Shown in pieces: positions 1 to 64,000 of a stretch of 64,000 nucleotides of DNA; the first letter of the stretch is position 1; the number at the start of each line of letters is the position of its first letter. This DNA comes from Cupriavidus necator (GTDB lineage: Bacteria > Pseudomonadota > Gammaproteobacteria > Burkholderiales > Burkholderiaceae): assembly GCF_013141915.1 (NCBI RefSeq), contig NZ_SROX01000001.1, forward strand, positions 248,001-312,000, given 5' to 3'. The notes under the pieces are model-generated. The model was given only the letters and a program-made list of their open reading frames with translations. It was not told where the DNA came from and did not search any database. Position numbers and translations under genes: made by a program.

Positions 1-456
1 TATGGCTGCCGCCAGGTGCAGGTGGCCGAGACCAATGCGCTGCGCCGCGCTTCTGTGACGCGGCATCTCGGCTGCGAAGCGGTGGACCCGCTGGCCGGGC
101 CGCCGCCCGACGCTGCCTTCGACGTGGTGATCGATGCGGTGGGCGCGGGACCGACGCGCAAGCTTGCCATCGCCGCCGCCCGGCCCGGCGGCGTGGTCAT
201 GCATATCGGCCTGCAGGACTGGGCCAGCGAGATCGACATGCGCAAGCTGACGCTGGCGGAACTGACCCTGCTGGGAACCTACACCTACACCATGGCCGAC
301 CTGCGCGCCACCGTGGCGGCGCTGGAGCAGGGCAGCTTCGGCACGCTGGCATGGGTCGAGACGCGCGCGCTGGCCGACGGCCCGGCGGCCTTTGCCGACC
401 TGGCCGCGGGCCGCGTTGCCGCCGGCAAGGTGGTGCTGATCCCTGAACCGGCCTGA
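1..456 (+). CDS. Medium-chain alcohol dehydrogenase, C-terminal part (cut by window start)
   Basis: The reading frame is open from the first base, so the gene starts outside the window and only about 151 C-terminal residues are present. They show the end of a nucleotide-binding Rossmann fold (AFDVVIDAVGAGPTRKLA, then RPGGVVMHIGL) and the closing catalytic-domain segment that ends GKVVLIPEPA, typical of zinc-type medium-chain dehydrogenases. The zinc ligands would lie upstream and cannot be seen. It ends 124 bases before the lyase small-subunit gene. It could be a separate transcription unit or the last gene of an upstream operon; its substrate cannot be told. Confidence 0.8.
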   Translation, partial: YGCRQVQVAETNALRRASVTRHLGCEAVDPLAGPPPDAAFDVVIDAVGAGPTRKLAIAAARPGGVVMHIGLQDWASEIDMRKLTLAELTLLGTYTYTMADLRATVAALEQGSFGTLAWVETRALADGPAAFADLAAGRVAAGKVVLIPEPA

Positions 457-500
457 GTGCCGGACCAGCTGCGGCGCGCACCGCCGGCAGCCGCCAAAAT

Positions 501-514
501 TCATATATATGAGT
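501..514. promoter_or_regulatory. Candidate operator: 12-bp palindrome TCATATATATGA
   Basis: TCATATATATGA is a perfect palindrome at 501-512, about 70 bases before the lyase small-subunit start. Its right half continues as TATATGAGT (506-514), which recurs upstream of the GntR-family gene at 5227-5235. One short motif before both the operon and its likely regulator suggests a GntR operator, but binding is inferred. Confidence 0.45.
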
Positions 515-580
515 TGGTTGACATGGATGAATCGAGCGCCTAACATGACTTCACGCACGACCCACAGAGAGGAGACAACG

Positions 581-862
581 ATGATTCACGTAGTGCTTCA
601 TGACGCCAAGGACACCGTCGCAGTGGCCGTGGTGGAAGGGATCCAGCCGGGCACGCAGCTCAACGCCTGGATCATGGATGAAGACAAGGTCGTCACGGTG
701 ACCGCACTGCAGCCGATTCCCATCGGCCACAAGGTGGCGCTGCGCGACATGGATGTGAACGAGACGGTCTACAAGTACGGCATCGACATCGGCAAGGTGG
801 TCGCCCCGATCAAGGCCGGCGAACACGCCCACGTCCACAACATCAAGACCAAGCGCTGGTAA
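581..862 (+). CDS. suyA: Small (SAF-domain) subunit of a UxaA-family lyase, SuyA-like sulfolactate sulfo-lyase
   Basis: A 93-residue protein made almost only of an SAF domain (MIHVVLHDAKDTVAVAVVEG at the start, VVAPIKAGEHAHVHN and KTKRW at the end). In altronate dehydratase (UxaA) this domain is fused to the large domain; here it is a separate gene, as in (R)-sulfolactate sulfo-lyase SuyAB, which eliminates sulfite from sulfolactate to give pyruvate. The start at 581 has a strong ribosome-binding site (GAGAGGAGACAACG). An in-frame start at 509 is possible but would add a non-conserved leader. The large subunit follows after 84 bases. The SuyA assignment rests on resemblance and on the neighbours; a split altronate-type dehydratase is the alternative. 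Confidence 0.7.
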   Translation: MIHVVLHDAKDTVAVAVVEGIQPGTQLNAWIMDEDKVVTVTALQPIPIGHKVALRDMDVNETVYKYGIDIGKVVAPIKAGEHAHVHNIKTKRW

Positions 863-946
863 GCCCGGCGCGCCGCCCCTGCGGCCGCCCGACGCTTCCT
901 GCCCGCTTTCCATCCCGCTTCCATCCGCTTCCCGAGGATCCACGTC

Positions 947-2122
947 ATGTCCGTGATCGACCAAAACACCACCTTCTGGGGCTACCGCCGCGACAATGGC
1001 CGCGTCGGTGTCCGCAACCACGTCATCATCCTGCCGCTGGACGACCTGTCCAACGCCGCCGCCGAGGCCGTCGCCGCCGCCATCAAGGGCACCATGGCGA
1101 TTCCCCACCCCTACGGCCGCCTGCAGTTCGGGCCGGACCTAGACCTGCATTTCCGCACGCTGATCGGCGCCGGCAGCAATCCCAACGTCGCCGCGGTGGT
1201 GGTGATCGGCATCGAGGACGGCTGGACCAAGAAAGTCGTCGACGGCATCGCCCAGACCGGCAAGCCGGTGGTCGGATTCGGCATCGAGGGCCACGGCGAC
1301 CACGACACCATCATGCGCGCTTCGAAGGCGGCGCGCGAATTCGTGCAGTACGCCACCGCGCTGCACCGCGTCGAGTGCCCGATCAACGAGTTGTGGGTCT
1401 CGACCAAGTGCGGCGAGTCGGACACCACTTCGGGCTGCGGCGCCAACCCTACCGTCGGCAACGCCTTCGACAAACTGCACCCGCTCGGCACCACGCTGGT
1501 GTTCGGCGAGACCTCGGAGCTGACCGGCGGCGAGCATATCGTCGCGGCACGCTGCGCCAACGACGATGTGCGCCACCAGTTCATGGCGATGTTCGAGCGC
1601 TACCAGGGCATGATTGACCGCTGGAAGACGTCGGACCTGTCCGAGTCGCAGCCGACCAAGGGCAATATCGCCGGCGGCCTGACCACCATCGAAGAAAAGG
1701 CGCTGGGCAATATCCAGAAGATCGGCAAGAAATGCACCGTCGACGGCGTGCTCGACAAGGCCGAGGCGCCGACGCATCCGGGCCTGTGGTTCATGGACTC
1801 GTCTTCCGCCGCGGCGGAGATGGTCACGCTGTGCGCGGCCGCCGGCTATGTGGTGCACTTCTTCCCGACCGGGCAGGGCAACGTGATCGGCAATCCGATC
1901 GTTCCGGTGATCAAGCTGTGCGCCAACCCGCGCACCGTGCGCCTGATGAGCGAGCACATGGACGTCGACTGCTCGGGCCTGCTGCAGCGCGAGCAGACCC
2001 TCGACCAGACCGGCGACAAGCTGCTGGAATGCATGCTGGCCACCATCAACGGCCGCTGGACCGCGGCCGAGGCGCTCGGGCATCGCGAGTTCGTGCTGAC
2101 CCGCATCCACGAGTCGGCATGA
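947..2122 (+). CDS. suyB: Large subunit of a UxaA-family lyase, SuyB-like sulfolactate sulfo-lyase
   Basis: A 391-residue cytoplasmic enzyme of the altronate dehydratase (UxaA) C-terminal family. Visible signatures are [19 protein letters not shown] at the N terminus, [20 protein letters not shown] near 154-173, [19 protein letters not shown] in the middle and [19 protein letters not shown] near the C terminus. The family uses a metal or iron-sulfur centre for beta-elimination. Together with the separate SAF subunit and two stereochemically distinct dehydrogenases downstream, sulfolactate sulfo-lyase is the best reading. Its TGA stop overlaps the ATG of the next gene (ATGATG at 2119), so translation is probably coupled. 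Confidence 0.72.
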
Positions 2123-3057
2123 TGAAGCGCATCTGCATCAGCGAGTTCATGGACCCGGCCGCGGTGCAGGCGCTGACCCCCGGCTTCGACCTGCGCTACG
2201 AGCCGGGCTGGGTGGATCGCCGCGCCGACCTGCTCGAGGTCCTGGACGGCGCGCACGCGCTGGTGGTGCGCAACCGCACCCAGGTGGACGCGGCGCTGCT
2301 GGCCCACGCGCCGGCCTTGCGGGTGGTCGGGCGGCTCGGCGTGGGGCTGGACAACATCGACGTCGCCGCCTGCCGCGATCGCGGCATCCGCGTGATTCCC
2401 GCCGCCGGCGCCAATGCGCGCTCAGTGGCGGAGTACGTGGTGACCACGGCCGCCGTGCTGCTGCGTGGCGCCTATCTGTCCAGCACCGAGGTGGCCGATG
2501 GCCAGTGGCCGCGCGCCCGGCTGTCGGAGGGCAGGGAGGCGCTCGGCAAGACGCTTGGCCTGATCGGCTTTGGCGATATTGGGCGCCAGACCGCGGCGCT
2601 GGCGCGCGCCTTCGGCATGGAAGTGATTGCCTGCGATCCGATGCTGCCGGCCGATGATCCGGTCTGGTCCGCCACCGGCGTGGCCTGCGTGCCGCTCGAC
2701 GCGCTGCTGGCGCGGGCCGACGCGGTCAGCCTGCACGTGCCGCTGGTGGAGGCCACCCGCAACCTGATCGATGTCGGCCGCCTGGCCGTGATGAAGTCCG
2801 GCGCGGTGCTGGTCAACACCGCGCGCGGCGGCGTGGTCGATGAGGCAGCGCTGGCCGACGCACTGCGCGCCGGGCACCTGGGCGGCGCGGCGCTGGACGT
2901 GTTTGCCAGCGAGCCGCTGCCCGCCGGCAGCACGCTGCGGGGCGTGCCCAACCTGATCCTGACCCCCCACATCGGCGGCGTGACGCGCGAAGCCAATGCG
3001 CGCGTGTCGATGATGATCGCGCGCGAGGTGCGCCAGTCGCTGGAGCAGATGCCATGA
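2119..3057 (+). CDS. slcC: D-isomer-specific 2-hydroxyacid dehydrogenase, SlcC-like
   Basis: A 312-residue NAD-dependent dehydrogenase. The NAD-binding motif is [15 protein letters not shown]; catalytic blocks are [14 protein letters not shown] (Arg), then a Glu region ending DVFASEPLP, and [15 protein letters not shown] (His). In known sulfolactate degraders a PGDH-type enzyme of this family (SlcC) oxidises (S)-sulfolactate to sulfopyruvate, and ComC then reduces it to the (R) form used by SuyAB. The start at 2119 overlaps the preceding stop; ATG at 2122 is an equally possible start. The open frame runs further upstream inside the lyase gene, but that part is out-of-frame shadow. A generic glycerate or phosphoglycerate role is the alternative. 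Confidence 0.7.
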
Positions 3058-4076
3058 GCCGGATTGCATTGCATGAACTGGAGCGCGTGGCCGCCGCCGG
3101 CCTGCGTCGTGCCGGGGCCAGCGCCCGGCAGGCGCAGGCGACCGCGGCGGCGCTGGTACGGGCCGATGCGGCGGGACTGCCGTCGCACGGGGTCTCGCGC
3201 GTGCCGATGTACGTGGCGCACCTGCGGCATGACCGGGTCGACGGCAACGCCGAGCCGGCGGTGCGCGGCACGCGCGCCAGCGCGGTGGTCGTCGATGCCG
3301 GCTGCGGCTTTGCCTTCGCCGCGTGCGACCTTGCCATCGCCGAGGCGATGCAGCGCGCGCGGGAGACCGGCGTCGGCGTGGCCGCGGTGACCAACAGCCA
3401 CCACTTCGGCGCTGCCGCGCTGCCGCTCGAGGCCGTGGCGCGCGCCGGCATGGTGGGCATCGCCATGGGCAACTCGCCCGCGGCCATGCCGGCCTGGGGC
3501 GGCAAGCGGCCGCTGTTCGGCACCAACCCGATTGCGGCGGTATTTCCGCGCCAGGGCCATGCGCCGGTGGTGATCGACCTGTCGCTGTCCGAGGTCGCGC
3601 GCGGCAAGATCATGGTGGCGGCGAAGCAGGGCAAGCCGATTCCGCTCGGATGGGCGCTCGATGAAGCAGGGCAGCCGACCACCGATGCCGAGGCTGCGCT
3701 GCGCGGCTCGATGCTGCCGGCCGGCGGCGTCAAGGGCGCGATGCTGGCGCTGCTGGTCGAATTGCTGGTGACGTCGCTGGCCGGCGCGCAGTTCGGCGCC
3801 GAGGCGGACTCTTTCTTCAGCGATGCGGGCAACCGGCCGCGCATCGGCCAGCTGTTTTTCGTGATGGACCCGGGCGCCTTCGCCGGCTCGCAGGTCTACG
3901 CCGCGCGGGTTGAAGCGCTGCTGGCGGTGATGCTGGAAGACGAGGGCACGCGCGTGCCCGGCGCCCGCCGCGAGTCGGCACAGGCCGAGGCCGCTGCGCG
4001 CGGCGCTGAAGTGCCCGATGCACTGTGGCGCGAACTGCAATCGCTCGCGGGCGTGGAGGCTGGCGCGCCGCATTGA
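3054..4076 (+). CDS. comC: Malate/L-lactate dehydrogenase family (Ldh_2) oxidoreductase, ComC-like
   Basis: A 340-residue NAD(P)H-dependent oxidoreductase of the Ldh_2 family, which is unrelated in fold to classical lactate dehydrogenases. Typical blocks are SHGVSRVPMYV (about 43-53, with the conserved His), VAAVTNSHHFGAAALPLE (about 106-123) and MGNSPAAMPAWGGKRPLFG before the PIA loop. (R)-sulfolactate dehydrogenase ComC belongs to this family and supplies or oxidises (R)-sulfolactate. The ATG overlaps the upstream stop by four bases (ATGA), so the lyase and both dehydrogenases form one tightly coupled operon. Other members act on malate, lactate or ureidoglycolate, so the substrate is inferred from context. 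Confidence 0.72.
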   Translation: MSRIALHELERVAAAGLRRAGASARQAQATAAALVRADAAGLPSHGVSRVPMYVAHLRHDRVDGNAEPAVRGTRASAVVVDAGCGFAFAACDLAIAEAMQRARETGVGVAAVTNSHHFGAAALPLEAVARAGMVGIAMGNSPAAMPAWGGKRPLFGTNPIAAVFPRQGHAPVVIDLSLSEVARGKIMVAAKQGKPIPLGWALDEAGQPTTDAEAALRGSMLPAGGVKGAMLALLVELLVTSLAGAQFGAEADSFFSDAGNRPRIGQLFFVMDPGAFAGSQVYAARVEALLAVMLEDEGTRVPGARRESAQAEAAARGAEVPDALWRELQSLAGVEAGAPH

Positions 4077-4132
4077 TTTCCTCACAACGGACCCACGCCA
4101 GAGGGGCCGACCACAACTACCGGAGACAAACC

Positions 4133-5149
4133 ATGGATCGACGCTTGATTCGCGGCGCGCGCAGGCACCTGGCCCGCGCGCTCCTAGCCTTGTCCGCAGT
4201 ATCGGCCCTGGCCGCGCTGGCGCCGCCCGCCGCCGCGCAGGGCGGCAGCGATGCCGCCGCAGATTATCCGAACAAGCCGATCCGGTATGTCGTGCCCTTC
4301 GCGGCCGGCGGCCTGACCGACATCATGGCGCGCATGGTCGGCCACCAGCTCTCCGAAGAGTGGAAAAAGCCCATCGTGGTGGACAACCGACCCGGCGGCA
4401 ATGCCAACATCGGCGCCGAGCAGGTTGCCAAGGCGCCGCCCGACGGCTACACCTGGCTCGCGGTCACGCTGACGCACGCGTCCAACGTGACCTTGTTTCC
4501 CAAGCTGCCGTTCAGCATGCAGAAGGACCTGGTGCCGGTGGCGCGCATCGCCTCGTCGCCGATGATGGTGGTGGTGCCCGCGAATTCGCCGATCAAGTCG
4601 ATGAAAGACCTGGCCGCTGCCGCGCAGAAGTCGAAGCTCAACGCCGGCTCCAGCGGCAACGGCACCCCGCCGCACCTGACGCTGGCCTTGTTCGAAAGCC
4701 AGACCCGGACCAGCTTCACCCACGTGCCGTACAAGGGCGGGGCGCCGTCGATGACCGACCTGATCGGCGGCCAGATCGACGTGGTCTTCTCCAACTTTCC
4801 CGAGTCGCTCGCCTATGTGAAGGGCGGCAAGCTGCGCGCGCTGGCGGTGACCACGCGCGAGCGCCATCCGCTGTTGCCCGACGTCCCCACCGTCGCCGAG
4901 GCCGGCTATCCGGACCTGATCGTCGAGAACTGGACCGGCCTGATGATGCCGGCCGGCACGCCCCGGCCGATCGTCGACAAGGTCGCCGGCTCGGTCGCGC
5001 GCATGCTGGCCGCCGAGTCGGTGCGCGGGCGCATCGTCACCGCGGGCTTCAGCCCCGCGGCCGGCGGCACGCCTTTCGCCGACTACTTCAGCGGCGAGGT
5101 GACGCGCTGGGCCCGGCTGATCGAGGAGAAGCAAATCCGGGTCGAATGA
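4133..5149 (+). CDS. Bug/TctC-family periplasmic substrate-binding protein
   Basis: A 338-residue exported receptor with a signal peptide (LLALSAVSALAALAPPAAAQ) followed by the family opening YPNKPIRYVVPFAAGG, and later GNGTPPHLTLALF, FTHVPYKGGAPSMTDLIGGQ and LPDVPTVAEAGYPDL. Such proteins bind small carboxylates in the periplasm for tripartite tricarboxylate transporters (TctABC); the sulfolactate transporter SlcHFG has one as SlcH. No TctA or TctB membrane gene is in the window. ATG at 4133 is preceded by CGGAGACAAACC. Fifty-six bases separate it from the ComC-like gene, so it is probably the last gene of that operon and its ligand is likely the same organic acid. Confidence 0.9.
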   Translation: MDRRLIRGARRHLARALLALSAVSALAALAPPAAAQGGSDAAADYPNKPIRYVVPFAAGGLTDIMARMVGHQLSEEWKKPIVVDNRPGGNANIGAEQVAKAPPDGYTWLAVTLTHASNVTLFPKLPFSMQKDLVPVARIASSPMMVVVPANSPIKSMKDLAAAAQKSKLNAGSSGNGTPPHLTLALFESQTRTSFTHVPYKGGAPSMTDLIGGQIDVVFSNFPESLAYVKGGKLRALAVTTRERHPLLPDVPTVAEAGYPDLIVENWTGLMMPAGTPRPIVDKVAGSVARMLAAESVRGRIVTAGFSPAAGGTPFADYFSGEVTRWARLIEEKQIRVE

Positions 5150-5226
5150 CGCGGCGCCCCGTGCGGGGACGGCATGCGCACGGCCTGGCGGCGTTGGCGA
5201 CCGGCTTTAGTATGATTCGTGTTATC

Positions 5227-5235
5227 TATATGAGT
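5227..5235. promoter_or_regulatory. Second copy of the TATATGAGT motif before the GntR gene
   Basis: TATATGAGT lies 53 bases upstream of the GTG start of the GntR-family gene and matches 506-514 exactly. Flanks differ, so the full 12-bp palindrome is not repeated. It is consistent with autoregulation of the regulator. Confidence 0.35.
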
Positions 5236-5287
5236 CAGTCATGGATCGGCCGGCCGCCCCGCAGGCGGCGTTGCAAAGGACATTAAC

Positions 5288-6028
5288 GTGGGCTCCAGAT
5301 TCGATGCCGGCGCAGCCATTGGCGGCGTGCTGTACAAGGACGTCAAGCACGCCATCCTGGCCGCCCTGGCCGCGGGCGAGTGGAAGCCGGGTGAAGCCAT
5401 CCCGTCCGAACGCAAGCTGATCGAGCGCTTCGGCGTTTCGATCGGCACGCTGCGCAAGGCCATCGACGAACTGGTGGCCGAGAACATCATGATCCGCCAC
5501 CAGGGGCGGGGCACCTTCGTCGCCACGCATCGGCAGGAAGACCATTTCTTCCGCTTCTTCCGCATCGTGCGCCAGGACGGCTACCGCGAGTACCCGACCG
5601 TGCAGCTGGCCCGGTTCCGCCGCGCCAGGGCGGACAAGGACGAAGCGGCGGCACTGGGGCTGCCGGTCGGGGAGGCCGTGTTCCGCTTTACCAACGTGCT
5701 GTCGCTGGAAGGGCGCGCGGTCATGATCGACGCCATCACCGTCCCGGCGGAGCGCTTCAAGGCGCTTACCGAGAAGCTGCTGCGCGAGCGCCCGAACACG
5801 CTCTACAACTTCTACCAGGACGTCTTCGGCATCAACATCATCCGCACCGAAGAGCGCCTGCGCGCGGCGCTGGCCGACGAGGAAGACCATGAACTGCTGG
5901 GCGTCCCGGTCGGCACCGCGATGCTGAAGATCCTGCGGGTGGCGTCTTCCTACCAGAACGAGCGGATCGAGTACCGCGTCTCCCGGCTGGATACGTCGGA
6001 CTACGAGTTCGCGCTGTCGCAGCCGTGA
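5288..6028 (+). CDS. GntR-family transcriptional regulator, HutC subfamily (UTRA domain)
   Basis: A 246-residue regulator. The N-terminal winged helix (about 15-80) has the GntR blocks EWKPGEAIPSERKLIERFGV, SIGTLRKAIDELVAENI and HQGRGTFVATH; the rest is a UTRA ligand-binding domain ending ERIEYRVSRLDTSDYEF. UTRA regulators sense small metabolites and usually repress the adjacent catabolic operon. The start is GTG at 5288 with AAAGGA seven bases upstream. It follows the lyase/dehydrogenase/Bug operon in the same direction after 138 bases and shares a short motif with that operon's leader, so it is the likely controller. Confidence 0.88.
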   Translation: MGSRFDAGAAIGGVLYKDVKHAILAALAAGEWKPGEAIPSERKLIERFGVSIGTLRKAIDELVAENIMIRHQGRGTFVATHRQEDHFFRFFRIVRQDGYREYPTVQLARFRRARADKDEAAALGLPVGEAVFRFTNVLSLEGRAVMIDAITVPAERFKALTEKLLRERPNTLYNFYQDVFGINIIRTEERLRAALADEEDHELLGVPVGTAMLKILRVASSYQNERIEYRVSRLDTSDYEFALSQP

Positions 6029-6076
6029 GGGCGTGAAGCGCAGGGCGGGAAGCACCCGGATCCTGCGCCCGATGAC

Positions 6077-6934
6077 TCAGGCGAGGGAGATCATGCGCAG
6101 CACCGCAGCCGCCAGGTCCCCATTGGGATCGCCGAGCAGATCCACGGCATCGAAATGATGGCCGCGCTCCTGCACTACCACCTGCACGTCGAAGCCGCAT
6201 TCGCCCAGCAGCGCCTGGTATTCGCGCTGCAGCCGGTGGTACTCCGGCGATTCATCGCCGCCGACGGTAAGGATCATGGGCAGCCTGATTTTCGGCACAT
6301 GGTGGACAGGGCTGTAACGGGCGACGTCCGCCGCGGTCAGGCCGACCACCTGGTTGAGATAGCACAGCCGGATCGGCTCCAGGTCATACAACCCGCTGAT
6401 CGCGCATCCACCCTTGAGGATGTCCGCCGGAACGCCGAAGGCGGCCCACTCCGTTCCCGCCAGCGTGGCGGTGAGATGACCACCGGCTGAATGGCCGGAC
6501 ACGAAGATGCGCCGCGGATCGAATCCCAGTTCGGCGGCATGGCGGTACAGCCATGCCACGGCCTCCTGGTTGTCGCGCACGATTTCGGCCATGCCCACGT
6601 CCGGAGCCAGGCGGTAGTTCACCACGGCAACGTTGATGTCGCGCTGCAGGTAAGGGGCGGCAACGAAGCTGAAGTCGGACTTGTCCAGCGATTGCCAATA
6701 GCCGCCATGAATGAAGACCAGCAACGGGCGCTCGCGTGAGGCCGCGGGGAAGAAGTCCAGCGACTGCTTGGCGTGCATGCCATAGGCAAGATCCGGCTTG
6801 ACCGGATGGTCGCGACGGAACGCGGCGCTGGTATCGTCCCATCGCTTGAAGATGTCCTGGAACCCGGGGATTCCGGCCCTGACGTTGTACTGGTTGTCCA
6901 GTTCTTCCTGATTGAAGTTTCGATACACTGACAT
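6077..6934 (-). CDS. Alpha/beta hydrolase, arylformamidase-like
   Basis: A 285-residue serine hydrolase with the oxyanion motif FIHGGYWQSLDKSDF, the nucleophile elbow FVSGHSAGGHL, a later acid region (TVGGDESPEY) and a C-terminal His (ERGHHFDAVD). HGGYW followed by GHSAGG is typical of the kynurenine-formamidase-like branch, which hydrolyses amides or esters of small molecules. There is no signal peptide. ATG at 6934 has GGAG ten bases upstream; longer in-frame starts run into the divergent regulator gene and are not supported. It is transcribed away from the AraC/RidA/PurA-paralogue genes and is probably part of the same pathway. The substrate is unknown. Confidence 0.82.
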   Translation of the reverse strand: MSVYRNFNQEELDNQYNVRAGIPGFQDIFKRWDDTSAAFRRDHPVKPDLAYGMHAKQSLDFFPAASRERPLLVFIHGGYWQSLDKSDFSFVAAPYLQRDINVAVVNYRLAPDVGMAEIVRDNQEAVAWLYRHAAELGFDPRRIFVSGHSAGGHLTATLAGTEWAAFGVPADILKGGCAISGLYDLEPIRLCYLNQVVGLTAADVARYSPVHHVPKIRLPMILTVGGDESPEYHRLQREYQALLGECGFDVQVVVQERGHHFDAVDLLGDPNGDLAAAVLRMISLA

Positions 6935-7072
6935 TACATTTGGCTCCAGACTGTGGGATCGGGGCTTCGATTCCATGGGGGTCGTTGCGACGCTTGTCGC
7001 GTCCGGCCAAAGATACGTATCCGCGTCTTGCTGCGCGCGCCGCCAGATGACAACCCCTATCGCAAAGACGCC

Positions 7073-7858
7073 ATGTTCGGAAAGAGCGAAAACCGCGACG
7101 ACTACCAGGCCATCGACCGGCCGGTCGGAGGCATGGCGCGCAAGCTGAAGGACGGCCTCTATATCGGCGCGCATTCGCATCCGCGCGGCCAGCTGATCTA
7201 TGCCTATGTCGGAGCCATCCTGGTGACCACCGACTTCGGCTCCTGGGTGGTCCCGCCCCAGCGCGCCGTCTGGGTGCCGTGCAACGTCGAACACGCCATG
7301 CAGGCGTGCGGCGACGTGGAGATGCGCACGGTCTATGTCCGCGCAGATGCTGTTCCCGCCGAGTTGCGCGGCTGTTGCGTGGTCGCGGTGCCGCCGCTGC
7401 TGCGCGAGCTGATCTCGGCCGCGGTGCGCATGCCGCTGGACTATGAAGAAATCGGCCGCGACGGCCTGGTGGTGCAGCTTCTGCTGCACGAACTGCGTCC
7501 GCTGTCGGTGGTCCCGCTGCATCTCCCGATGCCCAGGGATCCGCGCCTGGGCAAGATCTGCGCGAAGATCCTCGAGGATCCCTCGGACGAGACCTCGGTA
7601 CAGGCGTGGAGCCGCTCGGTTGGCGCCAGCGAACGAACCATCATCCGCCTGTTTCCGGAAGAAACGGGCATGACCTACAGCCGCTGGAAGCAGCAGGCCC
7701 GGTTGATGGCCGCGGTCCGCCTGCTTGCCGAGGGCTGCCATGTCACCGACATCGCCCTGCAGCTCGGATACGAAAGTCCGAGCGCATTCAGCGCCATGTT
7801 CAGGCGAGCGCTTGGCATGACCCCCACCGAGTATTTCCGCGACCGGGCCGGCGACTAG
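7073..7858 (+). CDS. AraC-family regulator with N-terminal cupin domain
   Basis: A 261-residue regulator. Residues about 25-120 form a cupin-like sensor (GAHSHPRGQLIYAYVGAI, later VVPPQRAVWVPCNVEHAM). The C-terminal third holds the two helix-turn-helix units of AraC proteins (VQAWSRSVGASERTIIRLF and VTDIALQLGYESPSAFSAMF, then LGMTPTEYFR). ATG at 7073 gives the usual family length; the frame is open back to 6953, but that leader is not conserved in type. It is divergent from the hydrolase gene across about 140 bases and lies upstream of the RidA gene, so it probably controls both units. Confidence 0.87.
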   Translation: MFGKSENRDDYQAIDRPVGGMARKLKDGLYIGAHSHPRGQLIYAYVGAILVTTDFGSWVVPPQRAVWVPCNVEHAMQACGDVEMRTVYVRADAVPAELRGCCVVAVPPLLRELISAAVRMPLDYEEIGRDGLVVQLLLHELRPLSVVPLHLPMPRDPRLGKICAKILEDPSDETSVQAWSRSVGASERTIIRLFPEETGMTYSRWKQQARLMAAVRLLAEGCHVTDIALQLGYESPSAFSAMFRRALGMTPTEYFRDRAGD

Positions 7859-8006
7859 GCGTATTCGCTGCGGGTTGGCATCTGCCAGACATCAACTGGC
7901 GTCAGGACGCGCATCGAGGGCAGGGCCGTGCGGCACAGTCTGGATGCCGCCGGATGACCCGCACCGTGCTCGCTCCGTCGGCATTTGTTCAAGTCGAGGA
8001 GTGAAT

Positions 8007-8471
8007 ATGTCAGTGATGGATCGTATCCGGGCGGCAGGCATCGTCCTGCCCGCCGCAGAAATGCCCAGGGCACTTTATGTCCCGTACACGCTGCACCATG
8101 GTTTGCTGACGATCTCAGGCCAGCTGCCGCTGCAGGACGGCAAGCCCATGTTCGTCGGCAAGGTGCCCGGCACGGTCAGCGTTGAAGCGGCGCAAGCGGC
8201 GGCGCGGCTTTGCCTGGCCAACCTGCTGGGCTGGGCCACCGCCGCGACCGATGGCAATCTGGAGCGGATCCGGGGCATCGTGCGGGTAGGCGGCTACGTC
8301 GCAGCCGACCCGGGCTTCGACGATGCGCCGCGGGTGATCAATGCTGCGTCGGAACTGCTCAACCAGATCTTTGCCGAGCGGGGCCGCCATGCCCGGCTGG
8401 CGCTCGGCGTGGCGAGTCTTCCGTTCGGGGTCCCGGTGGAAATCGAAGCCACCTTTGCGCTGGATGCCTAG
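8007..8471 (+). CDS. RidA (YjgF/YER057c) family protein
   Basis: A 154-residue RidA-fold protein: LTISGQLPLQDGKPMFVGK, then an alpha-helical segment with LCLANLLGWATAATDGNLERI and VRVGGYVAADPGFDD, and RLALGVASLPFGVPVEIEATF at the C terminus. Many RidA proteins deaminate reactive enamines or imines, and members inside catabolic clusters hydrolyse pathway intermediates. The Arg of the classical imine-deaminase site (ARxxxxVxxLPxxxxVE) appears as ARLALGVASLPFGVPVE, so deaminase-type chemistry is possible. The start has GAGGAG nearby. It is two bases from the PurA paralogue, so both are likely co-translated. Confidence 0.87.
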   Translation: MSVMDRIRAAGIVLPAAEMPRALYVPYTLHHGLLTISGQLPLQDGKPMFVGKVPGTVSVEAAQAAARLCLANLLGWATAATDGNLERIRGIVRVGGYVAADPGFDDAPRVINAASELLNQIFAERGRHARLALGVASLPFGVPVEIEATFALDA

Positions 8472-8473
8472 CC

Positions 8474-9949
8474 ATGGGCGCCGCGACAAAGGCCGGCTAC
8501 GCCGACGTCCTGGTCGGCCTGCAGTATGGCGACGAGGGCAAGGCCCGGGTCGTCGATCACCTCGCCGCCGGGTATGACGTGATTGCGCGCTTCAACGGCG
8601 GGGCCAACGCCGGGCATACCATCGCCACGCCCGACGGCCCCTTGCGGCTGCGGCAGGTGCCTTCCGGCGTGCTGCATCCCGGCGTTGCGCTTTACATCGG
8701 CTCGGGCTGCGTGGTCGGCTTGCAGCAGCTGGCCGCCGAGATCGCGATGTTGGCCGCCCAAGGCATCAGCCTTGACGGGCGGCTGACCATCAGCGACCGG
8801 TGTCCGCTGGTTCAGCCGCGCCACGTGCTGGCGGACCGCCGCGATGGCGCGCGGATCGGCACCACCGGCAATGGCATCGGTCCTTGCTATGCCGATCTGG
8901 CGGCGCGGATGCAGGGCTCCGAGCGCGTCGCATTCCAGTTGCGCGACCTGCTGTGCGACGATAGCCGCGTGTTCGAACAGATGACCCGGCTGGCGGGCCG
9001 GGACGGTGACGATGGGGACGACATCGCGGCGATGGTGGACGGTATGCGCCGCGCTTGGGCAGCGATTCGTCCGTTCGTGACGGACGATGCTGTCGCGCTG
9101 TTGCGGCGGGTCGAAGCCGGTGCCCGGGTCCTGTTCGAGGGCGCGCAGTCGGTGATGCTGGACGTGGTGCACGGCGTTCAGCCGTGGGTCACGTCCAGCC
9201 ATACGCTGCCCGCCTATGCCTACGTGGGGGGCGATCTGCCGTGCCGATATCACCGCAAGGCCATCGGCGTGGCCAAGGCCATCGTCTCACGTGTCGGTGG
9301 CGGCCCGTTGCCCACCGAACTGGGCGGGCCCCGTTCCGAGGCGTATTGCGCCGCGGCGGCACACGCGGGCCGCGGCCGCGCCGACGAAGCGGCCAGCCAC
9401 GATCCGCTGGCGCTGCTCGCCGAAGGGGATGCGTTCGCCACCGGCGTGGCTATCCGGATGCTGGCGAAAGAATATGGCACCGGCACCGGCAGGCCCCGGC
9501 GCGTGGGGCTGCTCGACGTTGCACAACTGCGCCTGGCGATACAGCAGGCCGGCGTCGACGAGGTGTATCTCAACAAATGTGACAGCCTGGCGGCCTTCGC
9601 CCACACACCCGAGCACTGCATTCCGGTTGTCGTCGGCGAGACGGGCGGCACAGGTCAGCGCGTGTTGCGCTTTCCGGCGTTCGGCGAGCACGCCATCCCG
9701 ACCGGTGCCGCCTCGCCGCTGCCCCCGCAACTTGAAGCGCTGCTCGAATGGCTCGCGCAGGCCATCGGCCGGCCCTTGCGCGGCATCGGGCTAGGACCGG
9801 AACGCGCGCAGATGCGGCTTCTTGAACCCAACCAGCACACCACACCACACCATGACAAGCACGACCCCTGCCTATCTGCGCAACGAAATGCGCCGGACCG
9901 ACCTGGCCTGGACCGACTGGCCGGCCATCGAAGCCTTCCTGAAAAATGA
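8474..9949 (+). CDS. Adenylosuccinate synthetase paralogue (PurA-like GTP-dependent ligase)
   Basis: A 491-residue PurA-family protein. Residues aligning with the PurA catalytic set are kept: Asp20 and Lys23 in QYGDEGKARVVD, Asn45 and His48 in FNGGANAGHT, the TTGNGIGP loop with an Arg equivalent to PurA Arg143, Gln in FEGAQSVMLD, Thr/Arg/Arg in GTGTGRPRR and the guanine-binding NKCD. Substitutions occur at substrate-facing places: GGH to GGA, TTGRG to TTGNG, ATTGR to GTGTGR. PurA joins Asp to GTP-activated IMP. Here the gene sits with RidA, a hydrolase and a flavin protein, not with purine genes, so a different acceptor or amine donor is likely. Residues after about 451 (GLGPERAQM is the normal PurA end) form a non-family tail that overlaps the next gene by 98 bases. 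Confidence 0.8.
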   Translation: MGAATKAGYADVLVGLQYGDEGKARVVDHLAAGYDVIARFNGGANAGHTIATPDGPLRLRQVPSGVLHPGVALYIGSGCVVGLQQLAAEIAMLAAQGISLDGRLTISDRCPLVQPRHVLADRRDGARIGTTGNGIGPCYADLAARMQGSERVAFQLRDLLCDDSRVFEQMTRLAGRDGDDGDDIAAMVDGMRRAWAAIRPFVTDDAVALLRRVEAGARVLFEGAQSVMLDVVHGVQPWVTSSHTLPAYAYVGGDLPCRYHRKAIGVAKAIVSRVGGGPLPTELGGPRSEAYCAAAAHAGRGRADEAASHDPLALLAEGDAFATGVAIRMLAKEYGTGTGRPRRVGLLDVAQLRLAIQQAGVDEVYLNKCDSLAAFAHTPEHCIPVVVGETGGTGQRVLRFPAFGEHAIPTGAASPLPPQLEALLEWLAQAIGRPLRGIGLGPERAQMRLLEPNQHTTPHHDKHDPCLSAQRNAPDRPGLDRLAGHRSLPEK

Positions 9950-10478
9950 ACTGATCTGCCGGGTTGCGGTGCATGACGCACCGTACCCCTACATTACGGC
10001 GCAGAGCTTCACCTTCACTGGCGACGCGTTCCTGATCCACAGTTCCAGGTTCGGCAAGCTTGCCGCTGCGATCCGGGCGAACCCGCTGGTCACGATCGAA
10101 GTCGACCGGCCCGTGGCCTTGCTGAAGGCGCCGAAGGGCCAGAACACGAGTCTCGAGTATTTCAGCGTCATCGCGCGCTGTGAAGTCCGGTTGCGCGACA
10201 GTACCGAAGCGGTGCGTGCCCACCAGTACCAGGCGCTGGACAAGTTCCGGCCCGAGAAGGACTACACGCCGATCGAGGATGGGGCCGCCAGCCAGATCGT
10301 TGCCTATCGCTGCGAGATCCGTGAGATGAGTGCGAAAAAGCGCATCCTGGCTGACGGACAGTACTCGCCGCCGGGACAGCCGCGCGCGCCATACCTGCGC
10401 TATCCGTTCCAGTCCGGGGCCACGCTGTCCGGCTTGCCGCCGGAGGCATTCGATTCCCACCGGTTTGCGGGAAAGTGA
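9852..10478 (+). CDS. FMN-binding split-barrel protein (pyridoxamine 5'-phosphate oxidase-like)
   Basis: A 208-residue protein of the flavin-binding split-barrel superfamily: AIEAFLKNELICRVAVHD and YPYITAQSFTFTGDAFLIHS at the N terminus, IRANPLVTIEVDRP in the middle and LEYFSVIARCEVRLRDSTEA toward the C-terminal half. The layout is that of NimA-like or PNPOx-like flavin or haem proteins that bind or reduce small molecules. ATG at 9852 is chosen; a TTG at 9822 in frame is also possible. Its 5' end lies inside the tail of the PurA paralogue, and a strong terminator follows 22 bases after the stop, so it is the last gene of the RidA-PurA-like unit. Confidence 0.72.
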   Translation: MTSTTPAYLRNEMRRTDLAWTDWPAIEAFLKNELICRVAVHDAPYPYITAQSFTFTGDAFLIHSSRFGKLAAAIRANPLVTIEVDRPVALLKAPKGQNTSLEYFSVIARCEVRLRDSTEAVRAHQYQALDKFRPEKDYTPIEDGAASQIVAYRCEIREMSAKKRILADGQYSPPGQPRAPYLRYPFQSGATLSGLPPEAFDSHRFAGK

Positions 10479-10500
10479 GGCTCGCCATCGGGTGACACGC

Positions 10501-10528
10501 AGAGGTGCTTCGGCACCTCTTTTTTTTT
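10501..10528 (+). terminator. Rho-independent terminator of the RidA/PurA-like operon
   Basis: Perfect 8-bp stem AGAGGTGC/GCACCTCT with a stable TTCG tetraloop, followed by a run of T to 10528. It lies 22 bases after the stop of the FMN-binding protein gene and separates it from the MFS gene. Confidence 0.93.
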
Positions 10529-10705
10529 GCCCCGGGGCGCTGCATGCGCCTGGCCACGGCTTTGGCACCTGCGAGACAGACCTTGGCGTTGCGGCACGCG
10601 TCGCGCCGGCGTCCGCACGCGACAGTAGCAAGCGATAGCGCAACCACGCGCTGTCGCCTGCCGCCAGTGCCCCAGAGCGCTGGCTCTAGAACGAATGGAG
10701 ACAAG

Positions 10706-12079
10706 ATGAAGCACACCCCTCTCGAGCTGATGCGCGTGCGCACCGGCGACCGGCTGGAACGGCTGCCCGTATGCGGCTATCACCGCCTTCTGTTTGCCAT
10801 CATTGCGCTGGCGTTTTTCTTCGACAACCTCGACCTGGCCATGATGACGTACCTGCTGGGCTCGATCCGCTCGGAGTTCGGCCTGACCGCTGCGCAGGCG
10901 GGCATGCTGGGGAGCGCCAGCTTTGTCGGCATGGCCCTCGGTGCGCTCAGCTCCGGGATGATCGCCGACAAGTTCGGGCGCAAGCCCGTGTTCCAGGTCA
11001 GCATGATCATCTGGGGCGTTGGCAGCTATCTCTGTTCCACCGCGAGCCATCCCATGGAACTGGGCGCATATCGGCTCTTGCTTGGGATCGGCATGGGCAT
11101 GGAGTTGCCGCTGGCGCAGACGCTGATGTCGGAATTCATTCCGGCGCGGCAGCGCGGCAAATATCTGGCGCTGATGGACGGCAACTGGCCGATCGCGTTT
11201 ATCTGCGCGGGCCTGATGTCGTACTACGTGCTGAGCGCCTATACCTGGCGCACCATGTTCCTGCTCGGCGCGGTGCCGGCGCTCTTCCTGATCGTGGTGC
11301 GGCGCTTCGTGCCAGAGTCTCCCCGTTGGCTGGAATCGCAGGGACGCCACGCGGAAGCTGCCGAGATCGTCGACCGTATCGAGCAGTCGGTGATGCGGCG
11401 GATGAAGCTCGACACGTTGCCCGAAGTCACCCCCGCGGTCGCTGCGGCGGAGCCGGCCGCATCGGGGCTGCGCGTGCTGTGGTCGCGGGCGTACCGCAGC
11501 CGGACCCTGACCGTCTGGGGGCTGTGGTTCTTTGCCCTGCTGGGGTTCTATGGCCTCAATACATGGATAGGCGCGTTGCTGCAGCAATCCGGTCTGGGCG
11601 TGACCCAGTCCGTGCTGTACACGGTCTATATCTCGATCGGGGGGATTCCGGGCTTCCTGTGGGCGGCGTGGGCGGTGGAGCGCTGGGGACGCAAGCCGGC
11701 CTGCGTGGCGACGCTGGTCGGCGGAGCGTGCATGGTCTTTGTCTATGGCCGCGTCGCCGGCGCGGCACCGGAGCCGCTGGCGCTGTTCCTTTCCGGCGGC
11801 ATGATGCAGTTCTTCATGTTTGGCATGTGGGCGGTGCTCTACACCTACACGCCGGAGCTGTACCCCACGCGCGCGCGCGCCTCGGGCTGCGGCATGGCGT
11901 CGACGGTCGGGCGCCTGGGCTCGCTGCTGGGTCCGGCGCTGGTGGGCCTGGTGCTGCCCGTCGCGGGGCAGGCTGGCGTGTTTGGTCTGGGCGCGCTGTG
12001 TTTCCTTGCCGCGGCGGCGATTGTCTTCCGGTTCGGCATCGAAACCCGCGGCCGTGCGCTGGAAACCATCGCCGACTAA
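10706..12079 (+). CDS. MFS transporter, sugar-porter/metabolite:H+ symporter type
   Basis: A 457-residue inner-membrane protein with about 12 transmembrane segments. Family markers are FFDNLDLAMMTYLLG in the first helix, the loop motif DKFGRKP, PESPRWLESQGR before the central cytoplasmic loop and the second-half motif WGRKPACVA. NiaP-like and aromatic-acid symporters share this build. ATG at 10706 is preceded by ATGGAGACAAG. It stands alone between the terminator at 10501-10528 and the convergent gene at 12132. It may import the substrate of the hydrolase/RidA cluster, but the terminator shows it is a separate unit. Confidence 0.88.
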   Translation: MKHTPLELMRVRTGDRLERLPVCGYHRLLFAIIALAFFFDNLDLAMMTYLLGSIRSEFGLTAAQAGMLGSASFVGMALGALSSGMIADKFGRKPVFQVSMIIWGVGSYLCSTASHPMELGAYRLLLGIGMGMELPLAQTLMSEFIPARQRGKYLALMDGNWPIAFICAGLMSYYVLSAYTWRTMFLLGAVPALFLIVVRRFVPESPRWLESQGRHAEAAEIVDRIEQSVMRRMKLDTLPEVTPAVAAAEPAASGLRVLWSRAYRSRTLTVWGLWFFALLGFYGLNTWIGALLQQSGLGVTQSVLYTVYISIGGIPGFLWAAWAVERWGRKPACVATLVGGACMVFVYGRVAGAAPEPLALFLSGGMMQFFMFGMWAVLYTYTPELYPTRARASGCGMASTVGRLGSLLGPALVGLVLPVAGQAGVFGLGALCFLAAAAIVFRFGIETRGRALETIAD

Positions 12080-12131
12080 GCGTTGTCCGGAACACCGTGG
12101 ATCTGCCGCCGCAATGCTTCAAGCCAGCCGG

Positions 12132-12719
12132 CTAGGAGCGTGCGCGCGGCGCCGGGCCGGCCAGCGCGGAAGCCGGCGCGGCGAGGCGTGCAGCCAGTAT
12201 CGCTGCCACGCGCGTGCTCGCGGCAGGCTTTCCGGCCACCACCACCAGACCTGCGTCCACCGCCTGCTGCCATGCCATCCGCCCATCGAGCAGGGCGCGC
12301 AACACGGCTTCGGCGGTGACCACGACCACATCGCCTTGGGCCGGGCCGGCGTCGTGGCCGGCCTCGACTTGCGCCCGCGCACTGGCCGCGGTGGCATAGC
12401 GGGTCCAGAGCCGCGACTCCACCAGCAGCAGCGCCGTGGGCGGCAACGCCGGCCGTGCCGAGGCCAGCTGCTGCTCGAGCCTGTGCGCGGTTTCATCGGC
12501 CCGTTGCCGGGCCTGCACGCCGCTGACGCTGTCGGTCAGGGGCAGTTTGCCCGCACCGGTTGCGTCATGCAGCGCGAAGGCCACGCCGAGCGAGGCAGGA
12601 TGCGCGGCCGAGACTTCGTCGCCAAGCACGAAGTCTGACCCGCAAGCCGCCGCGAGCGTCGAGACCGATCCAAGCCAGGCCGCGAACGCGGCCGTCAGAA
12701 TTGCGGTGGCGGGCTTCAT
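12132..12719 (-). CDS. Small exported protein of unknown function, coupled to the alkylsulfatase gene
   Basis: A 195-residue protein with a signal peptide (MKPATAILTAAFAAWLGSVS then TLAAACGSD). The mature part is Ala-rich, with LALHD-like and TALLLVESRLWTRYATAAS segments, and a C-terminal region GDVVVVTAEAVLRALLDGRM followed by VDAGLVVVAGK. No known domain was recognised. Its ATG overlaps the stop of the alkylsulfatase gene (ATGA), so the two are translated together and the protein probably assists or accompanies the enzyme in the periplasm. Confidence 0.6.
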   Translation of the reverse strand: MKPATAILTAAFAAWLGSVSTLAAACGSDFVLGDEVSAAHPASLGVAFALHDATGAGKLPLTDSVSGVQARQRADETAHRLEQQLASARPALPPTALLLVESRLWTRYATAASARAQVEAGHDAGPAQGDVVVVTAEAVLRALLDGRMAWQQAVDAGLVVVAGKPAASTRVAAILAARLAAPASALAGPAPRARS

Positions 12720-14686
12720 GGCGTCACAATGTTGAACCAGAACGGGAACGTGTCGAGCAGCGCGAGGAATTCACCCAGCGCTTCGCGGCGGCCTTCCACC
12801 TTCATGTCGCCCTTGGCAATGGCGTTCTCGATCGTGGTTTCCTTCAACTGGATCGCGTCAAGCGTTGCCTTGGACAGCGTGAGGCTGGCATCGGCTTGCG
12901 GCAGCGGCTTGCCATAGTTCAGCACCGCGTTCTCCACTTGCAGCCCGTACTGCTTCTTCAGGTCGGTGAAGTCGATGTTCAGGCCGATCTTCTTGCCGGC
13001 GGCCTTCGGTCCGTTAAGGCGCACCGCGAGGTAGTCGAACAGCATTTCGGGCGGCATCGCCTTGATGGTGTCCGGGCTTGCGGTCGTGGTGCCGCCGGCC
13101 TTGGGCACGCCGTTGCGCAGTTCATAAGCGCCCATCAGATAGACCGCGCGCCACGGGCCGCTTTCCGCCTGGTAGCCCATCTGCTCGAGCGAATCGGCCA
13201 GCAGTTCCTTGCCGGCCTTGCTGTCGGGATTGGCAAAGACCACGTGCTTGAGCGCTTCCGCGGTCCAGCGGTAATCGCCTTTGCTGAAATCCGCCCTGGC
13301 GCGCCTGAGTACCGCCGCTTCGCCGCCCATGTACTCGACGTACTTCCTGGCGGCCATCTCCGGTGGCAGGTTGTTCAGGTCCGACGGATTGCCGTCATAC
13401 CAGCCCATGTAGCGCTGGTAGACCGCGCGCGAGTTGTGGCGCAGCGTGCCGTAATAGCCGCGGTTAGGCCAGAATTTGTCGAGCTCGGGCGGCAGCTTGA
13501 TCAGCTCGGAGATTTCTTCTCCGGTATACCCCTTGTTCATCAGGTTGACCGACTGGTCATGGGTGTACTTGTACAGGTCGCGCTGCTTCTTCCAGTAATC
13601 GATGATCCGGGCATTGCCCCACATCGGCCAGTGATGCGCCTGGAACTTGAAGTCGACGTCCTTGCCATAGGTATCGATGGTCTCGTTCAGGTAGCTCGAC
13701 CACTTCAGCGCATCGCGAACCTGCGCGCCGCGCAGGGTCAGGATGTTGTGCATGGTGTTGGTCGTGTTCTCGGCCATCCACATGCCCCGGAACTGCGGGA
13801 AAAAGGTATTCATTTCCGCGGGCGCTTCGGTCCCGGGCGTCATCTGGAACACCATCTTGACACCGTCCACCGTGACTTCAGTGCCGGTCTTGCCGATGAT
13901 GTCGGTCGGCACGATCAGGCCGGCCTCGCCGGTCGAGACCGTCTGGCCCAGCCCGCCGTTTACGCCACCGCGAGCGTTGCGGGGCAATAGCGCGCCATAC
14001 ATGTAGACGGCACGGCGGCCCATGGCGTTGCCGGCGATCACGTTCTCGCTGATGGCATGCTCGGTAAAGCCTTCGGGGGCGAACACCTTGATCTTGCCTG
14101 CCCGCACATCGGCCTCGTTCACGATGCCGCGCACGCCGCCGTAGTGGTCCACGTGCGAGTGGCTGTAGACCACGGCTTTTACCGGCTTCTGTCCGAGGTG
14201 CTTGCTGACGAAGTCATAGGCGGCCCTTGCCGTTTCCGCCGAAATCAGCGGATCCAGCACGATCCATCCGGTGTCGCCCTGCACGAACGTGACGTTCGAC
14301 AGGTCGAAGCCGCGCACCTGGTAGATCCGCTCCGATACCTTGAACAGGCCATGCTGCATGTTCAACTGGGCGTTGCGCCACAGGCTGGGGTTGACCGTGT
14401 CCGGTGCGGGCTTGTCCAGGCCGATGTACTGCTTGTAGGCCTCGAGGTCCCACACCACGTCGCCCTTGGCGTTGCGGATGGTCAGGGTGTCGGGCTTGGC
14501 CACCAGCCCGCGCTGCGCATCCTCGAAATCCGCCTTGTCGTGAAAAGGAAGCTCGTTCAGTACGGCAGCATTCGCCGCCCTGGTGGCCGCGGTGGCAGGC
14601 TTGCCGGCGATCGGCTGGGCCTGTGCCCAAGCCGGTGAAGCCAACGCGACGGCCAGCGTCGTTGTCAGGACTATTGCTACGTTCAT
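12716..14686 (-). CDS. Exported metallo-beta-lactamase-fold alkyl sulfatase (SdsA1/BDS1 type)
   Basis: A 656-residue exported hydrolase. Residues 1-22 are a signal peptide (AVALASPAWAQA). The catalytic domain has HSHVDH at 176-181 (di-zinc motif), FAPEGFTEHAISENVIAGNAM and TPGTEAPAEMN; then comes a helical dimerisation domain (GYTGEEISELIKLPPELDKF) and a C-terminal SCP2-like domain (INIDFTDLKKQYGLQVENAVLN-like segment). Length and order match linear primary alkylsulfatases, which cleave sulfate from alkyl sulfates such as SDS to give alcohol and sulfate. ATG at 14686 has GGGAGA upstream. The 220 bases up to the next gene should hold its promoter; no specific site was recognised. Confidence 0.93.
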   Translation of the reverse strand: MNVAIVLTTTLAVALASPAWAQAQPIAGKPATAATRAANAAVLNELPFHDKADFEDAQRGLVAKPDTLTIRNAKGDVVWDLEAYKQYIGLDKPAPDTVNPSLWRNAQLNMQHGLFKVSERIYQVRGFDLSNVTFVQGDTGWIVLDPLISAETARAAYDFVSKHLGQKPVKAVVYSHSHVDHYGGVRGIVNEADVRAGKIKVFAPEGFTEHAISENVIAGNAMGRRAVYMYGALLPRNARGGVNGGLGQTVSTGEAGLIVPTDIIGKTGTEVTVDGVKMVFQMTPGTEAPAEMNTFFPQFRGMWMAENTTNTMHNILTLRGAQVRDALKWSSYLNETIDTYGKDVDFKFQAHHWPMWGNARIIDYWKKQRDLYKYTHDQSVNLMNKGYTGEEISELIKLPPELDKFWPNRGYYGTLRHNSRAVYQRYMGWYDGNPSDLNNLPPEMAARKYVEYMGGEAAVLRRARADFSKGDYRWTAEALKHVVFANPDSKAGKELLADSLEQMGYQAESGPWRAVYLMGAYELRNGVPKAGGTTTASPDTIKAMPPEMLFDYLAVRLNGPKAAGKKIGLNIDFTDLKKQYGLQVENAVLNYGKPLPQADASLTLSKATLDAIQLKETTIENAIAKGDMKVEGRREALGEFLALLDTFPFWFNIVTP

Positions 14687-14906
14687 CGTTGATTCTCCCG
14701 GTTGGAAGAGACAGGAAGGAGGCGCGCAGCATCAGCCATGCCTGCTCGGAACGCTGGCCGGCCGAGGGCGGGCAAGCGTCCGCCGGGCGACTTTGGCGCG
14801 CCGTCTATCCTGTTGCATCCGTTCACCGGGTGGAAGTCAAACTTTCTGTCCTCGAATTAAAAGAAATCGAAAAAGAAATCCGGGATTGACGCTGTGCCGG
14901 GCCCGT

Positions 14907-16889
14907 CTACGCCGCACTCGCGCCGGCGATGTAGCGCCGCCGCAAATCTTCAAACGACGCCAGCTCCCCGCACACCGCGCTGGCGGCCACCGTGGGCGGG
15001 CTGGCCAGCCAGACCTGCCCCGGCCCCGAGCGCCCGGGGAAGTTGCGGTTGATCGAGCTGACCGTGACCTGGTCAGGCCGTTCCGACGACCCCGGACCAC
15101 AATTGGCGCAGGCGCCGCAGGAAGGCTGGAGGATGCGTGCGCCGACAGCCTCGAACGTTTCCATGTAGCCCTCGTGGATGCAATAGTCGCGCACGTCGGT
15201 GGTGCCGAACTGCAGGTAGAGGGTGACATGCGGCGGAATGCGCAGGCCGCGCTGCACCGCCCAGTGCAGGACCTCGTGGTACCCGTCGAAGTCCTCGCGC
15301 TTGCCGGCCGTGCAAGAACCACCGTAGGCAATGTCCACGGGTACGTGCTGCGTCAGCGCGGACAGCGGCACGCCGTTGCCTGGATCGCCCGGGCTCGCCA
15401 CCATGGGGCCGAGCGCGCCGCAGTCGATGTCGAGCGTGGCGGCAAACGCGGCGCCGTCGTCGCTGCGCATCCATGGCTCGATGTCGAAATCGAGTCCGCG
15501 CCGTTCCCGCAGGAAGCGCACGGTCTGTGCGTCGGGTGCGACGATGCCGGTGAAGCCGCCCAGTTCGGCGCACATATTGGTCAGCGTGGCGCGCTCGTCG
15601 ATCGACATCGCGCTGACCACCGGCCCGGTGAACTCGAATACCTTGCCGACGCCCGCGCCGGCCTTGATGTCCGACCGTGCCAGCAGGTGCAGCACGACGT
15701 CCTTGGCCGTGACCCCCGGCGCCAGCACGCCGTCCAGGCGCACCAGCATGCATTGCGGCAGCGTCATGCGCACGGCGCCGGTCACGAAGGCATTGGCCAT
15801 GTCGGTGGTGCCGACGCCGAACGCCACGCATCCCAGCGCGCCGCTGTGCGGGGTGTGCGAGTCGGTGCCGACCACGACCTGCCCGGGCAGCGCATAGCGC
15901 TCGGCCATCATTGCGTGCGAGATGCCGGCCGCATGGCTGGCGGGCGCCCCCAGCGACGCCTCCTCGGTCAGCGTGCGATGGCAGCGGAGCTGGTAGTCGC
16001 GCACGAAGTCCCGTTGCGCCGCGCACATGCGCGCAACGTTGTCGACCAGCCCGGCGCGCAGGTGCGCGGGGCTTTCGCTGACGTACGAGGTGTGATCCTC
16101 GAACACCACGATGCGATCCGCGTCCCTCAGCCGCAGCGGCTTGCCGAACGCTTCATGCAGCATGTGGGCGCACATGCCGGTGTAGTACTCGTGGATAAAG
16201 CGCCAGTCGGCCCGCACGAAAATGCCGTCGCCTGGTACCGGGCGCGCCGGTGTTACCGGCGTGGCCAGCAAATGCCGCTGGACGATTTTCTCGAACAAGG
16301 TCTGCGGGCCGGCGGGCAGGCCCGTGGCCGCGGGTTCGACCTTGCCCAGGTAGGCCTGCCCGAATTTCAGCAGCCCGCCGTGCCGCAGGATGGATGCGGC
16401 GAGCGCGTCGCGCCCGGCCACCAGCGTGTCGGCTTCGATGGCTTCGCCTTGCTCCAGCCGGGTAAGCAGGCTGAAGTCGGTCGAGGTGAACAGGCCGATG
16501 TTGTCGGCGTTCTGGCGGTAGATGCGCTCGAAGCTGCGGGCGATGACGAGGCGGATGCCCGCCAGCTTTTCCGCTGCCGGACTATGCTCGCGCGACGACC
16601 CCTTGCCGTAGCGGCTGCCGGCAACAGTTACGGCGAATCCGCCGTTGCGGATCGCGTTGGCCGCGACCGGGCAGATGCCGTCGACCTTGTAGCCGGTATA
16701 GGGAAAGCGGCCCAGCGCGTCGTCGTAGTGCGTCAGGATCGGCACCGGCGTGATCTCGTCCGTTGAAACGTCGTCGCGCAGCGCGCCGGCCCCGGCCAGG
16801 GTCATGGGCTGCCCCTGCAGTTGCGCGCTCATGACCGGCGCGGAGTCGGCAAGGAACAGGGTGCGGGCCGTGGCCTCAATGGCGCTCAT
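14907..16889 (-). CDS. Aconitase-family hydro-lyase with swivel domain at the N terminus (LeuD-LeuC order)
   Basis: A 660-residue cytoplasmic hydro-lyase. The first about 190 residues are the small swivel domain (DDVSTDEITPVPIL, then GSRYGKGSSREHSPAAEKLA and ARSFERIYRQNADNIGL). The remaining part is the large domain with VGTDSHTPHSGALGCVAFGV, GGSCTAGKREDF and a CGACANCGPG cluster whose Cys residues fit the 4Fe-4S ligands. Aconitase A and homoaconitase have the reverse order, so this is a domain-swapped fusion. ATG at 16889 is preceded by GGAGACCTGC; a TTG at 16907 is the alternative. LysR is divergent, with a Bug gene beyond it. The substrate is probably a di- or tricarboxylate. Confidence 0.87.
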   Translation of the reverse strand: MSAIEATARTLFLADSAPVMSAQLQGQPMTLAGAGALRDDVSTDEITPVPILTHYDDALGRFPYTGYKVDGICPVAANAIRNGGFAVTVAGSRYGKGSSREHSPAAEKLAGIRLVIARSFERIYRQNADNIGLFTSTDFSLLTRLEQGEAIEADTLVAGRDALAASILRHGGLLKFGQAYLGKVEPAATGLPAGPQTLFEKIVQRHLLATPVTPARPVPGDGIFVRADWRFIHEYYTGMCAHMLHEAFGKPLRLRDADRIVVFEDHTSYVSESPAHLRAGLVDNVARMCAAQRDFVRDYQLRCHRTLTEEASLGAPASHAAGISHAMMAERYALPGQVVVGTDSHTPHSGALGCVAFGVGTTDMANAFVTGAVRMTLPQCMLVRLDGVLAPGVTAKDVVLHLLARSDIKAGAGVGKVFEFTGPVVSAMSIDERATLTNMCAELGGFTGIVAPDAQTVRFLRERRGLDFDIEPWMRSDDGAAFAATLDIDCGALGPMVASPGDPGNGVPLSALTQHVPVDIAYGGSCTAGKREDFDGYHEVLHWAVQRGLRIPPHVTLYLQFGTTDVRDYCIHEGYMETFEAVGARILQPSCGACANCGPGSSERPDQVTVSSINRNFPGRSGPGQVWLASPPTVAASAVCGELASFEDLRRRYIAGASAA

Positions 16890-17072
16890 GCAGGTCTCCG
16901 ATGGCAATTCGGTGCCACTCTACCGCCCATGGCGCGCGCGGGCGAAGCGCTGATGCGGCATCGCGGCTATCTGCGCCAGACATATCAGGGTAAACGCGGA
17001 GTCGATGCGCGGTGCGCGCGGCAAGGTTAGTATCGGGCGACATTCCGGCCTGCCCACACGGGCTACTGACCC

Positions 17073-17984
17073 ATGCACCGCATCGATCCCGTCAATATCC
17101 AGCTGTTCCTGGCCGCCGCGCGCGAGGGCTCGATCAAGCGCGCGGCTGAAACCGAGCATATTGCCCAGTCGGCGTTGAGCCGGCGCATCGCTGAACTGGA
17201 GCGCAGCCTGGGCGTGGTGCTGTTCGTGCGCTCGCCCGCCGGCGTGGTGCTGACCGATGCCGGGGCGCGCGCGCTGGAACTGGGCCGCAAGCTGAACCAG
17301 GACATCGCCAGCTTTGCGCGCGAGGTGCAGGACCTTGGCGACCGGGTCGCGGGCGTGGTGAGGGTGTCGGCGAGCCCGTCGGCCATCATCGGCTTCCTGC
17401 CCGAGCGGCTGCATGCGTTCAAGGCGGCGCATCCGCTGGTCGAGATCGCGCTGTACGAGCGCTCTACCGCCGAAACCCTGCGCGCCTGCCTCGATGACCG
17501 GGCCGACGTCGGCATCGGGGTCGCGGCCAAGACGCCGGGCGGGCTGGAATCGTGGGCCTTTGCCAGCGATCCGCTCAACGTGGTGGTGCCGTCGACGCAT
17601 GCGCTGGCCCGGCGCAAACGCATCCGTTATGCCGAGGTGCTGGAGCATCCGCTGGTGGTGGTGCAGCCGGGCGGCGCGCTCGACCAGGACCTGCGCGAGC
17701 AGGCGGCCAACCTGCGCCTGCCGTTCAACCAGGGCGTGACCGTCTCCAGCTTCGAGGCTGCCTGCCGCATGGTCGAGGCGGGGCTGGGCATCGCGGTGCT
17801 GCCAGCAAGTGCCGGCGCCGCCTATGCGGGAACGCGGCGCTTTGTGCGCGTGCCGCTGGATGAGCCGTGGCGCCAGCGCCAGTTGCGGTTCTATGCGCCG
17901 TTCAAGCAGCCGCGCCTGCGGGCCATCGCCGCCATGATCGACGCATTGCAGCCGGAGGGAGGGACCGCAGCTATGCCGGGCTGA
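17073..17984 (+). CDS. LysR-family transcriptional regulator
   Basis: A 303-residue LysR protein: winged helix at 7-65 (NIQLFLAAAREGSIKRAAE, then SALSRRIAELERSLGVVLF and GVVLTDAGARALELG) and a periplasmic-binding-like effector domain to the end (VVRVSASPSAIIGFLPERLH and FEAACRMVEAGLGIAVLPAS). It is divergent from the aconitase-family gene across 183 bases and 106 bases upstream of a Bug receptor gene in its own direction. It therefore most likely activates the hydro-lyase, and possibly the receptor, in response to the transported acid. Confidence 0.92.
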   Translation: MHRIDPVNIQLFLAAAREGSIKRAAETEHIAQSALSRRIAELERSLGVVLFVRSPAGVVLTDAGARALELGRKLNQDIASFAREVQDLGDRVAGVVRVSASPSAIIGFLPERLHAFKAAHPLVEIALYERSTAETLRACLDDRADVGIGVAAKTPGGLESWAFASDPLNVVVPSTHALARRKRIRYAEVLEHPLVVVQPGGALDQDLREQAANLRLPFNQGVTVSSFEAACRMVEAGLGIAVLPASAGAAYAGTRRFVRVPLDEPWRQRQLRFYAPFKQPRLRAIAAMIDALQPEGGTAAMPG

Positions 17985-18090
17985 GATACCCGGTCCAGCG
18001 GATTAGCACTCGGCCACGGCCGCGTCGCAACCCTACACTCCGTGCCAAAGCCACCGTCCACGGTGCGATTCGATAAAACGGAGACAAGAG

Positions 18091-19077
18091 ATGCAGACCT
18101 CGCTGATTCGACGCGCGTGCAAGGCGCTTGCAGCCCTGGCCACGCTGGCAATGCTCGGTGGCCACACTTTTCCGGCCCATGCGCAGGACGCCAGGCCGGT
18201 CAGGCTGATCGTGCCGACCCAGCCGGGTTCGCAGGCTGATGCCGTGGCGCGCGCGCTGAGCCAGCCATTGGGCAAGCAGCTCGGCCAGTCGGTGGTGGTC
18301 GAGAACATCGCTGGCGCCGGCGGCGTGCCGGGCACCCAGCAGATCGTCAGGGCGCCGAAAGACGGGTCGACGCTGGGCCTGATCTCGTCGAACCATGTCA
18401 TCAACCCGTTCATCTACAAGAACCTGCCCTATGACGCGCTGAAGGACATCACGCCGATTACCGTGATCGGCACGCTGCCACTGGTACTGGTGGCGAATCC
18501 CGCGGTGGGCGCGCACACCACGAAAGAACTGGTCGCGCTGTTGAAGTCGAAGCCGGGCGAGCTGAACTACGGCTCGTCGGGCAACGGCACGGTGCTGCAC
18601 CTGGCCGGCCAGCTCTTCGCCCGCGAGGCGAAGGTCGACATCCGGCACGTGCCGTACAAGGGCGCCGGCAACTACACCACCGACCTGATCGGCGGCCAGG
18701 TGCAGATAGGCTTCCTGACCGTGCAGGCGGTGCTGCCGCTGCTCAAGGCGGGCAAGCTCAGGGCGATTGCGGTGTCCACGGCGCAGCGGGTGCCGGCGTT
18801 GCCCGAGGTGCCGACGCTGGCGGAATCGGGGGTGCCGCGCTACAGCTTCGACGCCTGGCTGGCCATCGTCGGCCCCGCGGGGATGCCGAAGGCAGGTGTG
18901 CAAGACCTGCAGTCGAAGATCCAGGCCACGCTGCAGGAACGTGACGTGCAGGAGCACCTGGCCGCGCAAGGGTTGGTGGTGACCGGCACCGGCGCCGATG
19001 CGGCGGTGCCGTTCTTCAAGAGCGAGCTGGACAAGCATGCGCGCATCGTCCGGCAGGCGGGGGCGACGCTGAACTGA
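18091..19077 (+). CDS. Bug/TctC-family periplasmic substrate-binding protein
   Basis: A 328-residue exported receptor: signal peptide ending FPAHAQDA, then RPVRLIVPTQPGSQADAVAR, later NYGSSGNGTVLHLAGQLF and RHVPYKGAGNYTTDLIGGQ, and LPEVPTLAESGVPRY. It has a good site GGAGACAAGAG before ATG. It belongs to the LysR/aconitase-like island, so its ligand is probably a carboxylate metabolised by that hydro-lyase. No TctAB membrane partner is encoded nearby; it may share a permease encoded elsewhere or act as a sensor. Confidence 0.9.
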   Translation: MQTSLIRRACKALAALATLAMLGGHTFPAHAQDARPVRLIVPTQPGSQADAVARALSQPLGKQLGQSVVVENIAGAGGVPGTQQIVRAPKDGSTLGLISSNHVINPFIYKNLPYDALKDITPITVIGTLPLVLVANPAVGAHTTKELVALLKSKPGELNYGSSGNGTVLHLAGQLFAREAKVDIRHVPYKGAGNYTTDLIGGQVQIGFLTVQAVLPLLKAGKLRAIAVSTAQRVPALPEVPTLAESGVPRYSFDAWLAIVGPAGMPKAGVQDLQSKIQATLQERDVQEHLAAQGLVVTGTGADAAVPFFKSELDKHARIVRQAGATLN

Positions 19078-19111
19078 GTCGCGCCAATGTCTCGCCTCGT
19101 TCGCGCGATGA

Positions 19112-20572
19112 CTATTTGCTTGCAACGGCGGTGGATTCGTCGGGCTGCCAGCCGCCGCCCAGCGCCTTGAATGCCGCCACGGCAGCGCGGGCGGATTCGG
19201 TTTGCGCCTGAACCCGCGCGTCCGAGGCACGCAACAGGTTTTCGTCGGCTTGCAGAACTTCGATCAGGCTGACGACGCCTTTCTGGTAGGCGGCAAACGA
19301 CGCGTTTCGGGCACGGCCGAGTGAATCCACGCCTTGCGCGAGCAAGGCCGTCTGCTCCTCACGCTTGACCAGGGCAGAGAAGGCGTCTTCCACGTCTTCC
19401 GTGGCGCGCAGCACGGCGAGCCGGTATGCAGCGAGCAGCTCGGCCTCTTGCCCCTTGGCCTGCTCGATTTGCGCATTGATTCGGCCGAAGTCGAACAGGC
19501 GCCAGCGCAGGCCAAGCACGCGGGCAAATTGACTGGCGCCGCTGCTGAACAGGCTGCTGGCGCCCAGTGTTGTGGCGCTGCCAAGCAGCCCGCCTAGCGA
19601 GAACTTCGGGTAGTACTCCGCCATGGCGACGCCGATGCGTGCGCTGGATGCCGCCAGGCGACGCTCGGCGACGATGAGGTCGGGGCGGCGCCTCAGCAAT
19701 TGGCCGGGCGAACCGCTGATTGCAATCTGCGGAGCGGCCGGGACTTCGCCGCCCTCGGCAAGCTCCGCCCGGTGCGTGCCCGGCAGCGAGCCGAGCATCA
19801 CGTCCAGCGCGTTCATCGCCGCGTCCAGGCCGGCTTCAAGTTGCGGGACCGACGCGCGCACCTGGGCGAGCGCGCCTTCGGCCTGCCTGACTTGAAGGTC
19901 GGCCGCCAGACCCTTGCCGTACAGCAGGTTGATGGTGGAAAGCAATTCCTGCTGCGTCTGCACTTGGTGCCGGGCCACCTTCAGGCGCGCCTGCAAGCCA
20001 CGGACGGTGATGTAGATATCGGCGGTCTGTGCGGCCACGGCCAGGCGCGTGGCGACCGCGCCGGCCCGGGAAGCGTGGTAGTCGGCAAGTGCGGCTTCGC
20101 GACCACGGCGCAGGCCACCGAATACATCCAACTCCCAGCTCGCATTGAGGTTGGCCTCGTAAGCGTTGCCGTAGCGATCGAAACCGGGGCTGGAGTTCAA
20201 GACCCGGCCCAACGGGGTTTCGACAGACTGGTACGTGCGCGCGGCCTGGCCCGTGATATTGCCGGAGGGAAGCAAGGCGGCATTGGCGGCGCCCAGGCCC
20301 GCACGCGCTTGCGTGACGCGGGCGAAGGCCTGGGCGAGGTCCAGGTTCTGCGCCAGCGCCAGTCGCACGAACCGCGTCAGTTGCGGGTCGCCAAAGTCAG
20401 CCCACCATGCGGACAGATCAGCTTCGGCATTGGCAGCGCGTTGCGCAACGCCGGCCTGGCCGAGGAAGCGTTCCGGAACCGGCTCATCGGGCTTCGCATA
20501 GTCGGGGCCCACGGCACAGCCCGTCGCCACGCTGGCAAGGACGAGAGCCGAAAGGAGGTGTTTTCGCGACAT
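19112..20572 (-). CDS. RND efflux outer-membrane lipoprotein (NodT/OprM family)
   Basis: A 486-residue TolC-like channel. The N terminus has a lipobox (VLASVATGC, Cys19) and the family start AVGPDYAKPDEPVPERF. Two TolC-type repeats follow: WWADFGDPQLTRFVRLALAQ with NLDLAQAFARVTQARAGLG, and LLRRRPDLIVAERRLAASSA with IGVAMAEYYPKFSLGGLLG. It would form the outer-membrane exit for the adaptor and pump encoded at 21361-25595. It is divergent from the tetR gene across 86 bases that contain the 24-bp operator, so it is repressed together with the pump. Confidence 0.93.
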   Translation of the reverse strand: MSRKHLLSALVLASVATGCAVGPDYAKPDEPVPERFLGQAGVAQRAANAEADLSAWWADFGDPQLTRFVRLALAQNLDLAQAFARVTQARAGLGAANAALLPSGNITGQAARTYQSVETPLGRVLNSSPGFDRYGNAYEANLNASWELDVFGGLRRGREAALADYHASRAGAVATRLAVAAQTADIYITVRGLQARLKVARHQVQTQQELLSTINLLYGKGLAADLQVRQAEGALAQVRASVPQLEAGLDAAMNALDVMLGSLPGTHRAELAEGGEVPAAPQIAISGSPGQLLRRRPDLIVAERRLAASSARIGVAMAEYYPKFSLGGLLGSATTLGASSLFSSGASQFARVLGLRWRLFDFGRINAQIEQAKGQEAELLAAYRLAVLRATEDVEDAFSALVKREEQTALLAQGVDSLGRARNASFAAYQKGVVSLIEVLQADENLLRASDARVQAQTESARAAVAAFKALGGGWQPDESTAVASK

Positions 20573-20595
20573 GGCGGTCTTCCATCGAATTTCTA

Positions 20596-20619
20596 GTGAC
20601 TATAATATAAAACGGTCAC
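20596..20619. promoter_or_regulatory. TetR operator copy 1 (24 bp, GTGAC...GTCAC)
   Basis: Inverted arms GTGAC (20596-20600) and GTCAC (20615-20619) with an AT-rich core, between the outer-membrane gene and tetR. The copy at 21292-21315 has the same arms and spacing and matches at 18 of 24 positions. Duplication at both promoters of the efflux locus strongly suggests the binding site of the local TetR protein. Confidence 0.72.
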
Positions 20620-20658
20620 AAGTTGTTCAACTTTTGCGACTCGCGTAAGCTGGCGCCC

Positions 20659-21273
20659 ATGAAGACCACTCCTTATCCCATTCCCGCCCGTGGCCCGGCG
20701 GACCATGACGTGCGAGACCAGATCGTGGCCGCCGCTACCGAACACTTCAGCCGCTACGGCTACGAGAAGACCGCCGTTACCGACCTGGCCAAGGCCATTG
20801 GTTTTTCCAAGGCCTATATCTACAAGTTCTTCGAGTCCAAGCAGGCCATTGGCGAGATGATCTGCGCCAACTGCCTGCGGGAGATCGAGGTCGAGGTCAG
20901 CGCCGCTCTGGTGGAGGCCGATTCCCCGCCGGAAAAGCTCCGGCGCCTGTTCAAGGCCTTGACAGAGGCCAGCCTGCGGCTGTTTTTCCAGGACCGCAAG
21001 CTCTACGAGATTGCGGCCTCGGCAGCGACTGAGCGCTGGCAAGCGGTGCTGGCCTACGAAGAACGCATCCAAAAGGTGCTGCGCGGTGTGCTGCAGGAGG
21101 GTCGGGAGTCCGGGGACTTCGAGCGCAAGACGCCGCTGGACGAAGCCACGATGGCCATCTACCTGGTCATGCGGCCGTACCTTAATCCGTTGCTGTTGCA
21201 GCACAGCCTGGACTACACGGAAGGCGCTCCGGCGCTGCTCTCCAGCCTCGTGCTCCGAAGCCTTTCACCCTGA
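20659..21273 (+). CDS. TetR-family repressor of the RND efflux locus
   Basis: A 204-residue regulator with an N-terminal helix-turn-helix (RDQIVAAATEHFSRYGYEKT, AVTDLAKAIGFSKAYIYKFF, ESKQAIGEMI) and an all-helical ligand domain resembling TetR_C types. ATG at 20659 is preferred; the frame is open to 20623. It sits between the divergent outer-membrane gene and the adaptor/pump operon, with a copy of the same 24-bp inverted repeat before and after it. It is the likely drug- or solvent-sensing repressor of the whole system and of itself. Confidence 0.9.
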   Translation: MKTTPYPIPARGPADHDVRDQIVAAATEHFSRYGYEKTAVTDLAKAIGFSKAYIYKFFESKQAIGEMICANCLREIEVEVSAALVEADSPPEKLRRLFKALTEASLRLFFQDRKLYEIAASAATERWQAVLAYEERIQKVLRGVLQEGRESGDFERKTPLDEATMAIYLVMRPYLNPLLLQHSLDYTEGAPALLSSLVLRSLSP

Positions 21274-21291
21274 TGCGTAGATTTTTTGTTT

Positions 21292-21315
21292 GTGACTGTT
21301 GACTAAAATGGTCAC
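21292..21315. promoter_or_regulatory. TetR operator copy 2 (24 bp, GTGAC...GTCAC)
   Basis: Arms GTGAC (21292-21296) and GTCAC (21311-21315), with shared internal TAAAA and GGTCAC, located 45 bases before the adaptor gene and just after tetR. It is the partner of the site at 20596-20619. Confidence 0.72.
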
Positions 21316-21360
21316 TAGAACCAGAATGAAAGCCCAGATCATCCTGTCGATGGGGCTGTC

Positions 21361-22476
21361 ATGCTTGCGCGTCGCTTTGTTATCCCTGCCGTTATTTGTG
21401 CGTTGACGCTCGCGCTGGGCGCTTGCGGCGAAAAGGCCCCTGCCGATCCCCGCACCGAGGCGCCTTTGGTGCGCGCCGCGTTGGTCCAGCCAGCCACTTC
21501 CGCGGCGCGTTCGTTCACGGGCGTCGTCGCGGCCAGGGTGCAGAGCGACCTGGGGTTCCGCGTGCCCGGCAAGGTGCTGGAACGGCTGGTGGATCCGGGG
21601 CAAACCGTCCAACGCGGGCAGCCCCTCATGCGCCTCGATCCGGTCGATCTGAAGCTCGCCGCGCATGCACAGCAAGAAGCGGTGAGCGCGGCACGGGCAC
21701 GCGCGCAACAGACGGCGGAAGACGAAGCCCGCTACCGCGATCTGCGCGGCACCGGAGCCATTTCCGCCTCGGCCTATGACCAGGCCAAGGCTGCTGCGGA
21801 CGCAGCCAAAGCCCAGTTGAGCGCGGCGCAAGCGCAGGCAGACGTTGCGCGAAATGCCAGCCGCTACGCGGAGCTCTTTGCCGATGGCGACGGCGTGGTG
21901 ATGGAAACGCTGGCCGAGCCCGGCCAGGTCGTCAACGCGGGGCAGGCGGTGGTGCGCCTGGCGCATGCGGGCCGCCGCGAAGCGGTCGTTCAGTTGCCCG
22001 AAACGCTGCGACCGGCAATCGGGTCGGTCGCACAGGCGACGCTTTTCGGTGGGGAAAATGCGGGCGTGCCTGCCAGGCTGCGGCAGTTGTCGGATGCTGC
22101 CGATCGGCTTACGCGCACGTTCGAAGCGCGCTATGTGCTGGAGGGGGTGCTGGCCAATGCGCCGCTGGGCGCCACGGTGACGATCCAGATCGCCGATCGG
22201 CTTGCCACTGCACAAGGCGATCTGCAGGTGCCGCTGGGCGCCGTGTTCGATGCCGGCAAGGGCCCTGGCGTGTGGGTCATCCAGGGAGATCCGGCCAAGG
22301 TGTCGTGGCGGTCGGTCAGCATCTTGCACCTCGACGACGAAGGCGCCCGGGTTGCGGGCCAGGTCAGGCAAGGGGAGCGGATCGTCGCACTTGGCGCACA
22401 ACTGCTGCGAGAAGGACAGCGAGTCCGCGTGGCAAGTCAGGGTGCCGGGACTGACATGGCGGGGGTGCGCCTGTGA
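21361..22476 (+). CDS. RND efflux periplasmic adaptor lipoprotein (HlyD/MFP family)
   Basis: A 371-residue membrane-fusion protein with a lipobox (LTLALGAC, Cys22). It has the barrel-sandwich halves VQSDLGFRVPGKVLERLVDP with GQTVQRGQPLMRLDPVDL, then GDGVVMETLAEPGQVVNAGQ, separated by an Ala-rich helical hairpin (about 105-165). Beta-barrel and membrane-proximal parts follow (RQGERIVALGAQLLREGQRV). It would link the inner-membrane pump to the outer-membrane lipoprotein encoded at 19112-20572. Its stop overlaps the start of the pump gene (GTGA at 22473). Confidence 0.92.
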   Translation: MLARRFVIPAVICALTLALGACGEKAPADPRTEAPLVRAALVQPATSAARSFTGVVAARVQSDLGFRVPGKVLERLVDPGQTVQRGQPLMRLDPVDLKLAAHAQQEAVSAARARAQQTAEDEARYRDLRGTGAISASAYDQAKAAADAAKAQLSAAQAQADVARNASRYAELFADGDGVVMETLAEPGQVVNAGQAVVRLAHAGRREAVVQLPETLRPAIGSVAQATLFGGENAGVPARLRQLSDAADRLTRTFEARYVLEGVLANAPLGATVTIQIADRLATAQGDLQVPLGAVFDAGKGPGVWVIQGDPAKVSWRSVSILHLDDEGARVAGQVRQGERIVALGAQLLREGQRVRVASQGAGTDMAGVRL

Positions 22477-25400
22477 GCCAAGGTCGTTTCAACCTGTCGG
22501 CGCTCGCGGTGCGCGAGCGCGCCGTCACGCTGTTCCTCATCTGCCTGATCTCCCTGGCTGGGCTCATTGCCTTCTTCAAGCTGGGTCGTGCAGAAGATCC
22601 GGCGTTTACTGTCAAGGTGATGACCATCATCACCGCGTGGCCCGGCGCGACCGCACAGGAAATGCAGGACCAGGTGGCCGAGAAGATCGAGAAGCGCATG
22701 CAGGAGCTGCGCTGGTATGACCGCACGGAAACGTACACCCGGCCGGGCCTGGCGTTCACGACATTGTCCCTGCTCGACAGCACGCCGCCGTCCGAAGTCC
22801 AGGAAGCGTTCTATCAAGCGCGCAAGAAGGTCGGCGACGAGGTCGCCAACCTGCCGCCCGGTGTGATCGGGCCGATGGTCAACGATGAATATGCGGATGT
22901 GACCTTTGCCCTGTTTGCACTGAAGGCGCAGGGCGAGCCGCAACGCGTGCTCGTGCGCGACGCGGAGACCCTGCGCCAGCGCCTGCTCCACGTGCCCGGC
23001 GTAAAAAAGGTCAACATCATCGGCGAGCAGCCGGAGCGCATCTACGCCGAGTTTTCACATGACCGGCTGGCGACGCTGGGCGTGAGTCCGCAAGAGGTGT
23101 TTGCCGCGCTCAACGGCCAGAATGCCCTGACGGCTGCCGGCTCGGTAGAAACCAGAGGGCCGCAGGTCTTCATCCGCCTGGACGGCGCGTTCGACCAACT
23201 GCAGAAGATTCGCGATACGCCGGTGGTATCGCAGGGCCGCACGTTGAAGCTGTCGGACATTGCCACGGTCAAGCGCGGCTATGAAGATCCGGCCACGTTC
23301 ATGGTGCGCAACGATGGGCAGCCTGCCTTGCTGCTGGGCATCGTCATGCGCGAAGGCTGGAACGGCCTGGCGCTTGGCAAGGCGCTGGACCAGGAGGTCG
23401 GCGCCATCAACGCCGCCATGCCGCTCGGCATGAGCCTGACCAAGGTGACCGACCAGGCGGTCAACATCAGGGCCGCCGTCGATGAGTTCATGCTCAAGTT
23501 CTTCGCTGCGCTGCTGGTGGTCATGCTGGTGAGCTTCGTCAGCATGGGCTGGCGCGCGGGCATGGTGGTGGCCGCGGCCGTGCCATTGACCCTGGCCGTG
23601 GTCTTCGTGGTGATGGCCGCGACCGGCAAGAGCTTCGACCGCATCACCCTCGGGTCCTTGATACTGGCGCTGGGCCTGCTGGTGGACGATGCCATCATCG
23701 CCATCGAAATGATGGTGGTGAAGATGGAAGAGGGCTACAGCCGCGTGTCCGCGTCGGCCTATGCGTGGAGCCACACCGCGGCGCCCATGCTGTCGGGCAC
23801 GCTGGTGACCGCCGTGGGCTTCATGCCCAACGGCTTTGCCCGCTCCACCGCGGGTGAATACACCAGCAACATGTTCTGGATCGTGGGCATTGCATTGATT
23901 GCGTCCTGGGTTGTTGCGGTGGTGTTCACGCCTTACCTGGGCGTCAGGATGCTGCCCGCCTTCAAGAAGGTGGAAGGCGGCCACGATGCCATTTACGATA
24001 CGCCGCGCTACCACCGCTTCCGTGCGCTGCTCGGGCGTGTGATTGCGCGCAAATGGCTGGTCGCGGGTTCGGTCGTCGGGCTCTTCGTCGTGGCCATCCT
24101 GGGCATGGCGGTGGTCAAGAAACAGTTCTTCCCGATCTCGGACCGGCCCGAAGTGCTGGTCGAGGTGCAGATGCCCTATGGCACGTCGATCAACCAGACC
24201 AGCGCCGCCACGGCGAAGCTTGAAGCGTGGCTCGCCCAACAGAAGGAAGCCAGGATCGTGACGGCTTACGTCGGCCAGGGCGCGCCGCGCTTCTATCTGG
24301 CGATGGGGCCGGAATTGCCGGATCCATCGTTCGCCAAGATCGTGATCCGCACCGATAGCCAGGAAGCGCGTGACGTGTTGAAGCAGCGCCTGCGCCGGGC
24401 CATTGCCGACGGTCTCGCCCCCGAGGCGCGGGTACGGGTCACGCAGCTCGTGTTCGGTCCGTATTCGCCGTTCCCGGTGGCCTATCGCGTGTCCGGTCCG
24501 GATGGAGAGACGTTGCGCCACATCGCCGCCGATGTCCGGCAAGTCATGGACGCGAGCCCGATGATGCGTACGGTCAACACCGACTGGGGGATGCGCGTAC
24601 CCACGCTGCACTTCACCTTGCAGCAGGACCGCTTGCAGGCCGTGGGGCTGACCTCCAGCGCCGTCGCGCAACAACTGCAATTCCTGCTCAACGGCATTCC
24701 GGTGACGGCCGTGCGAGAGGACATCCGCACCGTGCAGGTGACCGCGCGCTCGGCCGGCGAGATCCGACTGGATCCGGCCAGGATTGGTGACTTCACGCTG
24801 GCCGGCGCCAACGGGCAACGCATTCCGCTGTCGCAAGTCGGCAAGATCGAGGTGCGCATGGAGGAGCCCATCATCCGCCGGCGCGACCGCATGCCCACCA
24901 TCACGGTGCGCGGGGATATTGCCGATGGCCTTCAACCGCCCGACGTGTCGACGGCCATCAGCAAGCAGCTTCAGCCCATCATCGAGAAACTGCCCGGCGG
25001 ATACCGCATCGAGCAAGCCGGCGCCATCGAAGAATCGGGCAAGGCGACCCAGGCCATGCTGCCGCTGTTCCCGATCATGCTGGCGGTGACGCTGCTGATC
25101 CTTATCTTCCAGGTACGGTCGATCCCGGCAATGGTCATGGTGGTCCTGACCAGCCCGCTCGGCCTGATTGGCGTGGTGCCGACGCTGATCCTGTTCGGCC
25201 AGCCGTTTGGCATCAATGCGCTGGTCGGCCTGATCGCGCTGTCGGGCATCCTGATGCGCAATACGCTGATCCTGATCGGGCAGATCCAGCACAACAAGGA
25301 CGAAGGGTTGGACCCGTTCCGGGCCGTTGTGGAAGCCACTGTCCAGCGTGCGCGGCCGGTGATCCTTACCGCGCTGGCGGCCATCTTGGCCTTCATTCCG

Positions 25401-25595
25401 CTGACCCATTCGGTGTTCTGGGGCGCGCTCGCCTACACGCTGATCGGCGGGACCTTTGCCGGGACGATCCTGACCCTGGTGTTCCTGCCGGCCATGTACG
25501 CCATCTGGTTCAGGATCCGTCCTGGCAATGCGGCCGACGCCCAACGGCATCGGCACGGGCAAGCGCAGCCGGACGCAGCCCTGGTGACCGAGTAA
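22473..25595 (+). CDS. RND-family multidrug efflux pump, inner-membrane subunit
   Basis: A 1040-residue pump with the normal RND plan: TM1 near 15-35, a large periplasmic loop, TM2-6 from about 340, a second loop and TM8-12 at the end. The proton-relay region of TM4 is intact (ALGLLVDDAIIAIEMM, two Asp), and the second half shows GINALVGLIALSGILMRNTL. It is closest in feel to the HAE1 hydrophobe/drug branch, not the heavy-metal branch. GTG at 22473 overlaps the adaptor stop. With 19112-22476 it makes a full three-part system probably repressed by the TetR protein; the drug range cannot be predicted. Confidence 0.94.
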   Translation: MSQGRFNLSALAVRERAVTLFLICLISLAGLIAFFKLGRAEDPAFTVKVMTIITAWPGATAQEMQDQVAEKIEKRMQELRWYDRTETYTRPGLAFTTLSLLDSTPPSEVQEAFYQARKKVGDEVANLPPGVIGPMVNDEYADVTFALFALKAQGEPQRVLVRDAETLRQRLLHVPGVKKVNIIGEQPERIYAEFSHDRLATLGVSPQEVFAALNGQNALTAAGSVETRGPQVFIRLDGAFDQLQKIRDTPVVSQGRTLKLSDIATVKRGYEDPATFMVRNDGQPALLLGIVMREGWNGLALGKALDQEVGAINAAMPLGMSLTKVTDQAVNIRAAVDEFMLKFFAALLVVMLVSFVSMGWRAGMVVAAAVPLTLAVVFVVMAATGKSFDRITLGSLILALGLLVDDAIIAIEMMVVKMEEGYSRVSASAYAWSHTAAPMLSGTLVTAVGFMPNGFARSTAGEYTSNMFWIVGIALIASWVVAVVFTPYLGVRMLPAFKKVEGGHDAIYDTPRYHRFRALLGRVIARKWLVAGSVVGLFVVAILGMAVVKKQFFPISDRPEVLVEVQMPYGTSINQTSAATAKLEAWLAQQKEARIVTAYVGQGAPRFYLAMGPELPDPSFAKIVIRTDSQEARDVLKQRLRRAIADGLAPEARVRVTQLVFGPYSPFPVAYRVSGPDGETLRHIAADVRQVMDASPMMRTVNTDWGMRVPTLHFTLQQDRLQAVGLTSSAVAQQLQFLLNGIPVTAVREDIRTVQVTARSAGEIRLDPARIGDFTLAGANGQRIPLSQVGKIEVRMEEPIIRRRDRMPTITVRGDIADGLQPPDVSTAISKQLQPIIEKLPGGYRIEQAGAIEESGKATQAMLPLFPIMLAVTLLILIFQVRSIPAMVMVVLTSPLGLIGVVPTLILFGQPFGINALVGLIALSGILMRNTLILIGQIQHNKDEGLDPFRAVVEATVQRARPVILTALAAILAFIPLTHSVFWGALAYTLIGGTFAGTILTLVFLPAMYAIWFRIRPGNAADAQRHRHGQAQPDAALVTE

Positions 25596-25696
25596 TGCCG
25601 ACCGGCATGGGCATGTGCTCCCCAAAGGTTACATCCACTCCACATGTGGACGCCGCCAAGCGCAAGTGCGCGGCGCCCGCAACACGGATGCCCGCT

Positions 25697-26632
25697 TCAG
25701 CTGCCGCAAGCGTGAATCAGGAATTCGCGCAGCGCATCGGCCGGCTTGGCCAGCTTGCGCCCGGGCTGCCACAGCATGCCGACCTCCATGTCCGGCACCG
25801 CATTGGCGATCGGCCGGGCTTCGATCTGCTTGCCTTCCAGCGACCAGGGGCGGTACACCATGTCGGACAGCACGGTGACGCCGAAGCCATGCGCCACCAG
25901 CCCGCGCAGTGCTTCCATCGAGCCGGTGCGGAAGGCGATATTGGGGGCAAGCCGGTGGCTGCGCCAGTAGCGCAGGGTCGACTCCTCGGCCTCGTCCACG
26001 GTGATGAGCAGGTACGGATATGCCGCGATGTCGCGCAGCGAAGGCCGCTCCACCGCCAGCAGCGGATGGCTGGCCGAGGTCCATAACTGGCGCCGTGACC
26101 GCATCAGCGTATGGCGCTGGAAGCGCTGCGGCCGCTCCAGGTTGGACAGCAGCGCGATACCCAGCTCGATTTCGCCCGCCAGCACGGCCCGCTCGATGTC
26201 GGGGCGGTCCATGTCGAGCAGATCCAGTTCGATATCCGGATAGTTGGTGCGAAAGCGCGCCAGCAATCCGGGCAGGAAATATCCCAGCACCGTATATGAC
26301 GCCGCCAGCCGCACGCTGCCTTGCAGCCCGTGCACCTGGAAGCGCGGCTCGCGCAGCGCATCCTCGACCGAATCCAGGATCTGGCGCGCATGCTGGAAGA
26401 ACAGGTGGCCTTCCGCCGTCAGCGTCACGCCATGCGGGCGGCGCTCGAACAGGCGTACGCCCAGGCGCTGTTCAAGCGCCAGCACGGCATTGGTGACGGC
26501 GGACTGCGACACGTGCTCGGCGGTCGCCGCCATCGAGAACTGCCCGGTTTCCGCCGCCGCGACAAAATAGCGGAACTGCCGCAGCGTGACTTCCTTGGCC
26601 AGTCTTTCGGAGCCTTCGCGGGCCTTGAACAT
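25697..26632 (-). CDS. LysR-family transcriptional regulator
   Basis: A 311-residue LysR protein: TLRQFRYFVAAAETGQFSMA and SQSAVTNAVLALEQRLGVRL in the helix-turn-helix, GVTLTAEGHLFFQHAR after it, and an effector domain with GSVRLAASYTVLGYFLPGLL. It has GGAGACCCCC before the ATG. It is divergent from the fused indolepyruvate oxidoreductase gene across about 118 bases, which contain an ATCA...TGAT inverted pair near 26660-26685 of the kind LysR proteins use; this site is only a guess. Confidence 0.9.
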   Translation of the reverse strand: MFKAREGSERLAKEVTLRQFRYFVAAAETGQFSMAATAEHVSQSAVTNAVLALEQRLGVRLFERRPHGVTLTAEGHLFFQHARQILDSVEDALREPRFQVHGLQGSVRLAASYTVLGYFLPGLLARFRTNYPDIELDLLDMDRPDIERAVLAGEIELGIALLSNLERPQRFQRHTLMRSRRQLWTSASHPLLAVERPSLRDIAAYPYLLITVDEAEESTLRYWRSHRLAPNIAFRTGSMEALRGLVAHGFGVTVLSDMVYRPWSLEGKQIEARPIANAVPDMEVGMLWQPGRKLAKPADALREFLIHACGS

Positions 26633-26750
26633 GGGGGTCTCCTAGGTATCCGTTTTGCAGATATCAGGTGTGGGAATTCTTGATTTTACGATGACTGCGC
26701 CGGTTTCTACACTGCTCCGGACACCAGAAAAAATGCCGGAGACCCACATC

Positions 26751-29700
26751 GTGAATGCCCCGCTGAACCCCGCCTTGCTCGAAGCCCTGTCCAGCGCCAG
26801 CCTGGACGACAAGTACACCCTGGAGAAAGGCCGCGTCTACCTGAGCGGCGTGCAGGCGCTGGTGCGCCTGCCGATGCTGCAGAAGGCGCGCGACCGCGTT
26901 GCCGGGCTCAATACCGCCGGCTTCATCTCGGGCTACCGCGGCTCGCCGCTGGGCGGCGTGGACCAGGCGCTGTGGAAGGCCAAGCAGCACCTCGCGGCCA
27001 GCGACGTGGTATTCCAGCCCGGCGTCAACGAAGACCTGGCCGCCACCGCGGTCTGGGGCAGCCAGCAGGTCAACCTGTTCCCCGGCGCAAAGCGCGATGG
27101 CGTGTTCTCGATGTGGTATGGCAAGGGGCCCGGCGTCGACCGCTCCATCGATGTGCTGAAACACGCCAATTCGGCCGGCTCGTCGCGCCATGGCGGCGTG
27201 CTGCTGCTGGCCGGCGACGACCATGCCGCCAAGTCTTCGACCGTGGCGCACCAGTCCGAACACGTGCTGCAGGCGGCCGGCATTCCGGTGCTGTATCCCG
27301 CCAACGTGCAGGAGTACCTGGACTATGGCCTGCATGGCTGGGCCATGAGCCGCTACTCGGGCCTGTGGGTGTCGATGAAGTGCGTCACCGACGTGGTCGA
27401 GTCGACCGCCTCGGTCGAGATCGATCCGGAGCGCGTGCAGATCGTGCTGCCGCAGGACTTTGCCATGCCGGCGGGCGGCCTCAATATCCGCTGGCCCGAT
27501 TCGCCGCTGGAGCAGGAAGCGCGGCTGCTCGACCACAAGTGGTATGCGGCGCTGGCCTATGTGCGCGCCAACCGGCTCAACCGCGTGGTGCTCGATTCGC
27601 CGAACGCACGCTTCGGCATCATGACCGCCGGCAAGGCGTATCTGGACGTGCGCCAGGCGCTGGCGGACCTGGGCCTGGATGACGACACCTGCGCCCGCAT
27701 CGGCATCCGCGTCTACAAGGTGGGCTGCGTGTGGCCGCTGGAGGCGCACGGCGCGCGCGAGTTCGCCACCGGCCTGGAAGAGATCCTGGTAGTGGAAGAG
27801 AAGCGCCAGATCCTCGAGTACGCGCTGAAGGAAGAGCTGTACAACTGGCGCGAGGACGTGCGGCCCAAGGTCTTCGGCAAGTTCGACCAGCGCGGCAACG
27901 ACGGCGGCGAGTGGTCGGTGCCGCGCGGCGACTGGCTGCTGCCGGCGCACTACGAGCTGTCGCCTGCGCGGATCGCCAAGGCCATCGCCCGGCGCCTGGA
28001 ACGCTTCGACCTGCCGGACGCGGTGCGCGCGCGCATTGCCGCGCGCGTGGCGCTGATCGAGGCCAAGGAGCGCGAAGCGGCGCAGCCGCGCATCGCGGTG
28101 GAGCGCAAGCCGTGGTTCTGCTCGGGCTGCCCGCACAACACTTCCACGCGCGTGCCGGAAGGCTCGCGCGCGCTGGCGGGCATCGGCTGCCACTACATGA
28201 CCTTGTGGATGGACCGCAATACCGAGACCTTCAGCCAGATGGGCGGCGAGGGGGTGGCGTGGACCGGGCAGATGCATTTCACCGACGACAAGCACGTGTT
28301 CGCCAACCTGGGCGACGGCACGTACTTCCACTCGGGGCTGCTGGCGATCCGCGCATCGATCGCGGCCAGGGCCAACATCACCTACAAGATCCTGTTCAAC
28401 GACGCGGTGGCGATGACCGGCGGGCAGCCCATCGACGGCGTGCTGACGGTGCCGCAGATCGCGCACCAGGTGCTGGCCGAGGGCGCGAAGAAGCTGGTGG
28501 TGGTCACCGACGAGCCCGCAAAGTATGGCGACGGCGCGATGCTGCCGTCCGGCGTGGCGGTGCTCCATCGCGACCAGCTCGATGCCGTGCAACTGGAGCT
28601 GCGCGCCACCGAAGGCGTCACCATCCTGATCTACGACCAGACCTGCGCCACCGAGAAGCGCCGCCGCCGCAAGCGCGGCACCTATCCGGACCCGGCCAGG
28701 CGCGCCTTTATCAACGATGCGGTGTGCGAGGGCTGCGGCGATTGCTCGGCCAAGTCCAACTGCCTGTCGGTGGAGCCGCTGGAGACCGAGCTCGGCACCA
28801 AGCGCAGGATCAACCAGTCGTCGTGCAACAAGGATTTCTCCTGCGTCAACGGCTTCTGCCCGAGCTTTGTCACGGCCGAGGGCGCACAGGTGCGCAAGCC
28901 CGCGGCGGCCGGAGGCAACGGCACCGGCGCTGATTTCGCGGCGCTGCCGCTGCCGCGGCTGCCGGCCCTGGAGCGGCCGTATGGCGTGCTGGTCACCGGC
29001 GTTGGCGGCACCGGCGTGGTCACCATCGGCGGACTGCTCGGCATGGCCTCGCACCTGGAGCGCAAGGGCGTGACCGTGCTGGACATGGCCGGCCTGGCGC
29101 AGAAGGGCGGGGCGGTGATCAGCCACGTGCAGATCGCGCCGGCGCCGGCTGATCTGCATGCGACGCGCATCGCCACCGGCGAGGCGCGCCTGGTGATCGG
29201 CGGCGACGCCATCGTGTCGGCCTCGGCCGAAGTGCTGTCGAAGGTCCGGCACGGCCTGACCGCCGCCGTGGTCAACAGCGCCAACACGCCCACCGCGGAA
29301 TTCATCAAGAACCCGAAGTGGAAGTTCCCCGGCGCCAGCGCCGAGCAGGACCTGCGCGCCGGCGTTGGCGAGGCCTGCGCCTTCCTCGACGCCAGCGCGT
29401 GGGCGGTGGCCCTGCTGGCCGACGCGATCTACTCCAACCCGCTGCTGCTGGGCTTTGCCTGGCAGAAGGGCTGGATCCCGCTGCAGCATGCCAGCCTGGT
29501 GCGTGCCATCGAACTCAATGGGGTGTCGGTTGAAAAGAACCGCCTCGCCTTCGAATGGGGCCGGTATCTGGCCCACCACGGTGAGGCCGCGGTCAGAGCT
29601 CTGTTGCCGAATGCGCCAGCAGCGGTTTCGGCCCAGGTGGTGTCGATGCCGCAGACGCTCGACACCCTGATCCGCAAGCGCGAGGCAATGCTGGCCGATT

Positions 29701-30320
29701 ACCAGAATGCCGCCTATGCAGCCCGCTATCGCGATGCCGTCGCGCGCATCCGCGCCGCTGAACAGCAACTCGGCATCGACCGCAAGCTGCCGCTGACCGA
29801 GGCCGTGGCGCGCAACCTGGCCAAGCTGATGGCCTACAAGGACGAGTACGAGGTGGCCCGCCTCTACACCGATCCCGCTTTCCTCGACAAGCTGCGCGCA
29901 CAGTTCGAAGGCGAGCCCGGGCGCGACTACCAGCTCAATTTCTGGCTGGCGCCGCCGCTGCTGGCCAAAGCCGATGACAAGGGCCAGCTGCTCAAGCGCC
30001 GCTTCGGTCCGCGCACCATGACGGTGTTCCGCCTGCTGGCGCGCCTGAAGGGTTTGCGCGGCACCGCGCTGGACGTGTTCGGCAAGACCGCGGAACGCCG
30101 CGCCGAGCGGGCGCTGGTGAGCGACTACCTGGCCATGGTGGAAGAGTTTGCCGCCTCACTGAGCGCGGACAACCTCGACACCGCGCTGGCGCTTGCCGCG
30201 CTGCCTGACGATATCCGCGGCTATGGACACGTGAAAGAGGCCAGCATGACGGCCGCGGCGGTACGGCGCGAGGCGCTGCTGGCACAGTATCGCGGTGCGG
30301 CACGGCGGGATGCGGCCTGA
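26751..30320 (+). CDS. Indolepyruvate ferredoxin oxidoreductase, fused alpha/beta subunits
   Basis: A 1189-residue 2-oxoacid:ferredoxin oxidoreductase in which IorA- and IorB-like parts are fused. It opens with SLDDKYTLEKGRVYLSGVQA and GLNTAGFISGYRGSPLGGVD (pyrimidine-binding domain); the TPP/Fe-S part has WFCSGCPHNTSTRVPEGSRA and LGDGTYFHSGLLAIR. A Cys-rich stretch CEGCGDCSAKSNC with CNKDFSCVNGFCPSF follows. The gamma-type domain has VLVTGVGGTGVVTIGGLLGM. The family decarboxylates arylpyruvates or branched 2-oxoacids to acyl-CoA. GTG at 26751 is chosen because CGGAGACCC lies before it and the family start follows at once; ATGs at 26691 and 26733 are alternatives. Confidence 0.92.
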   Translation: MNAPLNPALLEALSSASLDDKYTLEKGRVYLSGVQALVRLPMLQKARDRVAGLNTAGFISGYRGSPLGGVDQALWKAKQHLAASDVVFQPGVNEDLAATAVWGSQQVNLFPGAKRDGVFSMWYGKGPGVDRSIDVLKHANSAGSSRHGGVLLLAGDDHAAKSSTVAHQSEHVLQAAGIPVLYPANVQEYLDYGLHGWAMSRYSGLWVSMKCVTDVVESTASVEIDPERVQIVLPQDFAMPAGGLNIRWPDSPLEQEARLLDHKWYAALAYVRANRLNRVVLDSPNARFGIMTAGKAYLDVRQALADLGLDDDTCARIGIRVYKVGCVWPLEAHGAREFATGLEEILVVEEKRQILEYALKEELYNWREDVRPKVFGKFDQRGNDGGEWSVPRGDWLLPAHYELSPARIAKAIARRLERFDLPDAVRARIAARVALIEAKEREAAQPRIAVERKPWFCSGCPHNTSTRVPEGSRALAGIGCHYMTLWMDRNTETFSQMGGEGVAWTGQMHFTDDKHVFANLGDGTYFHSGLLAIRASIAARANITYKILFNDAVAMTGGQPIDGVLTVPQIAHQVLAEGAKKLVVVTDEPAKYGDGAMLPSGVAVLHRDQLDAVQLELRATEGVTILIYDQTCATEKRRRRKRGTYPDPARRAFINDAVCEGCGDCSAKSNCLSVEPLETELGTKRRINQSSCNKDFSCVNGFCPSFVTAEGAQVRKPAAAGGNGTGADFAALPLPRLPALERPYGVLVTGVGGTGVVTIGGLLGMASHLERKGVTVLDMAGLAQKGGAVISHVQIAPAPADLHATRIATGEARLVIGGDAIVSASAEVLSKVRHGLTAAVVNSANTPTAEFIKNPKWKFPGASAEQDLRAGVGEACAFLDASAWAVALLADAIYSNPLLLGFAWQKGWIPLQHASLVRAIELNGVSVEKNRLAFEWGRYLAHHGEAAVRALLPNAPAAVSAQVVSMPQTLDTLIRKREAMLADYQNAAYAARYRDAVARIRAAEQQLGIDRKLPLTEAVARNLAKLMAYKDEYEVARLYTDPAFLDKLRAQFEGEPGRDYQLNFWLAPPLLAKADDKGQLLKRRFGPRTMTVFRLLARLKGLRGTALDVFGKTAERRAERALVSDYLAMVEEFAASLSADNLDTALALAALPDDIRGYGHVKEASMTAAAVRREALLAQYRGAARRDAA

Positions 30321-30454
30321 ACGGCTTAGTTCGCGCCGGCCGGCAGGCCGAGCCTTGCCCGGTAAGGAGCGAGGCGCGCCTTCCGGAGCTGGCGCGAGCT
30401 TTCGCCGGCGCGACCAACAGGCGTTAGCGCCCTGGGCCTGCTCGGCCGGAGTCC

Positions 30455-30592
30455 TCAGAGCGACAGCACCAGCCGCACCAGATCGCCATGCCACTGCATA
30501 TTAGTCTTGGCGTAGATTGACTTTACTTGCGTCCGGATCGTCGCGACGCTTACCTGCGCTGCTGTCAGCGCACGCTTGCGACCGATCTGCAT
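30455..30592 (-). pseudogene. C-terminal remnant of a LuxR-type regulator
   Basis: A 45-codon frame encodes SVATIRTQVKSIYAKTNMQW followed by HGDLVRLVLSL and stop. This matches the recognition helix and last helices of a LuxR/GerE DNA-binding domain (consensus S-x-x-T-V-R-x-H-L-x-x-I-Y-x-K and DLVRL at the end). A stop lies just upstream and no sensor domain or first HTH helix is recognisable, so it looks like the decayed 3' end of a regulator gene. The flanks (30321-30454 and 30593-30718) show nothing else recognised. Confidence 0.55.
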
Positions 30593-30718
30593 GGGATCTC
30601 AGCCACGACCTGGCGACGAGTCCATTGGACAAAAATTTTCCGCCCGCTGCACTGGGCAGCAGGCGGAACGGCCGGAAGAGGGCGGGTTCTGCAGCAATGG
30701 CCTAAGAGAGGCCTGGCG

Positions 30719-31272
30719 TCAATCGCAATGTGACGGTCCGCCGGGATAGACGCCGTTGTTGTAAGAATCCAGGGTTCCGCCCCAGGTCTTCTGCGTGCCG
30801 CAGGAGTTTGCGGCCGGACACGCCACGTCGGGGGTGCTGGTACCAGAGAAGAAGCTTTGCGCATCGCTCAGTCCGGCTGGCGTATCCAGGATTTGCTGCC
30901 AGGTCACACCGCTGTTGAAGAATGCCGCACTCCGGCTGAAGGGCAGTGGCCAGACCACGTCGGGCTTGTCGCCCCAGTGCCGGTCGCATACAGGGCATGA
31001 TAGACGTCCAGGAAATTGGGTCCCGAGACCTTATTCTGGATCCAGTCGTCAATGGTAAGTCCAACCGTGTCGATGGCGCCCTGGTTCCATACCGACACCA
31101 CGCCGGAATACCGCCAGTTGCCGGTACCCGGCACCGCGCAGATGTCCAGTGTCTTGGTGGCCGCCAGCGTGGTGCCGTTCTGGCCGGCCGAGATGGCCTC
31201 TCCGGACGGAAAGGCCGCCGCAAATGGCAAGATGGCACTGAGGATGGCTTGGGCAACATTCTTCTTGTTCAT
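30719..31272 (-). pseudogene. Exported protein of unknown function, interrupted by a one-base frameshift
   Basis: The first frame starts MNKKNVAQAILSAILPFAAA (signal peptide; start 31272, site CGGAGCAAATCAAA) and runs through GTGNWRYSGVVSVWNQGAID and SGPNFLDVYHALYATGTG. At the C4 run 30972-30975 (a G run on the coding strand) it loses register. The continuing frame reads GDKPDVVWPLPFSRSAAFFN and ends GTLDSYNNGVYPGGPSHCD. One extra G restores about 184 residues with four late Cys residues that could form disulfides. It may be a true frameshift, phase variation or a sequencing error. No family was recognised. Confidence 0.6.
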
Positions 31273-31377
31273 TTTGATTTGCTCCGGGATTCCTGAGCCT
31301 TGCAATAACACGCTGATTGCGACTGCGCTCTCCACACCGTCGCGCGCACGACGTACGAACCGGCGGCTCTTGCCGGG

Positions 31378-31413
31378 TTACGCGCCGCTGAGCGTGGGTC
31401 TGGCTTCTTCCAT
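31378..31413 (-). CDS. Possible 11-residue leader peptide (MEEARPTLSGA)
   Basis: On the reverse strand a very strong ribosome-binding site AAAGGAGG (31424-31431) stands ten bases before ATG, which begins an 11-codon frame ending TAA. It is in the same frame as, and 105 bases upstream of, the exported-protein gene starting at 31272. It could be a regulatory leader, or the dead start of a formerly longer gene. Conservation is unknown. Confidence 0.3.
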   Translation of the reverse strand: MEEARPTLSGA

Positions 31414-32144
31414 TAAATCGGTGCCTCCTTTCTGATTAAGGGAATTGTTAATTGAATCATTCAGCATGGCCTTCAGGCCCCTCGCCATCGCTACCACGCG
31501 CGGTCAGGCGCAGTGAAAACAAGATGGCAAGAACGGATGGATAGTTGCGTTTGATTCGCGTTTTGCCGTCGTCAAAAGTAATCATGGTTTCGGTCCGTCG
31601 ATTTACACCAAAAGGTTAGATTGGCAACGTCGAAGTTCCATCATCAATTTTGGGTATGGGAGGGTCCGGCTTGCCTTTTTGTCAGGCCGTTTTCGGCGGG
31701 AGCGCGCTGGGTCAGCGCGGCCTTGCACTCGCGCTCGGGATACTCAAGCGCGCCAAAAAAATAGTCCGGCGGCGGCACCAGCGCGCGGGCAAAGGCTTTT
31801 AGCATAGGTGGTGTGGCAGCAGCGGGTGTCAGGATATCGTGCGGAAATGCACACAATGAGGAAAAAAAGATTGCAGGCTCAATGCCATGCTTTAACTATA
31901 ATTTTTTGACCCCGGGACGGACGATTCACGGAGTTATGGCATAGCACTTCACTGTTGCTTTGTCCTGGGGCGCCCGTTGCGGGCCGGGAAAATTACCCGC
32001 AGGAAACTGTATTTGGTAGTAGGTAATTACAAAACAGTCGCGCTCGAAAACGTTGCATCGCCCTCATTTTGTTAAGGCGGCGCAGCGTAACACACCAAGT
32101 CGGGCATTCTCATCCGGGGCGCAATAGATTCTCTGGAGACCAAC
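31414..32144. other. Long region without a confident gene
   Basis: The stretch is visibly more AT-rich than its surroundings, especially 31540-31640 and 31850-32050. It presumably carries promoters for the reverse-strand exported-protein gene and the forward secreted-protein gene at 32145. One weak reverse frame at 31644-31805 is listed separately. No RNA gene, repeat or mobile-element end was recognised. Confidence 0.5.
31644..31805 (-). CDS. Possible small protein, 53 residues, unknown
   Basis: The frame begins MLKAFARALVPPPDYFFGAL and continues EYPERECKAALTQ with GC-rich third positions over its first 40 codons, which hints at coding, then loses that bias. There is no clear ribosome-binding site and no recognised domain. 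It could be a gene fragment. Listed only because the surrounding 700 bases hold nothing better. Confidence 0.25.
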   Translation of the reverse strand: MLKAFARALVPPPDYFFGALEYPERECKAALTQRAPAENGLTKRQAGPSHTQN

Positions 32145-32648
32145 ATGAAGAATCTAGTCCTGGTTTCATTGACTGCGGTGCTGGTCGCGCCCGCAGCCTG
32201 GGCCGACACCATCGCCGCGAATGGGCCGAGCGGGGCGCACTATGCAAGCGGTTCTGCCGAGCCCGTCTGTACTGTGGAGTCCCTGGACGTCAACTGTACC
32301 GGGACCACCATCGGCGGCGTCGGCAACACGAATGCGACAGCGGTTCTGTCAGCGACTTATTCAGGCACCGTGCAGTGCCAGAACCGTGGTGGCCAGATCG
32401 TCGAGGTGAAGACGCAGACCACGGAGGCGACTTCGTCGGGTACCCTGAGGCCCACCAAGAACGGACAGTTGGTCGTGCCGCCGCTCAGCACGACGGCGCC
32501 GACCGCCACCGAATTGCAGAACGCGGCGGTCTGCCCCAACGGTAACTGGACCAAGCTGCTGCTCGGGTCGCCCACGCTGGTGAATTTCGTGTATACGGTC
32601 ACCTTCGCCGGCTTCACCCAGCCTTATATCAGCATTGTGGGTCCCTGA
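32145..32648 (+). CDS. Exported protein of unknown function
   Basis: A 167-residue protein with a signal peptide (MKNLVLVSLTAVLVAPAAWA, cleavage near ADT) and a good site CTCTGGAGACCAAC. The mature part is Thr/Gly/Asn-rich with likely beta-structure: VCTVESLDVNCTGTTIGG, NATAVLSATYSGTVQCQN and VNFVYTVTFAGFTQPYISIV at the end. Five Cys residues in the mature part could form disulfides. The pattern suggests an immunoglobulin-like or adhesin-like secreted domain, but no family was recognised. Confidence 0.65.
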   Translation: MKNLVLVSLTAVLVAPAAWADTIAANGPSGAHYASGSAEPVCTVESLDVNCTGTTIGGVGNTNATAVLSATYSGTVQCQNRGGQIVEVKTQTTEATSSGTLRPTKNGQLVVPPLSTTAPTATELQNAAVCPNGNWTKLLLGSPTLVNFVYTVTFAGFTQPYISIVGP

Positions 32649-32827
32649 TCGACTAGCACAGGCTTCGGCACATTCGGCTGATACGGAAGATCCGACACCG
32701 GCGAGCGCGTCCTGAGCCATCGGGAGGACGTGCCGGCACCGCTGGCACGTCGCAATCGGTTACGGCTGGTACCGTCATTGCTTGCGGTACCACGCCTGCC
32801 TTGTCCTGAATTCTTGGATGATGCGCC

Positions 32828-33307
32828 ATGCGACAAGACGTTCACCTCAATTACCGCGCGCGGGCTGTCCTGCCTGCACCGCGCCATTTCCTGCATGCCG
32901 GGTGGATGCTGGGCTTGAGCCTGCTGCTCGGCGGATGCGGCGGCGATTCGGCCCCGGCATCCATGGCGACCCCGCAGCAAGCGCCGGCGGAGCAAAGCCC
33001 GTTAGCCGCGCAAGGCACCCCGCGAGGGCGGGCAACCCCGGCACCGCCGGCGGTGACGGACGAACCTGCCGTACCTTCGGCAGGGTCGCCCCAGCTGGCG
33101 CAACTTAGCGCGCTGCCGCATCTGTCTTCGTTGTCCGACCGCGAGAAGGCGGGGCTGCTCATGCTGCTGCCTTCCAGGTCGCCTGCGCAACGGATGGCAT
33201 TGATCAACATGTACCCCAGTCTGGTCACGTTGCCTGAGCAGCAAAAAGAGCTGTTGCTGGACCGCCTGGAGAAAATCGTCCCGGTCACGGTAAGCCAGCG
33301 CCAGTAA
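32828..33307 (+). CDS. Putative lipoprotein (DUF3106-like C terminus)
   Basis: A 159-residue protein with an N-terminal hydrophobic stretch and lipobox (LGLSLLLGGC, Cys37), a Pro/Ala-rich linker and a helical C-terminal region (SLSDREKAGLLMLLPSRSPA, then NMYPSLVTLPEQQKELLLDR). Repeated LP-E-Q/R-x-x-LL patterns resemble DUF3106-type proteins. ATG at 32828 gives a rather long n-region (MRQDVHLNYRARAVLPAPRH); the next Met (at residue 27, WMLGLSLLLGGC) would give a shorter leader. It converges on the IclR gene. Function unknown. Confidence 0.62.
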   Translation: MRQDVHLNYRARAVLPAPRHFLHAGWMLGLSLLLGGCGGDSAPASMATPQQAPAEQSPLAAQGTPRGRATPAPPAVTDEPAVPSAGSPQLAQLSALPHLSSLSDREKAGLLMLLPSRSPAQRMALINMYPSLVTLPEQQKELLLDRLEKIVPVTVSQRQ

Positions 33308-33351
33308 CCGCTGCCGGATCCGTCCCTATTCATCGCGGTGGCCGCGACCGG

Positions 33352-34119
33352 TCAGGGATGCCAGGTCGACGGTCTTTCCACCTGCAGCGCCGGCCGCTGG
33401 CTTCCCGCCATGGCATAGGAGAGCTTGTTCGCCGCATCGACGACGGTCTGTGCCAGCTCCAGCAAGCGCGCCTCGTTCAGCCGGGCGGTCGGCCCGGAAA
33501 TGCACATGGAGCCCAGCAGGCGCCAGTGCAAGCCGAACACCGGCGCCGATACGCTGGAGACTTCGGGTTCCCGTTCGCCCAGCGACAGGTGAAAACCCCG
33601 GCGGCGGATCATTTCATAGAGTTCGCCGGGCTCTCCCGAGAACGCCAGGATAACGCGGCCGGGCGAGCCGCTGTCCAGCGGCAGCGCGGCCCCGATCCTG
33701 ACGTGATGGCGGATCGCCTGCGGTCCTTCGACCCGGACGAGACAGGTGCGCTGCTGTCCCTCGCGGACATAGAACGAAGCGCTTTCCCCGGTCTGGATCG
33801 TCAGGGCCCGTAGCACCGGCTCTACCACTTCCTGCACGTTAAAGGTTGCCTGATAGCACGCGCCAAGCCATCCCGCCGCGCGGCCGAGGCGCCAGTTGCT
33901 GTCTTCCTTCTGCACCAGGTAATCATCCGCCGCCAGCGTGCGGGCGAGCCGGAGTACCGTGGTCTTGTGGATGCCGGTGCGGCGGCTCAGTTCCGCCAGG
34001 GACAGCTGTGGATCGTTGACACCGAACGCTTCCAACACGCGCAACGCACGCGTAACGGCGATCACGGAGCCAGAGGCTTCGTCACTGGAAGTGCGTCCAG
34101 TTTCACTTCTACGGTTCAT
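33352..34119 (-). CDS. IclR-family transcriptional regulator
   Basis: A 255-residue regulator: N-terminal winged helix (SLAELSRRTGIHKTTVLRLA) and a GAF-like effector domain (ESASFYVREGQQRTCLVRVE, IGAALPLDSGSPGRVILAFS, then SSVSAPVFGLHWRLLGSMCI). ATG at 34119 gives normal family length; the frame is open further upstream but that part opposes the Bug gene. It is divergent from the Bug/RraA/dehydrogenase operon across 96 bases that carry three spaced GAAACG repeats, and probably controls it. Confidence 0.92.
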   Translation of the reverse strand: MNRRSETGRTSSDEASGSVIAVTRALRVLEAFGVNDPQLSLAELSRRTGIHKTTVLRLARTLAADDYLVQKEDSNWRLGRAAGWLGACYQATFNVQEVVEPVLRALTIQTGESASFYVREGQQRTCLVRVEGPQAIRHHVRIGAALPLDSGSPGRVILAFSGEPGELYEMIRRRGFHLSLGEREPEVSSVSAPVFGLHWRLLGSMCISGPTARLNEARLLELAQTVVDAANKLSYAMAGSQRPALQVERPSTWHP

Positions 34120-34143
34120 GGCATGGACTGCGTTGCACGGAAT

Positions 34144-34199
34144 GAAACGCCATTGTATGCCTTGAAACGGTCCACCACAATCCGGCTCACAACGAAACG
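34144..34199 (+). promoter_or_regulatory. Three GAAACG direct repeats at 20- and 30-bp spacing
   Basis: GAAACG occurs at 34144-34149, 34164-34169 and 34194-34199, i.e. with starts exactly 20 and 30 bases apart, in the intergenic region between iclR-type gene and Bug gene. The first two share TGAAACG. Helical phasing suggests operator half-sites for the IclR protein; this is inference. Confidence 0.35.
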
Positions 34200-34215
34200 A
34201 GATTCGGAGACCCTG

Positions 34216-35196
34216 ATGAACGCCATTTCCCGTCGGTGCCTGTCTATCCTTGCCACGGGCCTGATTGCGGTATGCGCCGCGGCCCACGCAGCGCCCCCGT
34301 ACCCCGCCAAGCCGATCCGCGTCATCGTGCCGTTCCCCGCGGGCGGCGGCACGGACATCATCGCGCGCGAAGTGACCAATACCGTGGCCAAGTCCACCGG
34401 CTGGGTCTTCGTGGTCGAGAACAAGCCGGGGTCGGGCGGCAATCTGGGCGTGGACGCCGCGGCCAAGGCGCCTGCCGACGGCTACACCATCGTGATGGGC
34501 CAGACCAGCAACCTGGCGATCAATCCCTCTCTGTACGAACGGCTGCCCTATGACCCGCTGAAGGACCTCGCGCCGATCGGCCTGGTCGCGTCGGCGCCGC
34601 TGGTGCTGGTCACGCATGTCAACTCGCCTTACAAGACGCTGAAGGATGTGGTGCAGGCCGCCAGGGCAAAGCCGGGCGTGATCAACTTCGCCTCGCCTGG
34701 CAACGGCACGGTCGCGCATCTTGGCGGCGAACAGTTGCAGGGCACCGCGAAAGTGAAGTTCACCCACGTGCCGTACAAGGGCGCTGCGCAGGCGGTCAAC
34801 GACCTGATGGGTGGACAGGTCGATCTCTACATGGCATCGGTGCCGACGTTGCTCGGCCATATCAAGAACAATCGGCTGCGGCCGCTGGCGGTGACATCGC
34901 CCCAGCGCGTGCACGACCTGCCCCAGGTGCCCACCGTGGCTGAGCTTGGCTATCCCGGCTTCGATACCGCGACGTGGTTCGGCTTCGTCGCGCCCGCCGC
35001 GACGCCGAAGGACATCGTGGTTCGCCTGAACACCGAGTTCAACAAGGCGCTCAGGTCGCCAGCGCTTGCCAGCAAGCTGAACGAACAGGGCGCATCGGTG
35101 CTGGCTGGCACGCCCGAGGCCTTCAGCGCGCTGATCCGGCAGGACATCGTGCGCTGGGCATCGGTCATCAAGGCCTCCGGCACCAAGCTGGATTGA
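34216..35196 (+). CDS. Bug/TctC-family periplasmic substrate-binding protein
   Basis: A 326-residue exported receptor: signal peptide LIAVCAAAHA, family opening YPAKPIRVIVPFPAGGGTDI, then FASPGNGTVAHLGGEQLQ, FTHVPYKGAAQAVNDLMGGQ and LPQVPTVAELGYPGF. The site CGGAGACCCTG precedes ATG at 34216. It is the first gene of an operon with an RraA-like aldolase, a hydroxyacid dehydrogenase, a second Bug receptor and an SMP-30 lactonase, so it probably captures a hydroxy- or sugar-acid used by them. Confidence 0.9.
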   Translation: MNAISRRCLSILATGLIAVCAAAHAAPPYPAKPIRVIVPFPAGGGTDIIAREVTNTVAKSTGWVFVVENKPGSGGNLGVDAAAKAPADGYTIVMGQTSNLAINPSLYERLPYDPLKDLAPIGLVASAPLVLVTHVNSPYKTLKDVVQAARAKPGVINFASPGNGTVAHLGGEQLQGTAKVKFTHVPYKGAAQAVNDLMGGQVDLYMASVPTLLGHIKNNRLRPLAVTSPQRVHDLPQVPTVAELGYPGFDTATWFGFVAPAATPKDIVVRLNTEFNKALRSPALASKLNEQGASVLAGTPEAFSALIRQDIVRWASVIKASGTKLD

Positions 35197-35237
35197 CGCC
35201 CGCTCTCACCATCCCTTGCCATTGCCAGGAATCCATC

Positions 35238-35921
35238 ATGACTTTGCCAAACATCATCAAATCGTTCGAGCGCGTACCTGCCGACATCGTGGCCCGCGCC
35301 GCCGCATTCCAGCCGGCGATCCTGTCGGACGTGGGCGGACGGCGCGGCGCGCTGCACGGCCGCATCCGTGCCCTGCGCCCCACCATGAAGGTCGCCGGGC
35401 CCGCCTTCACGGTCGAGGTCCGCCCCGGCGATAACCTGATGATCCATGCCGCACTGGCGCTGGCGCAGCCGGGCGATGTGCTGGTCGTCGACGGCAAGGG
35501 CGACCAGACCTCTGCGCTGATGGGAACCATCATGATGCATGCCGCCCGGCAACGCGGCCTGGCCGGTGTCGTCATCGACGGCGCGGTGCGGGACAGCCTG
35601 GAATTGGATGCCATGGAGTTCCCCGTGTTTTCGGTGGGCACCAATCCCAACGGCCCTACCAAGGAAGTCGGCGGCCGTATCGGCCACCCGATTTCCGTCG
35701 GCGGCGTCACGGTCAACCCGGGCGACTACATCTGCGGCGATGCCGATGGGCTGGTGGTGGTCGAGCGCGACAAGATCGAGGCACTGCTCGATGCCGCGGC
35801 CCGGAAGGAGGAAGCGGAAAGCCTGCGCATTGCCCAGATCAAGGAGGGCAATACCACCGCGCCGTGGCTGCTGGCCTCGCTGGTGACGGCGGGCGTGCTG
35901 AAGCAGGGAGAAGCGCTGTGA
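35238..35921 (+). CDS. RraA-family protein, probable 4-hydroxy-4-methyl-2-oxoglutarate-type aldolase
   Basis: A 227-residue protein of the RraA/HMG-aldolase family. Markers are PAILSDVGGRRGALHGRIRA, PGDVLVVDGKGDQTSALMGT, GLAGVVIDGAVRDSLELDAM (catalytic Arg-Asp) and VNPGDYICGDADGLVVV. Such proteins cleave 4-hydroxy-2-oxoacids to pyruvate plus an oxoacid or decarboxylate oxaloacetate; others regulate RNase E. The catabolic setting favours an enzyme. It ends in GTGA overlap with the following dehydrogenase gene, so the two are co-translated and likely consecutive steps. Confidence 0.85.
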   Translation: MTLPNIIKSFERVPADIVARAAAFQPAILSDVGGRRGALHGRIRALRPTMKVAGPAFTVEVRPGDNLMIHAALALAQPGDVLVVDGKGDQTSALMGTIMMHAARQRGLAGVVIDGAVRDSLELDAMEFPVFSVGTNPNGPTKEVGGRIGHPISVGGVTVNPGDYICGDADGLVVVERDKIEALLDAAARKEEAESLRIAQIKEGNTTAPWLLASLVTAGVLKQGEAL

Positions 35922-36865
35922 CGAACAAGCCGGTCATTCTTGTCACGGGGGCGGACCTTGCCCCCGAAGCCCTTGCGCTGCTGGGCGACTATGCGCTCGT
36001 CTTCGCGGGCAAAACGCCCCAGACCGCGGATCTGGTGGCGCTGGCCCGGCAGCACAACCCGGTCGGCATCATCGTGCGCTATGGCAGCGTTACCGCCGAA
36101 GTCATGGATGCGGCACCGGCCCTGAAGGTAATTTCCAAGCACGGCACCGGAACCGATACCATCGACAAGGCTGCCGCGCAGGCGCGCGGCATCACGGTGA
36201 CGGCCGCGGCCGGCGCCAATGCCGCCGCCGTGGCCGAGCATGCGCTGGCGCTGATGCTGGCGTGCGCCAAGTCGGTGGTGACGCTGGATGCGCGCATGCA
36301 TGCGGGCCATTGGGACAAGGCGACGCACAAGAGCCTGGAGTTGAACGGCCTGACGGTGGGCCTGGTCGGGCTGGGGGCCATCGGCCGGCGCTTTGCGCGC
36401 ATGTGCGAGGCCATCGGCATGCGTGTGATCGGTTTCGATCCCTTCGCCACGGACCTGCCCGGCTATGTGGAAGCCGTGCCGCTGGAGACGATCTGGGAGG
36501 CGTCGGATGTCATCTCGCTGCAATGCCCGTTGACGGCGGAGAACAAGAACCTGGTCAATGCCGCCACGCTGGCGCGTTGCAAGCCCGGGGTGATCCTGAT
36601 CAACACCGCCCGCGGCGGACTGATCGACGAAGCGGCGCTGCTGGAGGCGGTGCAGTGCGGACGCGTCGCCGCTGCCGGCCTCGACAGCTTTGCGCAGGAG
36701 CCGATGGCCACGCCGCACAGGTTCCAGCAACAGCCGGGCTTCGTGCTGAGCCCGCATATCGGTGGCGTGACCAGCGCGGCCTACGTCAAGATGGGTGTCG
36801 CCGCGGCGACCAACACCCTCGCGGTCCTGAACCAGGTTCGCGAGCCGGCGGCCGGGCAGCACTAG
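35918..36865 (+). CDS. D-isomer-specific 2-hydroxyacid dehydrogenase
   Basis: A 315-residue NAD-dependent enzyme: GLVGLGAIGRRFARMCEAIG (NAD fold), NTARGGLIDEAALLEAVQCG (catalytic Arg), DSFAQEPM (Glu region) and LSPHIGGVTSAAYVKMGV (His). It is a paralogue of the enzyme at 2119-3057. GTG at 35918 overlaps the aldolase stop. In the operon it would interconvert a 2-hydroxyacid and the 2-oxoacid handled by the aldolase. The exact substrate is not visible. Confidence 0.88.
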   Translation: MTNKPVILVTGADLAPEALALLGDYALVFAGKTPQTADLVALARQHNPVGIIVRYGSVTAEVMDAAPALKVISKHGTGTDTIDKAAAQARGITVTAAAGANAAAVAEHALALMLACAKSVVTLDARMHAGHWDKATHKSLELNGLTVGLVGLGAIGRRFARMCEAIGMRVIGFDPFATDLPGYVEAVPLETIWEASDVISLQCPLTAENKNLVNAATLARCKPGVILINTARGGLIDEAALLEAVQCGRVAAAGLDSFAQEPMATPHRFQQQPGFVLSPHIGGVTSAAYVKMGVAAATNTLAVLNQVREPAAGQH

Positions 36866-36915
36866 CCCCCTTGCCGCGATAAGGACTTAAAAAATCTTCG
36901 CAAAATGGAGACAGC

Positions 36916-37896
36916 ATGAACAGGAGAATCCGCGCATCCTGGCAGCTCCGGGGCCTGGCATTGGCCGCCCTGGCCGCCATGTCGATGGTTGCGCAAGCGC
37001 AAGCCTGGCCGGCAAAGGCGGTCAGGATCATCGTTCCCTATCCACCGGGCGGCGCCGTCGACGTGGTCACGCGCAAGATGGCGCAGCGGCTCTCGGAGCA
37101 GACCGGCCAGAGCTTCTATGTGGAAAACAAGGCCGGCGCGACCGGCACGATCGGCACGGCGCAGGTCGCGCGCGCCGCGCCCGACGGCTATACGCTGCTG
37201 GCCAACGATACGACCTACGCTCTGCTGCCTCACATCTTCAAGGCGCTGCCTTTCGATCCGGCAAAGGACCTGCAGCCCGTGGCGGCATACGTGTTCGCGC
37301 CGATGGGCGTGGTGGTCAAGGCCGGCGGCAAGTACAAGACGCTGGCCGACCTGATTGCCGCGGCGAAGGCCGACGACAAGGTCTCATACGGTTCCGGCGG
37401 CGCGGGCTCGACCCCGCACTTTGCCAGCGAAGCGCTGGGCCTCGCCGCGGGGGCGCACTTCATGCACGTGCCGTTCAAGGGCGCGGGCGAGGCCACCGTC
37501 GCGCTGCTGGGCGGCACCGTCGATTTCCAGATGGCCTCCATTCCGGGCGTGATCGGGCAGGTCAAGGGCAACAAGCTGTCGGTGCTGGCCGTCAGCGGCA
37601 CCAAACGCCTGCCTGCGCTGCCAAACGTGCCGACCTTCGCCGAAGCCGGGGTCGGCGGGTTCGGCGTGACCAACTTCACCGGGCTGTGGGCACCCAAGGG
37701 GACGCCTGCCGAAGTGATGGGGCGCTTGCAGAAAGAAGTGTCCAGGGCCATGGCCACGCCGGACATGCGCGCCTATGCTGACAGCATCGGCGCCGAGCCC
37801 GGCTACTGGGACGCTGGCACCTTCCGCACCGAAGTGGCCAGCCGGACCGCATTCTGGGGCAAGGTGGCACAAGGTACAGGGTTCCAGAAGCAGTAG
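36916..37896 (+). CDS. Bug/TctC-family periplasmic substrate-binding protein
   Basis: A 326-residue exported receptor with signal peptide AALAAMSMVAQAQA, then WPAKAVRIIVPYPPGGAVDV, SYGSGGAGSTPHFASEALG, FMHVPFKGAGEATVALLGG and LPNVPTFAEAGVGGF. The site ATGGAGACAGC precedes ATG. It is the second Bug receptor of one operon (the other is at 34216), which is unusual; the two differ clearly in sequence and may bind different acids, for example the substrate and its lactone-derived acid. Confidence 0.9.
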   Translation: MNRRIRASWQLRGLALAALAAMSMVAQAQAWPAKAVRIIVPYPPGGAVDVVTRKMAQRLSEQTGQSFYVENKAGATGTIGTAQVARAAPDGYTLLANDTTYALLPHIFKALPFDPAKDLQPVAAYVFAPMGVVVKAGGKYKTLADLIAAAKADDKVSYGSGGAGSTPHFASEALGLAAGAHFMHVPFKGAGEATVALLGGTVDFQMASIPGVIGQVKGNKLSVLAVSGTKRLPALPNVPTFAEAGVGGFGVTNFTGLWAPKGTPAEVMGRLQKEVSRAMATPDMRAYADSIGAEPGYWDAGTFRTEVASRTAFWGKVAQGTGFQKQ

Positions 37897-37966
37897 GCTC
37901 CGGCAGCCAGGCCGGGATCGGCCCCAGGCCTGGCAAGGCTGCGCGACAATCCACGGAGGTCACGAG

Positions 37967-38884
37967 ATGTTTCTGCTGAATCCACCGGTCATCCGGGAAG
38001 CTGAGCCGTTTTCCAGCCTTCCGGCCCGCTACCGCCGTCCGCGGCAAAGCGACTGGTCCCGCGCGAACCAGGGCGGCCGCGAGATCGACGCCTTCCTCGA
38101 AGGCCCCGTCACCGACGATCAGGGCAACCTGTATGTGACCGATATCCCGAACGGGCGGATTTTCAGGATCGACCCCAAAGGTGGCTGGGACCTGGTTGCC
38201 GAATGGGACGGCGAACCCAACGGCATGAAATTCCTCGGTCCGGAGTCCTTGCTGGTCACGGACTACCGTAACGGGCTGATGGAAGTCGACCTGCGCGCCG
38301 GCACCGTCCGGCCATACCTGTCACGCCGCAATACCGAGAGCTTCAAGGGCGTCAACGACCTGACGCTGGATGCGCGCGGGAACGTCTATTTCACCGATCA
38401 GGGCCAGACCGGCCTGCACGATCCCACCGGCAGGGTATATCGGCTCAGCCGCGAAGGCCGGCTCGAATTGCTGCTGGCCAATGTCCCGAGCCCGAATGGC
38501 ATCGTGCTGTCGCCGGACGGGCGCTTCCTGTTCGTGGCCGTCACGCGCGGCAACTGCGTCTGGCGCATGCCGCTGCAGGAAGACGGCAGCGTGTCGAAGG
38601 CCGGGCAGTTCTTCACCTCATACGGGCCCAGCGGACCGGATGGCCTTGCCATGGACGTCGATGGCCGCCTGCTGGTTGCCAACCCGGGCCTGGCCTACGT
38701 CTGGGTGCTGAACCACCGCGCCGAGCCGGTCGAGGTCATCCGCGGCACGCCCGGCCATTCGCTGACCAATGTGGCGTTCGGCGGACCGGACCGGCGCACG
38801 CTCTACATCACGGATTCCACGGCGGGCGAGATCCTGCGCATCGGCATGTCGGTGCCTGGCGTGACGCTGCCGCGGCCGCTCTGA
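37967..38884 (+). CDS. SMP-30/gluconolactonase-family lactonase
   Basis: A 305-residue six-bladed propeller protein. Repeats of the type FLEGPVTDDQGNLYVTDIPN, VNDLTLDARGNVYFTDQGQT, PNGIVLSPDGRFLFVAVTRG and PDGLAMDVDGRLLVANPGLA supply the metal-binding Glu, Asn and Asp residues typical of gluconolactonases. It would hydrolyse a sugar or hydroxyacid lactone in the cytoplasm (no signal peptide). The site ACGGAGGTCACGAG is good. It closes the Bug/RraA/dehydrogenase operon. Directly after it starts the first copy of the 69-bp repeat. Confidence 0.88.
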   Translation: MFLLNPPVIREAEPFSSLPARYRRPRQSDWSRANQGGREIDAFLEGPVTDDQGNLYVTDIPNGRIFRIDPKGGWDLVAEWDGEPNGMKFLGPESLLVTDYRNGLMEVDLRAGTVRPYLSRRNTESFKGVNDLTLDARGNVYFTDQGQTGLHDPTGRVYRLSREGRLELLLANVPSPNGIVLSPDGRFLFVAVTRGNCVWRMPLQEDGSVSKAGQFFTSYGPSGPDGLAMDVDGRLLVANPGLAYVWVLNHRAEPVEVIRGTPGHSLTNVAFGGPDRRTLYITDSTAGEILRIGMSVPGVTLPRPL

Positions 38885-38896
38885 CATGGGTGGACC

Positions 38897-38965
38897 CGCG
38901 GTCCTTCACCCGAGCCACGGCCCGGCGACGCGCAGCACCAGTTTGCTGGCTGCCTTGCCCGACTG
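38897..38965. repeat. 69-bp direct repeat, copy 1 (dehydrogenase 3'-end remnant)
   Basis: This stretch matches 42840-42908 at 66 of 69 positions in the same orientation. On the reverse strand it encodes QSGKAASKLVLRVAGPWLG and stop, the C-terminal end of the MDR dehydrogenase at 42849-43847 (there ending PWHG), but no intact gene precedes it. It therefore is a detached gene end that marks the left boundary of the 39-43 kb cassette. Confidence 0.85.
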
Positions 38966-39050
38966 CATAGCGCGCCGCGCCGTCGCCGCAGCGCGGTTGC
39001 GGCCAAGGCCAGGCTGAATGCAGAATTGCAGCAAAACCACCTGCCCCGAC

Positions 39051-39944
39051 ATGGAAACACCAGACCGCCTGCTGCGCAGCTTTTTGCGTATTGCCTCGCT
39101 GAAATCCTTGTCGAAGGCTGCGGATGACCTGAACCAGACCCAATCCGGCGTCAGCAAGCAGTTGGCTGCGCTGGAAGCCCACCTTGGCAAGGCGTTATTT
39201 ACGCGAACGGGGCGTGGCGTTGCCATGACGGAAGCCGGACAAAAGCTGCAGGCAGCGATCGAAGGACCCTATCGCGCCATCGACCACGCCGTGGATACAA
39301 TCCGGGACGCGTATGGCAGTACGGAGGGGACGGTCAGGCTGGCCCTGGTCCACACGGTCAGTTACTACTTTATCGGCGATGTGGTGGCGAGCTTCGTCAG
39401 TGCGCATCCCGGCGTCAATCTCTCGATGATGGGGCGCAGCTCGCAGGAGGTCGTGGCCCTGGTGGAAAGCGGCAAGGCGGATCTGGGGGTGGCCTACGAT
39501 ACGGCGGTAGACACTGCCTCGTTGGCGGTTTATCCGCTCTTCGACGATACCATGTGCCTGGTGGAAAAGGGCGATATGGCCCAGGTGCCGGACGATCCGG
39601 GCGTCGACCTGCGCGAGCGCGACCTTCGCCTGGTTGCCTTCCCCCATGGATATGCCCTGAGACGGATGCTGGAGAGCGCCGGACTGAAGGGATCCTATGT
39701 CGCGGAGGCGGAGACCGTGGACGCCATGCTGAAGCTGGTTTCCGCCGGGGTTGGATCCTGCATCCTGCCCAGCCGCCTGCCGGACAAGCTGCTGGCCGAA
39801 TATGGCCTGAGCAAGGTCAAGATCCAAGCGCCGCTATTGAAACGGCGCATGGTGGCGATGACGCATGCCGGGCGCGAGCCATTTCCGCTGGCCGCGGCCC
39901 TGCTCGCATGTGCGCTCCAGGTTGCAAAGGCGCTGGACACGTGA
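39051..39944 (+). CDS. LysR-family transcriptional regulator
   Basis: A 297-residue LysR protein: DRLLRSFLRIASLKSLSKAA and SGVSKQLAALEAHLGKALF in the helix-turn-helix, GVAMTEAGQKLQAAIE after it, then the effector domain (GTVRLALVHTVSYYFIGDVV, GSCILPSRLPDKLLAEYG). ATG at 39051 fits the usual family start; ATG at 39018 is in frame too and neither has a strong ribosome-binding site. It is the first gene inside the repeat-bounded cassette and lies 116 bases upstream of the aldolase, in the same direction. Confidence 0.9.
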   Translation: METPDRLLRSFLRIASLKSLSKAADDLNQTQSGVSKQLAALEAHLGKALFTRTGRGVAMTEAGQKLQAAIEGPYRAIDHAVDTIRDAYGSTEGTVRLALVHTVSYYFIGDVVASFVSAHPGVNLSMMGRSSQEVVALVESGKADLGVAYDTAVDTASLAVYPLFDDTMCLVEKGDMAQVPDDPGVDLRERDLRLVAFPHGYALRRMLESAGLKGSYVAEAETVDAMLKLVSAGVGSCILPSRLPDKLLAEYGLSKVKIQAPLLKRRMVAMTHAGREPFPLAAALLACALQVAKALDT

Positions 39945-40016
39945 AGCCATGAAATAGCTGCTATGAAAGCGGCTCCATAGCACGCCAGGGACCCCAATCC
40001 CATACTGGCTCCCGAT

Positions 40017-40040
40017 CCCTTCGGAGATTTCGCCGAAGGG
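40017..40040. promoter_or_regulatory. Inverted repeat CCCTTCGG-N8-CCGAAGGG before the aldolase gene
   Basis: Perfect 8-bp arms with an 8-base centre, 21 bases upstream of the aldolase start. No T-run follows on either strand, so it is not a normal terminator. It could be an operator or an RNA stem in the 5' leader. Confidence 0.45.
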
Positions 40041-40060
40041 AAAATCCGGAGACAACCAGT

Positions 40061-40840
40061 ATGAACGCCCCATTGAGAGACAAGTCGTATTTCGACCAGC
40101 GCGCCACCCGCGACATGGCGAAGCACCTGCCGAGCCAGTCGCGCACCACGCAGGAAACCATGGCCTATGCCTGCCGCATCCTGGCCATGACGGAGCAGGA
40201 GGCCGGCCTGGCAGGCCAGATCAGTGTCCGTTCCGAGAGGCCGGGCGCTTACTGGACGCTGCGTTTTGGCCTCGGCTTCGACGAAGCGACGCCGGAAGAC
40301 TTTATCGAAGTCGATCGCGACCTCAACACGCTGCGTGGCGGCGGCATGCCCAACCCGGCGACGCGTTTCCACTTGTGGGTCTACGACGCCCGGCCAGACG
40401 TCAACGCCATCATCCATACCCATTCGCCGTGGGCCAGCGCCCTGGCTGCCGCGCGCCAGCCCCTGGTCATCGCGCAGATGGACATGACGCCCCTGCACAA
40501 CGACTGCGCGTTCCTCGGTGATTGGCCGGGGGTTCCCATTGCAGACCAGGAGGGCGTCATCATCTCGGAGGCCCTGGGTGACAAGCGGGCGATCATCCTC
40601 GCGCACCACGGCTATCTGACGGCGGGCAAGACCTGTGAAGAGGCGACCTATCTGTCGGTCTATCTGGAACGCGCCGCCCGTATGCAAATCCGGGCCCAGG
40701 CTTTCGGCCCACTCACGCCGGTCAATGACGACCTGGCGAGGGAGGCGCACGACTACCTGCTGAAGCCGTCCATTGTCAACTCCACGTTCTCGTACTGGGC
40801 CCGCCAGACGCATGGCATCGCGCCTTACGTAAAGCCATGA
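40061..40840 (+). CDS. Class II aldolase/adducin-family protein
   Basis: A 259-residue protein of the fuculose-1-phosphate aldolase/adducin fold. Metal-binding motifs are IIHTHSPWASALAAA and LAHHGYLTAG; the N-terminal region shows GLAGQISVRSERPGAYWTL and the motif GGGMPNPATRFHL. Family members cleave sugar phosphates or act on 3-oxo acids (aldolase or decarboxylase). The site TCCGGAGACAACCAGT precedes ATG at 40061. It is followed by a transporter and an isomerase-like gene in the same direction, suggesting a three-gene catabolic unit under the upstream LysR. Confidence 0.86.
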   Translation: MNAPLRDKSYFDQRATRDMAKHLPSQSRTTQETMAYACRILAMTEQEAGLAGQISVRSERPGAYWTLRFGLGFDEATPEDFIEVDRDLNTLRGGGMPNPATRFHLWVYDARPDVNAIIHTHSPWASALAAARQPLVIAQMDMTPLHNDCAFLGDWPGVPIADQEGVIISEALGDKRAIILAHHGYLTAGKTCEEATYLSVYLERAARMQIRAQAFGPLTPVNDDLAREAHDYLLKPSIVNSTFSYWARQTHGIAPYVKP

Positions 40841-40879
40841 CGCGCCGAGACCCGCTAGACAGACAAGGAGAACAAGACG

Positions 40880-42202
40880 ATGACCCCGACAAAAAAAAGG
40901 CGCTCGCGCCGTGACTACATTACCGCTGGGCTGGCCAGCATGATGGGCACGACGATCGAATGGTATGACTTCTTCCTCTATGGAACCGCCGCAGCCCTGA
41001 TCTTCAACAAGGTTTTCTTTCCCTCGTTCGATCCCCTGACCGGGACCCTGGCGGCCTTCGCCACCTACTCGGTCGGCTTCTTTGCGCGTCCCCTGGGCGG
41101 CATCGTCTTTGGTCATTTTGGCGATCGGGTCGGACGCAAATCCATGCTGCTGATCACACTGTTCATGATGGGGATCCCGACCATCCTCATTGGCCTCATC
41201 CCTTCCTACGACAGCATCGGTTACTGGGCCGCGGTGGCGCTGGTACTGCTTCGTTTTCTGCAGGGCGTCGCCGTGGGGGGCGAGTGGGGTGGCGCGGTAC
41301 TGATGGCGGTCGAGCACGCACCCGAAGGCAAGAAGGGCTTCTTTGGCAGCCTGCCGCAGGCCGGGGTGGCGCCAGGCCTGATCCTGTCCTCGCTGGCGCT
41401 GGGCATGGTCGCCACGCTGCCGGAGCAGGACATGCTGACATGGGGGTGGCGCGTGCCGTTCCTGGCGAGTGTGGTCCTGCTCGCGGTAGGCTGGTTCATC
41501 CGTGCAAAGGTGAGCGAGTCTCCGGACTTCGAGCAGATGAAAAAGTCTGGCGAGAAGGTCGAAATGCCGGCCCTGGTCGTGTTGCGCCGCTATCCGCGCC
41601 AGGTCCTGACCGTGATCGGGGGGCGCCTGGCGGAAGTCACGTGGTTCTACACCGTTGTGACCTTTGCCCTGGCCTACGCTACGGGAACGCTCGGCATACC
41701 CAAGACCGTGATGCTCGACGCCACGGTCTGGGGCGCTGCCGTCGCGATGTTCACCATGCCCCTGTTCGGGATCCTGGGTGACCGCTTCAGTTTCAAGTGG
41801 GTATTCATGGCCGGCACAGCAGGGATCCTGGTCTTTGCGCCGCAGTTCTTCGCCCTGCTGCAGACGCTCGAGCCAGGCAATATCACGATTGCCATGGCCG
41901 TCGCAATCGGCCTGGTCTACGCCTGCCTTTACGGACCTGAAGGCAGCCTGTTCTCTGCCCAGTTTCCCGCCGAAGTCCGTTATAGCGGCATCTCGATCGC
42001 GGTGCAGGTTTCGGGTGCGATCGGCGGAGGCCTGGCACCCATCGTGGCGACGTCTCTGTTGAACCATGGCGGCGGCGATCCCTCGTACATCGTCTGGTAC
42101 CTGGGTGCACTCAGCGTGATTGCCTTTGTCAGTACGGCACTCATGCGCGATGTGAACGGGGCAAGCCATGCTGTCGCGCTGGCCAAGGGAGAGCATGTAT
42201 GA
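40880..42202 (+). CDS. MHS-family (MFS) metabolite:H+ symporter
   Basis: A 440-residue membrane protein with about 12 helices. The metabolite:H+ symporter signature GTTIEWYDFFLYGTAAALIF opens the protein, followed by FGHFGDRVGRKSMLL and the RFLQGVAVGGEWGGAVLMAV block. Relatives move shikimate, 2-oxoglutarate, proline or betaine. Its stop overlaps the ATG of the next gene (ATGA at 42199). It likely imports the substrate of the neighbouring aldolase and isomerase-like proteins. Confidence 0.92.
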   Translation: MTPTKKRRSRRDYITAGLASMMGTTIEWYDFFLYGTAAALIFNKVFFPSFDPLTGTLAAFATYSVGFFARPLGGIVFGHFGDRVGRKSMLLITLFMMGIPTILIGLIPSYDSIGYWAAVALVLLRFLQGVAVGGEWGGAVLMAVEHAPEGKKGFFGSLPQAGVAPGLILSSLALGMVATLPEQDMLTWGWRVPFLASVVLLAVGWFIRAKVSESPDFEQMKKSGEKVEMPALVVLRRYPRQVLTVIGGRLAEVTWFYTVVTFALAYATGTLGIPKTVMLDATVWGAAVAMFTMPLFGILGDRFSFKWVFMAGTAGILVFAPQFFALLQTLEPGNITIAMAVAIGLVYACLYGPEGSLFSAQFPAEVRYSGISIAVQVSGAIGGGLAPIVATSLLNHGGGDPSYIVWYLGALSVIAFVSTALMRDVNGASHAVALAKGEHV

Positions 42203-42822
42203 ACGTGCGTGCGCATATCGACTACTACTTCTGGCTGAATTCCGACTGGGCATACCTTGGCGCCGACAGGTTGGAGGCACTGGCACGCCGCACGGGTGTG
42301 GAAATCCGGTACAAGCCCGTCGATCTTCCCGCGGTGTATGCGCGTACGGGAGGCCTGCAACTGGGACAGCGTTCACCGGAACGGCAGCGATATCGGATCG
42401 TCGAACTGGAGCGATGGTGCAGGAAGCTGGGGATCTACGTGAACCCCATGCCCAGGTACATGTGTCCTGACGCGGAACTCGCTTCTCGTATCGTCATCGC
42501 TGCCGATGAACTGGGGCTGCCCGTCCTGGAGCTTTACAAGGCGATTCTCCGGGCGGAATGGTGCGAGGAGCTGGACATCGCTTCCGAGCACACGCTGCAA
42601 GCGATCCTTGCCCGCCTCGGCCTCGATGGCAGCGGCGTCATAAAGCTGGCACGCGCGAAGGAAACGGGGATGCTTTACCGGCGCTACACGGATGAGGCCG
42701 TCAGTGCAGGCGTCTTCGGCTCTCCCAGCTGTATCTTCGACGGCGAATTGTTCTGGGGCCAGGACCGGCTCGACATGCTCGAAGATGCGGTACGGGCACG
42801 CAGGCCCGCCCGCGCGGGATGA
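42199..42822 (+). CDS. 2-hydroxychromene-2-carboxylate isomerase-like protein (DsbA/GST-kappa fold)
   Basis: A 207-residue thioredoxin-fold protein. The N terminus IDYYFWLNSDWAYLGADRLE lacks a CxxC motif, and the C-terminal signature AGVFGSPSCIFDGELFWGQD-RLDML matches HCCA isomerases and GST-kappa proteins, which use glutathione to isomerise aromatic-ring cleavage products. Translation is coupled to the transporter gene. A role in isomerising a product of an aromatic or unsaturated acid is plausible; the substrate is unknown. The right copy of the 69-bp repeat begins 18 bases after its stop. Confidence 0.87.
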   Translation: MNVRAHIDYYFWLNSDWAYLGADRLEALARRTGVEIRYKPVDLPAVYARTGGLQLGQRSPERQRYRIVELERWCRKLGIYVNPMPRYMCPDAELASRIVIAADELGLPVLELYKAILRAEWCEELDIASEHTLQAILARLGLDGSGVIKLARAKETGMLYRRYTDEAVSAGVFGSPSCIFDGELFWGQDRLDMLEDAVRARRPARAG

Positions 42823-42839
42823 GCCGCCGCGCCGCCCGG

Positions 42840-42908
42840 CGCGGTCCTTCACCCATGCCACGGCCCGGCGACGCGCAGCACCAGTTTGCTGGCTGCCTTG
42901 CCTGACTG
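42840..42908. repeat. 69-bp direct repeat, copy 2 (3' end of the intact dehydrogenase gene)
   Basis: Matches 38897-38965 at 66 of 69 positions; this copy is inside and just after the 3' end of the intact dehydrogenase gene. The two copies frame about 3.9 kb holding lysR, aldolase, MHS transporter and isomerase genes. Differences are at two adjacent bases near the stop codon and one base 6 from the inner end. Confidence 0.85.
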
Positions 42909-43847
42909 GACCAGGTCGAGCGCTTGCCCGGCCTGCTCCAGCGGCAGGCATGCGATGCGAGGCGGCCGCAAACGCCCGCGGTCGAGCAGCGCCGCGATCT
43001 CCCCCAGGCGCGCGCCGCTGGGCATCTTGCTGAAGGCGACGGCGGTGCGCAGGCCGCGGCGCGCGGCCTCGGCGGTGTCGGGGCCGGGGTCGCCGCTGAC
43101 CAGCGTCAGGACGGCCACGAGGATGCCGCCCGGCCTGAGCAGGTCCAGCCCCATCGGCAGGCTGCCGCAGCCCACCGTATCCAGCACCAGGTCGACGCCC
43201 GCCGGGGCCCATGCCCGCATGGCGGCGCCGATATCGCTGCCGCGGTAGTCGATGGCCAGGTCGCAGCCGAGCGCCATGAGTTCGTCGCGGCGTGCCGCGC
43301 TGCAGGTGGCGGCGACGGTTGCGCCGGCGGCTTTGGCCAGTTGCACGGCAAAGGTGCCGACCGCACCGGCGCCGCCATGCACCAGCACGGACTGGCCTGG
43401 GCCGAGTCCGCCGTCGTCGAAGAGCCCGGTCCAGGCAGCCAGGGCCGGCGTCGGGACTGCTGCGGCTTCGGCGAAGTCCAGGTTGTCGGGCATCGGCACC
43501 ACGCAATCCTGACCGACGGCAACGTACTCGGCAAACGATCCCCATTTGCCGGCGCCGACCCCGGTTTGCGCGAACACGCGCTGGCCGCGGACGAAGTCGG
43601 TGACGCCGGCCCCCACCGCGGCCACCACGCCGCTGGCATCGAAGCCGAGCACGAACGGAAAGCGGGGCTGCATGAAGTGGCTCAGATACCCCTCGCGGCA
43701 CTTCCAGTCCGCGGGATTCACGCCGGCGCAGGCGACGCGGATCAGGACTTCGCCGGCCGCTGGCGTTGGCCTTGCGACCTCCCCAAGCCGGATCACATCG
43801 GAACCGCCGTGCCGGTCGATCAGGACCGCGCGCATGTTGTCTTCCAT
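42849..43847 (-). CDS. Zinc-independent medium-chain dehydrogenase/quinone oxidoreductase-like (MDR)
   Basis: A 332-residue MDR protein: MRAVLIDRHGGSDVIRLGEV, VLIRVACAGVNPADWKCREG, FVLGFDASGVVAAVGAGV, then the NADPH-binding VLVHGGAGAVGTFAVQLAKA and the end SGKAASKLVLRVAGPW. The Cys/His zinc ligands of alcohol dehydrogenases are missing, which points to quinone oxidoreductase or enoyl-reductase-like chemistry. Start at 43847 follows AAGGTAAGACTC; ATG at 43835 is the alternative. It is the last gene of a reverse-strand operon, five bases after the SDR gene. Confidence 0.9.
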   Translation of the reverse strand: MEDNMRAVLIDRHGGSDVIRLGEVARPTPAAGEVLIRVACAGVNPADWKCREGYLSHFMQPRFPFVLGFDASGVVAAVGAGVTDFVRGQRVFAQTGVGAGKWGSFAEYVAVGQDCVVPMPDNLDFAEAAAVPTPALAAWTGLFDDGGLGPGQSVLVHGGAGAVGTFAVQLAKAAGATVAATCSAARRDELMALGCDLAIDYRGSDIGAAMRAWAPAGVDLVLDTVGCGSLPMGLDLLRPGGILVAVLTLVSGDPGPDTAEAARRGLRTAVAFSKMPSGARLGEIAALLDRGRLRPPRIACLPLEQAGQALDLVQSGKAASKLVLRVAGPWHG

Positions 43848-43852
43848 GAGTC

Positions 43853-44731
43853 TTACCTTGACGACAGTTCGGGCTGGCTCAGCGCCGGATGCGCCCAGGC
43901 CGGGATGACAGGCGGCGGCAGCACGCCCTTGCCATCGAGCGTCCGCACCTCCAGTCCGTGCGCACGGGGGAAGTGCAGGCTATGGGCGATCCGGCCGGTA
44001 TGCAGCCGTGCCGGCACGCTGCAAAGCGCCAGCGCGGTTTCCACCAAGTATTCCACGGGCTCGGTGGGATAGCCTTCGGGGATATAGCGGGCGCTGCCTG
44101 GCGTGCGGATCGCGGTGCTTGGCCCCACGGAATTGACCGCGATGTCGTCCATCTCCAGTTCCGCGGCAAGGCCTTCGGTGAACCGGTTGATGGCCGCCTT
44201 CACGGCGGCGTATGCGGTAACGCCGCCGGTGCGGTCAAAGACCTGGTAGGGGCGCGCCGGCGACAGCGCCGTGACCGAGCCCAGGTTCAGGATCCAGCCC
44301 GCACCGCGTGCGCGCATCAGCGGGATCGCCGCGCGGCTCAGCACGAACGGGATGCGCAGGTAGTGGTCCACGGTCCGGTCGAAGGTGTCCAGCGGCATCG
44401 CGTCGATGGGGCTGTAATCCGCCAGGCCGGCATTGTTGACCAGGATGTCCAGTCCGCCCGCTGCCTCGGCTGCCTCCGACACCAGGCGGTCGCGTTGCGC
44501 GGGATCCTCGAGATCCGCCGCCAGCGCCATGCACCGGCCCCCTTGCTGTCTGATCAGCGCCACCGTTTCGGCCAGCGTGCCAGGCTCGTCCGCGGAGCGG
44601 CCGACGTGTCGTGCGCTCGCCACGACCAGTGCGCCCTCGGCCGCGAAGCGCTGCGCGATGGCGCGGCCGATGCCGCGGCTGGCGCCGGTCACCAGCGCCA
44701 TCTTTCCTGTCAGTTTCCCGGGTCCGTTCAT
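43853..44731 (-). CDS. Short-chain dehydrogenase/reductase (SDR)
   Basis: A 292-residue SDR: cofactor motif LVTGASRGIGRAIAQRF, LDILVNNAGLADYSPIDAMP, Ser in ILNLGSVTALSPARPY and catalytic YAAVK in GGVTAYAAVKAAINRFTEGL. The C-terminal extension of about 60 residues (TALALCSVPARLHTGRIAHS and later) is longer than in classical SDRs. ATG at 44731 overlaps the stop of the Dabb gene (ATGA). It acts on an alcohol or ketone of the same unknown pathway as the MDR protein. Confidence 0.9.
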   Translation of the reverse strand: MNGPGKLTGKMALVTGASRGIGRAIAQRFAAEGALVVASARHVGRSADEPGTLAETVALIRQQGGRCMALAADLEDPAQRDRLVSEAAEAAGGLDILVNNAGLADYSPIDAMPLDTFDRTVDHYLRIPFVLSRAAIPLMRARGAGWILNLGSVTALSPARPYQVFDRTGGVTAYAAVKAAINRFTEGLAAELEMDDIAVNSVGPSTAIRTPGSARYIPEGYPTEPVEYLVETALALCSVPARLHTGRIAHSLHFPRAHGLEVRTLDGKGVLPPPVIPAWAHPALSQPELSSR

Positions 44732-45387
44732 GGTGCGGTTTCCTCTTTGCGGTTGGGGTTGGCGATCAGGCTGGTCGCCAGCGGGCAGAAGGCATGCGAG
44801 ATCGCCTCGACCGTCCATTGCGGAAACTCCGGGTCGAACCAGCGGTCGACCCGTCCCCAATGGAACGGGTGCATCAGGTATTCGCCCAACAGGTCGTCCA
44901 CGCTGGCGAACTCCTGCTGCCAGACATGGGTCCACGTGCCCGGCGACACCACCCGGGCCAGCCGCCAGTTGCGGATGCCGGGCATGTACGCCGGCATTCG
45001 CAGCAGGTCCTGCTCGAGGGCGCGGACCTGCCGGTCCGGGGCTGCGGGGCGGACCCGGAACATCAGCGTGCGCCAGATGCCGTCGCGCAATTGCGGGGCG
45101 CGCGTTCCAGCCGAGATCGCGCGATAGGCGACGTGATCGACCGTTGCGATGCCGTCCAGCGCGGCGGCGAGGCCCGCGGCACCCGCCGGCGCGCCGGAAG
45201 GGGCGGGGTGGAAGTGCAGGTCGAGCGTGTAGTCGCCGGCGCCCCAGCTTCCCGGCAGGTTGCGGCTGACCGCCGCACGCTGCAGGCCGGGCAGCTTTGC
45301 AACGCGCTCAAGCAGGGCTTGCTCCGGCGCATGGCTCGCGGCGGGCATGCCGGCGAGCAAGCGGAGCTGGGCAGTCTCAAGGCGCAT
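44728..45387 (-). CDS. Dabb (stress-responsive alpha/beta-barrel) domain protein
   Basis: A 219-residue protein. The C-terminal half has the Dabb pattern WRTLMFRVRPAAPDRQVRAL, WTHVWQQEFASVDDLLGEYL and MHPFHWGRVDRWFDPEFPQW; the N-terminal half (MRLETAQLRLLAGMPAASHA, LPGSWGAGDYTLDLHFHPAP) may be a second, degenerate barrel. Such barrels are often small enzymes or binding proteins in aromatic or polyketide pathways. It overlaps the upstream gene by 11 bases and the SDR gene by four, so expression is tightly coupled. Confidence 0.75.
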   Translation of the reverse strand: MRLETAQLRLLAGMPAASHAPEQALLERVAKLPGLQRAAVSRNLPGSWGAGDYTLDLHFHPAPSGAPAGAAGLAAALDGIATVDHVAYRAISAGTRAPQLRDGIWRTLMFRVRPAAPDRQVRALEQDLLRMPAYMPGIRNWRLARVVSPGTWTHVWQQEFASVDDLLGEYLMHPFHWGRVDRWFDPEFPQWTVEAISHAFCPLATSLIANPNRKEETAP

Positions 45388-45721
45388 CGCAAGACTCCTT
45401 CGGCTGCGGGAGCGCGTTAGTCGCCGGGGCCATCACGTGGCGGCGGCGCGCTTCGCACAGGGAGCCGACGGTCGACCAGAAAGCGAGCGCGGGGCCGTCA
45501 ATGCCGGCGCGCATGGCGTAGTAGGCTGGCGCATCCGGCACTTGCCACAGCAGCCACAAGGTATTGGGCGCATCCTCCAGCGCCACCGGCGGCGCAACCC
45601 AGCGATGCAGAAGCGCCAGGCCCCTGGCGGCGCTGCCCGGCAGGTACTGGCATTCCAGCAGGTCAAGCACGGCGGGCAGGTTGCCGGGCGCAAGCACGAT
45701 TTCATCGAGTATGTGGATCAT
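45377..45721 (-). CDS. Small dimeric alpha/beta-barrel protein (NIPSNAP/EthD-like)
   Basis: A 114-residue protein: MIHILDEIVLAPGNLPAVLD, LECQYLPGSAARGLALLHRW, NTLWLLWQVPDAPAYYAMRA and WSTVGSLCEARRRHVM. The beta-alpha-beta pattern and the length fit a ferredoxin-like dimeric barrel. It is the first gene of the reverse-strand operon 45721-42849 and overlaps the Dabb gene. No catalytic residue can be assigned. Confidence 0.65.
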   Translation of the reverse strand: MIHILDEIVLAPGNLPAVLDLLECQYLPGSAARGLALLHRWVAPPVALEDAPNTLWLLWQVPDAPAYYAMRAGIDGPALAFWSTVGSLCEARRRHVMAPATNALPQPKESCDAP

Positions 45722-45914
45722 GGCGGTGTGGCGTCATCTCATGGGTTGTCCCGTATAGGCATGGCGGGGCGCGCATGGCAACCTCCATGGCCCGGGCCGT
45801 ACGCCACCTGCTGCGCGCCAGGGAAGTGCCGGGATGATTATGGAAGGCCCGCCGGCAACGGACCCCTACCCGCACGATCAACCACCGCTACCGAAGCCAT
45901 CAGGACAAGCACCC

Positions 45915-46934
45915 ATGAATGCCCACATCCCGGGGAGTCCCGTCCCTGTGCCGCACGGCATGGTGCAGCGGTTGCTGGATGAACTGAAACGACAGGGCCT
46001 CGAGGTCCCGGCTGGCGGTGCCGATCCGCCGCGGCCCGCGCAGTTCACCGCCCTCTATCGCGCCGCGATCGAGCGGCTGGAGGCGCTGGTCGCCAAAGGC
46101 GACGGCCATCCGCCCATGCGCAAGCAGGAAGTGGATCTGCTGTGCCGGTGCGTATTGAGCTGCCAGACGCTGCGGCAGGCAATCTGCTGCGCGGCCGATT
46201 TCTGCGCGATGCTGTATCCGCGCGCCGGCGTGCTCAGCCTCGGGCAACGCGCCGGCCAGGCGGTCTTCCACATGGATTCGCGGCGGCGTGTGCAATCGTC
46301 CGCGGCCTGCCTGGTGGACCTGACCGGGCTCTTCTTTTACCTGCTGCTGTTCGGCTGGCTGGTGGGCCAGCCGATCCGTCCGAGCCGTGTCTGTCTGGCG
46401 CATCCGCGGCGCGAGGATGCCTTGCCTTTCCTGGGCTGGTTCCATGCGCCCGTGATGGCGGGCTGCCCCGCCTACGGCTTCGAATTCGACCCGGCGTTGC
46501 TCGAGCGGCCGGTCGTGCGCCAGCCTGCGGAGCTCGATGCGTTCCTGCATGACCTGCCTTACCGGCTGGTCGGGGCGCCGGTCGAGGTGGTTTCGCTGAG
46601 CCAGCAAGTGCGCGGCACGCTGCATGCAGCGCTGGTGCATGGCACGCGGCTACCGACGCTGGGCGAGCTGGCAGTTCGCTTCGAAGTCAGCGAACCGACG
46701 CTGCGCCGCCGGCTCGCGGCGGACGGCAGCAGCTACCGGCAGTTGCGCGAACACAGCTTGCAGGAATATGCCGAGCAATGCTTGCGGACCACCGGCTGGA
46801 CCGTGGGCAGGATCGCCGAGCAACTGGGCTTTGCCAGCGAAGAAGCGTTCCGCCGCGCCTTCCAGCGCTGGACCGGACTTGCGCCAACGCAGTTCAGGCG
46901 CGCGAGCGCAGGGAAACCGCCCGGACTGCGGTAA
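45915..46934 (+). CDS. AraC-family regulator (arabinose-binding-like N-terminal domain)
   Basis: A 339-residue regulator resembling the OruR/ArgR-like AraC branch. The long N-terminal part (VVSLSQQVRGTLHAALVHGT near the hinge) is the sensor; the C-terminal HTH pair is LPTLGELAVRFEVSEPTLRR and TVGRIAEQLGFASEEAFRRA, then WTGLAPTQFRR. ATG at 45915 follows AGGACAAGCACCC; the frame is open back to 45834. It is divergent from the barrel-protein/SDR/MDR operon across about 190 bases and 154 bases upstream of the molybdo-enzyme genes, so it could control either. Confidence 0.87.
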   Translation: MNAHIPGSPVPVPHGMVQRLLDELKRQGLEVPAGGADPPRPAQFTALYRAAIERLEALVAKGDGHPPMRKQEVDLLCRCVLSCQTLRQAICCAADFCAMLYPRAGVLSLGQRAGQAVFHMDSRRRVQSSAACLVDLTGLFFYLLLFGWLVGQPIRPSRVCLAHPRREDALPFLGWFHAPVMAGCPAYGFEFDPALLERPVVRQPAELDAFLHDLPYRLVGAPVEVVSLSQQVRGTLHAALVHGTRLPTLGELAVRFEVSEPTLRRRLAADGSSYRQLREHSLQEYAEQCLRTTGWTVGRIAEQLGFASEEAFRRAFQRWTGLAPTQFRRASAGKPPGLR

Positions 46935-47088
46935 TTCGTGCACAAGCCGGGAGGCAATATGTGCAAACGCCCCCGGCACGGCGGCACGCACTGACCGGAT
47001 GCGACCCCGCGCAGCTTTCGCCGCCGATGGCATGACGCTTGCTGCCTCCGTTCATTTCCCTTGGCACGTGACCCAGCGGAGGCCGCCC

Positions 47089-47631
47089 ATGGCACTGGAA
47101 GACCCGCTTGCTCCCCCGGCATCGCAGGCCGGCGCACTGCAACAGATCCCAACCACCCTGCACATCAACGGCATCACCCACGACCTGCTGCTGGCGCCAT
47201 GGGTGATCCTGCTCGACCTGCTGCGCGAGCAGCTCCAACTCACCGGCACCAAGAAGGGCTGCGATCACGGCCAGTGCGGTGCGTGCACGGTGCTGATCGG
47301 CGGCAAGCGCATGAAGTCTTGCCTGTGCCTGGCGGTGTCCTATGACGGCGCGGACATCACCACGGTCGAGGGGCTGGCCGACCGCGACAGCGGCGCGCTG
47401 CATCCGCTGCAGCAGGCCTTTATCGACCACGACGCGTTCCAGTGCGGCTATTGCACGCCCGGGCAGCTGTGCTCCGCGCTGGGCCTGCTGAACGAGCATC
47501 CGCCGGCGAGCCGGCAGGAGATTCGCGAGCGCATGAGCGGCAACCTGTGCCGCTGCGGCGCGTATGCGCAGATCGTGGCAGCGATTGCCGAAGTCGCGCG
47601 GCTGGCCGACCGCGACCAGGAGCTGTCATGA
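47089..47631 (+). CDS. Molybdenum aldehyde oxidoreductase, 2Fe-2S subunit (PaoA-like)
   Basis: A 180-residue iron-sulfur subunit of the xanthine oxidase family. The plant-type cluster is in GCDHGQCGACTVLIGGKRMK with a later Cys (SCLCLAVS), the second cluster in FQCGYCTPGQLCSALGLL and GNLCRCGAYAQI. E. coli PaoA has a twin-arginine signal; none is visible here (MALEDPLAPPASQAGALQQI), so the enzyme is probably cytoplasmic. The site GCGGAGGCCGCCC precedes ATG at 47089. Its stop overlaps the next gene (ATGA). Confidence 0.92.
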   Translation: MALEDPLAPPASQAGALQQIPTTLHINGITHDLLLAPWVILLDLLREQLQLTGTKKGCDHGQCGACTVLIGGKRMKSCLCLAVSYDGADITTVEGLADRDSGALHPLQQAFIDHDAFQCGYCTPGQLCSALGLLNEHPPASRQEIRERMSGNLCRCGAYAQIVAAIAEVARLADRDQELS

Positions 47632-48728
47632 ACCCGTTCCGCTATGAGCGCGCGACCACGGTGGAAGCCGCGCTGCAGTCGATCGCCGCGGCGCAGCAGG
47701 CCGCCGGCGCGCAAAGCCTTGGCGATGACCACGCGCCGCACTTCCTGGCCTCCGGTACCAATTTGATCGACCTGGTCAAGGGCGGCATGATGCATCCGGC
47801 CGCGCTGGTCGACGTCAGGCAGTTGCCGCTGCGGATGATCGAAACCACCGCGGAAGGCGGGCTGAAGCTCGGTGCGCTGGCCAGCAACGCCGATACCGCG
47901 CAGCACCCGCTGGTGCGCGCGCAATATCCGCTGCTGCGTGCGGCGATCCTGGCAGGCGCCTCGCCGCAGATCCGCAATATGGCCACCAACGGCGGCAACC
48001 TGCTGCAACGCACGCGCTGCTATTACTTCTACGATCCGGGCGTGCCCTGCAACAAGCGCGAGCCTGGCACCGGCTGCCCGGCGGCGACCGGGCTGGCGCG
48101 CCAGCATGCCATCCTGGGCGCGAGCGAGCATTGCGTCGCGACCCATCCGTCCGATATGTGCGTGGCGCTGGCCGCGCTGGGAGCGGTGGTGCACGTGGCG
48201 TCGGCCAGCGGCCGCCGCGAGATTCCGTTTCATGAGTTCCATCGCCTGCCGGGGGATCGCCCGGAGATTGACACCACGCTGCGTCCCGATGAACTGGTCA
48301 CCCACATCGTGCTGCCGCCCGCCGCCGAGTTTGCGCGCCATGCCTGTTACCTGAAGATCCGCGAGCGCGCGTCGTTTGCGTTCGCGCTGGTGTCGGTGGC
48401 GGCCGCGCTGGACCTGGCCGGCGACGGCACCGTGCGCGCCGCGCGGCTGGCGCTGGGCGGGGTGGCACACAAGCCGTGGCGCGATACCGGGGCCGAGGCG
48501 CAGCTGCAGAGTGGGCGCGCCAGCGCGGAGCACTTCGAATCCACGGCCCGCTTCCTGCTGCGCGATGCGCGCGCCTGCGGCGGCCCGGCGCTGCCGGAGA
48601 GCCTGCCCGGCAATGGCTTCAAGATTGCGCTGGCCGAGCGCGCGATCGTGCGCGCGCTGGAGATGGCCGCGGCCGGCGTGCTGAGCAATACCGGCGAAGA
48701 CGCGTTGCGCGAGGAGGACCTGCCATGA
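47628..48728 (+). CDS. Molybdenum aldehyde oxidoreductase, FAD subunit with extra 4Fe-4S site (PaoB-like)
   Basis: A 366-residue FAD-binding subunit. It has the flavin motif FLASGTNLIDLVKGGMMHPA and the insert LLQRTRCYYFYDPGVPCNKR-EPGTGCPAATG, whose Cys residues correspond to the extra 4Fe-4S cluster of PaoB/YagS, absent from ordinary xanthine dehydrogenases. The end has the CO dehydrogenase flavoprotein C-terminal domain (AARLALGGVAHKPWRD). It overlaps both neighbouring genes by four bases, so a 1:1:1 complex is expected. Confidence 0.92.
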   Translation: MNPFRYERATTVEAALQSIAAAQQAAGAQSLGDDHAPHFLASGTNLIDLVKGGMMHPAALVDVRQLPLRMIETTAEGGLKLGALASNADTAQHPLVRAQYPLLRAAILAGASPQIRNMATNGGNLLQRTRCYYFYDPGVPCNKREPGTGCPAATGLARQHAILGASEHCVATHPSDMCVALAALGAVVHVASASGRREIPFHEFHRLPGDRPEIDTTLRPDELVTHIVLPPAAEFARHACYLKIRERASFAFALVSVAAALDLAGDGTVRAARLALGGVAHKPWRDTGAEAQLQSGRASAEHFESTARFLLRDARACGGPALPESLPGNGFKIALAERAIVRALEMAAAGVLSNTGEDALREEDLP

Positions 48729-51004
48729 ACGATCCGATCCCGCAATGCGCGCCGCGCGCACGGCCCGGCACGGGCCCCGTCGCCATCGGCGCGCCGGTAT
48801 CACGCATCGACGGCGTGGCCAAGGTCACCGGCACGGCCCGCTATGCCGCCGAGCATGCCGCGTTCGACCTCGCGCACGGGGTGGTGGTGAACAGCACCAT
48901 TGCGCGCGGGCGCATCGTGTCGATCGATTGCAGCGCCGCGCTGGCGGTGCCGGGCGTGATCGACGTGCTGACCCATGAGCGCCACCCGCGCGTGCGTTCG
49001 CTCGACCTGTTCTACAAGGACATGGCCGCCCCCGCCGGTTCGCCCTTCAAGCCGCTGCACGATGCGCGCATCTGGTATAGCGGCCAGCCCATCGCCCTGG
49101 TGGTGGCCGAGACCTTCGAGGCGGCACGCTATGCCGCCACGCTGGTGCGCGCGCACTACGAGGCAGGGCCGCATCAGACCAGCCTGCTGGAACACCTTGA
49201 CCGCGCCGGCAAGCCCAAGCGCTTCAAGATGGGCTATTCCAGCCCGCCGAAGCCGCGTGGCGATGCCGACGCCGCCTTCGCGCGCGCGCCTTGCAAGGTC
49301 GACGCAGCGTTCTACAGCGGCGTGGAACACCACAATCCGATGGAGATGCACGCCACCACGGTGGTCCGCGGCGGCGACGGCCACCTGACCATCCACGACA
49401 AGACCCAGGGCTCGCAGAACGTGCGCTGGATGGTGTCGCGCGTGTTCGGGCTGCCTGGGCGCAAGGTCACGGTGCGCAACGAGTACGTCGGCGGCGCTTT
49501 TGGCTCGGGGCTGCGGCCGCAGTACCAGTTGATCCTGGCGGTGATGGCGTCGCTGGCGCTGGAGCGTTCTGTCCGCGTGGTGCTGACGCGGCCGCAGATG
49601 TTCACCTTCTGCCACCGGCCCGAGACCTGGCAGCGCGTGCGGCTGGCGGCCCGGGAGGATGGCAAGCTGGTGAGCGTGATCCACGAAGCCGTGGCCGAGA
49701 CCTCGCGCATGGAGCACTACGTCGAGGTAGTGGTCAACTGGTCCACGCAGCTCTATGCGTCCGAGAACAGCCGGCAGGACTACAAGCTGGTCGAGCTGGA
49801 CCAGCCCACCCCCGCCGACATGCGCGCGCCGGGCGCCGCCCACGGCGTGCATGCGATCGAGGTGGCGATGGACGAGTTGTCCTATGCGGTCGGCATGGAC
49901 CCGCTGGCGCTGCGCCTCAGGAACTACGCGGAATGCGACGGGGCCACCGGCCTGCCGTTCTCGAGCAAGGCACTGCGGGCCTGCTACGAGCAGGGCGCGC
50001 AACGGTTCGGCTGGGCCGGCCGGCCGCCACGGCCGCGCTCGATGCGCGATGGCCACGAGTGGATCGGCTGGGGCATGGCCACCGGCACCTGGGACGCGCT
50101 GCAGATGTTCAGCCGCGCGCGCGCCGTGTTCCGTGCCGACGGCCGGCTCGAGGTAGCCAGCGCCGCCACCGATATCGGCACCGGCACGCTGACCGTGATG
50201 AGCCAGATCGCCGCCGCGTCGCTGGGCCTGCCGCTGGAGCAGGTGACCTTCGTGCTGGGCGACTCGGACCTGCCGCTGGCCACGGTGGAGGGCGGCTCGG
50301 CGCATGTGGCCACGGTGGGCACGGCGGTCGACGGCGTATGCGACAAGTTGCGCCGGATGCTGTGGCACATGGCGCGGCGCATGCAGGGATCCGGCTTTGA
50401 GCGGGCACGCTACGAGGACCTGCTGTTCGACCAGGGCACGGTCAGCCTGCGCGCCAGCCCCGATGTGTCATTGCCGCTGACCGGCATCATGGAGGCGGCG
50501 CGGCGTACGCAGATCGAAGCCTCGTTCCTGCAGTTGCCGAATCTCCTGGAGCAGAAAAAATACACGCGCGCCGCGCACTCGGCGGTGTTCTGCGAAGTCC
50601 GCGTGGACGAAGCCCTCGGCACCGTGCGCGTCGCGCGCGTGGTCAGCGCGGTCGCGGCGGGGCGCATCATCAACCCGAAGACCGCGCGCAGCCAGATCCT
50701 CGGCGGCATGGTCTGGGGCATCGGCCAGGCCCTGCACGAGGAAACACACAGCGACCATGCGCTGGGCCGCTTCATGAACCGCAACATCGCCGAGTACCAC
50801 ATCGCCTCGCATGCCGACATCGGCGACCTCGACGTGATCTTTGTCGACGAGGACGACCGCGTGGTCAGCAGCCTCGGCGCCAAGGGCGTCGGTGAAATCG
50901 GGCTGGTAGGGGTTGCCGCCGCGATCAGCAATGCGATCTATCACGCCACCGGCAAGCGGCTGCGCAGCACGCCGATGACGCCGGACAAGGTGATGGCCCG
51001 TTGA
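48725..51004 (+). CDS. Molybdenum aldehyde oxidoreductase, molybdopterin-binding subunit (PaoC-like)
   Basis: A 759-residue catalytic subunit. The N-terminal domain has SRIDGVAKVTGTARYAAEHA; the cofactor domains show VGGAFGSGLRPQYQLI and RAPGAAHGVHAIEVAMDELS, and the conserved catalytic Glu lies in GAKGVGEIGLVGVAAAISNA. With the two upstream genes it forms an aldehyde oxidoreductase that converts aldehydes to acids, probably using molybdopterin cytosine dinucleotide. No maturation chaperone (PaoD/XdhC) lies next to it in the window. The downstream EamA gene is convergent. Confidence 0.93.
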   Translation: MNDPIPQCAPRARPGTGPVAIGAPVSRIDGVAKVTGTARYAAEHAAFDLAHGVVVNSTIARGRIVSIDCSAALAVPGVIDVLTHERHPRVRSLDLFYKDMAAPAGSPFKPLHDARIWYSGQPIALVVAETFEAARYAATLVRAHYEAGPHQTSLLEHLDRAGKPKRFKMGYSSPPKPRGDADAAFARAPCKVDAAFYSGVEHHNPMEMHATTVVRGGDGHLTIHDKTQGSQNVRWMVSRVFGLPGRKVTVRNEYVGGAFGSGLRPQYQLILAVMASLALERSVRVVLTRPQMFTFCHRPETWQRVRLAAREDGKLVSVIHEAVAETSRMEHYVEVVVNWSTQLYASENSRQDYKLVELDQPTPADMRAPGAAHGVHAIEVAMDELSYAVGMDPLALRLRNYAECDGATGLPFSSKALRACYEQGAQRFGWAGRPPRPRSMRDGHEWIGWGMATGTWDALQMFSRARAVFRADGRLEVASAATDIGTGTLTVMSQIAAASLGLPLEQVTFVLGDSDLPLATVEGGSAHVATVGTAVDGVCDKLRRMLWHMARRMQGSGFERARYEDLLFDQGTVSLRASPDVSLPLTGIMEAARRTQIEASFLQLPNLLEQKKYTRAAHSAVFCEVRVDEALGTVRVARVVSAVAAGRIINPKTARSQILGGMVWGIGQALHEETHSDHALGRFMNRNIAEYHIASHADIGDLDVIFVDEDDRVVSSLGAKGVGEIGLVGVAAAISNAIYHATGKRLRSTPMTPDKVMAR

Positions 51005-51031
51005 CCGGCGTGGCGCGCGTGGCGGTTGCCG

Positions 51032-51940
51032 TCAGCGCCGCTGCGCCAGCCAGATCCCTGCCGCGATCGCGGCCAGCCCGACCGCGTGATACCAGCGCGG
51101 CCAGTCGCCCAGCAGCACCGTCGACAGCAGCGCGGCGAACACCGGCGTCAGCGTGATGAAGAACACCGGCAGCTGGGCGCCCGCGCGCGCAATGGCGCGG
51201 TCCCAGGCAAAGTAGGCCAGCAGCGACGGGATGGTTGCCACATACAGCAGGATGGCCGCGACCTTGCCGTTCCATTGCAGCGGCTGGTCCAGCGTCATCA
51301 GTTCCCAGGCCGTGACCGGCGCGCTGGCCAGCACGCCCGTGACGATCTGCGCGAACAGCAGCACGGGCAGGGGCAGCGCGGGGCGGTGCTTGCGCAGCAG
51401 CCAGGTGTAGGCGCTCCAGGCGATGGTGGCCGCCAGCATGAACAGGTCGCCCGGCACGAGGTCCAGCTGGGCCAGCCGTGACAGTTCGCCGCGCACCAGC
51501 ACGAAAGTCACGCCGACCATGCACAGCAGCGCGCCGGCGACGTGCCACGGCCTGACCCGTTCGCCAAACCACAGCGCGCCGATCACGATCAGGAAGAGCG
51601 GCGTGGAGGCGCCGATCAGCGTCACGTTGATCGGCGTCGAGCTAGTCAGCGCCTGGTACTGCAGCGCGTTATAGCTGGCAATCGACAGGATGCCCATGGC
51701 GGTGATCACGCCCGCGTGCCGGCGCAGCACCGCGCGGTGCTCGACCACGCCGCGCCAGGCAAAGGGCGCCAGCAGCATGCCGGCCAGCACCCAGCGCGCC
51801 CAGTTCAGCGTGACCGGCGGCACCGTGCCGGCGGCCAGCCGGCCCACGATGGCGTTGCCGGCCCAGCTCAGCGGCGGGAAGGTCAGCAGGAACAGGGTGG
51901 TCCAGTCGATGCGTCGGGTGCTGGGGCTGCTGGCGGACAT
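51032..51940 (-). CDS. EamA/DMT-family transporter
   Basis: A 302-residue membrane protein with ten predicted helices in two EamA repeats (FLLTFPPLSWAGNAIVGRLA, ILSIASYNALQYQALTSSTP, then LFMLAATIAWSAYTWLLRKH and VATIPSLLAYFAWDRAIARA). Family members export amino acids, nucleosides or other metabolites. ATG at 51940 is used; the frame is open further upstream without sequence support. It stands alone between the aldehyde oxidoreductase operon and hipA. Confidence 0.9.
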   Translation of the reverse strand: MSASSPSTRRIDWTTLFLLTFPPLSWAGNAIVGRLAAGTVPPVTLNWARWVLAGMLLAPFAWRGVVEHRAVLRRHAGVITAMGILSIASYNALQYQALTSSTPINVTLIGASTPLFLIVIGALWFGERVRPWHVAGALLCMVGVTFVLVRGELSRLAQLDLVPGDLFMLAATIAWSAYTWLLRKHRPALPLPVLLFAQIVTGVLASAPVTAWELMTLDQPLQWNGKVAAILLYVATIPSLLAYFAWDRAIARAGAQLPVFFITLTPVFAALLSTVLLGDWPRWYHAVGLAAIAAGIWLAQRR

Positions 51941-52016
51941 GGGGCGAGGCGGGCTGGTGGAAGGCGCATTATCCGCGATTGCGGTGTCGCCGTTGCTTGC
52001 GCTTCGTGCGGGCCAG

Positions 52017-53336
52017 CTATCTGCCTGGCCGGCCGGCCCTGGCCAGCGGCAACGTTCCAAGGCGCCCGGTGACCACCTCGCGGAGCGCGCGCGGCGCGTC
52101 GAGTTCGTCCAGCAGGCGCGGCCAGTGGGCATGGGCCAGCGCCACCGCTTCCTTGACCGCCGCGGTGGCGATGCGGCGCGGCACGCCGGCTTGCTCGGCG
52201 ATCGATTCGTAGGTGGCCAGGGTTTCCTTGCGCTGCAGCCGGTCGATGGCGACGTTCTGGCCGTACGAGGCGAAGCCGGGCAGCGCCGCGACGCAGACGA
52301 TGTCGTACGCCGGCGACAACACCGGCAGCACGCCGTTGGGATAGATCACCGAGAAATTCTTCAGGTGCGCGTCGCTGTTGCCGATCAGCGTATTGACCGC
52401 CTGGCGCAGGAAGAACTGCCGCACATGCTCGACCCCGCTCGGGCTCAGCCGGTACAGCGTGGCCACCAGCTGGACGTAGCCGTCAAGGCTGGCGTACTTC
52501 CTGGCCGGCATCCGGCCCAGCATCTGGCAGCCATCCTCGGCATGCACGCGTCCGGACGGGGTGCGGTCGAAGCGGTCGACCGCGAGATAGTGCAGGGGCT
52601 CGCCGAGCGATTCGGCAAGCCCCTCCACCGCGATGGTCGACAGCGGCAGCACCCGCGTGGCGGCGACATGCACGCCCGCGGCGGCGGCCAGCTGCATCGA
52701 GATCGATTCATTGAACACCTGCGCGTCATCGTTCCGGGCGGGCAGCTTGGCGATGATGTCGGACAGCTTGCCGTGGGTCGGCAGCGTGTAGCGCTTGCCT
52801 TCCTGCACCGTCGACAGCGCCAGCTTGTTCTGCACGCCGGAGACCGACGCGGCCCCTTGCGTGGCGCCCTCGACCACGGCGATTTCCAGGTTGTCGGCGC
52901 CGCCGGTCACGCCATAGGCGCGGGCATACGCGGGCAAGGCGCCCGCGTCAGCGGGGCGGACCACCACGGCCCCCGGCAGGTCATTGCCGGCCGAGGCCAG
53001 GATGCCGAAGTCATCCTTGTCTTCGGGGTTGCTGCGCGTGGCCTCCAGCCGCTTGCGCAGTTCGCCTTCGGGCAGCAGGCCGGCAAAGTAGGGCGGCAGT
53101 TCATGGCCGGTGCTGTAGACCGCGGGATGGAAGGGGTTGTCCAGCACCTCGGCGGTGGCGCGGCGCCCGGCTTCGGTCGGCACCGTGATCGACAGGCTCA
53201 GCGTAGGGCGGTCGGTGTCGCCGCGGAATTCATCGGCGGGCACGAAGCGGACATTGCCGCCGGCCTCGCATAGATAACCGCACAGCCGGTCGTATAAACG
53301 GACCTCAAGGAAGCGCGGGTGGAGTTCGTAGCTCAT
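52017..53336 (-). CDS. hipA: HipA-type serine/threonine kinase toxin
   Basis: A 439-residue HipA protein. Visible elements are the N-terminal domain (LFDR-like start: VRLYDRLCGYLCEAGG), YFAGLLPEGELRKRLEATRS, the Gly/Ser-rich loop SVSGVQNKLALS, the catalytic loop GNSDAHLKNFSVIY and the metal-binding LSPAYDIVC. HipA kinases phosphorylate glutamyl-tRNA synthetase or similar targets and cause dormancy when not held by HipB. The start overlaps the hipB stop by four bases (ATGA), so they are co-translated. Confidence 0.92.
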   Translation of the reverse strand: MSYELHPRFLEVRLYDRLCGYLCEAGGNVRFVPADEFRGDTDRPTLSLSITVPTEAGRRATAEVLDNPFHPAVYSTGHELPPYFAGLLPEGELRKRLEATRSNPEDKDDFGILASAGNDLPGAVVVRPADAGALPAYARAYGVTGGADNLEIAVVEGATQGAASVSGVQNKLALSTVQEGKRYTLPTHGKLSDIIAKLPARNDDAQVFNESISMQLAAAAGVHVAATRVLPLSTIAVEGLAESLGEPLHYLAVDRFDRTPSGRVHAEDGCQMLGRMPARKYASLDGYVQLVATLYRLSPSGVEHVRQFFLRQAVNTLIGNSDAHLKNFSVIYPNGVLPVLSPAYDIVCVAALPGFASYGQNVAIDRLQRKETLATYESIAEQAGVPRRIATAAVKEAVALAHAHWPRLLDELDAPRALREVVTGRLGTLPLARAGRPGR

Positions 53337-53620
53337 TCCTGTTCCAGGAAGATGTCGAGCGCGGCGCGGGCGCCGCGGTCGGGGCCGCTGCCCTTGCCTT
53401 CCAGCACTTGCCGGACCTCGGCGAGGCGCTCGTTGGGCACCAGCACCCATTGGGCGTCAAGGCCGGCGGCCAGCGCTTCGAGGGTGGACGCGCGGCTGTC
53501 CTTCTTGCCAAGCAGGATGGCTGAAAGGTTTTGCGTTGCCATGCCGAGCAACCGTCCCAGGTCAGTCAGGCTCTTGCCCCGGGCTTCGCGCAATTGACGG
53601 CATTGTGAAATTAATGACAT
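53333..53620 (-). CDS. hipB: HipB-type antitoxin, XRE-family DNA-binding protein
   Basis: A 95-residue protein with an XRE helix-turn-helix (LREARGKSLTDLGRLLGMAT, QNLSAILLGKKDSRASTLEA) and a short C-terminal tail. It binds HipA and represses its own operon. Its ATG at 53620 lies within a 37-bp inverted repeat (53601-53637), and a second, perfect palindrome is at 53711-53736. Both are candidate HipB operators. Confidence 0.88.
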   Translation of the reverse strand: MSLISQCRQLREARGKSLTDLGRLLGMATQNLSAILLGKKDSRASTLEALAAGLDAQWVLVPNERLAEVRQVLEGKGSGPDRGARAALDIFLEQE

Positions 53621-53637
53621 AGCATTATTTTACAATG
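53601..53637. promoter_or_regulatory. Inverted repeat across the hipB start
   Basis: Arms CATTGTGAAAT (53601-53611) and ATTTTACAATG (53627-53637) pair at 10 of 11 positions around a 15-base centre that contains the hipB start codon (53618-53620). Its position suggests autoregulation by HipB. Confidence 0.45.
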
Positions 53638-53710
53638 AGGTTCATTCGATAGCATGATACCCGTTGGTGGTCACTTCGTCATCCTTAATTCGATAGAAGC
53701 ATTTTTTGCC

Positions 53711-53736
53711 TACTATCATTCCAAAGAATGATAGTA
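53711..53736. promoter_or_regulatory. Perfect 26-bp palindrome TACTATCATTC-CAAA-GAATGATAGTA
   Basis: Perfect 11-bp arms separated by four bases, about 90 bases upstream of hipB and 185 upstream of imuA. It holds TATC...GATA halves like those of HipB operators (TATCC-N8-GGATA), but with longer spacing. There is no T-tract after it on either strand, so a terminator is unlikely. Confidence 0.55.
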
Positions 53737-53850
53737 ACGTCAGGGATCAAGAAGCCGTGGCGGACGGGCCGCATGAGAAGCCTTGAGGAGGCGTTCTTGC
53801 CGTGCCGGGGAAACCACCTTGCGTCGTTACCTCTTGCCTTGTCACCGATA

Positions 53851-53866
53851 CTGTATAAACATACAG
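53851..53866 (+). promoter_or_regulatory. LexA (SOS) box CTGTATAAACATACAG
   Basis: The CTGT-N8-ACAG consensus is perfect, and the box is symmetric out to CTGTAT/ATACAG. It lies 55 bases before imuA and would overlap a promoter with -35 TTGTCA (53839-53844) and a 17-base spacer to TACAGT (53862-53867). It controls the imuA-imuB-dnaE2 operon. Confidence 0.85.
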
Positions 53867-53920
53867 TTATCGTAAACATCCTAAATCCTTGCCGCTGCCG
53901 GCGAGCGATACCGACTTCAC

Positions 53921-54829
53921 ATGACTGCGCCACTGCACGCAGCCCCGCCCCGGGCGGCAGAGGGTTGTCTTTTCCCTGCGCCGCCGCCGTCCCCGCCTGC
54001 CTTGCCTGAGGCGGGTGCGCGCCAGCAGGCGCTGTCGGCGCTCGAGCAGCGCTATCCCGGACTGTGGCGGGCCGGCCAGCTGGGTCGAGCCGGGGCGGCG
54101 GCGGTGTGCCCGACCGGGTATGACGCGCTGTCGGCGGAACTGCCCGGCGGCGGATGGCCGGCCGGTGGCTTGACCGAATTGCTGACCACGCAGGGCGGCG
54201 CGGGAGAAATGCGCCTGCTGCTGCCGGCCCTGCGCACGCTGGCCGAAGCGGGGCGGCGCATCGCACTGGTGGCGCCACCTTACCTGCCCAATGCGATGGG
54301 GCTGGCCGCGGCCGGGTTGCCGGCGCGGCAGTGCTACTGGGTGCGGCCCCCGGCCGGCTCGGCCCGGGCCGCGCAGCAGGCCGACATGCTGTGGGCGGCC
54401 GAACAGGTGCTGCGCAGCCAGGCCTTTGGCGGCGTGCTGGTCTGGCTGCCGGCGGCGCGCCCCGAGGCGCTGCGGCGGCTGCAGGTGCTGGCGCAGGCCG
54501 GCGACGCGGTGGCCTGGGCGATGCGACCGGCCGCGGCGCTGCGCGAGTCGTCGCCCGCGGTGCTGCGGCTGCTGCTGGCGCCGCTGCCCGGCAACGTGCT
54601 GTCGATCACCTTCCACAAGCGCCGCGGCCCGGTGCGGGACACGCCGCTGCTGCTGCGCCTTGACGGCATGGCGGCGGCCACGCGCACGGCCGCCTGGCCG
54701 GTTCCGGCGGGGGCGCCAGCCTTGCCTGAACCGCTGGCTCAGTCTTCTCAGCTTTCTTCCGATGCCGTACTGGATCGCGGTGCACCTGCCGCGCCTGCCC
54801 CTGGACGCCCTGCAGCCCAACTGGCCTGA
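53921..54829 (+). CDS. imuA: Translesion synthesis-associated protein ImuA
   Basis: A 302-residue protein of the RecA-like ImuA/SulA-type family. Markers are ALSAELPGGGWPAGGLTELL, QGGAGEMRLLLPALRTLAEA, GRRIALVAPPYLPNAMGLA and LWAAEQVLRSQAFGGVLVWL. The Walker A motif is degenerate, as usual in the family. ImuA helps recruit the mutasome made of ImuB and DnaE2. The gene overlaps imuB by 68 bases, a long overlap that couples translation. It is the first gene after the LexA box. Confidence 0.9.
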   Translation: MTAPLHAAPPRAAEGCLFPAPPPSPPALPEAGARQQALSALEQRYPGLWRAGQLGRAGAAAVCPTGYDALSAELPGGGWPAGGLTELLTTQGGAGEMRLLLPALRTLAEAGRRIALVAPPYLPNAMGLAAAGLPARQCYWVRPPAGSARAAQQADMLWAAEQVLRSQAFGGVLVWLPAARPEALRRLQVLAQAGDAVAWAMRPAAALRESSPAVLRLLLAPLPGNVLSITFHKRRGPVRDTPLLLRLDGMAAATRTAAWPVPAGAPALPEPLAQSSQLSSDAVLDRGAPAAPAPGRPAAQLA

Positions 54830-56327
54830 GCTGGCGTCCGCCGAGAGCCTGTCCGCCGCCACCCTGCACCATGCGCTGCCGGTGGCGGTGATGGCGCGCG
54901 AGCAGGTGGTGCTGGCCAATGGCCCGGCGATGCAGCTTGGGGTGCGCTACGGCATGCGCCGCGGCGGCGTGCAGGCGCTGTCGGCCGATATCGTGCAGCT
55001 GGAGCGCGACCTGGCGGCGGAAGCTTCGTTGATGGAAGCGGTGGCCCTGGCCCTGCTGCATTTCACGCCAGCCGTGAGCGTCGACGAGGAGCCGGAGTCG
55101 GCCACGCTGATGCTCGATGTCAGTGCCAGCCTGCGCCTGTTTGGCGGCCACCGCGCGCTGTGCCGCGCGGTGCGTGCCTGTGTGCGCCAGCTCGGCACCA
55201 TTGCCCAGGTGGGTTCCGGGCCCACCGCGCACGGCGCCGCGTGGCTGGCGCGCCAGCCGCTGCGGCGCACGCGGCGCGGCGTGGTGCGGCCCGCGCGCCG
55301 GGCAGTGGGCATGGCGCGCCTGCACCGGCTGCTGGACCGCCTGTCGGTGGAGGCGCTGCATACGCTGGCCGATCCGGCCTGGCTGGATGGCATCGGCTGC
55401 CGCACGCTGGGCGAGGTGCGGCACCTGCCGCGCGCGGGCCTGACGCGCCGGCTGGGCCCGGCGCTGCTGGCACGGCTGGACCAGGCCTATGGCGAGGCGC
55501 CGGCGCGTTTCATCTGGTTTGTGGCGCCGCCCGTGTTTGCCCAACGCATGGACCTGCCGGGCCGCATCGAATCGGCCGAGGGCGTGCTGGCCGGCGCGCA
55601 GCGCCTGCTGCTGGCGCTGGCGGGCTGGCTGGCGGTGCAGCAGGCCGGCGTCACGCGCTGCGTGCTGGTGCTGGAGCATGAGCGCTACCGGCGCGGCGTG
55701 GCTACCGAAGGCACGCCGGTGCAACTGGGCCTGGCCCAGCCCAGCCGCGACCCCGCGCACCTGTCGCGGCTGCTGCGCGAAAAGCTCGACAAGCTCAGCT
55801 TCCATGCCCCCGTGACCGGCCTGGCGCTGCGCGTGGAGGCCATGGCCGCATGCGTGCCGCACAGCGATGCGCTGTTCCCGGAGCCTGGCGGCACCCCGGA
55901 AGACCTGGGCCGCCTGCTCGATACGCTGATGGCGCGGCTGGGCCGCGACAACGTGCTGCAGCCGCGGCCGCTGGCCGACCACCGGCCCGAGCGCGCCAAC
56001 CGCTGGTGCCCGGTCGACGAGCCCGGCGGCAACAAGGCCGCCAGCCTGCCAGGCCCGCAGCCGGAGCGCCCGCTGTGGCTGCTGCCGCAACCGCTGCCGC
56101 TGCCGGTGCAGCGCCACCGGCCCTGCCATGGCGGTCCGCTGGCGCTGCTGAGCCGGCCCGAACGCATCGAATCCGGCTGGTGGGACGGCGCGCTGGCCAC
56201 GCGCGACTACTTTATCGCCGAGCGCGCCGACGGCCTGCGCTGCTGGATCTTCCGTGAACGTCCGGGCCATGCCGCGCAGGACGAGGGCGGCGAGTACCGC
56301 TGGTTCCTGCATGGGCTGTTCGCATGA
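54762..56327 (+). CDS. imuB: ImuB, inactive Y-family DNA polymerase-like mutasome protein
   Basis: A 521-residue Y-family polymerase homologue. The N terminus (MPYWIAVHLPRLPLDALQPN) lacks the catalytic acidic residues of true Y polymerases, as in other ImuB proteins; the palm/finger-like part has VGSGPTAHGAAWLARQPLRR and LHTLADPAWLDGIGCRTLGE. A long C-terminal region (ERPLWLLPQPLPLPVQRHRP to RCWIFRERPGH) binds partners. ImuB links the beta clamp, ImuA and DnaE2 during SOS mutagenesis. Its stop overlaps the dnaE2 start by four bases. Confidence 0.92.
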   Translation: MPYWIAVHLPRLPLDALQPNWPELASAESLSAATLHHALPVAVMAREQVVLANGPAMQLGVRYGMRRGGVQALSADIVQLERDLAAEASLMEAVALALLHFTPAVSVDEEPESATLMLDVSASLRLFGGHRALCRAVRACVRQLGTIAQVGSGPTAHGAAWLARQPLRRTRRGVVRPARRAVGMARLHRLLDRLSVEALHTLADPAWLDGIGCRTLGEVRHLPRAGLTRRLGPALLARLDQAYGEAPARFIWFVAPPVFAQRMDLPGRIESAEGVLAGAQRLLLALAGWLAVQQAGVTRCVLVLEHERYRRGVATEGTPVQLGLAQPSRDPAHLSRLLREKLDKLSFHAPVTGLALRVEAMAACVPHSDALFPEPGGTPEDLGRLLDTLMARLGRDNVLQPRPLADHRPERANRWCPVDEPGGNKAASLPGPQPERPLWLLPQPLPLPVQRHRPCHGGPLALLSRPERIESGWWDGALATRDYFIAERADGLRCWIFRERPGHAAQDEGGEYRWFLHGLFA

Positions 56328-59300
56328 GCGCGCCGCCTTTATCCACCTCGCTGTCCGCCTCGTTGCCGGGTTTGCTGCCGGCGCTGCCGGATTACGTGGA
56401 ACTGCACTGCATCTCCAACTTCACCTTCCTGACCGGCGCCTCGCACCCGGGCGAGCTGATCGAGCGTGCTTTCGGCCTGGGCTACAGCGGGCTGGCGCTG
56501 ACCGATGAATGCTCGGTGGCCGGCACCGCGCGCGCGCACGATGCCATCGAGACGCTGCGCAAGCGCCTGCACGACGCGGTGGCGCGCAGCGCCGCACGCG
56601 GCGAAGAAGGTGTGGACGAGCCGCTGCTGGACGACGATGATGCCTTTGGTGCAGGCGATGCCGATGCCGACGTCCACGCCAGCCGCCACCAGCGGCTGCA
56701 GGCGCTGGCCCGCGCCGCCGATGCTTTTTCGCTGCTGATCGGCAGCCGCTTCAGCCTGACCCCGGCCGATGGTTCGGCGCAAGCGCCGCTGCGGCTGGTG
56801 CTGATCGCGCAGCACCGCGAGGGCTTCGGCAACCTGAGCGAGCTGATCACGCTGGGCCGCCGGCGCGCGCAGAAGGGCAGCTACCGGCTCCATCCCGAAG
56901 ACCTGGCCGCGCCTGCCGCTGACGAAGCGCACCTGCGCGGCATGCCCGGCTGCGTGGCGCTGCTGCTGCCCGACTATTGCGCCGAGCCTGAACGGTTGCG
57001 CGAGCAGGCCGAGTGGTGCCGCGCAGTGTTCGGCGAACGCGCCTGGATTGCGCTGGAACAGCTGCAGGGCCATGCCGATGCGCTGCACCGCGCGCGCCTG
57101 GAAGCGGTCTCGGCGCAGACCGGCGTGCCGCTGGCCGCCGCCGGCGCAGTCACCATGCACGTGCGCTCGCGCAAGCCGCTGTCCGACGTGCTGAGCGCGA
57201 TCCGGCTGGGCCAGCCGCTGGCCGAATGCGGCATGGCGCTGGCGCCCAATGCCGAGCAGCACCTGCGCATGCGCCAGGTGCTGTCGCGCCTGTACCCGCG
57301 CGAGGCGCTGGCGCAGACGCTGAAGATTGCCGAATCCTGCGATTTCTCGCTGGGCATGCTGCGTTACGAGTATCCCGAGGAACTGGTGCCGGCCGGCGAG
57401 ACGCCGATCTCTTACCTGCGCAAGGAAGTCGAGCGCGGCAAGCTGGAGCGCTTTCCCAACGGCCTCAAGCCGGAGTGGGACAAGCAACTGGAAGAAGAAC
57501 TGGAACTGATCGAGGAAAAGCACTACGAGCCGTTCTTCCTCACGGTGCACGACATCGTGCGCTTTGCGCGCTCGCGCGGCATCCTGTGCCAGGGGCGCGG
57601 CTCGGCCGCCAATTCGCTGGTGTGCTTCTGCCTGTATGTGACCGAGGTCAGCCCCGAGCAGGCCAACCTGTTGTTCGGCCGCTTCCTGTCGCGTGAGCGC
57701 GATGAGCCGCCCGATATCGACGTGGACTTCGAGCACCAGCGGCGCGAAGAAGTGATCCAGTACATCTACGACAAATACGGCCGCCATCGCGCCGCGCTGG
57801 CGGCGTCGCTGATCACCTACCGTTCGCGCAGCGCCTTGCGCGACGTGGGCCGCGCGCTGGGCATCGATGCCAGCGTGGTCGAGCAGGTGGTCAAGGGCCA
57901 GGCGTGGTGGGACGGCGGGCCGGGTTTTGTCGACAAGATCGCCCGCTACGGGCTCGATCCCGACTCGCCGGCGGTGCAGCAGTGGGCCAGCCTGACCGCG
58001 CAGCTGCGCGGTTTTCCGCGCCACCTGTCGCAGCACGTGGGCGGCTTCGTGATCGCGCGGCACAAGCTGTCGCGGCTGGTGCCGATCGAGAATGCGGCCA
58101 TGGCCGACCGCAGCGTGATCCAGTGGGACAAGGACGACCTGGAATCGCTGGGCCTGCTCAAGGTCGACGTGCTGGCGCTGGGCATGCTGTCGGCGATCCG
58201 GCGCGCGCTGGAGATGATCCCCAATCCCAGCGACGAGCCGGCGCGTGCGGGGCTGCCCGCGCGCATGGAAGACATCCCGAAGGAAGACCAGCAGACCTAC
58301 GACATGATCTGCAAGGCCGACACCATCGGCGTGTTCCAGATCGAGTCGCGCGCGCAGCAGTCGATGCTGCCGCGGCTGCAGCCGCGCCAGTACTACGACT
58401 TGGTGGTGGAAGTGGCGATCGTGCGGCCGGGCCCGATCCAGGGCGGCATGGTCCATCCTTACCTGAAGCGGCGCGAAGCCTTGCGCCGCACGCAGAAGCT
58501 GCCGGTCTACTTCAACCAGGTCATCGAGAAAGTGCTGGGCCGCACGCTGGGCGTGCCGATCTTCCAGGAACAGGTAATGCAACTGGCGATCGACGCGGCG
58601 GGGTTCTCGCCGGGGCAGGCGGACCAGCTGCGGCGCTCGATGGCGGCATGGCGGCGGCGCGGCGACCTGCGCCGGCACCAGGACGCGCTGGTGCGCGCGC
58701 TGACCGGCAACGGCTATCCGGAATCCTTCGCGCTGGCGATCTGCAAGCAGATCGAGGGGTTTGGCGAGTACGGCTTCCCTGAAAGCCATGCGGCCAGCTT
58801 TGCCAAGCTGGTGTACGTGAGTTCCTGGCTCAAGTGCCACCATCCGGCGGCCTTCCTGTGCGCGCTGCTGAACAGCCAGCCGATGGGCTTCTATTCGCCG
58901 TCGCAGCTGGTGCAGGATGCGCGCCGCCATGATGTGCAGGTACTGCCGGTGGACGTCACCATCAGCCGCTGGGACAGCACGCTGGAGCCGGCGCAGGAGG
59001 CCGATGTTGCCAACGTGCGGGCCAGCGCGCGGACCAGCGCCGGACCGCAGCGGCCGCCGCATCCGCGCGTGCGGCTGGGCCTGGGCCGGGTCAAGGGCAT
59101 GCGCGAGGCCGCCGCGCTACGCATCGAGGCCGCGCGCGCGCAGCGTGCCTTCGACAGCGTCGAAGACCTGGCGCTGCGCGCCGGCCTGGACCGACACGAC
59201 ATCGACGTGCTGGCCGCCGCCGACGCGCTGGCACCGCTGGCCGGCAACCGCCGCCAGGCGCGCTGGCAGGCACGCGCCGCCGCCGCGCATGCCGCGCACC

Positions 59301-59776
59301 GTGACCTGCTGTATGAAGCCCCGCCCGCGGAAGCCGCTTTGGCGCTGCCTCCGCCGCGCCTGGGCGAAGACGTGACCGCGGACTATGCCAGCCTGGGCTT
59401 GTCGCTCAAGTCGCACCCGCTGGCGCTGCTGCGGCACAAGCTGGCCGCCATGCGCTTTGCCACCGCCAGCCAGCTTGAACGCTGCGCCAACGGCCGCCGC
59501 GTGCGTGCCTGCGGCATCGTCACCGTGCGCCAGCGTCCATCCACGGCCAGCGGCACCATCTTTGCCACCATCGAGGACGAGACCGGCAGCATCAACCTGA
59601 TCCTGTGGCCCGACCTGGTCGAGCGCCAGCGCAAGGAGGTGCTGGGCGCCACGCTGCTGGGCGTGGTGGGCACCTGGCAGCGCCAGGGCGACGTGCGCCA
59701 TCTGGTGGCCAAGGAACTGGTGGACCTGAGCCCGATGCTGGGGCGGCTGCTGGTGGGAAGCCGGGATTTTCATTGA
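56324..59776 (+). CDS. dnaE2: Error-prone DNA polymerase III alpha-type subunit DnaE2
   Basis: A 1150-residue C-family polymerase. The PHP domain opens with YVELHCISNFTFLTGASHPG and LALTDECSVAGTARAHDAI; the polymerase palm has GRGSAANSLVCFCLYVTEVS and DEPPDIDVDFEHQRREEVIQ (three acidic residues), then GVPIFQEQVMQLAIDAAGFS. The C terminus has an OB-fold (VRACGIVTVRQRPSTASGTI). It does not encode the extra tau-binding end of replicative DnaE. It inserts nucleotides opposite lesions and extends mismatches, producing SOS-induced mutations together with ImuA and ImuB. Confidence 0.94.
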   Translation: MSAPPLSTSLSASLPGLLPALPDYVELHCISNFTFLTGASHPGELIERAFGLGYSGLALTDECSVAGTARAHDAIETLRKRLHDAVARSAARGEEGVDEPLLDDDDAFGAGDADADVHASRHQRLQALARAADAFSLLIGSRFSLTPADGSAQAPLRLVLIAQHREGFGNLSELITLGRRRAQKGSYRLHPEDLAAPAADEAHLRGMPGCVALLLPDYCAEPERLREQAEWCRAVFGERAWIALEQLQGHADALHRARLEAVSAQTGVPLAAAGAVTMHVRSRKPLSDVLSAIRLGQPLAECGMALAPNAEQHLRMRQVLSRLYPREALAQTLKIAESCDFSLGMLRYEYPEELVPAGETPISYLRKEVERGKLERFPNGLKPEWDKQLEEELELIEEKHYEPFFLTVHDIVRFARSRGILCQGRGSAANSLVCFCLYVTEVSPEQANLLFGRFLSRERDEPPDIDVDFEHQRREEVIQYIYDKYGRHRAALAASLITYRSRSALRDVGRALGIDASVVEQVVKGQAWWDGGPGFVDKIARYGLDPDSPAVQQWASLTAQLRGFPRHLSQHVGGFVIARHKLSRLVPIENAAMADRSVIQWDKDDLESLGLLKVDVLALGMLSAIRRALEMIPNPSDEPARAGLPARMEDIPKEDQQTYDMICKADTIGVFQIESRAQQSMLPRLQPRQYYDLVVEVAIVRPGPIQGGMVHPYLKRREALRRTQKLPVYFNQVIEKVLGRTLGVPIFQEQVMQLAIDAAGFSPGQADQLRRSMAAWRRRGDLRRHQDALVRALTGNGYPESFALAICKQIEGFGEYGFPESHAASFAKLVYVSSWLKCHHPAAFLCALLNSQPMGFYSPSQLVQDARRHDVQVLPVDVTISRWDSTLEPAQEADVANVRASARTSAGPQRPPHPRVRLGLGRVKGMREAAALRIEAARAQRAFDSVEDLALRAGLDRHDIDVLAAADALAPLAGNRRQARWQARAAAAHAAHRDLLYEAPPAEAALALPPPRLGEDVTADYASLGLSLKSHPLALLRHKLAAMRFATASQLERCANGRRVRACGIVTVRQRPSTASGTIFATIEDETGSINLILWPDLVERQRKEVLGATLLGVVGTWQRQGDVRHLVAKELVDLSPMLGRLLVGSRDFH

Positions 59777-60061
59777 GCCGCATGGCCGGCCAGCCAGCCC
59801 ATGCGTGGTGCGTAAAGCGGTTTGCGGGCAGGCCTGGTTTATCGCCAGGTGCTTCTGTTGTTCACGCAACTGTCATGCGTCGCGGGTAAGGTAGCGTCCG
59901 TCCGCCAGCGGATACACAGGGCGCTGCGCCCGGCCCGCGCCTCCTACACCGGCGCTGCCGGCGCGAGAGCCTGCCAGCCTCACCGGGCTGCTGAAGTTCC
60001 ATGCCTGCCGCGCGGGGCACGCCAGTCCCGCATTCCTGAACCGCCTCGACATACCATCGAC

Positions 60062-61015
60062 ATGAAATCCCGCCTGATCGCCGCGGCCTTGCTGGCCGCC
60101 ACGGCGAGTCCTGCCTTCGCCCTGAACATCCTGCTGACCAACGACGACGGCCTGACCAGCAACCTGAAGGCGCTGTACGACGCCCTCAAGGGCGCCGGCC
60201 ACAACGTTATCGTCAGCGTCCCCTGCACCGGCCAGAGCGGCCGCGGCGCCGGCATCGTGATGTACAGCACCACGGTCATCGTGCCGGACAACGACAAGAC
60301 CCAGGTGGAGGCCGAAGGCGGTTGCCACAACGGCGCGGCGAAGACCGGCGAGCCCGCGGTGGGGCCCTTCACCAAGGCGGGCTACACCAACGGCGATTAC
60401 CACTACGCCCATGGCACGCCGGTAATGGCGACCATGTACGGGCTGGACGTGCTGGCGCCGGCACGCTGGGGCAAGGCGCCCGACCTGGTGCTGTCCGGCC
60501 CCAACGAAGGGCAGAACGTCGGCCGCATCGTCAACAGCTCGGGCACCGTCAGCAATGCGCAGTTCGGCGCAGCGCGCGGCATTCCGTCGATTGCCCTGAG
60601 CGCGGGTACGGATTCGGTCGACAATGCCGGACTGGCGAATCCGGTGTCCGGCGTAGTGGCGCAGCTGACCATCAAGCTGATCAACACACTGCAGGCCAAG
60701 GCCAATGGCGGCCCGCTACTGCCCGCGGGGCTGGCGCTGAACGTCAATTTCCCGAACGCGCCAACGGCCGCCACGCCGTTCGCGTTCTCGCGGCATGGCA
60801 CCTTCGATGCCTATGCGCTGAAGTTCAGCGGCACGGCACCGTACGGGCTCGGCATCGGCGCCGGCAGCGGCACGCCGACCCCCGCGCAGGCCGAGGACGA
60901 GTCCGTCGTCTACAAGACCAGGACCGCCGTCACTGCCATGCAGATCGGCTTCGACCAGCGCCCCGCCGGCCAGCAATGGCTGCGCCTGCGCCTGGGTGAA
61001 CTGTTCGGCCAGTGA
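60062..61015 (+). CDS. Exported SurE-like 5'/3'-nucleotidase
   Basis: A 317-residue protein with a signal peptide (MKSRLIAAALLAATASPAFA), then the SurE motifs NILLTNDDGLTSNLKALYDA (metal-binding Asp pair), SVPCTGQSGRGAGIVM and PDLVLSGPNEGQNVGRIVNS. Normal SurE is a cytoplasmic survival-protein phosphatase of about 250 residues; this one is exported and longer, with a 50-residue C-terminal extension. It may dephosphorylate nucleotides in the periplasm. A lipoprotein gene follows 11 bases later. The 285 bases upstream of the start show no feature. Confidence 0.85.
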   Translation: MKSRLIAAALLAATASPAFALNILLTNDDGLTSNLKALYDALKGAGHNVIVSVPCTGQSGRGAGIVMYSTTVIVPDNDKTQVEAEGGCHNGAAKTGEPAVGPFTKAGYTNGDYHYAHGTPVMATMYGLDVLAPARWGKAPDLVLSGPNEGQNVGRIVNSSGTVSNAQFGAARGIPSIALSAGTDSVDNAGLANPVSGVVAQLTIKLINTLQAKANGGPLLPAGLALNVNFPNAPTAATPFAFSRHGTFDAYALKFSGTAPYGLGIGAGSGTPTPAQAEDESVVYKTRTAVTAMQIGFDQRPAGQQWLRLRLGELFGQ

Positions 61016-61026
61016 GGCAGGTCCCG

Positions 61027-61677
61027 ATGAAACGCCTCATTTCCCTGTTTCCCCTGGCCGCTGTGCTGGGGCTCGCCGCCTGCGGCGGCAGCGACGCGCC
61101 GGACCACACTGCACCGCCCGCCGCCGCCTTGTCAGTCACCGACCTGGATCCCGGCGCCTACGTCGTCAGCGTGGGCGATGCCGACAACCCGACCGTCGGC
61201 AAGTACTACGCTGGCACGGACGGCAGCCGCTACCTGGCCCTGGCCGATGCCGAGGACAAGGCCACCACCATCTACCGCCGCGACCAGAACGGCAGCTGGC
61301 TCGCCGCACCGGGCGCGGACACGTCCGCCAGCGTCAAGCTGCTGAGTCAGGCGTCGGTGCCCGCAACCAGCGTCGATCCCGCCAGCGTGGCTGGTATTTA
61401 CACCACGGTGCTGCCGTCCGGCGCCAGCGCAAGCTTCACGGTCACGGCCGAGGGCAAGCTTGCGCCCGGCGCTTCGGCGTGCCAGCTATCGGGAACGCTC
61501 GCCGCGCAGGCCATGCCGAATACGCTGCGCCTGCAGCTGTCCACGTCAGCCTGCGGCACGCTGCCCGCCAGCGCCACCGGGGTCCTGGCGATCGATGCCG
61601 ACTACCAGCCGGCCGCGTTCCGCCTGCTTGCCGATGACGGCGGCCGCGTGGTGGACCTGTGGGCGTATCGCGACTGA
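61027..61677 (+). CDS. Putative lipoprotein paired with the exported SurE-like enzyme
   Basis: A 216-residue protein with a lipobox (FPLAAVLGLAAC, Cys19) and a beta-rich body: LDPGAYVVSVGDADNPTVGK, YYAGTDGSRYLALADAEDKA, VAGIYTTVLPSGASASFTVT and VLAIDADYQPAAFRLLADDG. Two Cys residues (in ASACQLSGTL and LSTSACGTLP) may form a disulfide. It lies 11 bases after the SurE-like gene in the same direction, so both are probably one operon acting in the periplasm. No family was recognised. Confidence 0.68.
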   Translation: MKRLISLFPLAAVLGLAACGGSDAPDHTAPPAAALSVTDLDPGAYVVSVGDADNPTVGKYYAGTDGSRYLALADAEDKATTIYRRDQNGSWLAAPGADTSASVKLLSQASVPATSVDPASVAGIYTTVLPSGASASFTVTAEGKLAPGASACQLSGTLAAQAMPNTLRLQLSTSACGTLPASATGVLAIDADYQPAAFRLLADDGGRVVDLWAYRD

Positions 61678-61682
61678 GCGAC

Positions 61683-61713
61683 GCAGCCTGGCGCTAGCGC
61701 AGCGCCAGGCTGC
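61683..61713. terminator. Long hairpin between convergent genes
   Basis: Arms GCAGCCTGGCGC (61683-61694) and GCGCCAGGCTGC (61702-61713) pair perfectly over 12 bp around a seven-base loop. There is no T-tract. Its place between the lipoprotein stop (61677) and the arsH stop (61726) suggests a two-way transcription stop. Confidence 0.6.
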
Positions 61714-61725
61714 CCGGCGCGTTCG

Positions 61726-62490
61726 CTATTCGACTTCGCCGCTGTCGGTATCGCTGACCTGGGCGTCCTGCTCATGGCTCATGGCCGCCGCCGCGAGCGT
61801 GGTGGCGGCAGCCGGTGCGGCTTCCTTGCGCTCGCTGTAGCGATCCGTCAGGTAGTCGCTGCGATCGCGTACGAGCAGCGTGAACTTGAACAGCTCCTCC
61901 ATGACGTCCACCACCCGGTCATAGTAAGAGGAGGGCTTCATGCGGCCATTCGCGTCGAACTCCTGGTAGGCCTTGGCAACCGACGACTGATTGGGGATCG
62001 TCACCATCCGCATCCAGCGTCCGAGCACGCGCAGTGCATTGACGGCATTGAAGGATTGCGAGCCGCCGCAAACTTGCATGACGGCCAGCGTGCGCCCCTG
62101 GGTGGGACGGATACCGCCCATTTCCAGCGGCAGCCAGTCGATCTGGTTCTTGAAGACCGCCGTCAGCGTGCCGTGACGCTCGGGGCTGCACCACACCTGG
62201 CCTTCCGACCACTCCGAAAGCTTGCGCAGTTCGGCCACCTTGGGATGATCGGCGGGGACGCTGTCGCAAACCGGCAGGCCATGCGGGTCAAACACGCGAG
62301 TCTCTGCACCGAAGTGCTGCAGGATCCGTTCGGCTTCCTCGACCAGCAGGCGGCTGTACGATGTCTCGCGCAGGGATCCATAGAGCAACAGGATGCGTGG
62401 CGGGTGGGTACTGGGACGCGCCGATTCCAGTTTGCGGAGATCCGGGGTGTCGAGCACCTCCGGGACGATGTTGGGCATATCCTTGGTCAT
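61726..62490 (-). CDS. arsH: ArsH, NADPH-dependent FMN reductase of organoarsenical resistance
   Basis: A 254-residue flavoprotein: [20 protein letters not shown] (flavin-phosphate site), [45 protein letters not shown] and [18 protein letters not shown]. ArsH oxidises trivalent organoarsenicals to less toxic forms. ATG at 62490 is used; ATG at 62478 also has a nearby AAGGA. It is the last gene of the reverse-strand ars operon. Confidence 0.93.
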
Positions 62491-62523
62491 GGCAGTAGCG
62501 GTAGATCGTTGCGGGCAGCCCTT

Positions 62524-63609
62524 TTACCTTACCTGGTGGGCCCTGGCCTCGTACCATGACTGCGAGCGGTTGACGATGCTGACCACCAGCAGCATGACCG
62601 GCACTTCGATCAAGACCCCTACCACTGTCGCCAGCGCCGCGCCCGACTGGAAGCCGAACAGGCTGATGGCGGTGGCGACCGCGAGTTCGAAGAAATTGCT
62701 GGCGCCGATCAGGCTGGACGGGCCCGCCACGCAATGGGCCACGCCAAGTTTCCGGTTCAGCAGGTAGGCCAGCCCCGAGTTGAAGAAGACCTGGATCAGG
62801 ATCGGTACCGCGAGCAGCGCGATCACCAGCGGCTGGTCGATGATGGCCTTGCCCTGGAATGCGAACAGCAGAATCAGGGTAAGGAGCAGCGCCGTGATGG
62901 AGTACGGCCCCAATCGTTGCACGACCCGCTGGAAGCGGGCAACGCCCTGGCCCAGCAGCATCTTGCGCAGCAGTTGCGAGAGGATGACCGGCACGACGAT
63001 GTACAGGGCCACCGACGTGAGCAGGGTATCCCACGGCACGGTGATCGACGACAGGCCCAGCAGCAGCGCCACCACCGGCGCGAAGGCGACCACCATGATG
63101 GCGTCGTTCAGTGCCACCTGGGATAGCGTGAAGTACGGATCGCCCTTGCAGAGCTGGCTCCAGACAAAGACCATGGCAGTGCATGGCGCCGCGGCCAGGA
63201 GGATGAGGCCGGCCACATAGCTGTCAAGCTGGTCGGCGGGCAGCAGCGGCGCGAACAGGTGGCGCACAAAGAGCCAGCCGAGCAGCGCCATGGAGAACGG
63301 CTTGACCGCCCAGTTGATGAACAGCGTCACGCCGATGCCCCGCCAGTGCGATTTCACCTGGCCCAGTGCGCCGAAATCAATCTTGACCAGCATGGGGATG
63401 ATCATCACCCAGATCAGGATGCCCACTGGCAGATTGACCTGCGCGTATTCCATCCGTCCGATCGCCTGGAAAACGCCTGGCCACACCTGCCCCAGCCCGA
63501 TACCGGCGACAATGCACAGCGCGACCCAAATGGTCAGATATCGCTCGAAAAAGCCGATGGCAGGCTTGGTTGCGGGCTGGCTGGCGGCGGCTACGTTGTG
63601 GCTCGGCAT
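62524..63609 (-). CDS. acr3: Arsenite efflux permease of the ACR3 family
   Basis: A 361-residue membrane protein with ten helices. Family signatures are YLTIWVALCIVAGIGLGQVW, VGILIWVMIIPMLVKIDF, LILLAAAPCTAMVFVWSQLC (conserved Cys) and VAHCVAGPSSLIGASNFFEL. It exports arsenite, and sometimes antimonite, using the proton gradient. It starts two bases after the arsC stop and is followed by arsH. Confidence 0.95.
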   Translation of the reverse strand: MPSHNVAAASQPATKPAIGFFERYLTIWVALCIVAGIGLGQVWPGVFQAIGRMEYAQVNLPVGILIWVMIIPMLVKIDFGALGQVKSHWRGIGVTLFINWAVKPFSMALLGWLFVRHLFAPLLPADQLDSYVAGLILLAAAPCTAMVFVWSQLCKGDPYFTLSQVALNDAIMVVAFAPVVALLLGLSSITVPWDTLLTSVALYIVVPVILSQLLRKMLLGQGVARFQRVVQRLGPYSITALLLTLILLFAFQGKAIIDQPLVIALLAVPILIQVFFNSGLAYLLNRKLGVAHCVAGPSSLIGASNFFELAVATAISLFGFQSGAALATVVGVLIEVPVMLLVVSIVNRSQSWYEARAHQVR

Positions 63610-63611
63610 GA

Positions 63612-64000
63612 TCAGATCCTCGCCAGGCGCTGCAGCGCCTCCTGCAACTCGGCGTTGCCCATGTCCTCGATCGGCAGCAGCAGCAGTTGCAGCATGCGGT
63701 ACGCGATCGCCTGCCGGGTCAGCTCGAATGCCTGACGCTTCTTTTCATCGCCGCCTTCCGTGTTGGACGGGTCCGGGTAGCCCCAGTGCACCTTCACCGG
63801 GCTACCCGGCCAGTACGGGCATGCTTCTTCGGCCGCGCTGTCGCACACCGTGATCACGACGCGCATGGGCGGCGCATTTTCGCCGACGAATTCATCCCAG
63901 CTCTTGCTGCGGAAGTTACCGACCTCGACACCGGCATTCTCGAGGGCCTCGATAGCGAACGGGTTGATACGTCCACTGGGGGAGCTTCCGGCGCTGTAGG
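63612..64000 (-). CDS. arsC: Arsenate reductase ArsC, low-molecular-weight phosphatase type (5' end outside the window)
   Basis: Only the C-terminal about 128 residues are inside the window. They show YSAGSSPSGRINPFAIEALE, NFRSKSWDEF and VVITVCDSAAEEACPYWPG, the core and second redox Cys of thioredoxin-linked arsenate reductases. The catalytic CxxxxxR loop would be near the N terminus beyond position 64000. An ATG at 63866 inside the frame is not a true start, because conserved sequence continues upstream. It reduces arsenate to arsenite for Acr3. Confidence 0.9.
   Translation of the reverse strand, partial: YSAGSSPSGRINPFAIEALENAGVEVGNFRSKSWDEFVGENAPPMRVVITVCDSAAEEACPYWPGSPVKVHWGYPDPSNTEGGDEKKRQAFELTRQAIAYRMLQLLLLPIEDMGNAELQEALQRLARI

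Follow-up and report, generated by a model that had tools for sequence, protein, structure and literature searches.

The window, a stretch of 64,000 nucleotides from Cupriavidus necator, contains a conserved unit of six genes, which encode an alpha/beta hydrolase, an AraC-family regulator, a RidA-family protein, a paralogue of adenylosuccinate synthetase (AdSS) referred to here as PurA2, a PNPOx-fold protein and an MFS transporter (Table 1). The first five genes and a terminator behind them had been described in a sequence-only reading; all five were confirmed with Pfam, and the terminator was recovered as a stem of 8 pairs (10501-10520) followed by a T run. Terminator-like sites numbered 5 in the 6.4 kb scanned, against 2.7 (sd 1.5) in shuffles, and of these only the stem at 10501-10520 had an uninterrupted T tail. 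The unit extends beyond this site to the MFS gene, which was present in 17/17 loci of a neighbour census; no additional gene family was conserved flanking the unit in these 17 loci. Of 20 related loci, 19 have the complete set of six genes; the cluster is conserved and uncharacterised. The sulfolactate-type genes and the GntR gene located upstream lie outside the unit, both being common only to close Cupriavidus (L003 and L004, partly L005), and the former were rejected as members. The 554-aa hydrolase reading frame from 7741 is mechanical, and the hydrolase coordinates were taken from the conserved start.

Table 1. Features of the six-gene unit (positions within the window).
Feature	Position	Strand	Basis or remark
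Alpha/beta hydrolase	6077-6934	-	Conserved start; Pfam alpha/beta hydrolase
AraC-family regulator	7073-7858	+	Pfam AraC; divergent relative to hydrolase
RidA-family protein	8007-8471	+	PF14588/PF01042
PurA2 (adenylosuccinate synthetase paralogue)	8474-9949	+	Adenylsucc_synt
PNPOx-fold protein	9852-10478	+	PF12900
Terminator-like stem-loop and T run	10501-10528	+	Within conserved unit
MFS transporter	10706-12079	+	Aromatic-acid/H+ symport type, TIGR00895 282.8 bits

PurA2 matches the Pfam family PF00709 with 310.5 bits (cut-off 27) over positions 1-415 of the 416 in the profile, and scores below the AdSS equivalog cut-offs of NCBIfam (NF002223, 280.2 against 402; TIGR00184, 249.3 against 395.55). 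The canonical purA of the same genome is located on a different contig (C5:152136-153413) and scores 592.6 bits, against 307.6 bits for PurA2. In a tree with 15 housekeeping rows, drawn from few phyla, PurA2 was placed in a separate clade with support of 100/100. PurA2 is a paralogue beside a full housekeeping purA; identity with the latter is excluded by the canonical copy and the separate clade, and, as had been supposed, PurA2 is neither the sole purA of the genome nor grouped with housekeeping PurA. In the two near relatives examined (L003 and L004), PurA2 stops within the ATGA of the next gene, giving about 458 aa. The PurA2 of the window is 491 aa long, its C-terminus extended by a frame shift that, judged by eye, stems from the insertion of a short CA-rich repeat. 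The ancestral end was probably near 9847, the final ~33 aa of the window copy being a product of the frame shift. Values of dN/dS for PurA2 were 0.14-0.21 across five comparisons and show purifying selection; in every one of the five they ranked highest or second-highest of the six unit genes, which also fits a drift in function.

The motifs GGA, TTGNG and GTGTGR and the retained residues Asp13, His41, Gln224, Lys331 and Asp333 (E. coli numbering) were verified in PurA2. Sites 13, 16, 38, 40, 41, 127, 129, 143, 273, 298, 303, 305 and 333 were invariant in 85/85 rows compared, and sites 224, 239 and 331 had a single exception each. Residues corresponding to the IMP contacts of the H. pylori enzyme, phosphate-binding ones included, are likewise retained under an assumed mapping of these contacts onto the E. 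coli numbering. The contact residues of the H. pylori enzyme are listed in PMC11571797. The three motif changes had been taken as signs of a new substrate. Two of them, GGA and TTxNG, were also found in PurA proteins of CPR/DPANN genomes, in which purB scored above the cut-off in 14 of 18. Because no other PurA was found in 16 of the 18 (assemblies of untold completeness) and this type adjoins purB in 4, the two motifs are compatible with ordinary AdSS; they are clade markers and do not show a new substrate, a warning against reading altered motifs of a paralogue as evidence of one. The third change, Gly at position 300 in GTGTGR, is nearly specific to the PurA2 group (42/44 proteobacterial and actinobacterial PurA2, 0/15 housekeeping, 1/26 other rows; also present in the PurA2 of L060, which was excluded from the 85-row set). 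Position 300 lies within the loop that binds Asp or hadacidin, and Gly300 could signify an altered aspartate site. Such a change would fit a new substrate as well as resistance, and it is not proven as a resistance change, because 2 of 21 group-1 rows have Val at this position and housekeeping PurA has Val or Thr. The group-specific changes include Y235Q and N242H in addition to Gly300; Pro304 was ruled out as a special change, since the housekeeping PurA of the genus has the same Pro.

Within the genus, the PNPOx gene was carried by 15/15 genomes with PurA2, and the reverse held for 15/16. Among 398 Burkholderiaceae, 31 PNPOx loci were found, with a near full-length PurA2 in 23; in the remaining 8, PurA2 was located at a contig edge (1), internally deleted (1) or absent (6, with remnants in 3). 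All other unit genes were retained in 6 of the 7 loci (of 31) that are without an intact PurA2, and remnants or a deletion of PurA2 were present in 4 of these 7. Cluster L176 (genome G1539), which is without PurA2, is also without the hydrolase and the MFS transporter. In the Paracoccus version of the unit, TRAP transporter genes replace the MFS gene and PurA2 is absent. PurA2 is an accessory gene of the unit, lost repeatedly, and the earlier proposal that GTP activation belongs to the chemistry of the cluster itself is not supported, given the clusters without intact PurA2 and the Paracoccus version. The lack of a purB in the cluster counts neither for nor against the proposal, since in the relatives searched purB lies at another locus. 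In the order-wide (1/399), class-wide (1/369) and Actinomycetota (1/396) draws, the genome of the query was the sole match; the genes are therefore rare in those draws, nothing more.

The PurA2 clade also occurs within a diaminopropionate/N-oxygenase cluster of Pandoraea and Kitasatospora (group 2), which contains SbnA, SbnB, PurA2, an AurF-like protein, a carbamoyltransferase-like protein (OTC-type), a ThrC-like protein and DAO. In the group-2 locus L021, both SbnA (395.5 against 349.95) and SbnB (376.2 against 326.9) were above the cut-offs. PurA2 was central in 20/20 group-2 clusters, by construction, since these loci were found through PurA2. SbnA above the cut-off was present in four actinobacterial genomes and absent from three others, in which PurA2 stands alone; PurA2 therefore also exists without the group-2 cluster. 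Literature searches gave no identifiable description of PurA2, the six-gene unit or the group-2 cluster.

The hydrolase is of the BD-FAE/Abhydrolase_3 type, with Lipase 1 (9n8r) and 2pbl as the nearest solved structures and kynurenine formamidase (4e11) also among the matches, and is predicted to be an amidase or esterase acting on an imported compound. In the RidA-family protein, the Arg of the HAR...LP motif is shared with 3d01 and PA0814, and the Arg and Glu of imine hydrolases seem to be kept, an equivalence judged by eye against the E. coli RidA sequence. According to PMC4433059, a conserved Arg marks RidA and the Rid1-3 imine hydrolases. The PNPOx-fold protein has, in addition to PF12900, a weak match to PF01243, and its fold matches three groups equally well: FMN, FAD/haem and haem N-hydroxylamine dehydratase/piperazate synthase. 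Its residues H63, T99 and K162/K163 were invariant in 11 rows, with a spacing roughly similar, by eye, to the His, Thr and Lys of the NohD/piperazate synthase active site (positions from PMC13274692). A profile comparison of the PNPOx-like family with a PaiB-type family gave no support (probability 0.5%). The MFS transporter, which is below the TIGR00895 cut-off (418.55), is predicted to be an importer.

We tentatively favour the reading that PurA2 is a true AdSS, which would sustain AMP synthesis while the unit degrades an AdSS-inhibiting compound. Governed by the AraC regulator, the unit would serve uptake and degradation by means of the MFS importer, the alpha/beta hydrolase, a RidA-family imine hydrolase and a PNPOx-fold redox or haem protein; the import direction and these enzyme roles are inferred. 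PurA2, accessory to the unit and encoded between ridA and the PNPOx gene, would catalyse the reaction of IMP, Asp and GTP as an AdSS of separate lineage. The imported compound or an intermediate would block housekeeping PurA at the aspartate site, and a putatively insensitive PurA2 would keep AMP synthesis going. In favour of this reading are the separate clade, the retained catalytic and IMP residues, Gly300, the purifying selection, the association with the PNPOx gene, the group-2 setting and the natural inhibitor hadacidin; the sub-equivalog scores of PurA2 and its rank in dN/dS weigh against it. If the imported compound were truly toxic, repeated loss of PurA2 would be costly, which counts against a protective role. 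In five PurA2-less genomes searched, an extra canonical-type purA was found in three and a group-2 PurA2 in one, and G1539 had housekeeping purA only. The extra copies might be compensation, but near full-length purA copies of this type were present in at least 6/60 genomes of the genus, of which 5 have no PNPOx gene.

PurA2 could alternatively perform a pathway step on a substrate other than IMP, in which GTP phosphorylates the carbonyl of an intermediate and Asp or another amine is joined. We consider this unlikely: the fixed position between ridA and the PNPOx gene, the scores under the equivalog cut-offs, the changes Y235Q, N242H and Gly300 and, with the caveat of construction, the mid-cluster position in 20/20 group-2 loci are in its favour, but core clusters survive without intact PurA2 (some with remnants), the equivalents of the IMP contacts, phosphate-binding ones included, are retained, and CPR/DPANN genomes in which no second PurA was found share two of the three diagnostic changes. 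An equally improbable explanation is that PurA2 is an ordinary extra AdSS which confers a benefit by dosage or altered regulation (e.g., under a drain of GTP, Asp or AMP) and not by resistance; a far-removed clade has been retained, not a copy of the local purA, and its occurrence within the genus is bound to a single operon, although the catalytic residues are intact and other extra purA copies in the genus are found mostly in genomes without this cluster. A narrower version of the favoured reading, which we regard as quite doubtful, makes the operon a degradation route for hadacidin-type N-hydroxylated, aspartate-like AdSS inhibitors, which the group-2 cluster would make from diaminopropionate. 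The alpha/beta hydrolase would then strip an N-acyl group, the PNPOx-fold protein would form an imine in the manner of a haem N-hydroxylamine dehydratase, RidA would hydrolyse the imine to an oxo acid, and PurA2 would be the insensitive target. Hadacidin is described as a natural AdSS inhibitor competitive against Asp in PMC6136348. That PurA2 is a degenerating passenger of no present use is very unlikely in view of its dN/dS of 0.14-0.21, the catalytic sites invariant across phyla and a near full-length gene in 23/31 Burkholderiaceae loci, notwithstanding a constraint weaker than that of most neighbours, remnants or a deletion in four relatives and the C-terminal frame shift in the window.

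PurA2, a deep AdSS lineage, marks two small-molecule gene sets that are unrelated to each other. One is the uptake/degradation-like unit, which occurs in Burkholderiaceae and a few other bacteria, also on plasmids; the other is a biosynthetic-looking cluster common to Pandoraea and Kitasatospora. The role of PurA2 may be to shield the cell against a compound imported by the unit, and not to make something new. Should PurA2 prove to be an insensitive copy of the target, its gene could guide the search for natural AdSS inhibitors and for the enzymes that destroy them.

With the Rut pyrimidine pathway, to which the cluster had been compared, the unit shares the presence, close to a transporter gene, of genes for a RidA protein, an alpha/beta hydrolase and a protein of flavin type. 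The flavin-type protein, however, belongs to PF12900, whereas RutF-type flavin reductases belong to PF01613, to which it had no Pfam match at E 0.001. A luciferase-like monooxygenase, a member of the family of RutA, follows the PurA2-less cluster L152; this notwithstanding, a Rut-like pathway is unsupported, given PF12900 in place of PF01613 and no further conserved neighbours. The PNPOx-like protein differs from NohD/piperazate synthase in having 12% identity and in being tied with FMN and FAD/haem proteins. Phage PurZ and DgsS are similar in that a PurA paralogue has a specialised role; PurZ replaces the catalytic Asp, which PurA2 retains, and the PurZ type was ruled out by score (NF038379, cut-off 300, PurA2 94.5 bits). 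Biosynthetic clusters are known to carry resistant target copies, and PurA2 resembles those of antimetabolite clusters in being a second copy of an essential enzyme associated with small-molecule genes; it differs in occurring mainly in a bacterial uptake/degradation-like unit, where resistance is a proposal. A fungal gene cluster containing an AdSS homologue is reported in PMC12616698. AdSS itself (PF00709, EC 6.3.4.4) corresponds to PurA2 over the whole length, in fold and in the GTP, IMP and catalytic residues, and the first 33 Foldseek matches of PurA2 were AdSS, followed by PurZ and DgsS; PurA2 is set apart from it by an identity of 26-31% to the Foldseek top 20, a clade of its own, a sub-equivalog score and its presence in addition to a full housekeeping gene.

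The gene cluster recognised in the sequence-only reading was confirmed in the window together with its terminator-like stem, and the unit proved to be one gene longer through inclusion of an MFS transporter gene. The genome, closest among named organisms to Cupriavidus, also carries a canonical purA at G000:C5:152136–153413 (592.6 bits, vs 307.6 for PurA2, the adenylosuccinate synthetase (AdSS) paralogue of the window). At 9800–9949 of the window, insertion of a short CA-rich repeat shifts the frame of PurA2, which thereby gains about 33 residues over its near relatives and overlaps the PNPOx start. Upstream (window 509–5149), and in common with close Cupriavidus only, lie two dehydrogenase genes, a TctC receptor gene and a gene pair similar to those of a sulfolactate-type lyase; these labels are partly presumptive.

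Coordinates of the six-gene unit in the window and of one example of the Pandoraea/Kitasatospora cluster
Feature	Position	Strand	Remark
Alpha/beta hydrolase	6077–6934	-	
AraC regulator	7073–7858	+	
RidA-family protein	8007–8471	+	
PurA-like protein (PurA2)	8474–9949	+	
PNPOx-fold protein, PF12900	9852–10478	+	
Terminator-like stem, then T run	10501–10520 (stem)		Between PNPOx-fold and MFS genes
MFS transporter	10706–12079	+	
Group-2 cluster example	L021:7831–16596		Conserved in L022 and 18 more Pandoraea loci

A PurA2 scan of genome contigs from 84,980 species gave 74 loci, 20 of them of the window type (L003–L020, L036 and L041), from Cupriavidus, Paraburkholderia, Pandoraea, Herminiimonas, Caballeronia and Pseudomonas. 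All six genes were present in 19 of the 20; the exception (L005) runs to its contig end. The MFS gene is split across two frames in L007, as is ridA, and in L036, where the hydrolase gene lies on the opposite strand. In a neighbour census of 17 window-type loci with a simple gene caller, no additional gene family was found in more than three loci. The unit is also carried by a plasmid of Caballeronia zhejiangensis, where a gene for an NADP-malic enzyme and a further ridA-type gene come after it (L138:13546–16349). Among 60 genomes sampled from the genus, 15 had window-type PurA2, all falling within the 16 with the PNPOx gene.

PurA2 is accessory to the unit. A search of 398 Burkholderiaceae genomes for the PNPOx gene, made without PurA2 as a query, returned 31 loci in 30 genomes, and the adjacent PurA2 gene was near full-length in 23, at a contig edge in one, internally deleted in one (a Caballeronia NK8 replicon) and missing from six. 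Between ridA and the PNPOx gene, short PurA2 matches were detected in three of these six (L175, L178 and, most weakly, L177) and none in L152, L173 and L176. The other five genes of the unit are all retained in five of the six; L176 lacks those for the hydrolase and MFS. On a tree of five core proteins from 27 loci, PurA2 presence required eight changes, the truncated copy being scored as absent. On a Paracoccus plasmid the hydrolase, RidA, PNPOx and AraC genes are accompanied by three TRAP transporter genes but not by PurA2; since TRAP systems are importers, the core genes are most simply read as an uptake and breakdown unit. In L152, from the same genus as the window, the MFS gene is followed by one for a luciferase-like monooxygenase and by a further ridA-type gene (L152:11358–12795).

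Five PurA2-less genomes were searched for other purA genes: three (G029, G1441 and G1570) have another, canonical-type copy, G1296 has a PurA2 of the Pandoraea/Kitasatospora group, and G1539 has housekeeping purA only. The extra canonical copy is not evidently a compensation for missing PurA2, because at least six of the 60 genomes of the genus have one, five of them without the PNPOx gene. Several members of the genus, as well as two other Burkholderiaceae, have a third, canonical-type purA (L181–L184, L185:11568–13214 and L186:9515–10801); in five of the six loci examined it is preceded by a divergent LysR gene.

The PurA tree, rooted at its midpoint, comprised 85 proteins: a 106-row set minus 33 rows removed by hand (near-copies; L044, L060, L061 and L069, on small contigs; and L002, the window itself), plus the window protein and 11 housekeeping proteins. 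A 100/100 branch sets apart the 15 housekeeping rows (proteobacterial, actinobacterial and from one Desulfuromonadaceae-type genome). The group of the window (21 rows, 87/88) forms a 100/99 clade with the Pandoraea/Kitasatospora group and three actinobacterial genes, which nests in a larger clade with a few other bacterial proteins and with CPR and DPANN rows recruited with short peptides from the window protein. Judged from this tree, PurA2 is a lineage separate from housekeeping PurA. Of the three changes taken from sequence alone as signs of a new substrate, GGA and TTxNG lose that meaning, as both occur across the larger clade.

No variation occurs across the 85 aligned rows at sites 13, 16, 38, 40, 41, 127, 129, 143, 273, 298, 303, 305 and 333 (E. 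coli numbering), and sites 224, 239 and 331 have one exception each. The presumed counterparts of the IMP contacts given for H. pylori AdSS are among these conserved sites (PMC11571797). The best structural matches to the AlphaFold model of PurA2 (pLDDT 82.5) are AdSS. Pairwise dN/dS of PurA2 was 0.14–0.21 in five comparisons, and in every one of them at most one other gene of the six had a higher value. Position 300 is Gly in 42 of the 44 proteobacterial and actinobacterial PurA2 proteins, Val or Thr in all 15 housekeeping rows, and Gly in one of the 26 others, a Bdellovibrionales sister; L060, outside the 85-row set, likewise has Gly. We take this position to lie within the loop that binds Asp or hadacidin.

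Twenty-nine of the source genomes of the loci were searched, and 18 of them were of CPR/DPANN type (that of L070 being labelled just 'archaeon'). In 16 of these, assemblies of unstated completeness, the PurA2-type protein is the sole PF00709 match; the other two have two and four match rows. More than one PF00709 match, lower-scoring ones included, was seen in each of the Woesearchaeota genomes G482 and G483. A purB gene over the cut-off was found in 14 of the 18 and adjoins the PurA2-type gene in four (G478, G479, G480 and G482). Sole-PurA status and the presence and adjacency of purB in these assemblies of unstated completeness therefore suggest that the lineage containing PurA2 can do ordinary AdSS work. 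Our preferred reading, tentative and given somewhat less than an even chance, is that PurA2 is a functional AdSS isozyme of separate lineage that shields AMP synthesis: the unit would import and degrade an AdSS-inhibiting compound, and PurA2 would keep AMP synthesis going meanwhile. A new catalytic step performed by PurA2 and a mere gain in dosage are each considered unlikely.

PurA2 has a second setting, in which genes for SbnA, SbnB, PurA2, an AurF-like N-oxygenase, an ornithine-carbamoyltransferase-like protein, a ThrC-like protein and a DAO-type oxidase follow in an order common to 19 Pandoraea loci and Kitasatospora L022, the presence of PurA2 being by construction, as the loci were recruited through it. 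A flavin-reductase-like gene follows the cluster in the 19 Pandoraea loci. In L033, L037 and L074 none of these other genes accompanies PurA2, and no SbnA over the cut-off was found in their genomes. Both settings occur in four Pandoraea: capi (L014/L072), anhela (L017/L073), aquatica (L018/L024) and commovens (L019/L025). The cluster, shared by Pandoraea and an actinomycete, looks biosynthetic, and a cluster for an N-oxidised diaminopropionate derivative could yield an aspartate analogue. Hadacidin is an N-hydroxy compound. It is an AdSS inhibitor that competes with Asp (PMC6136348).
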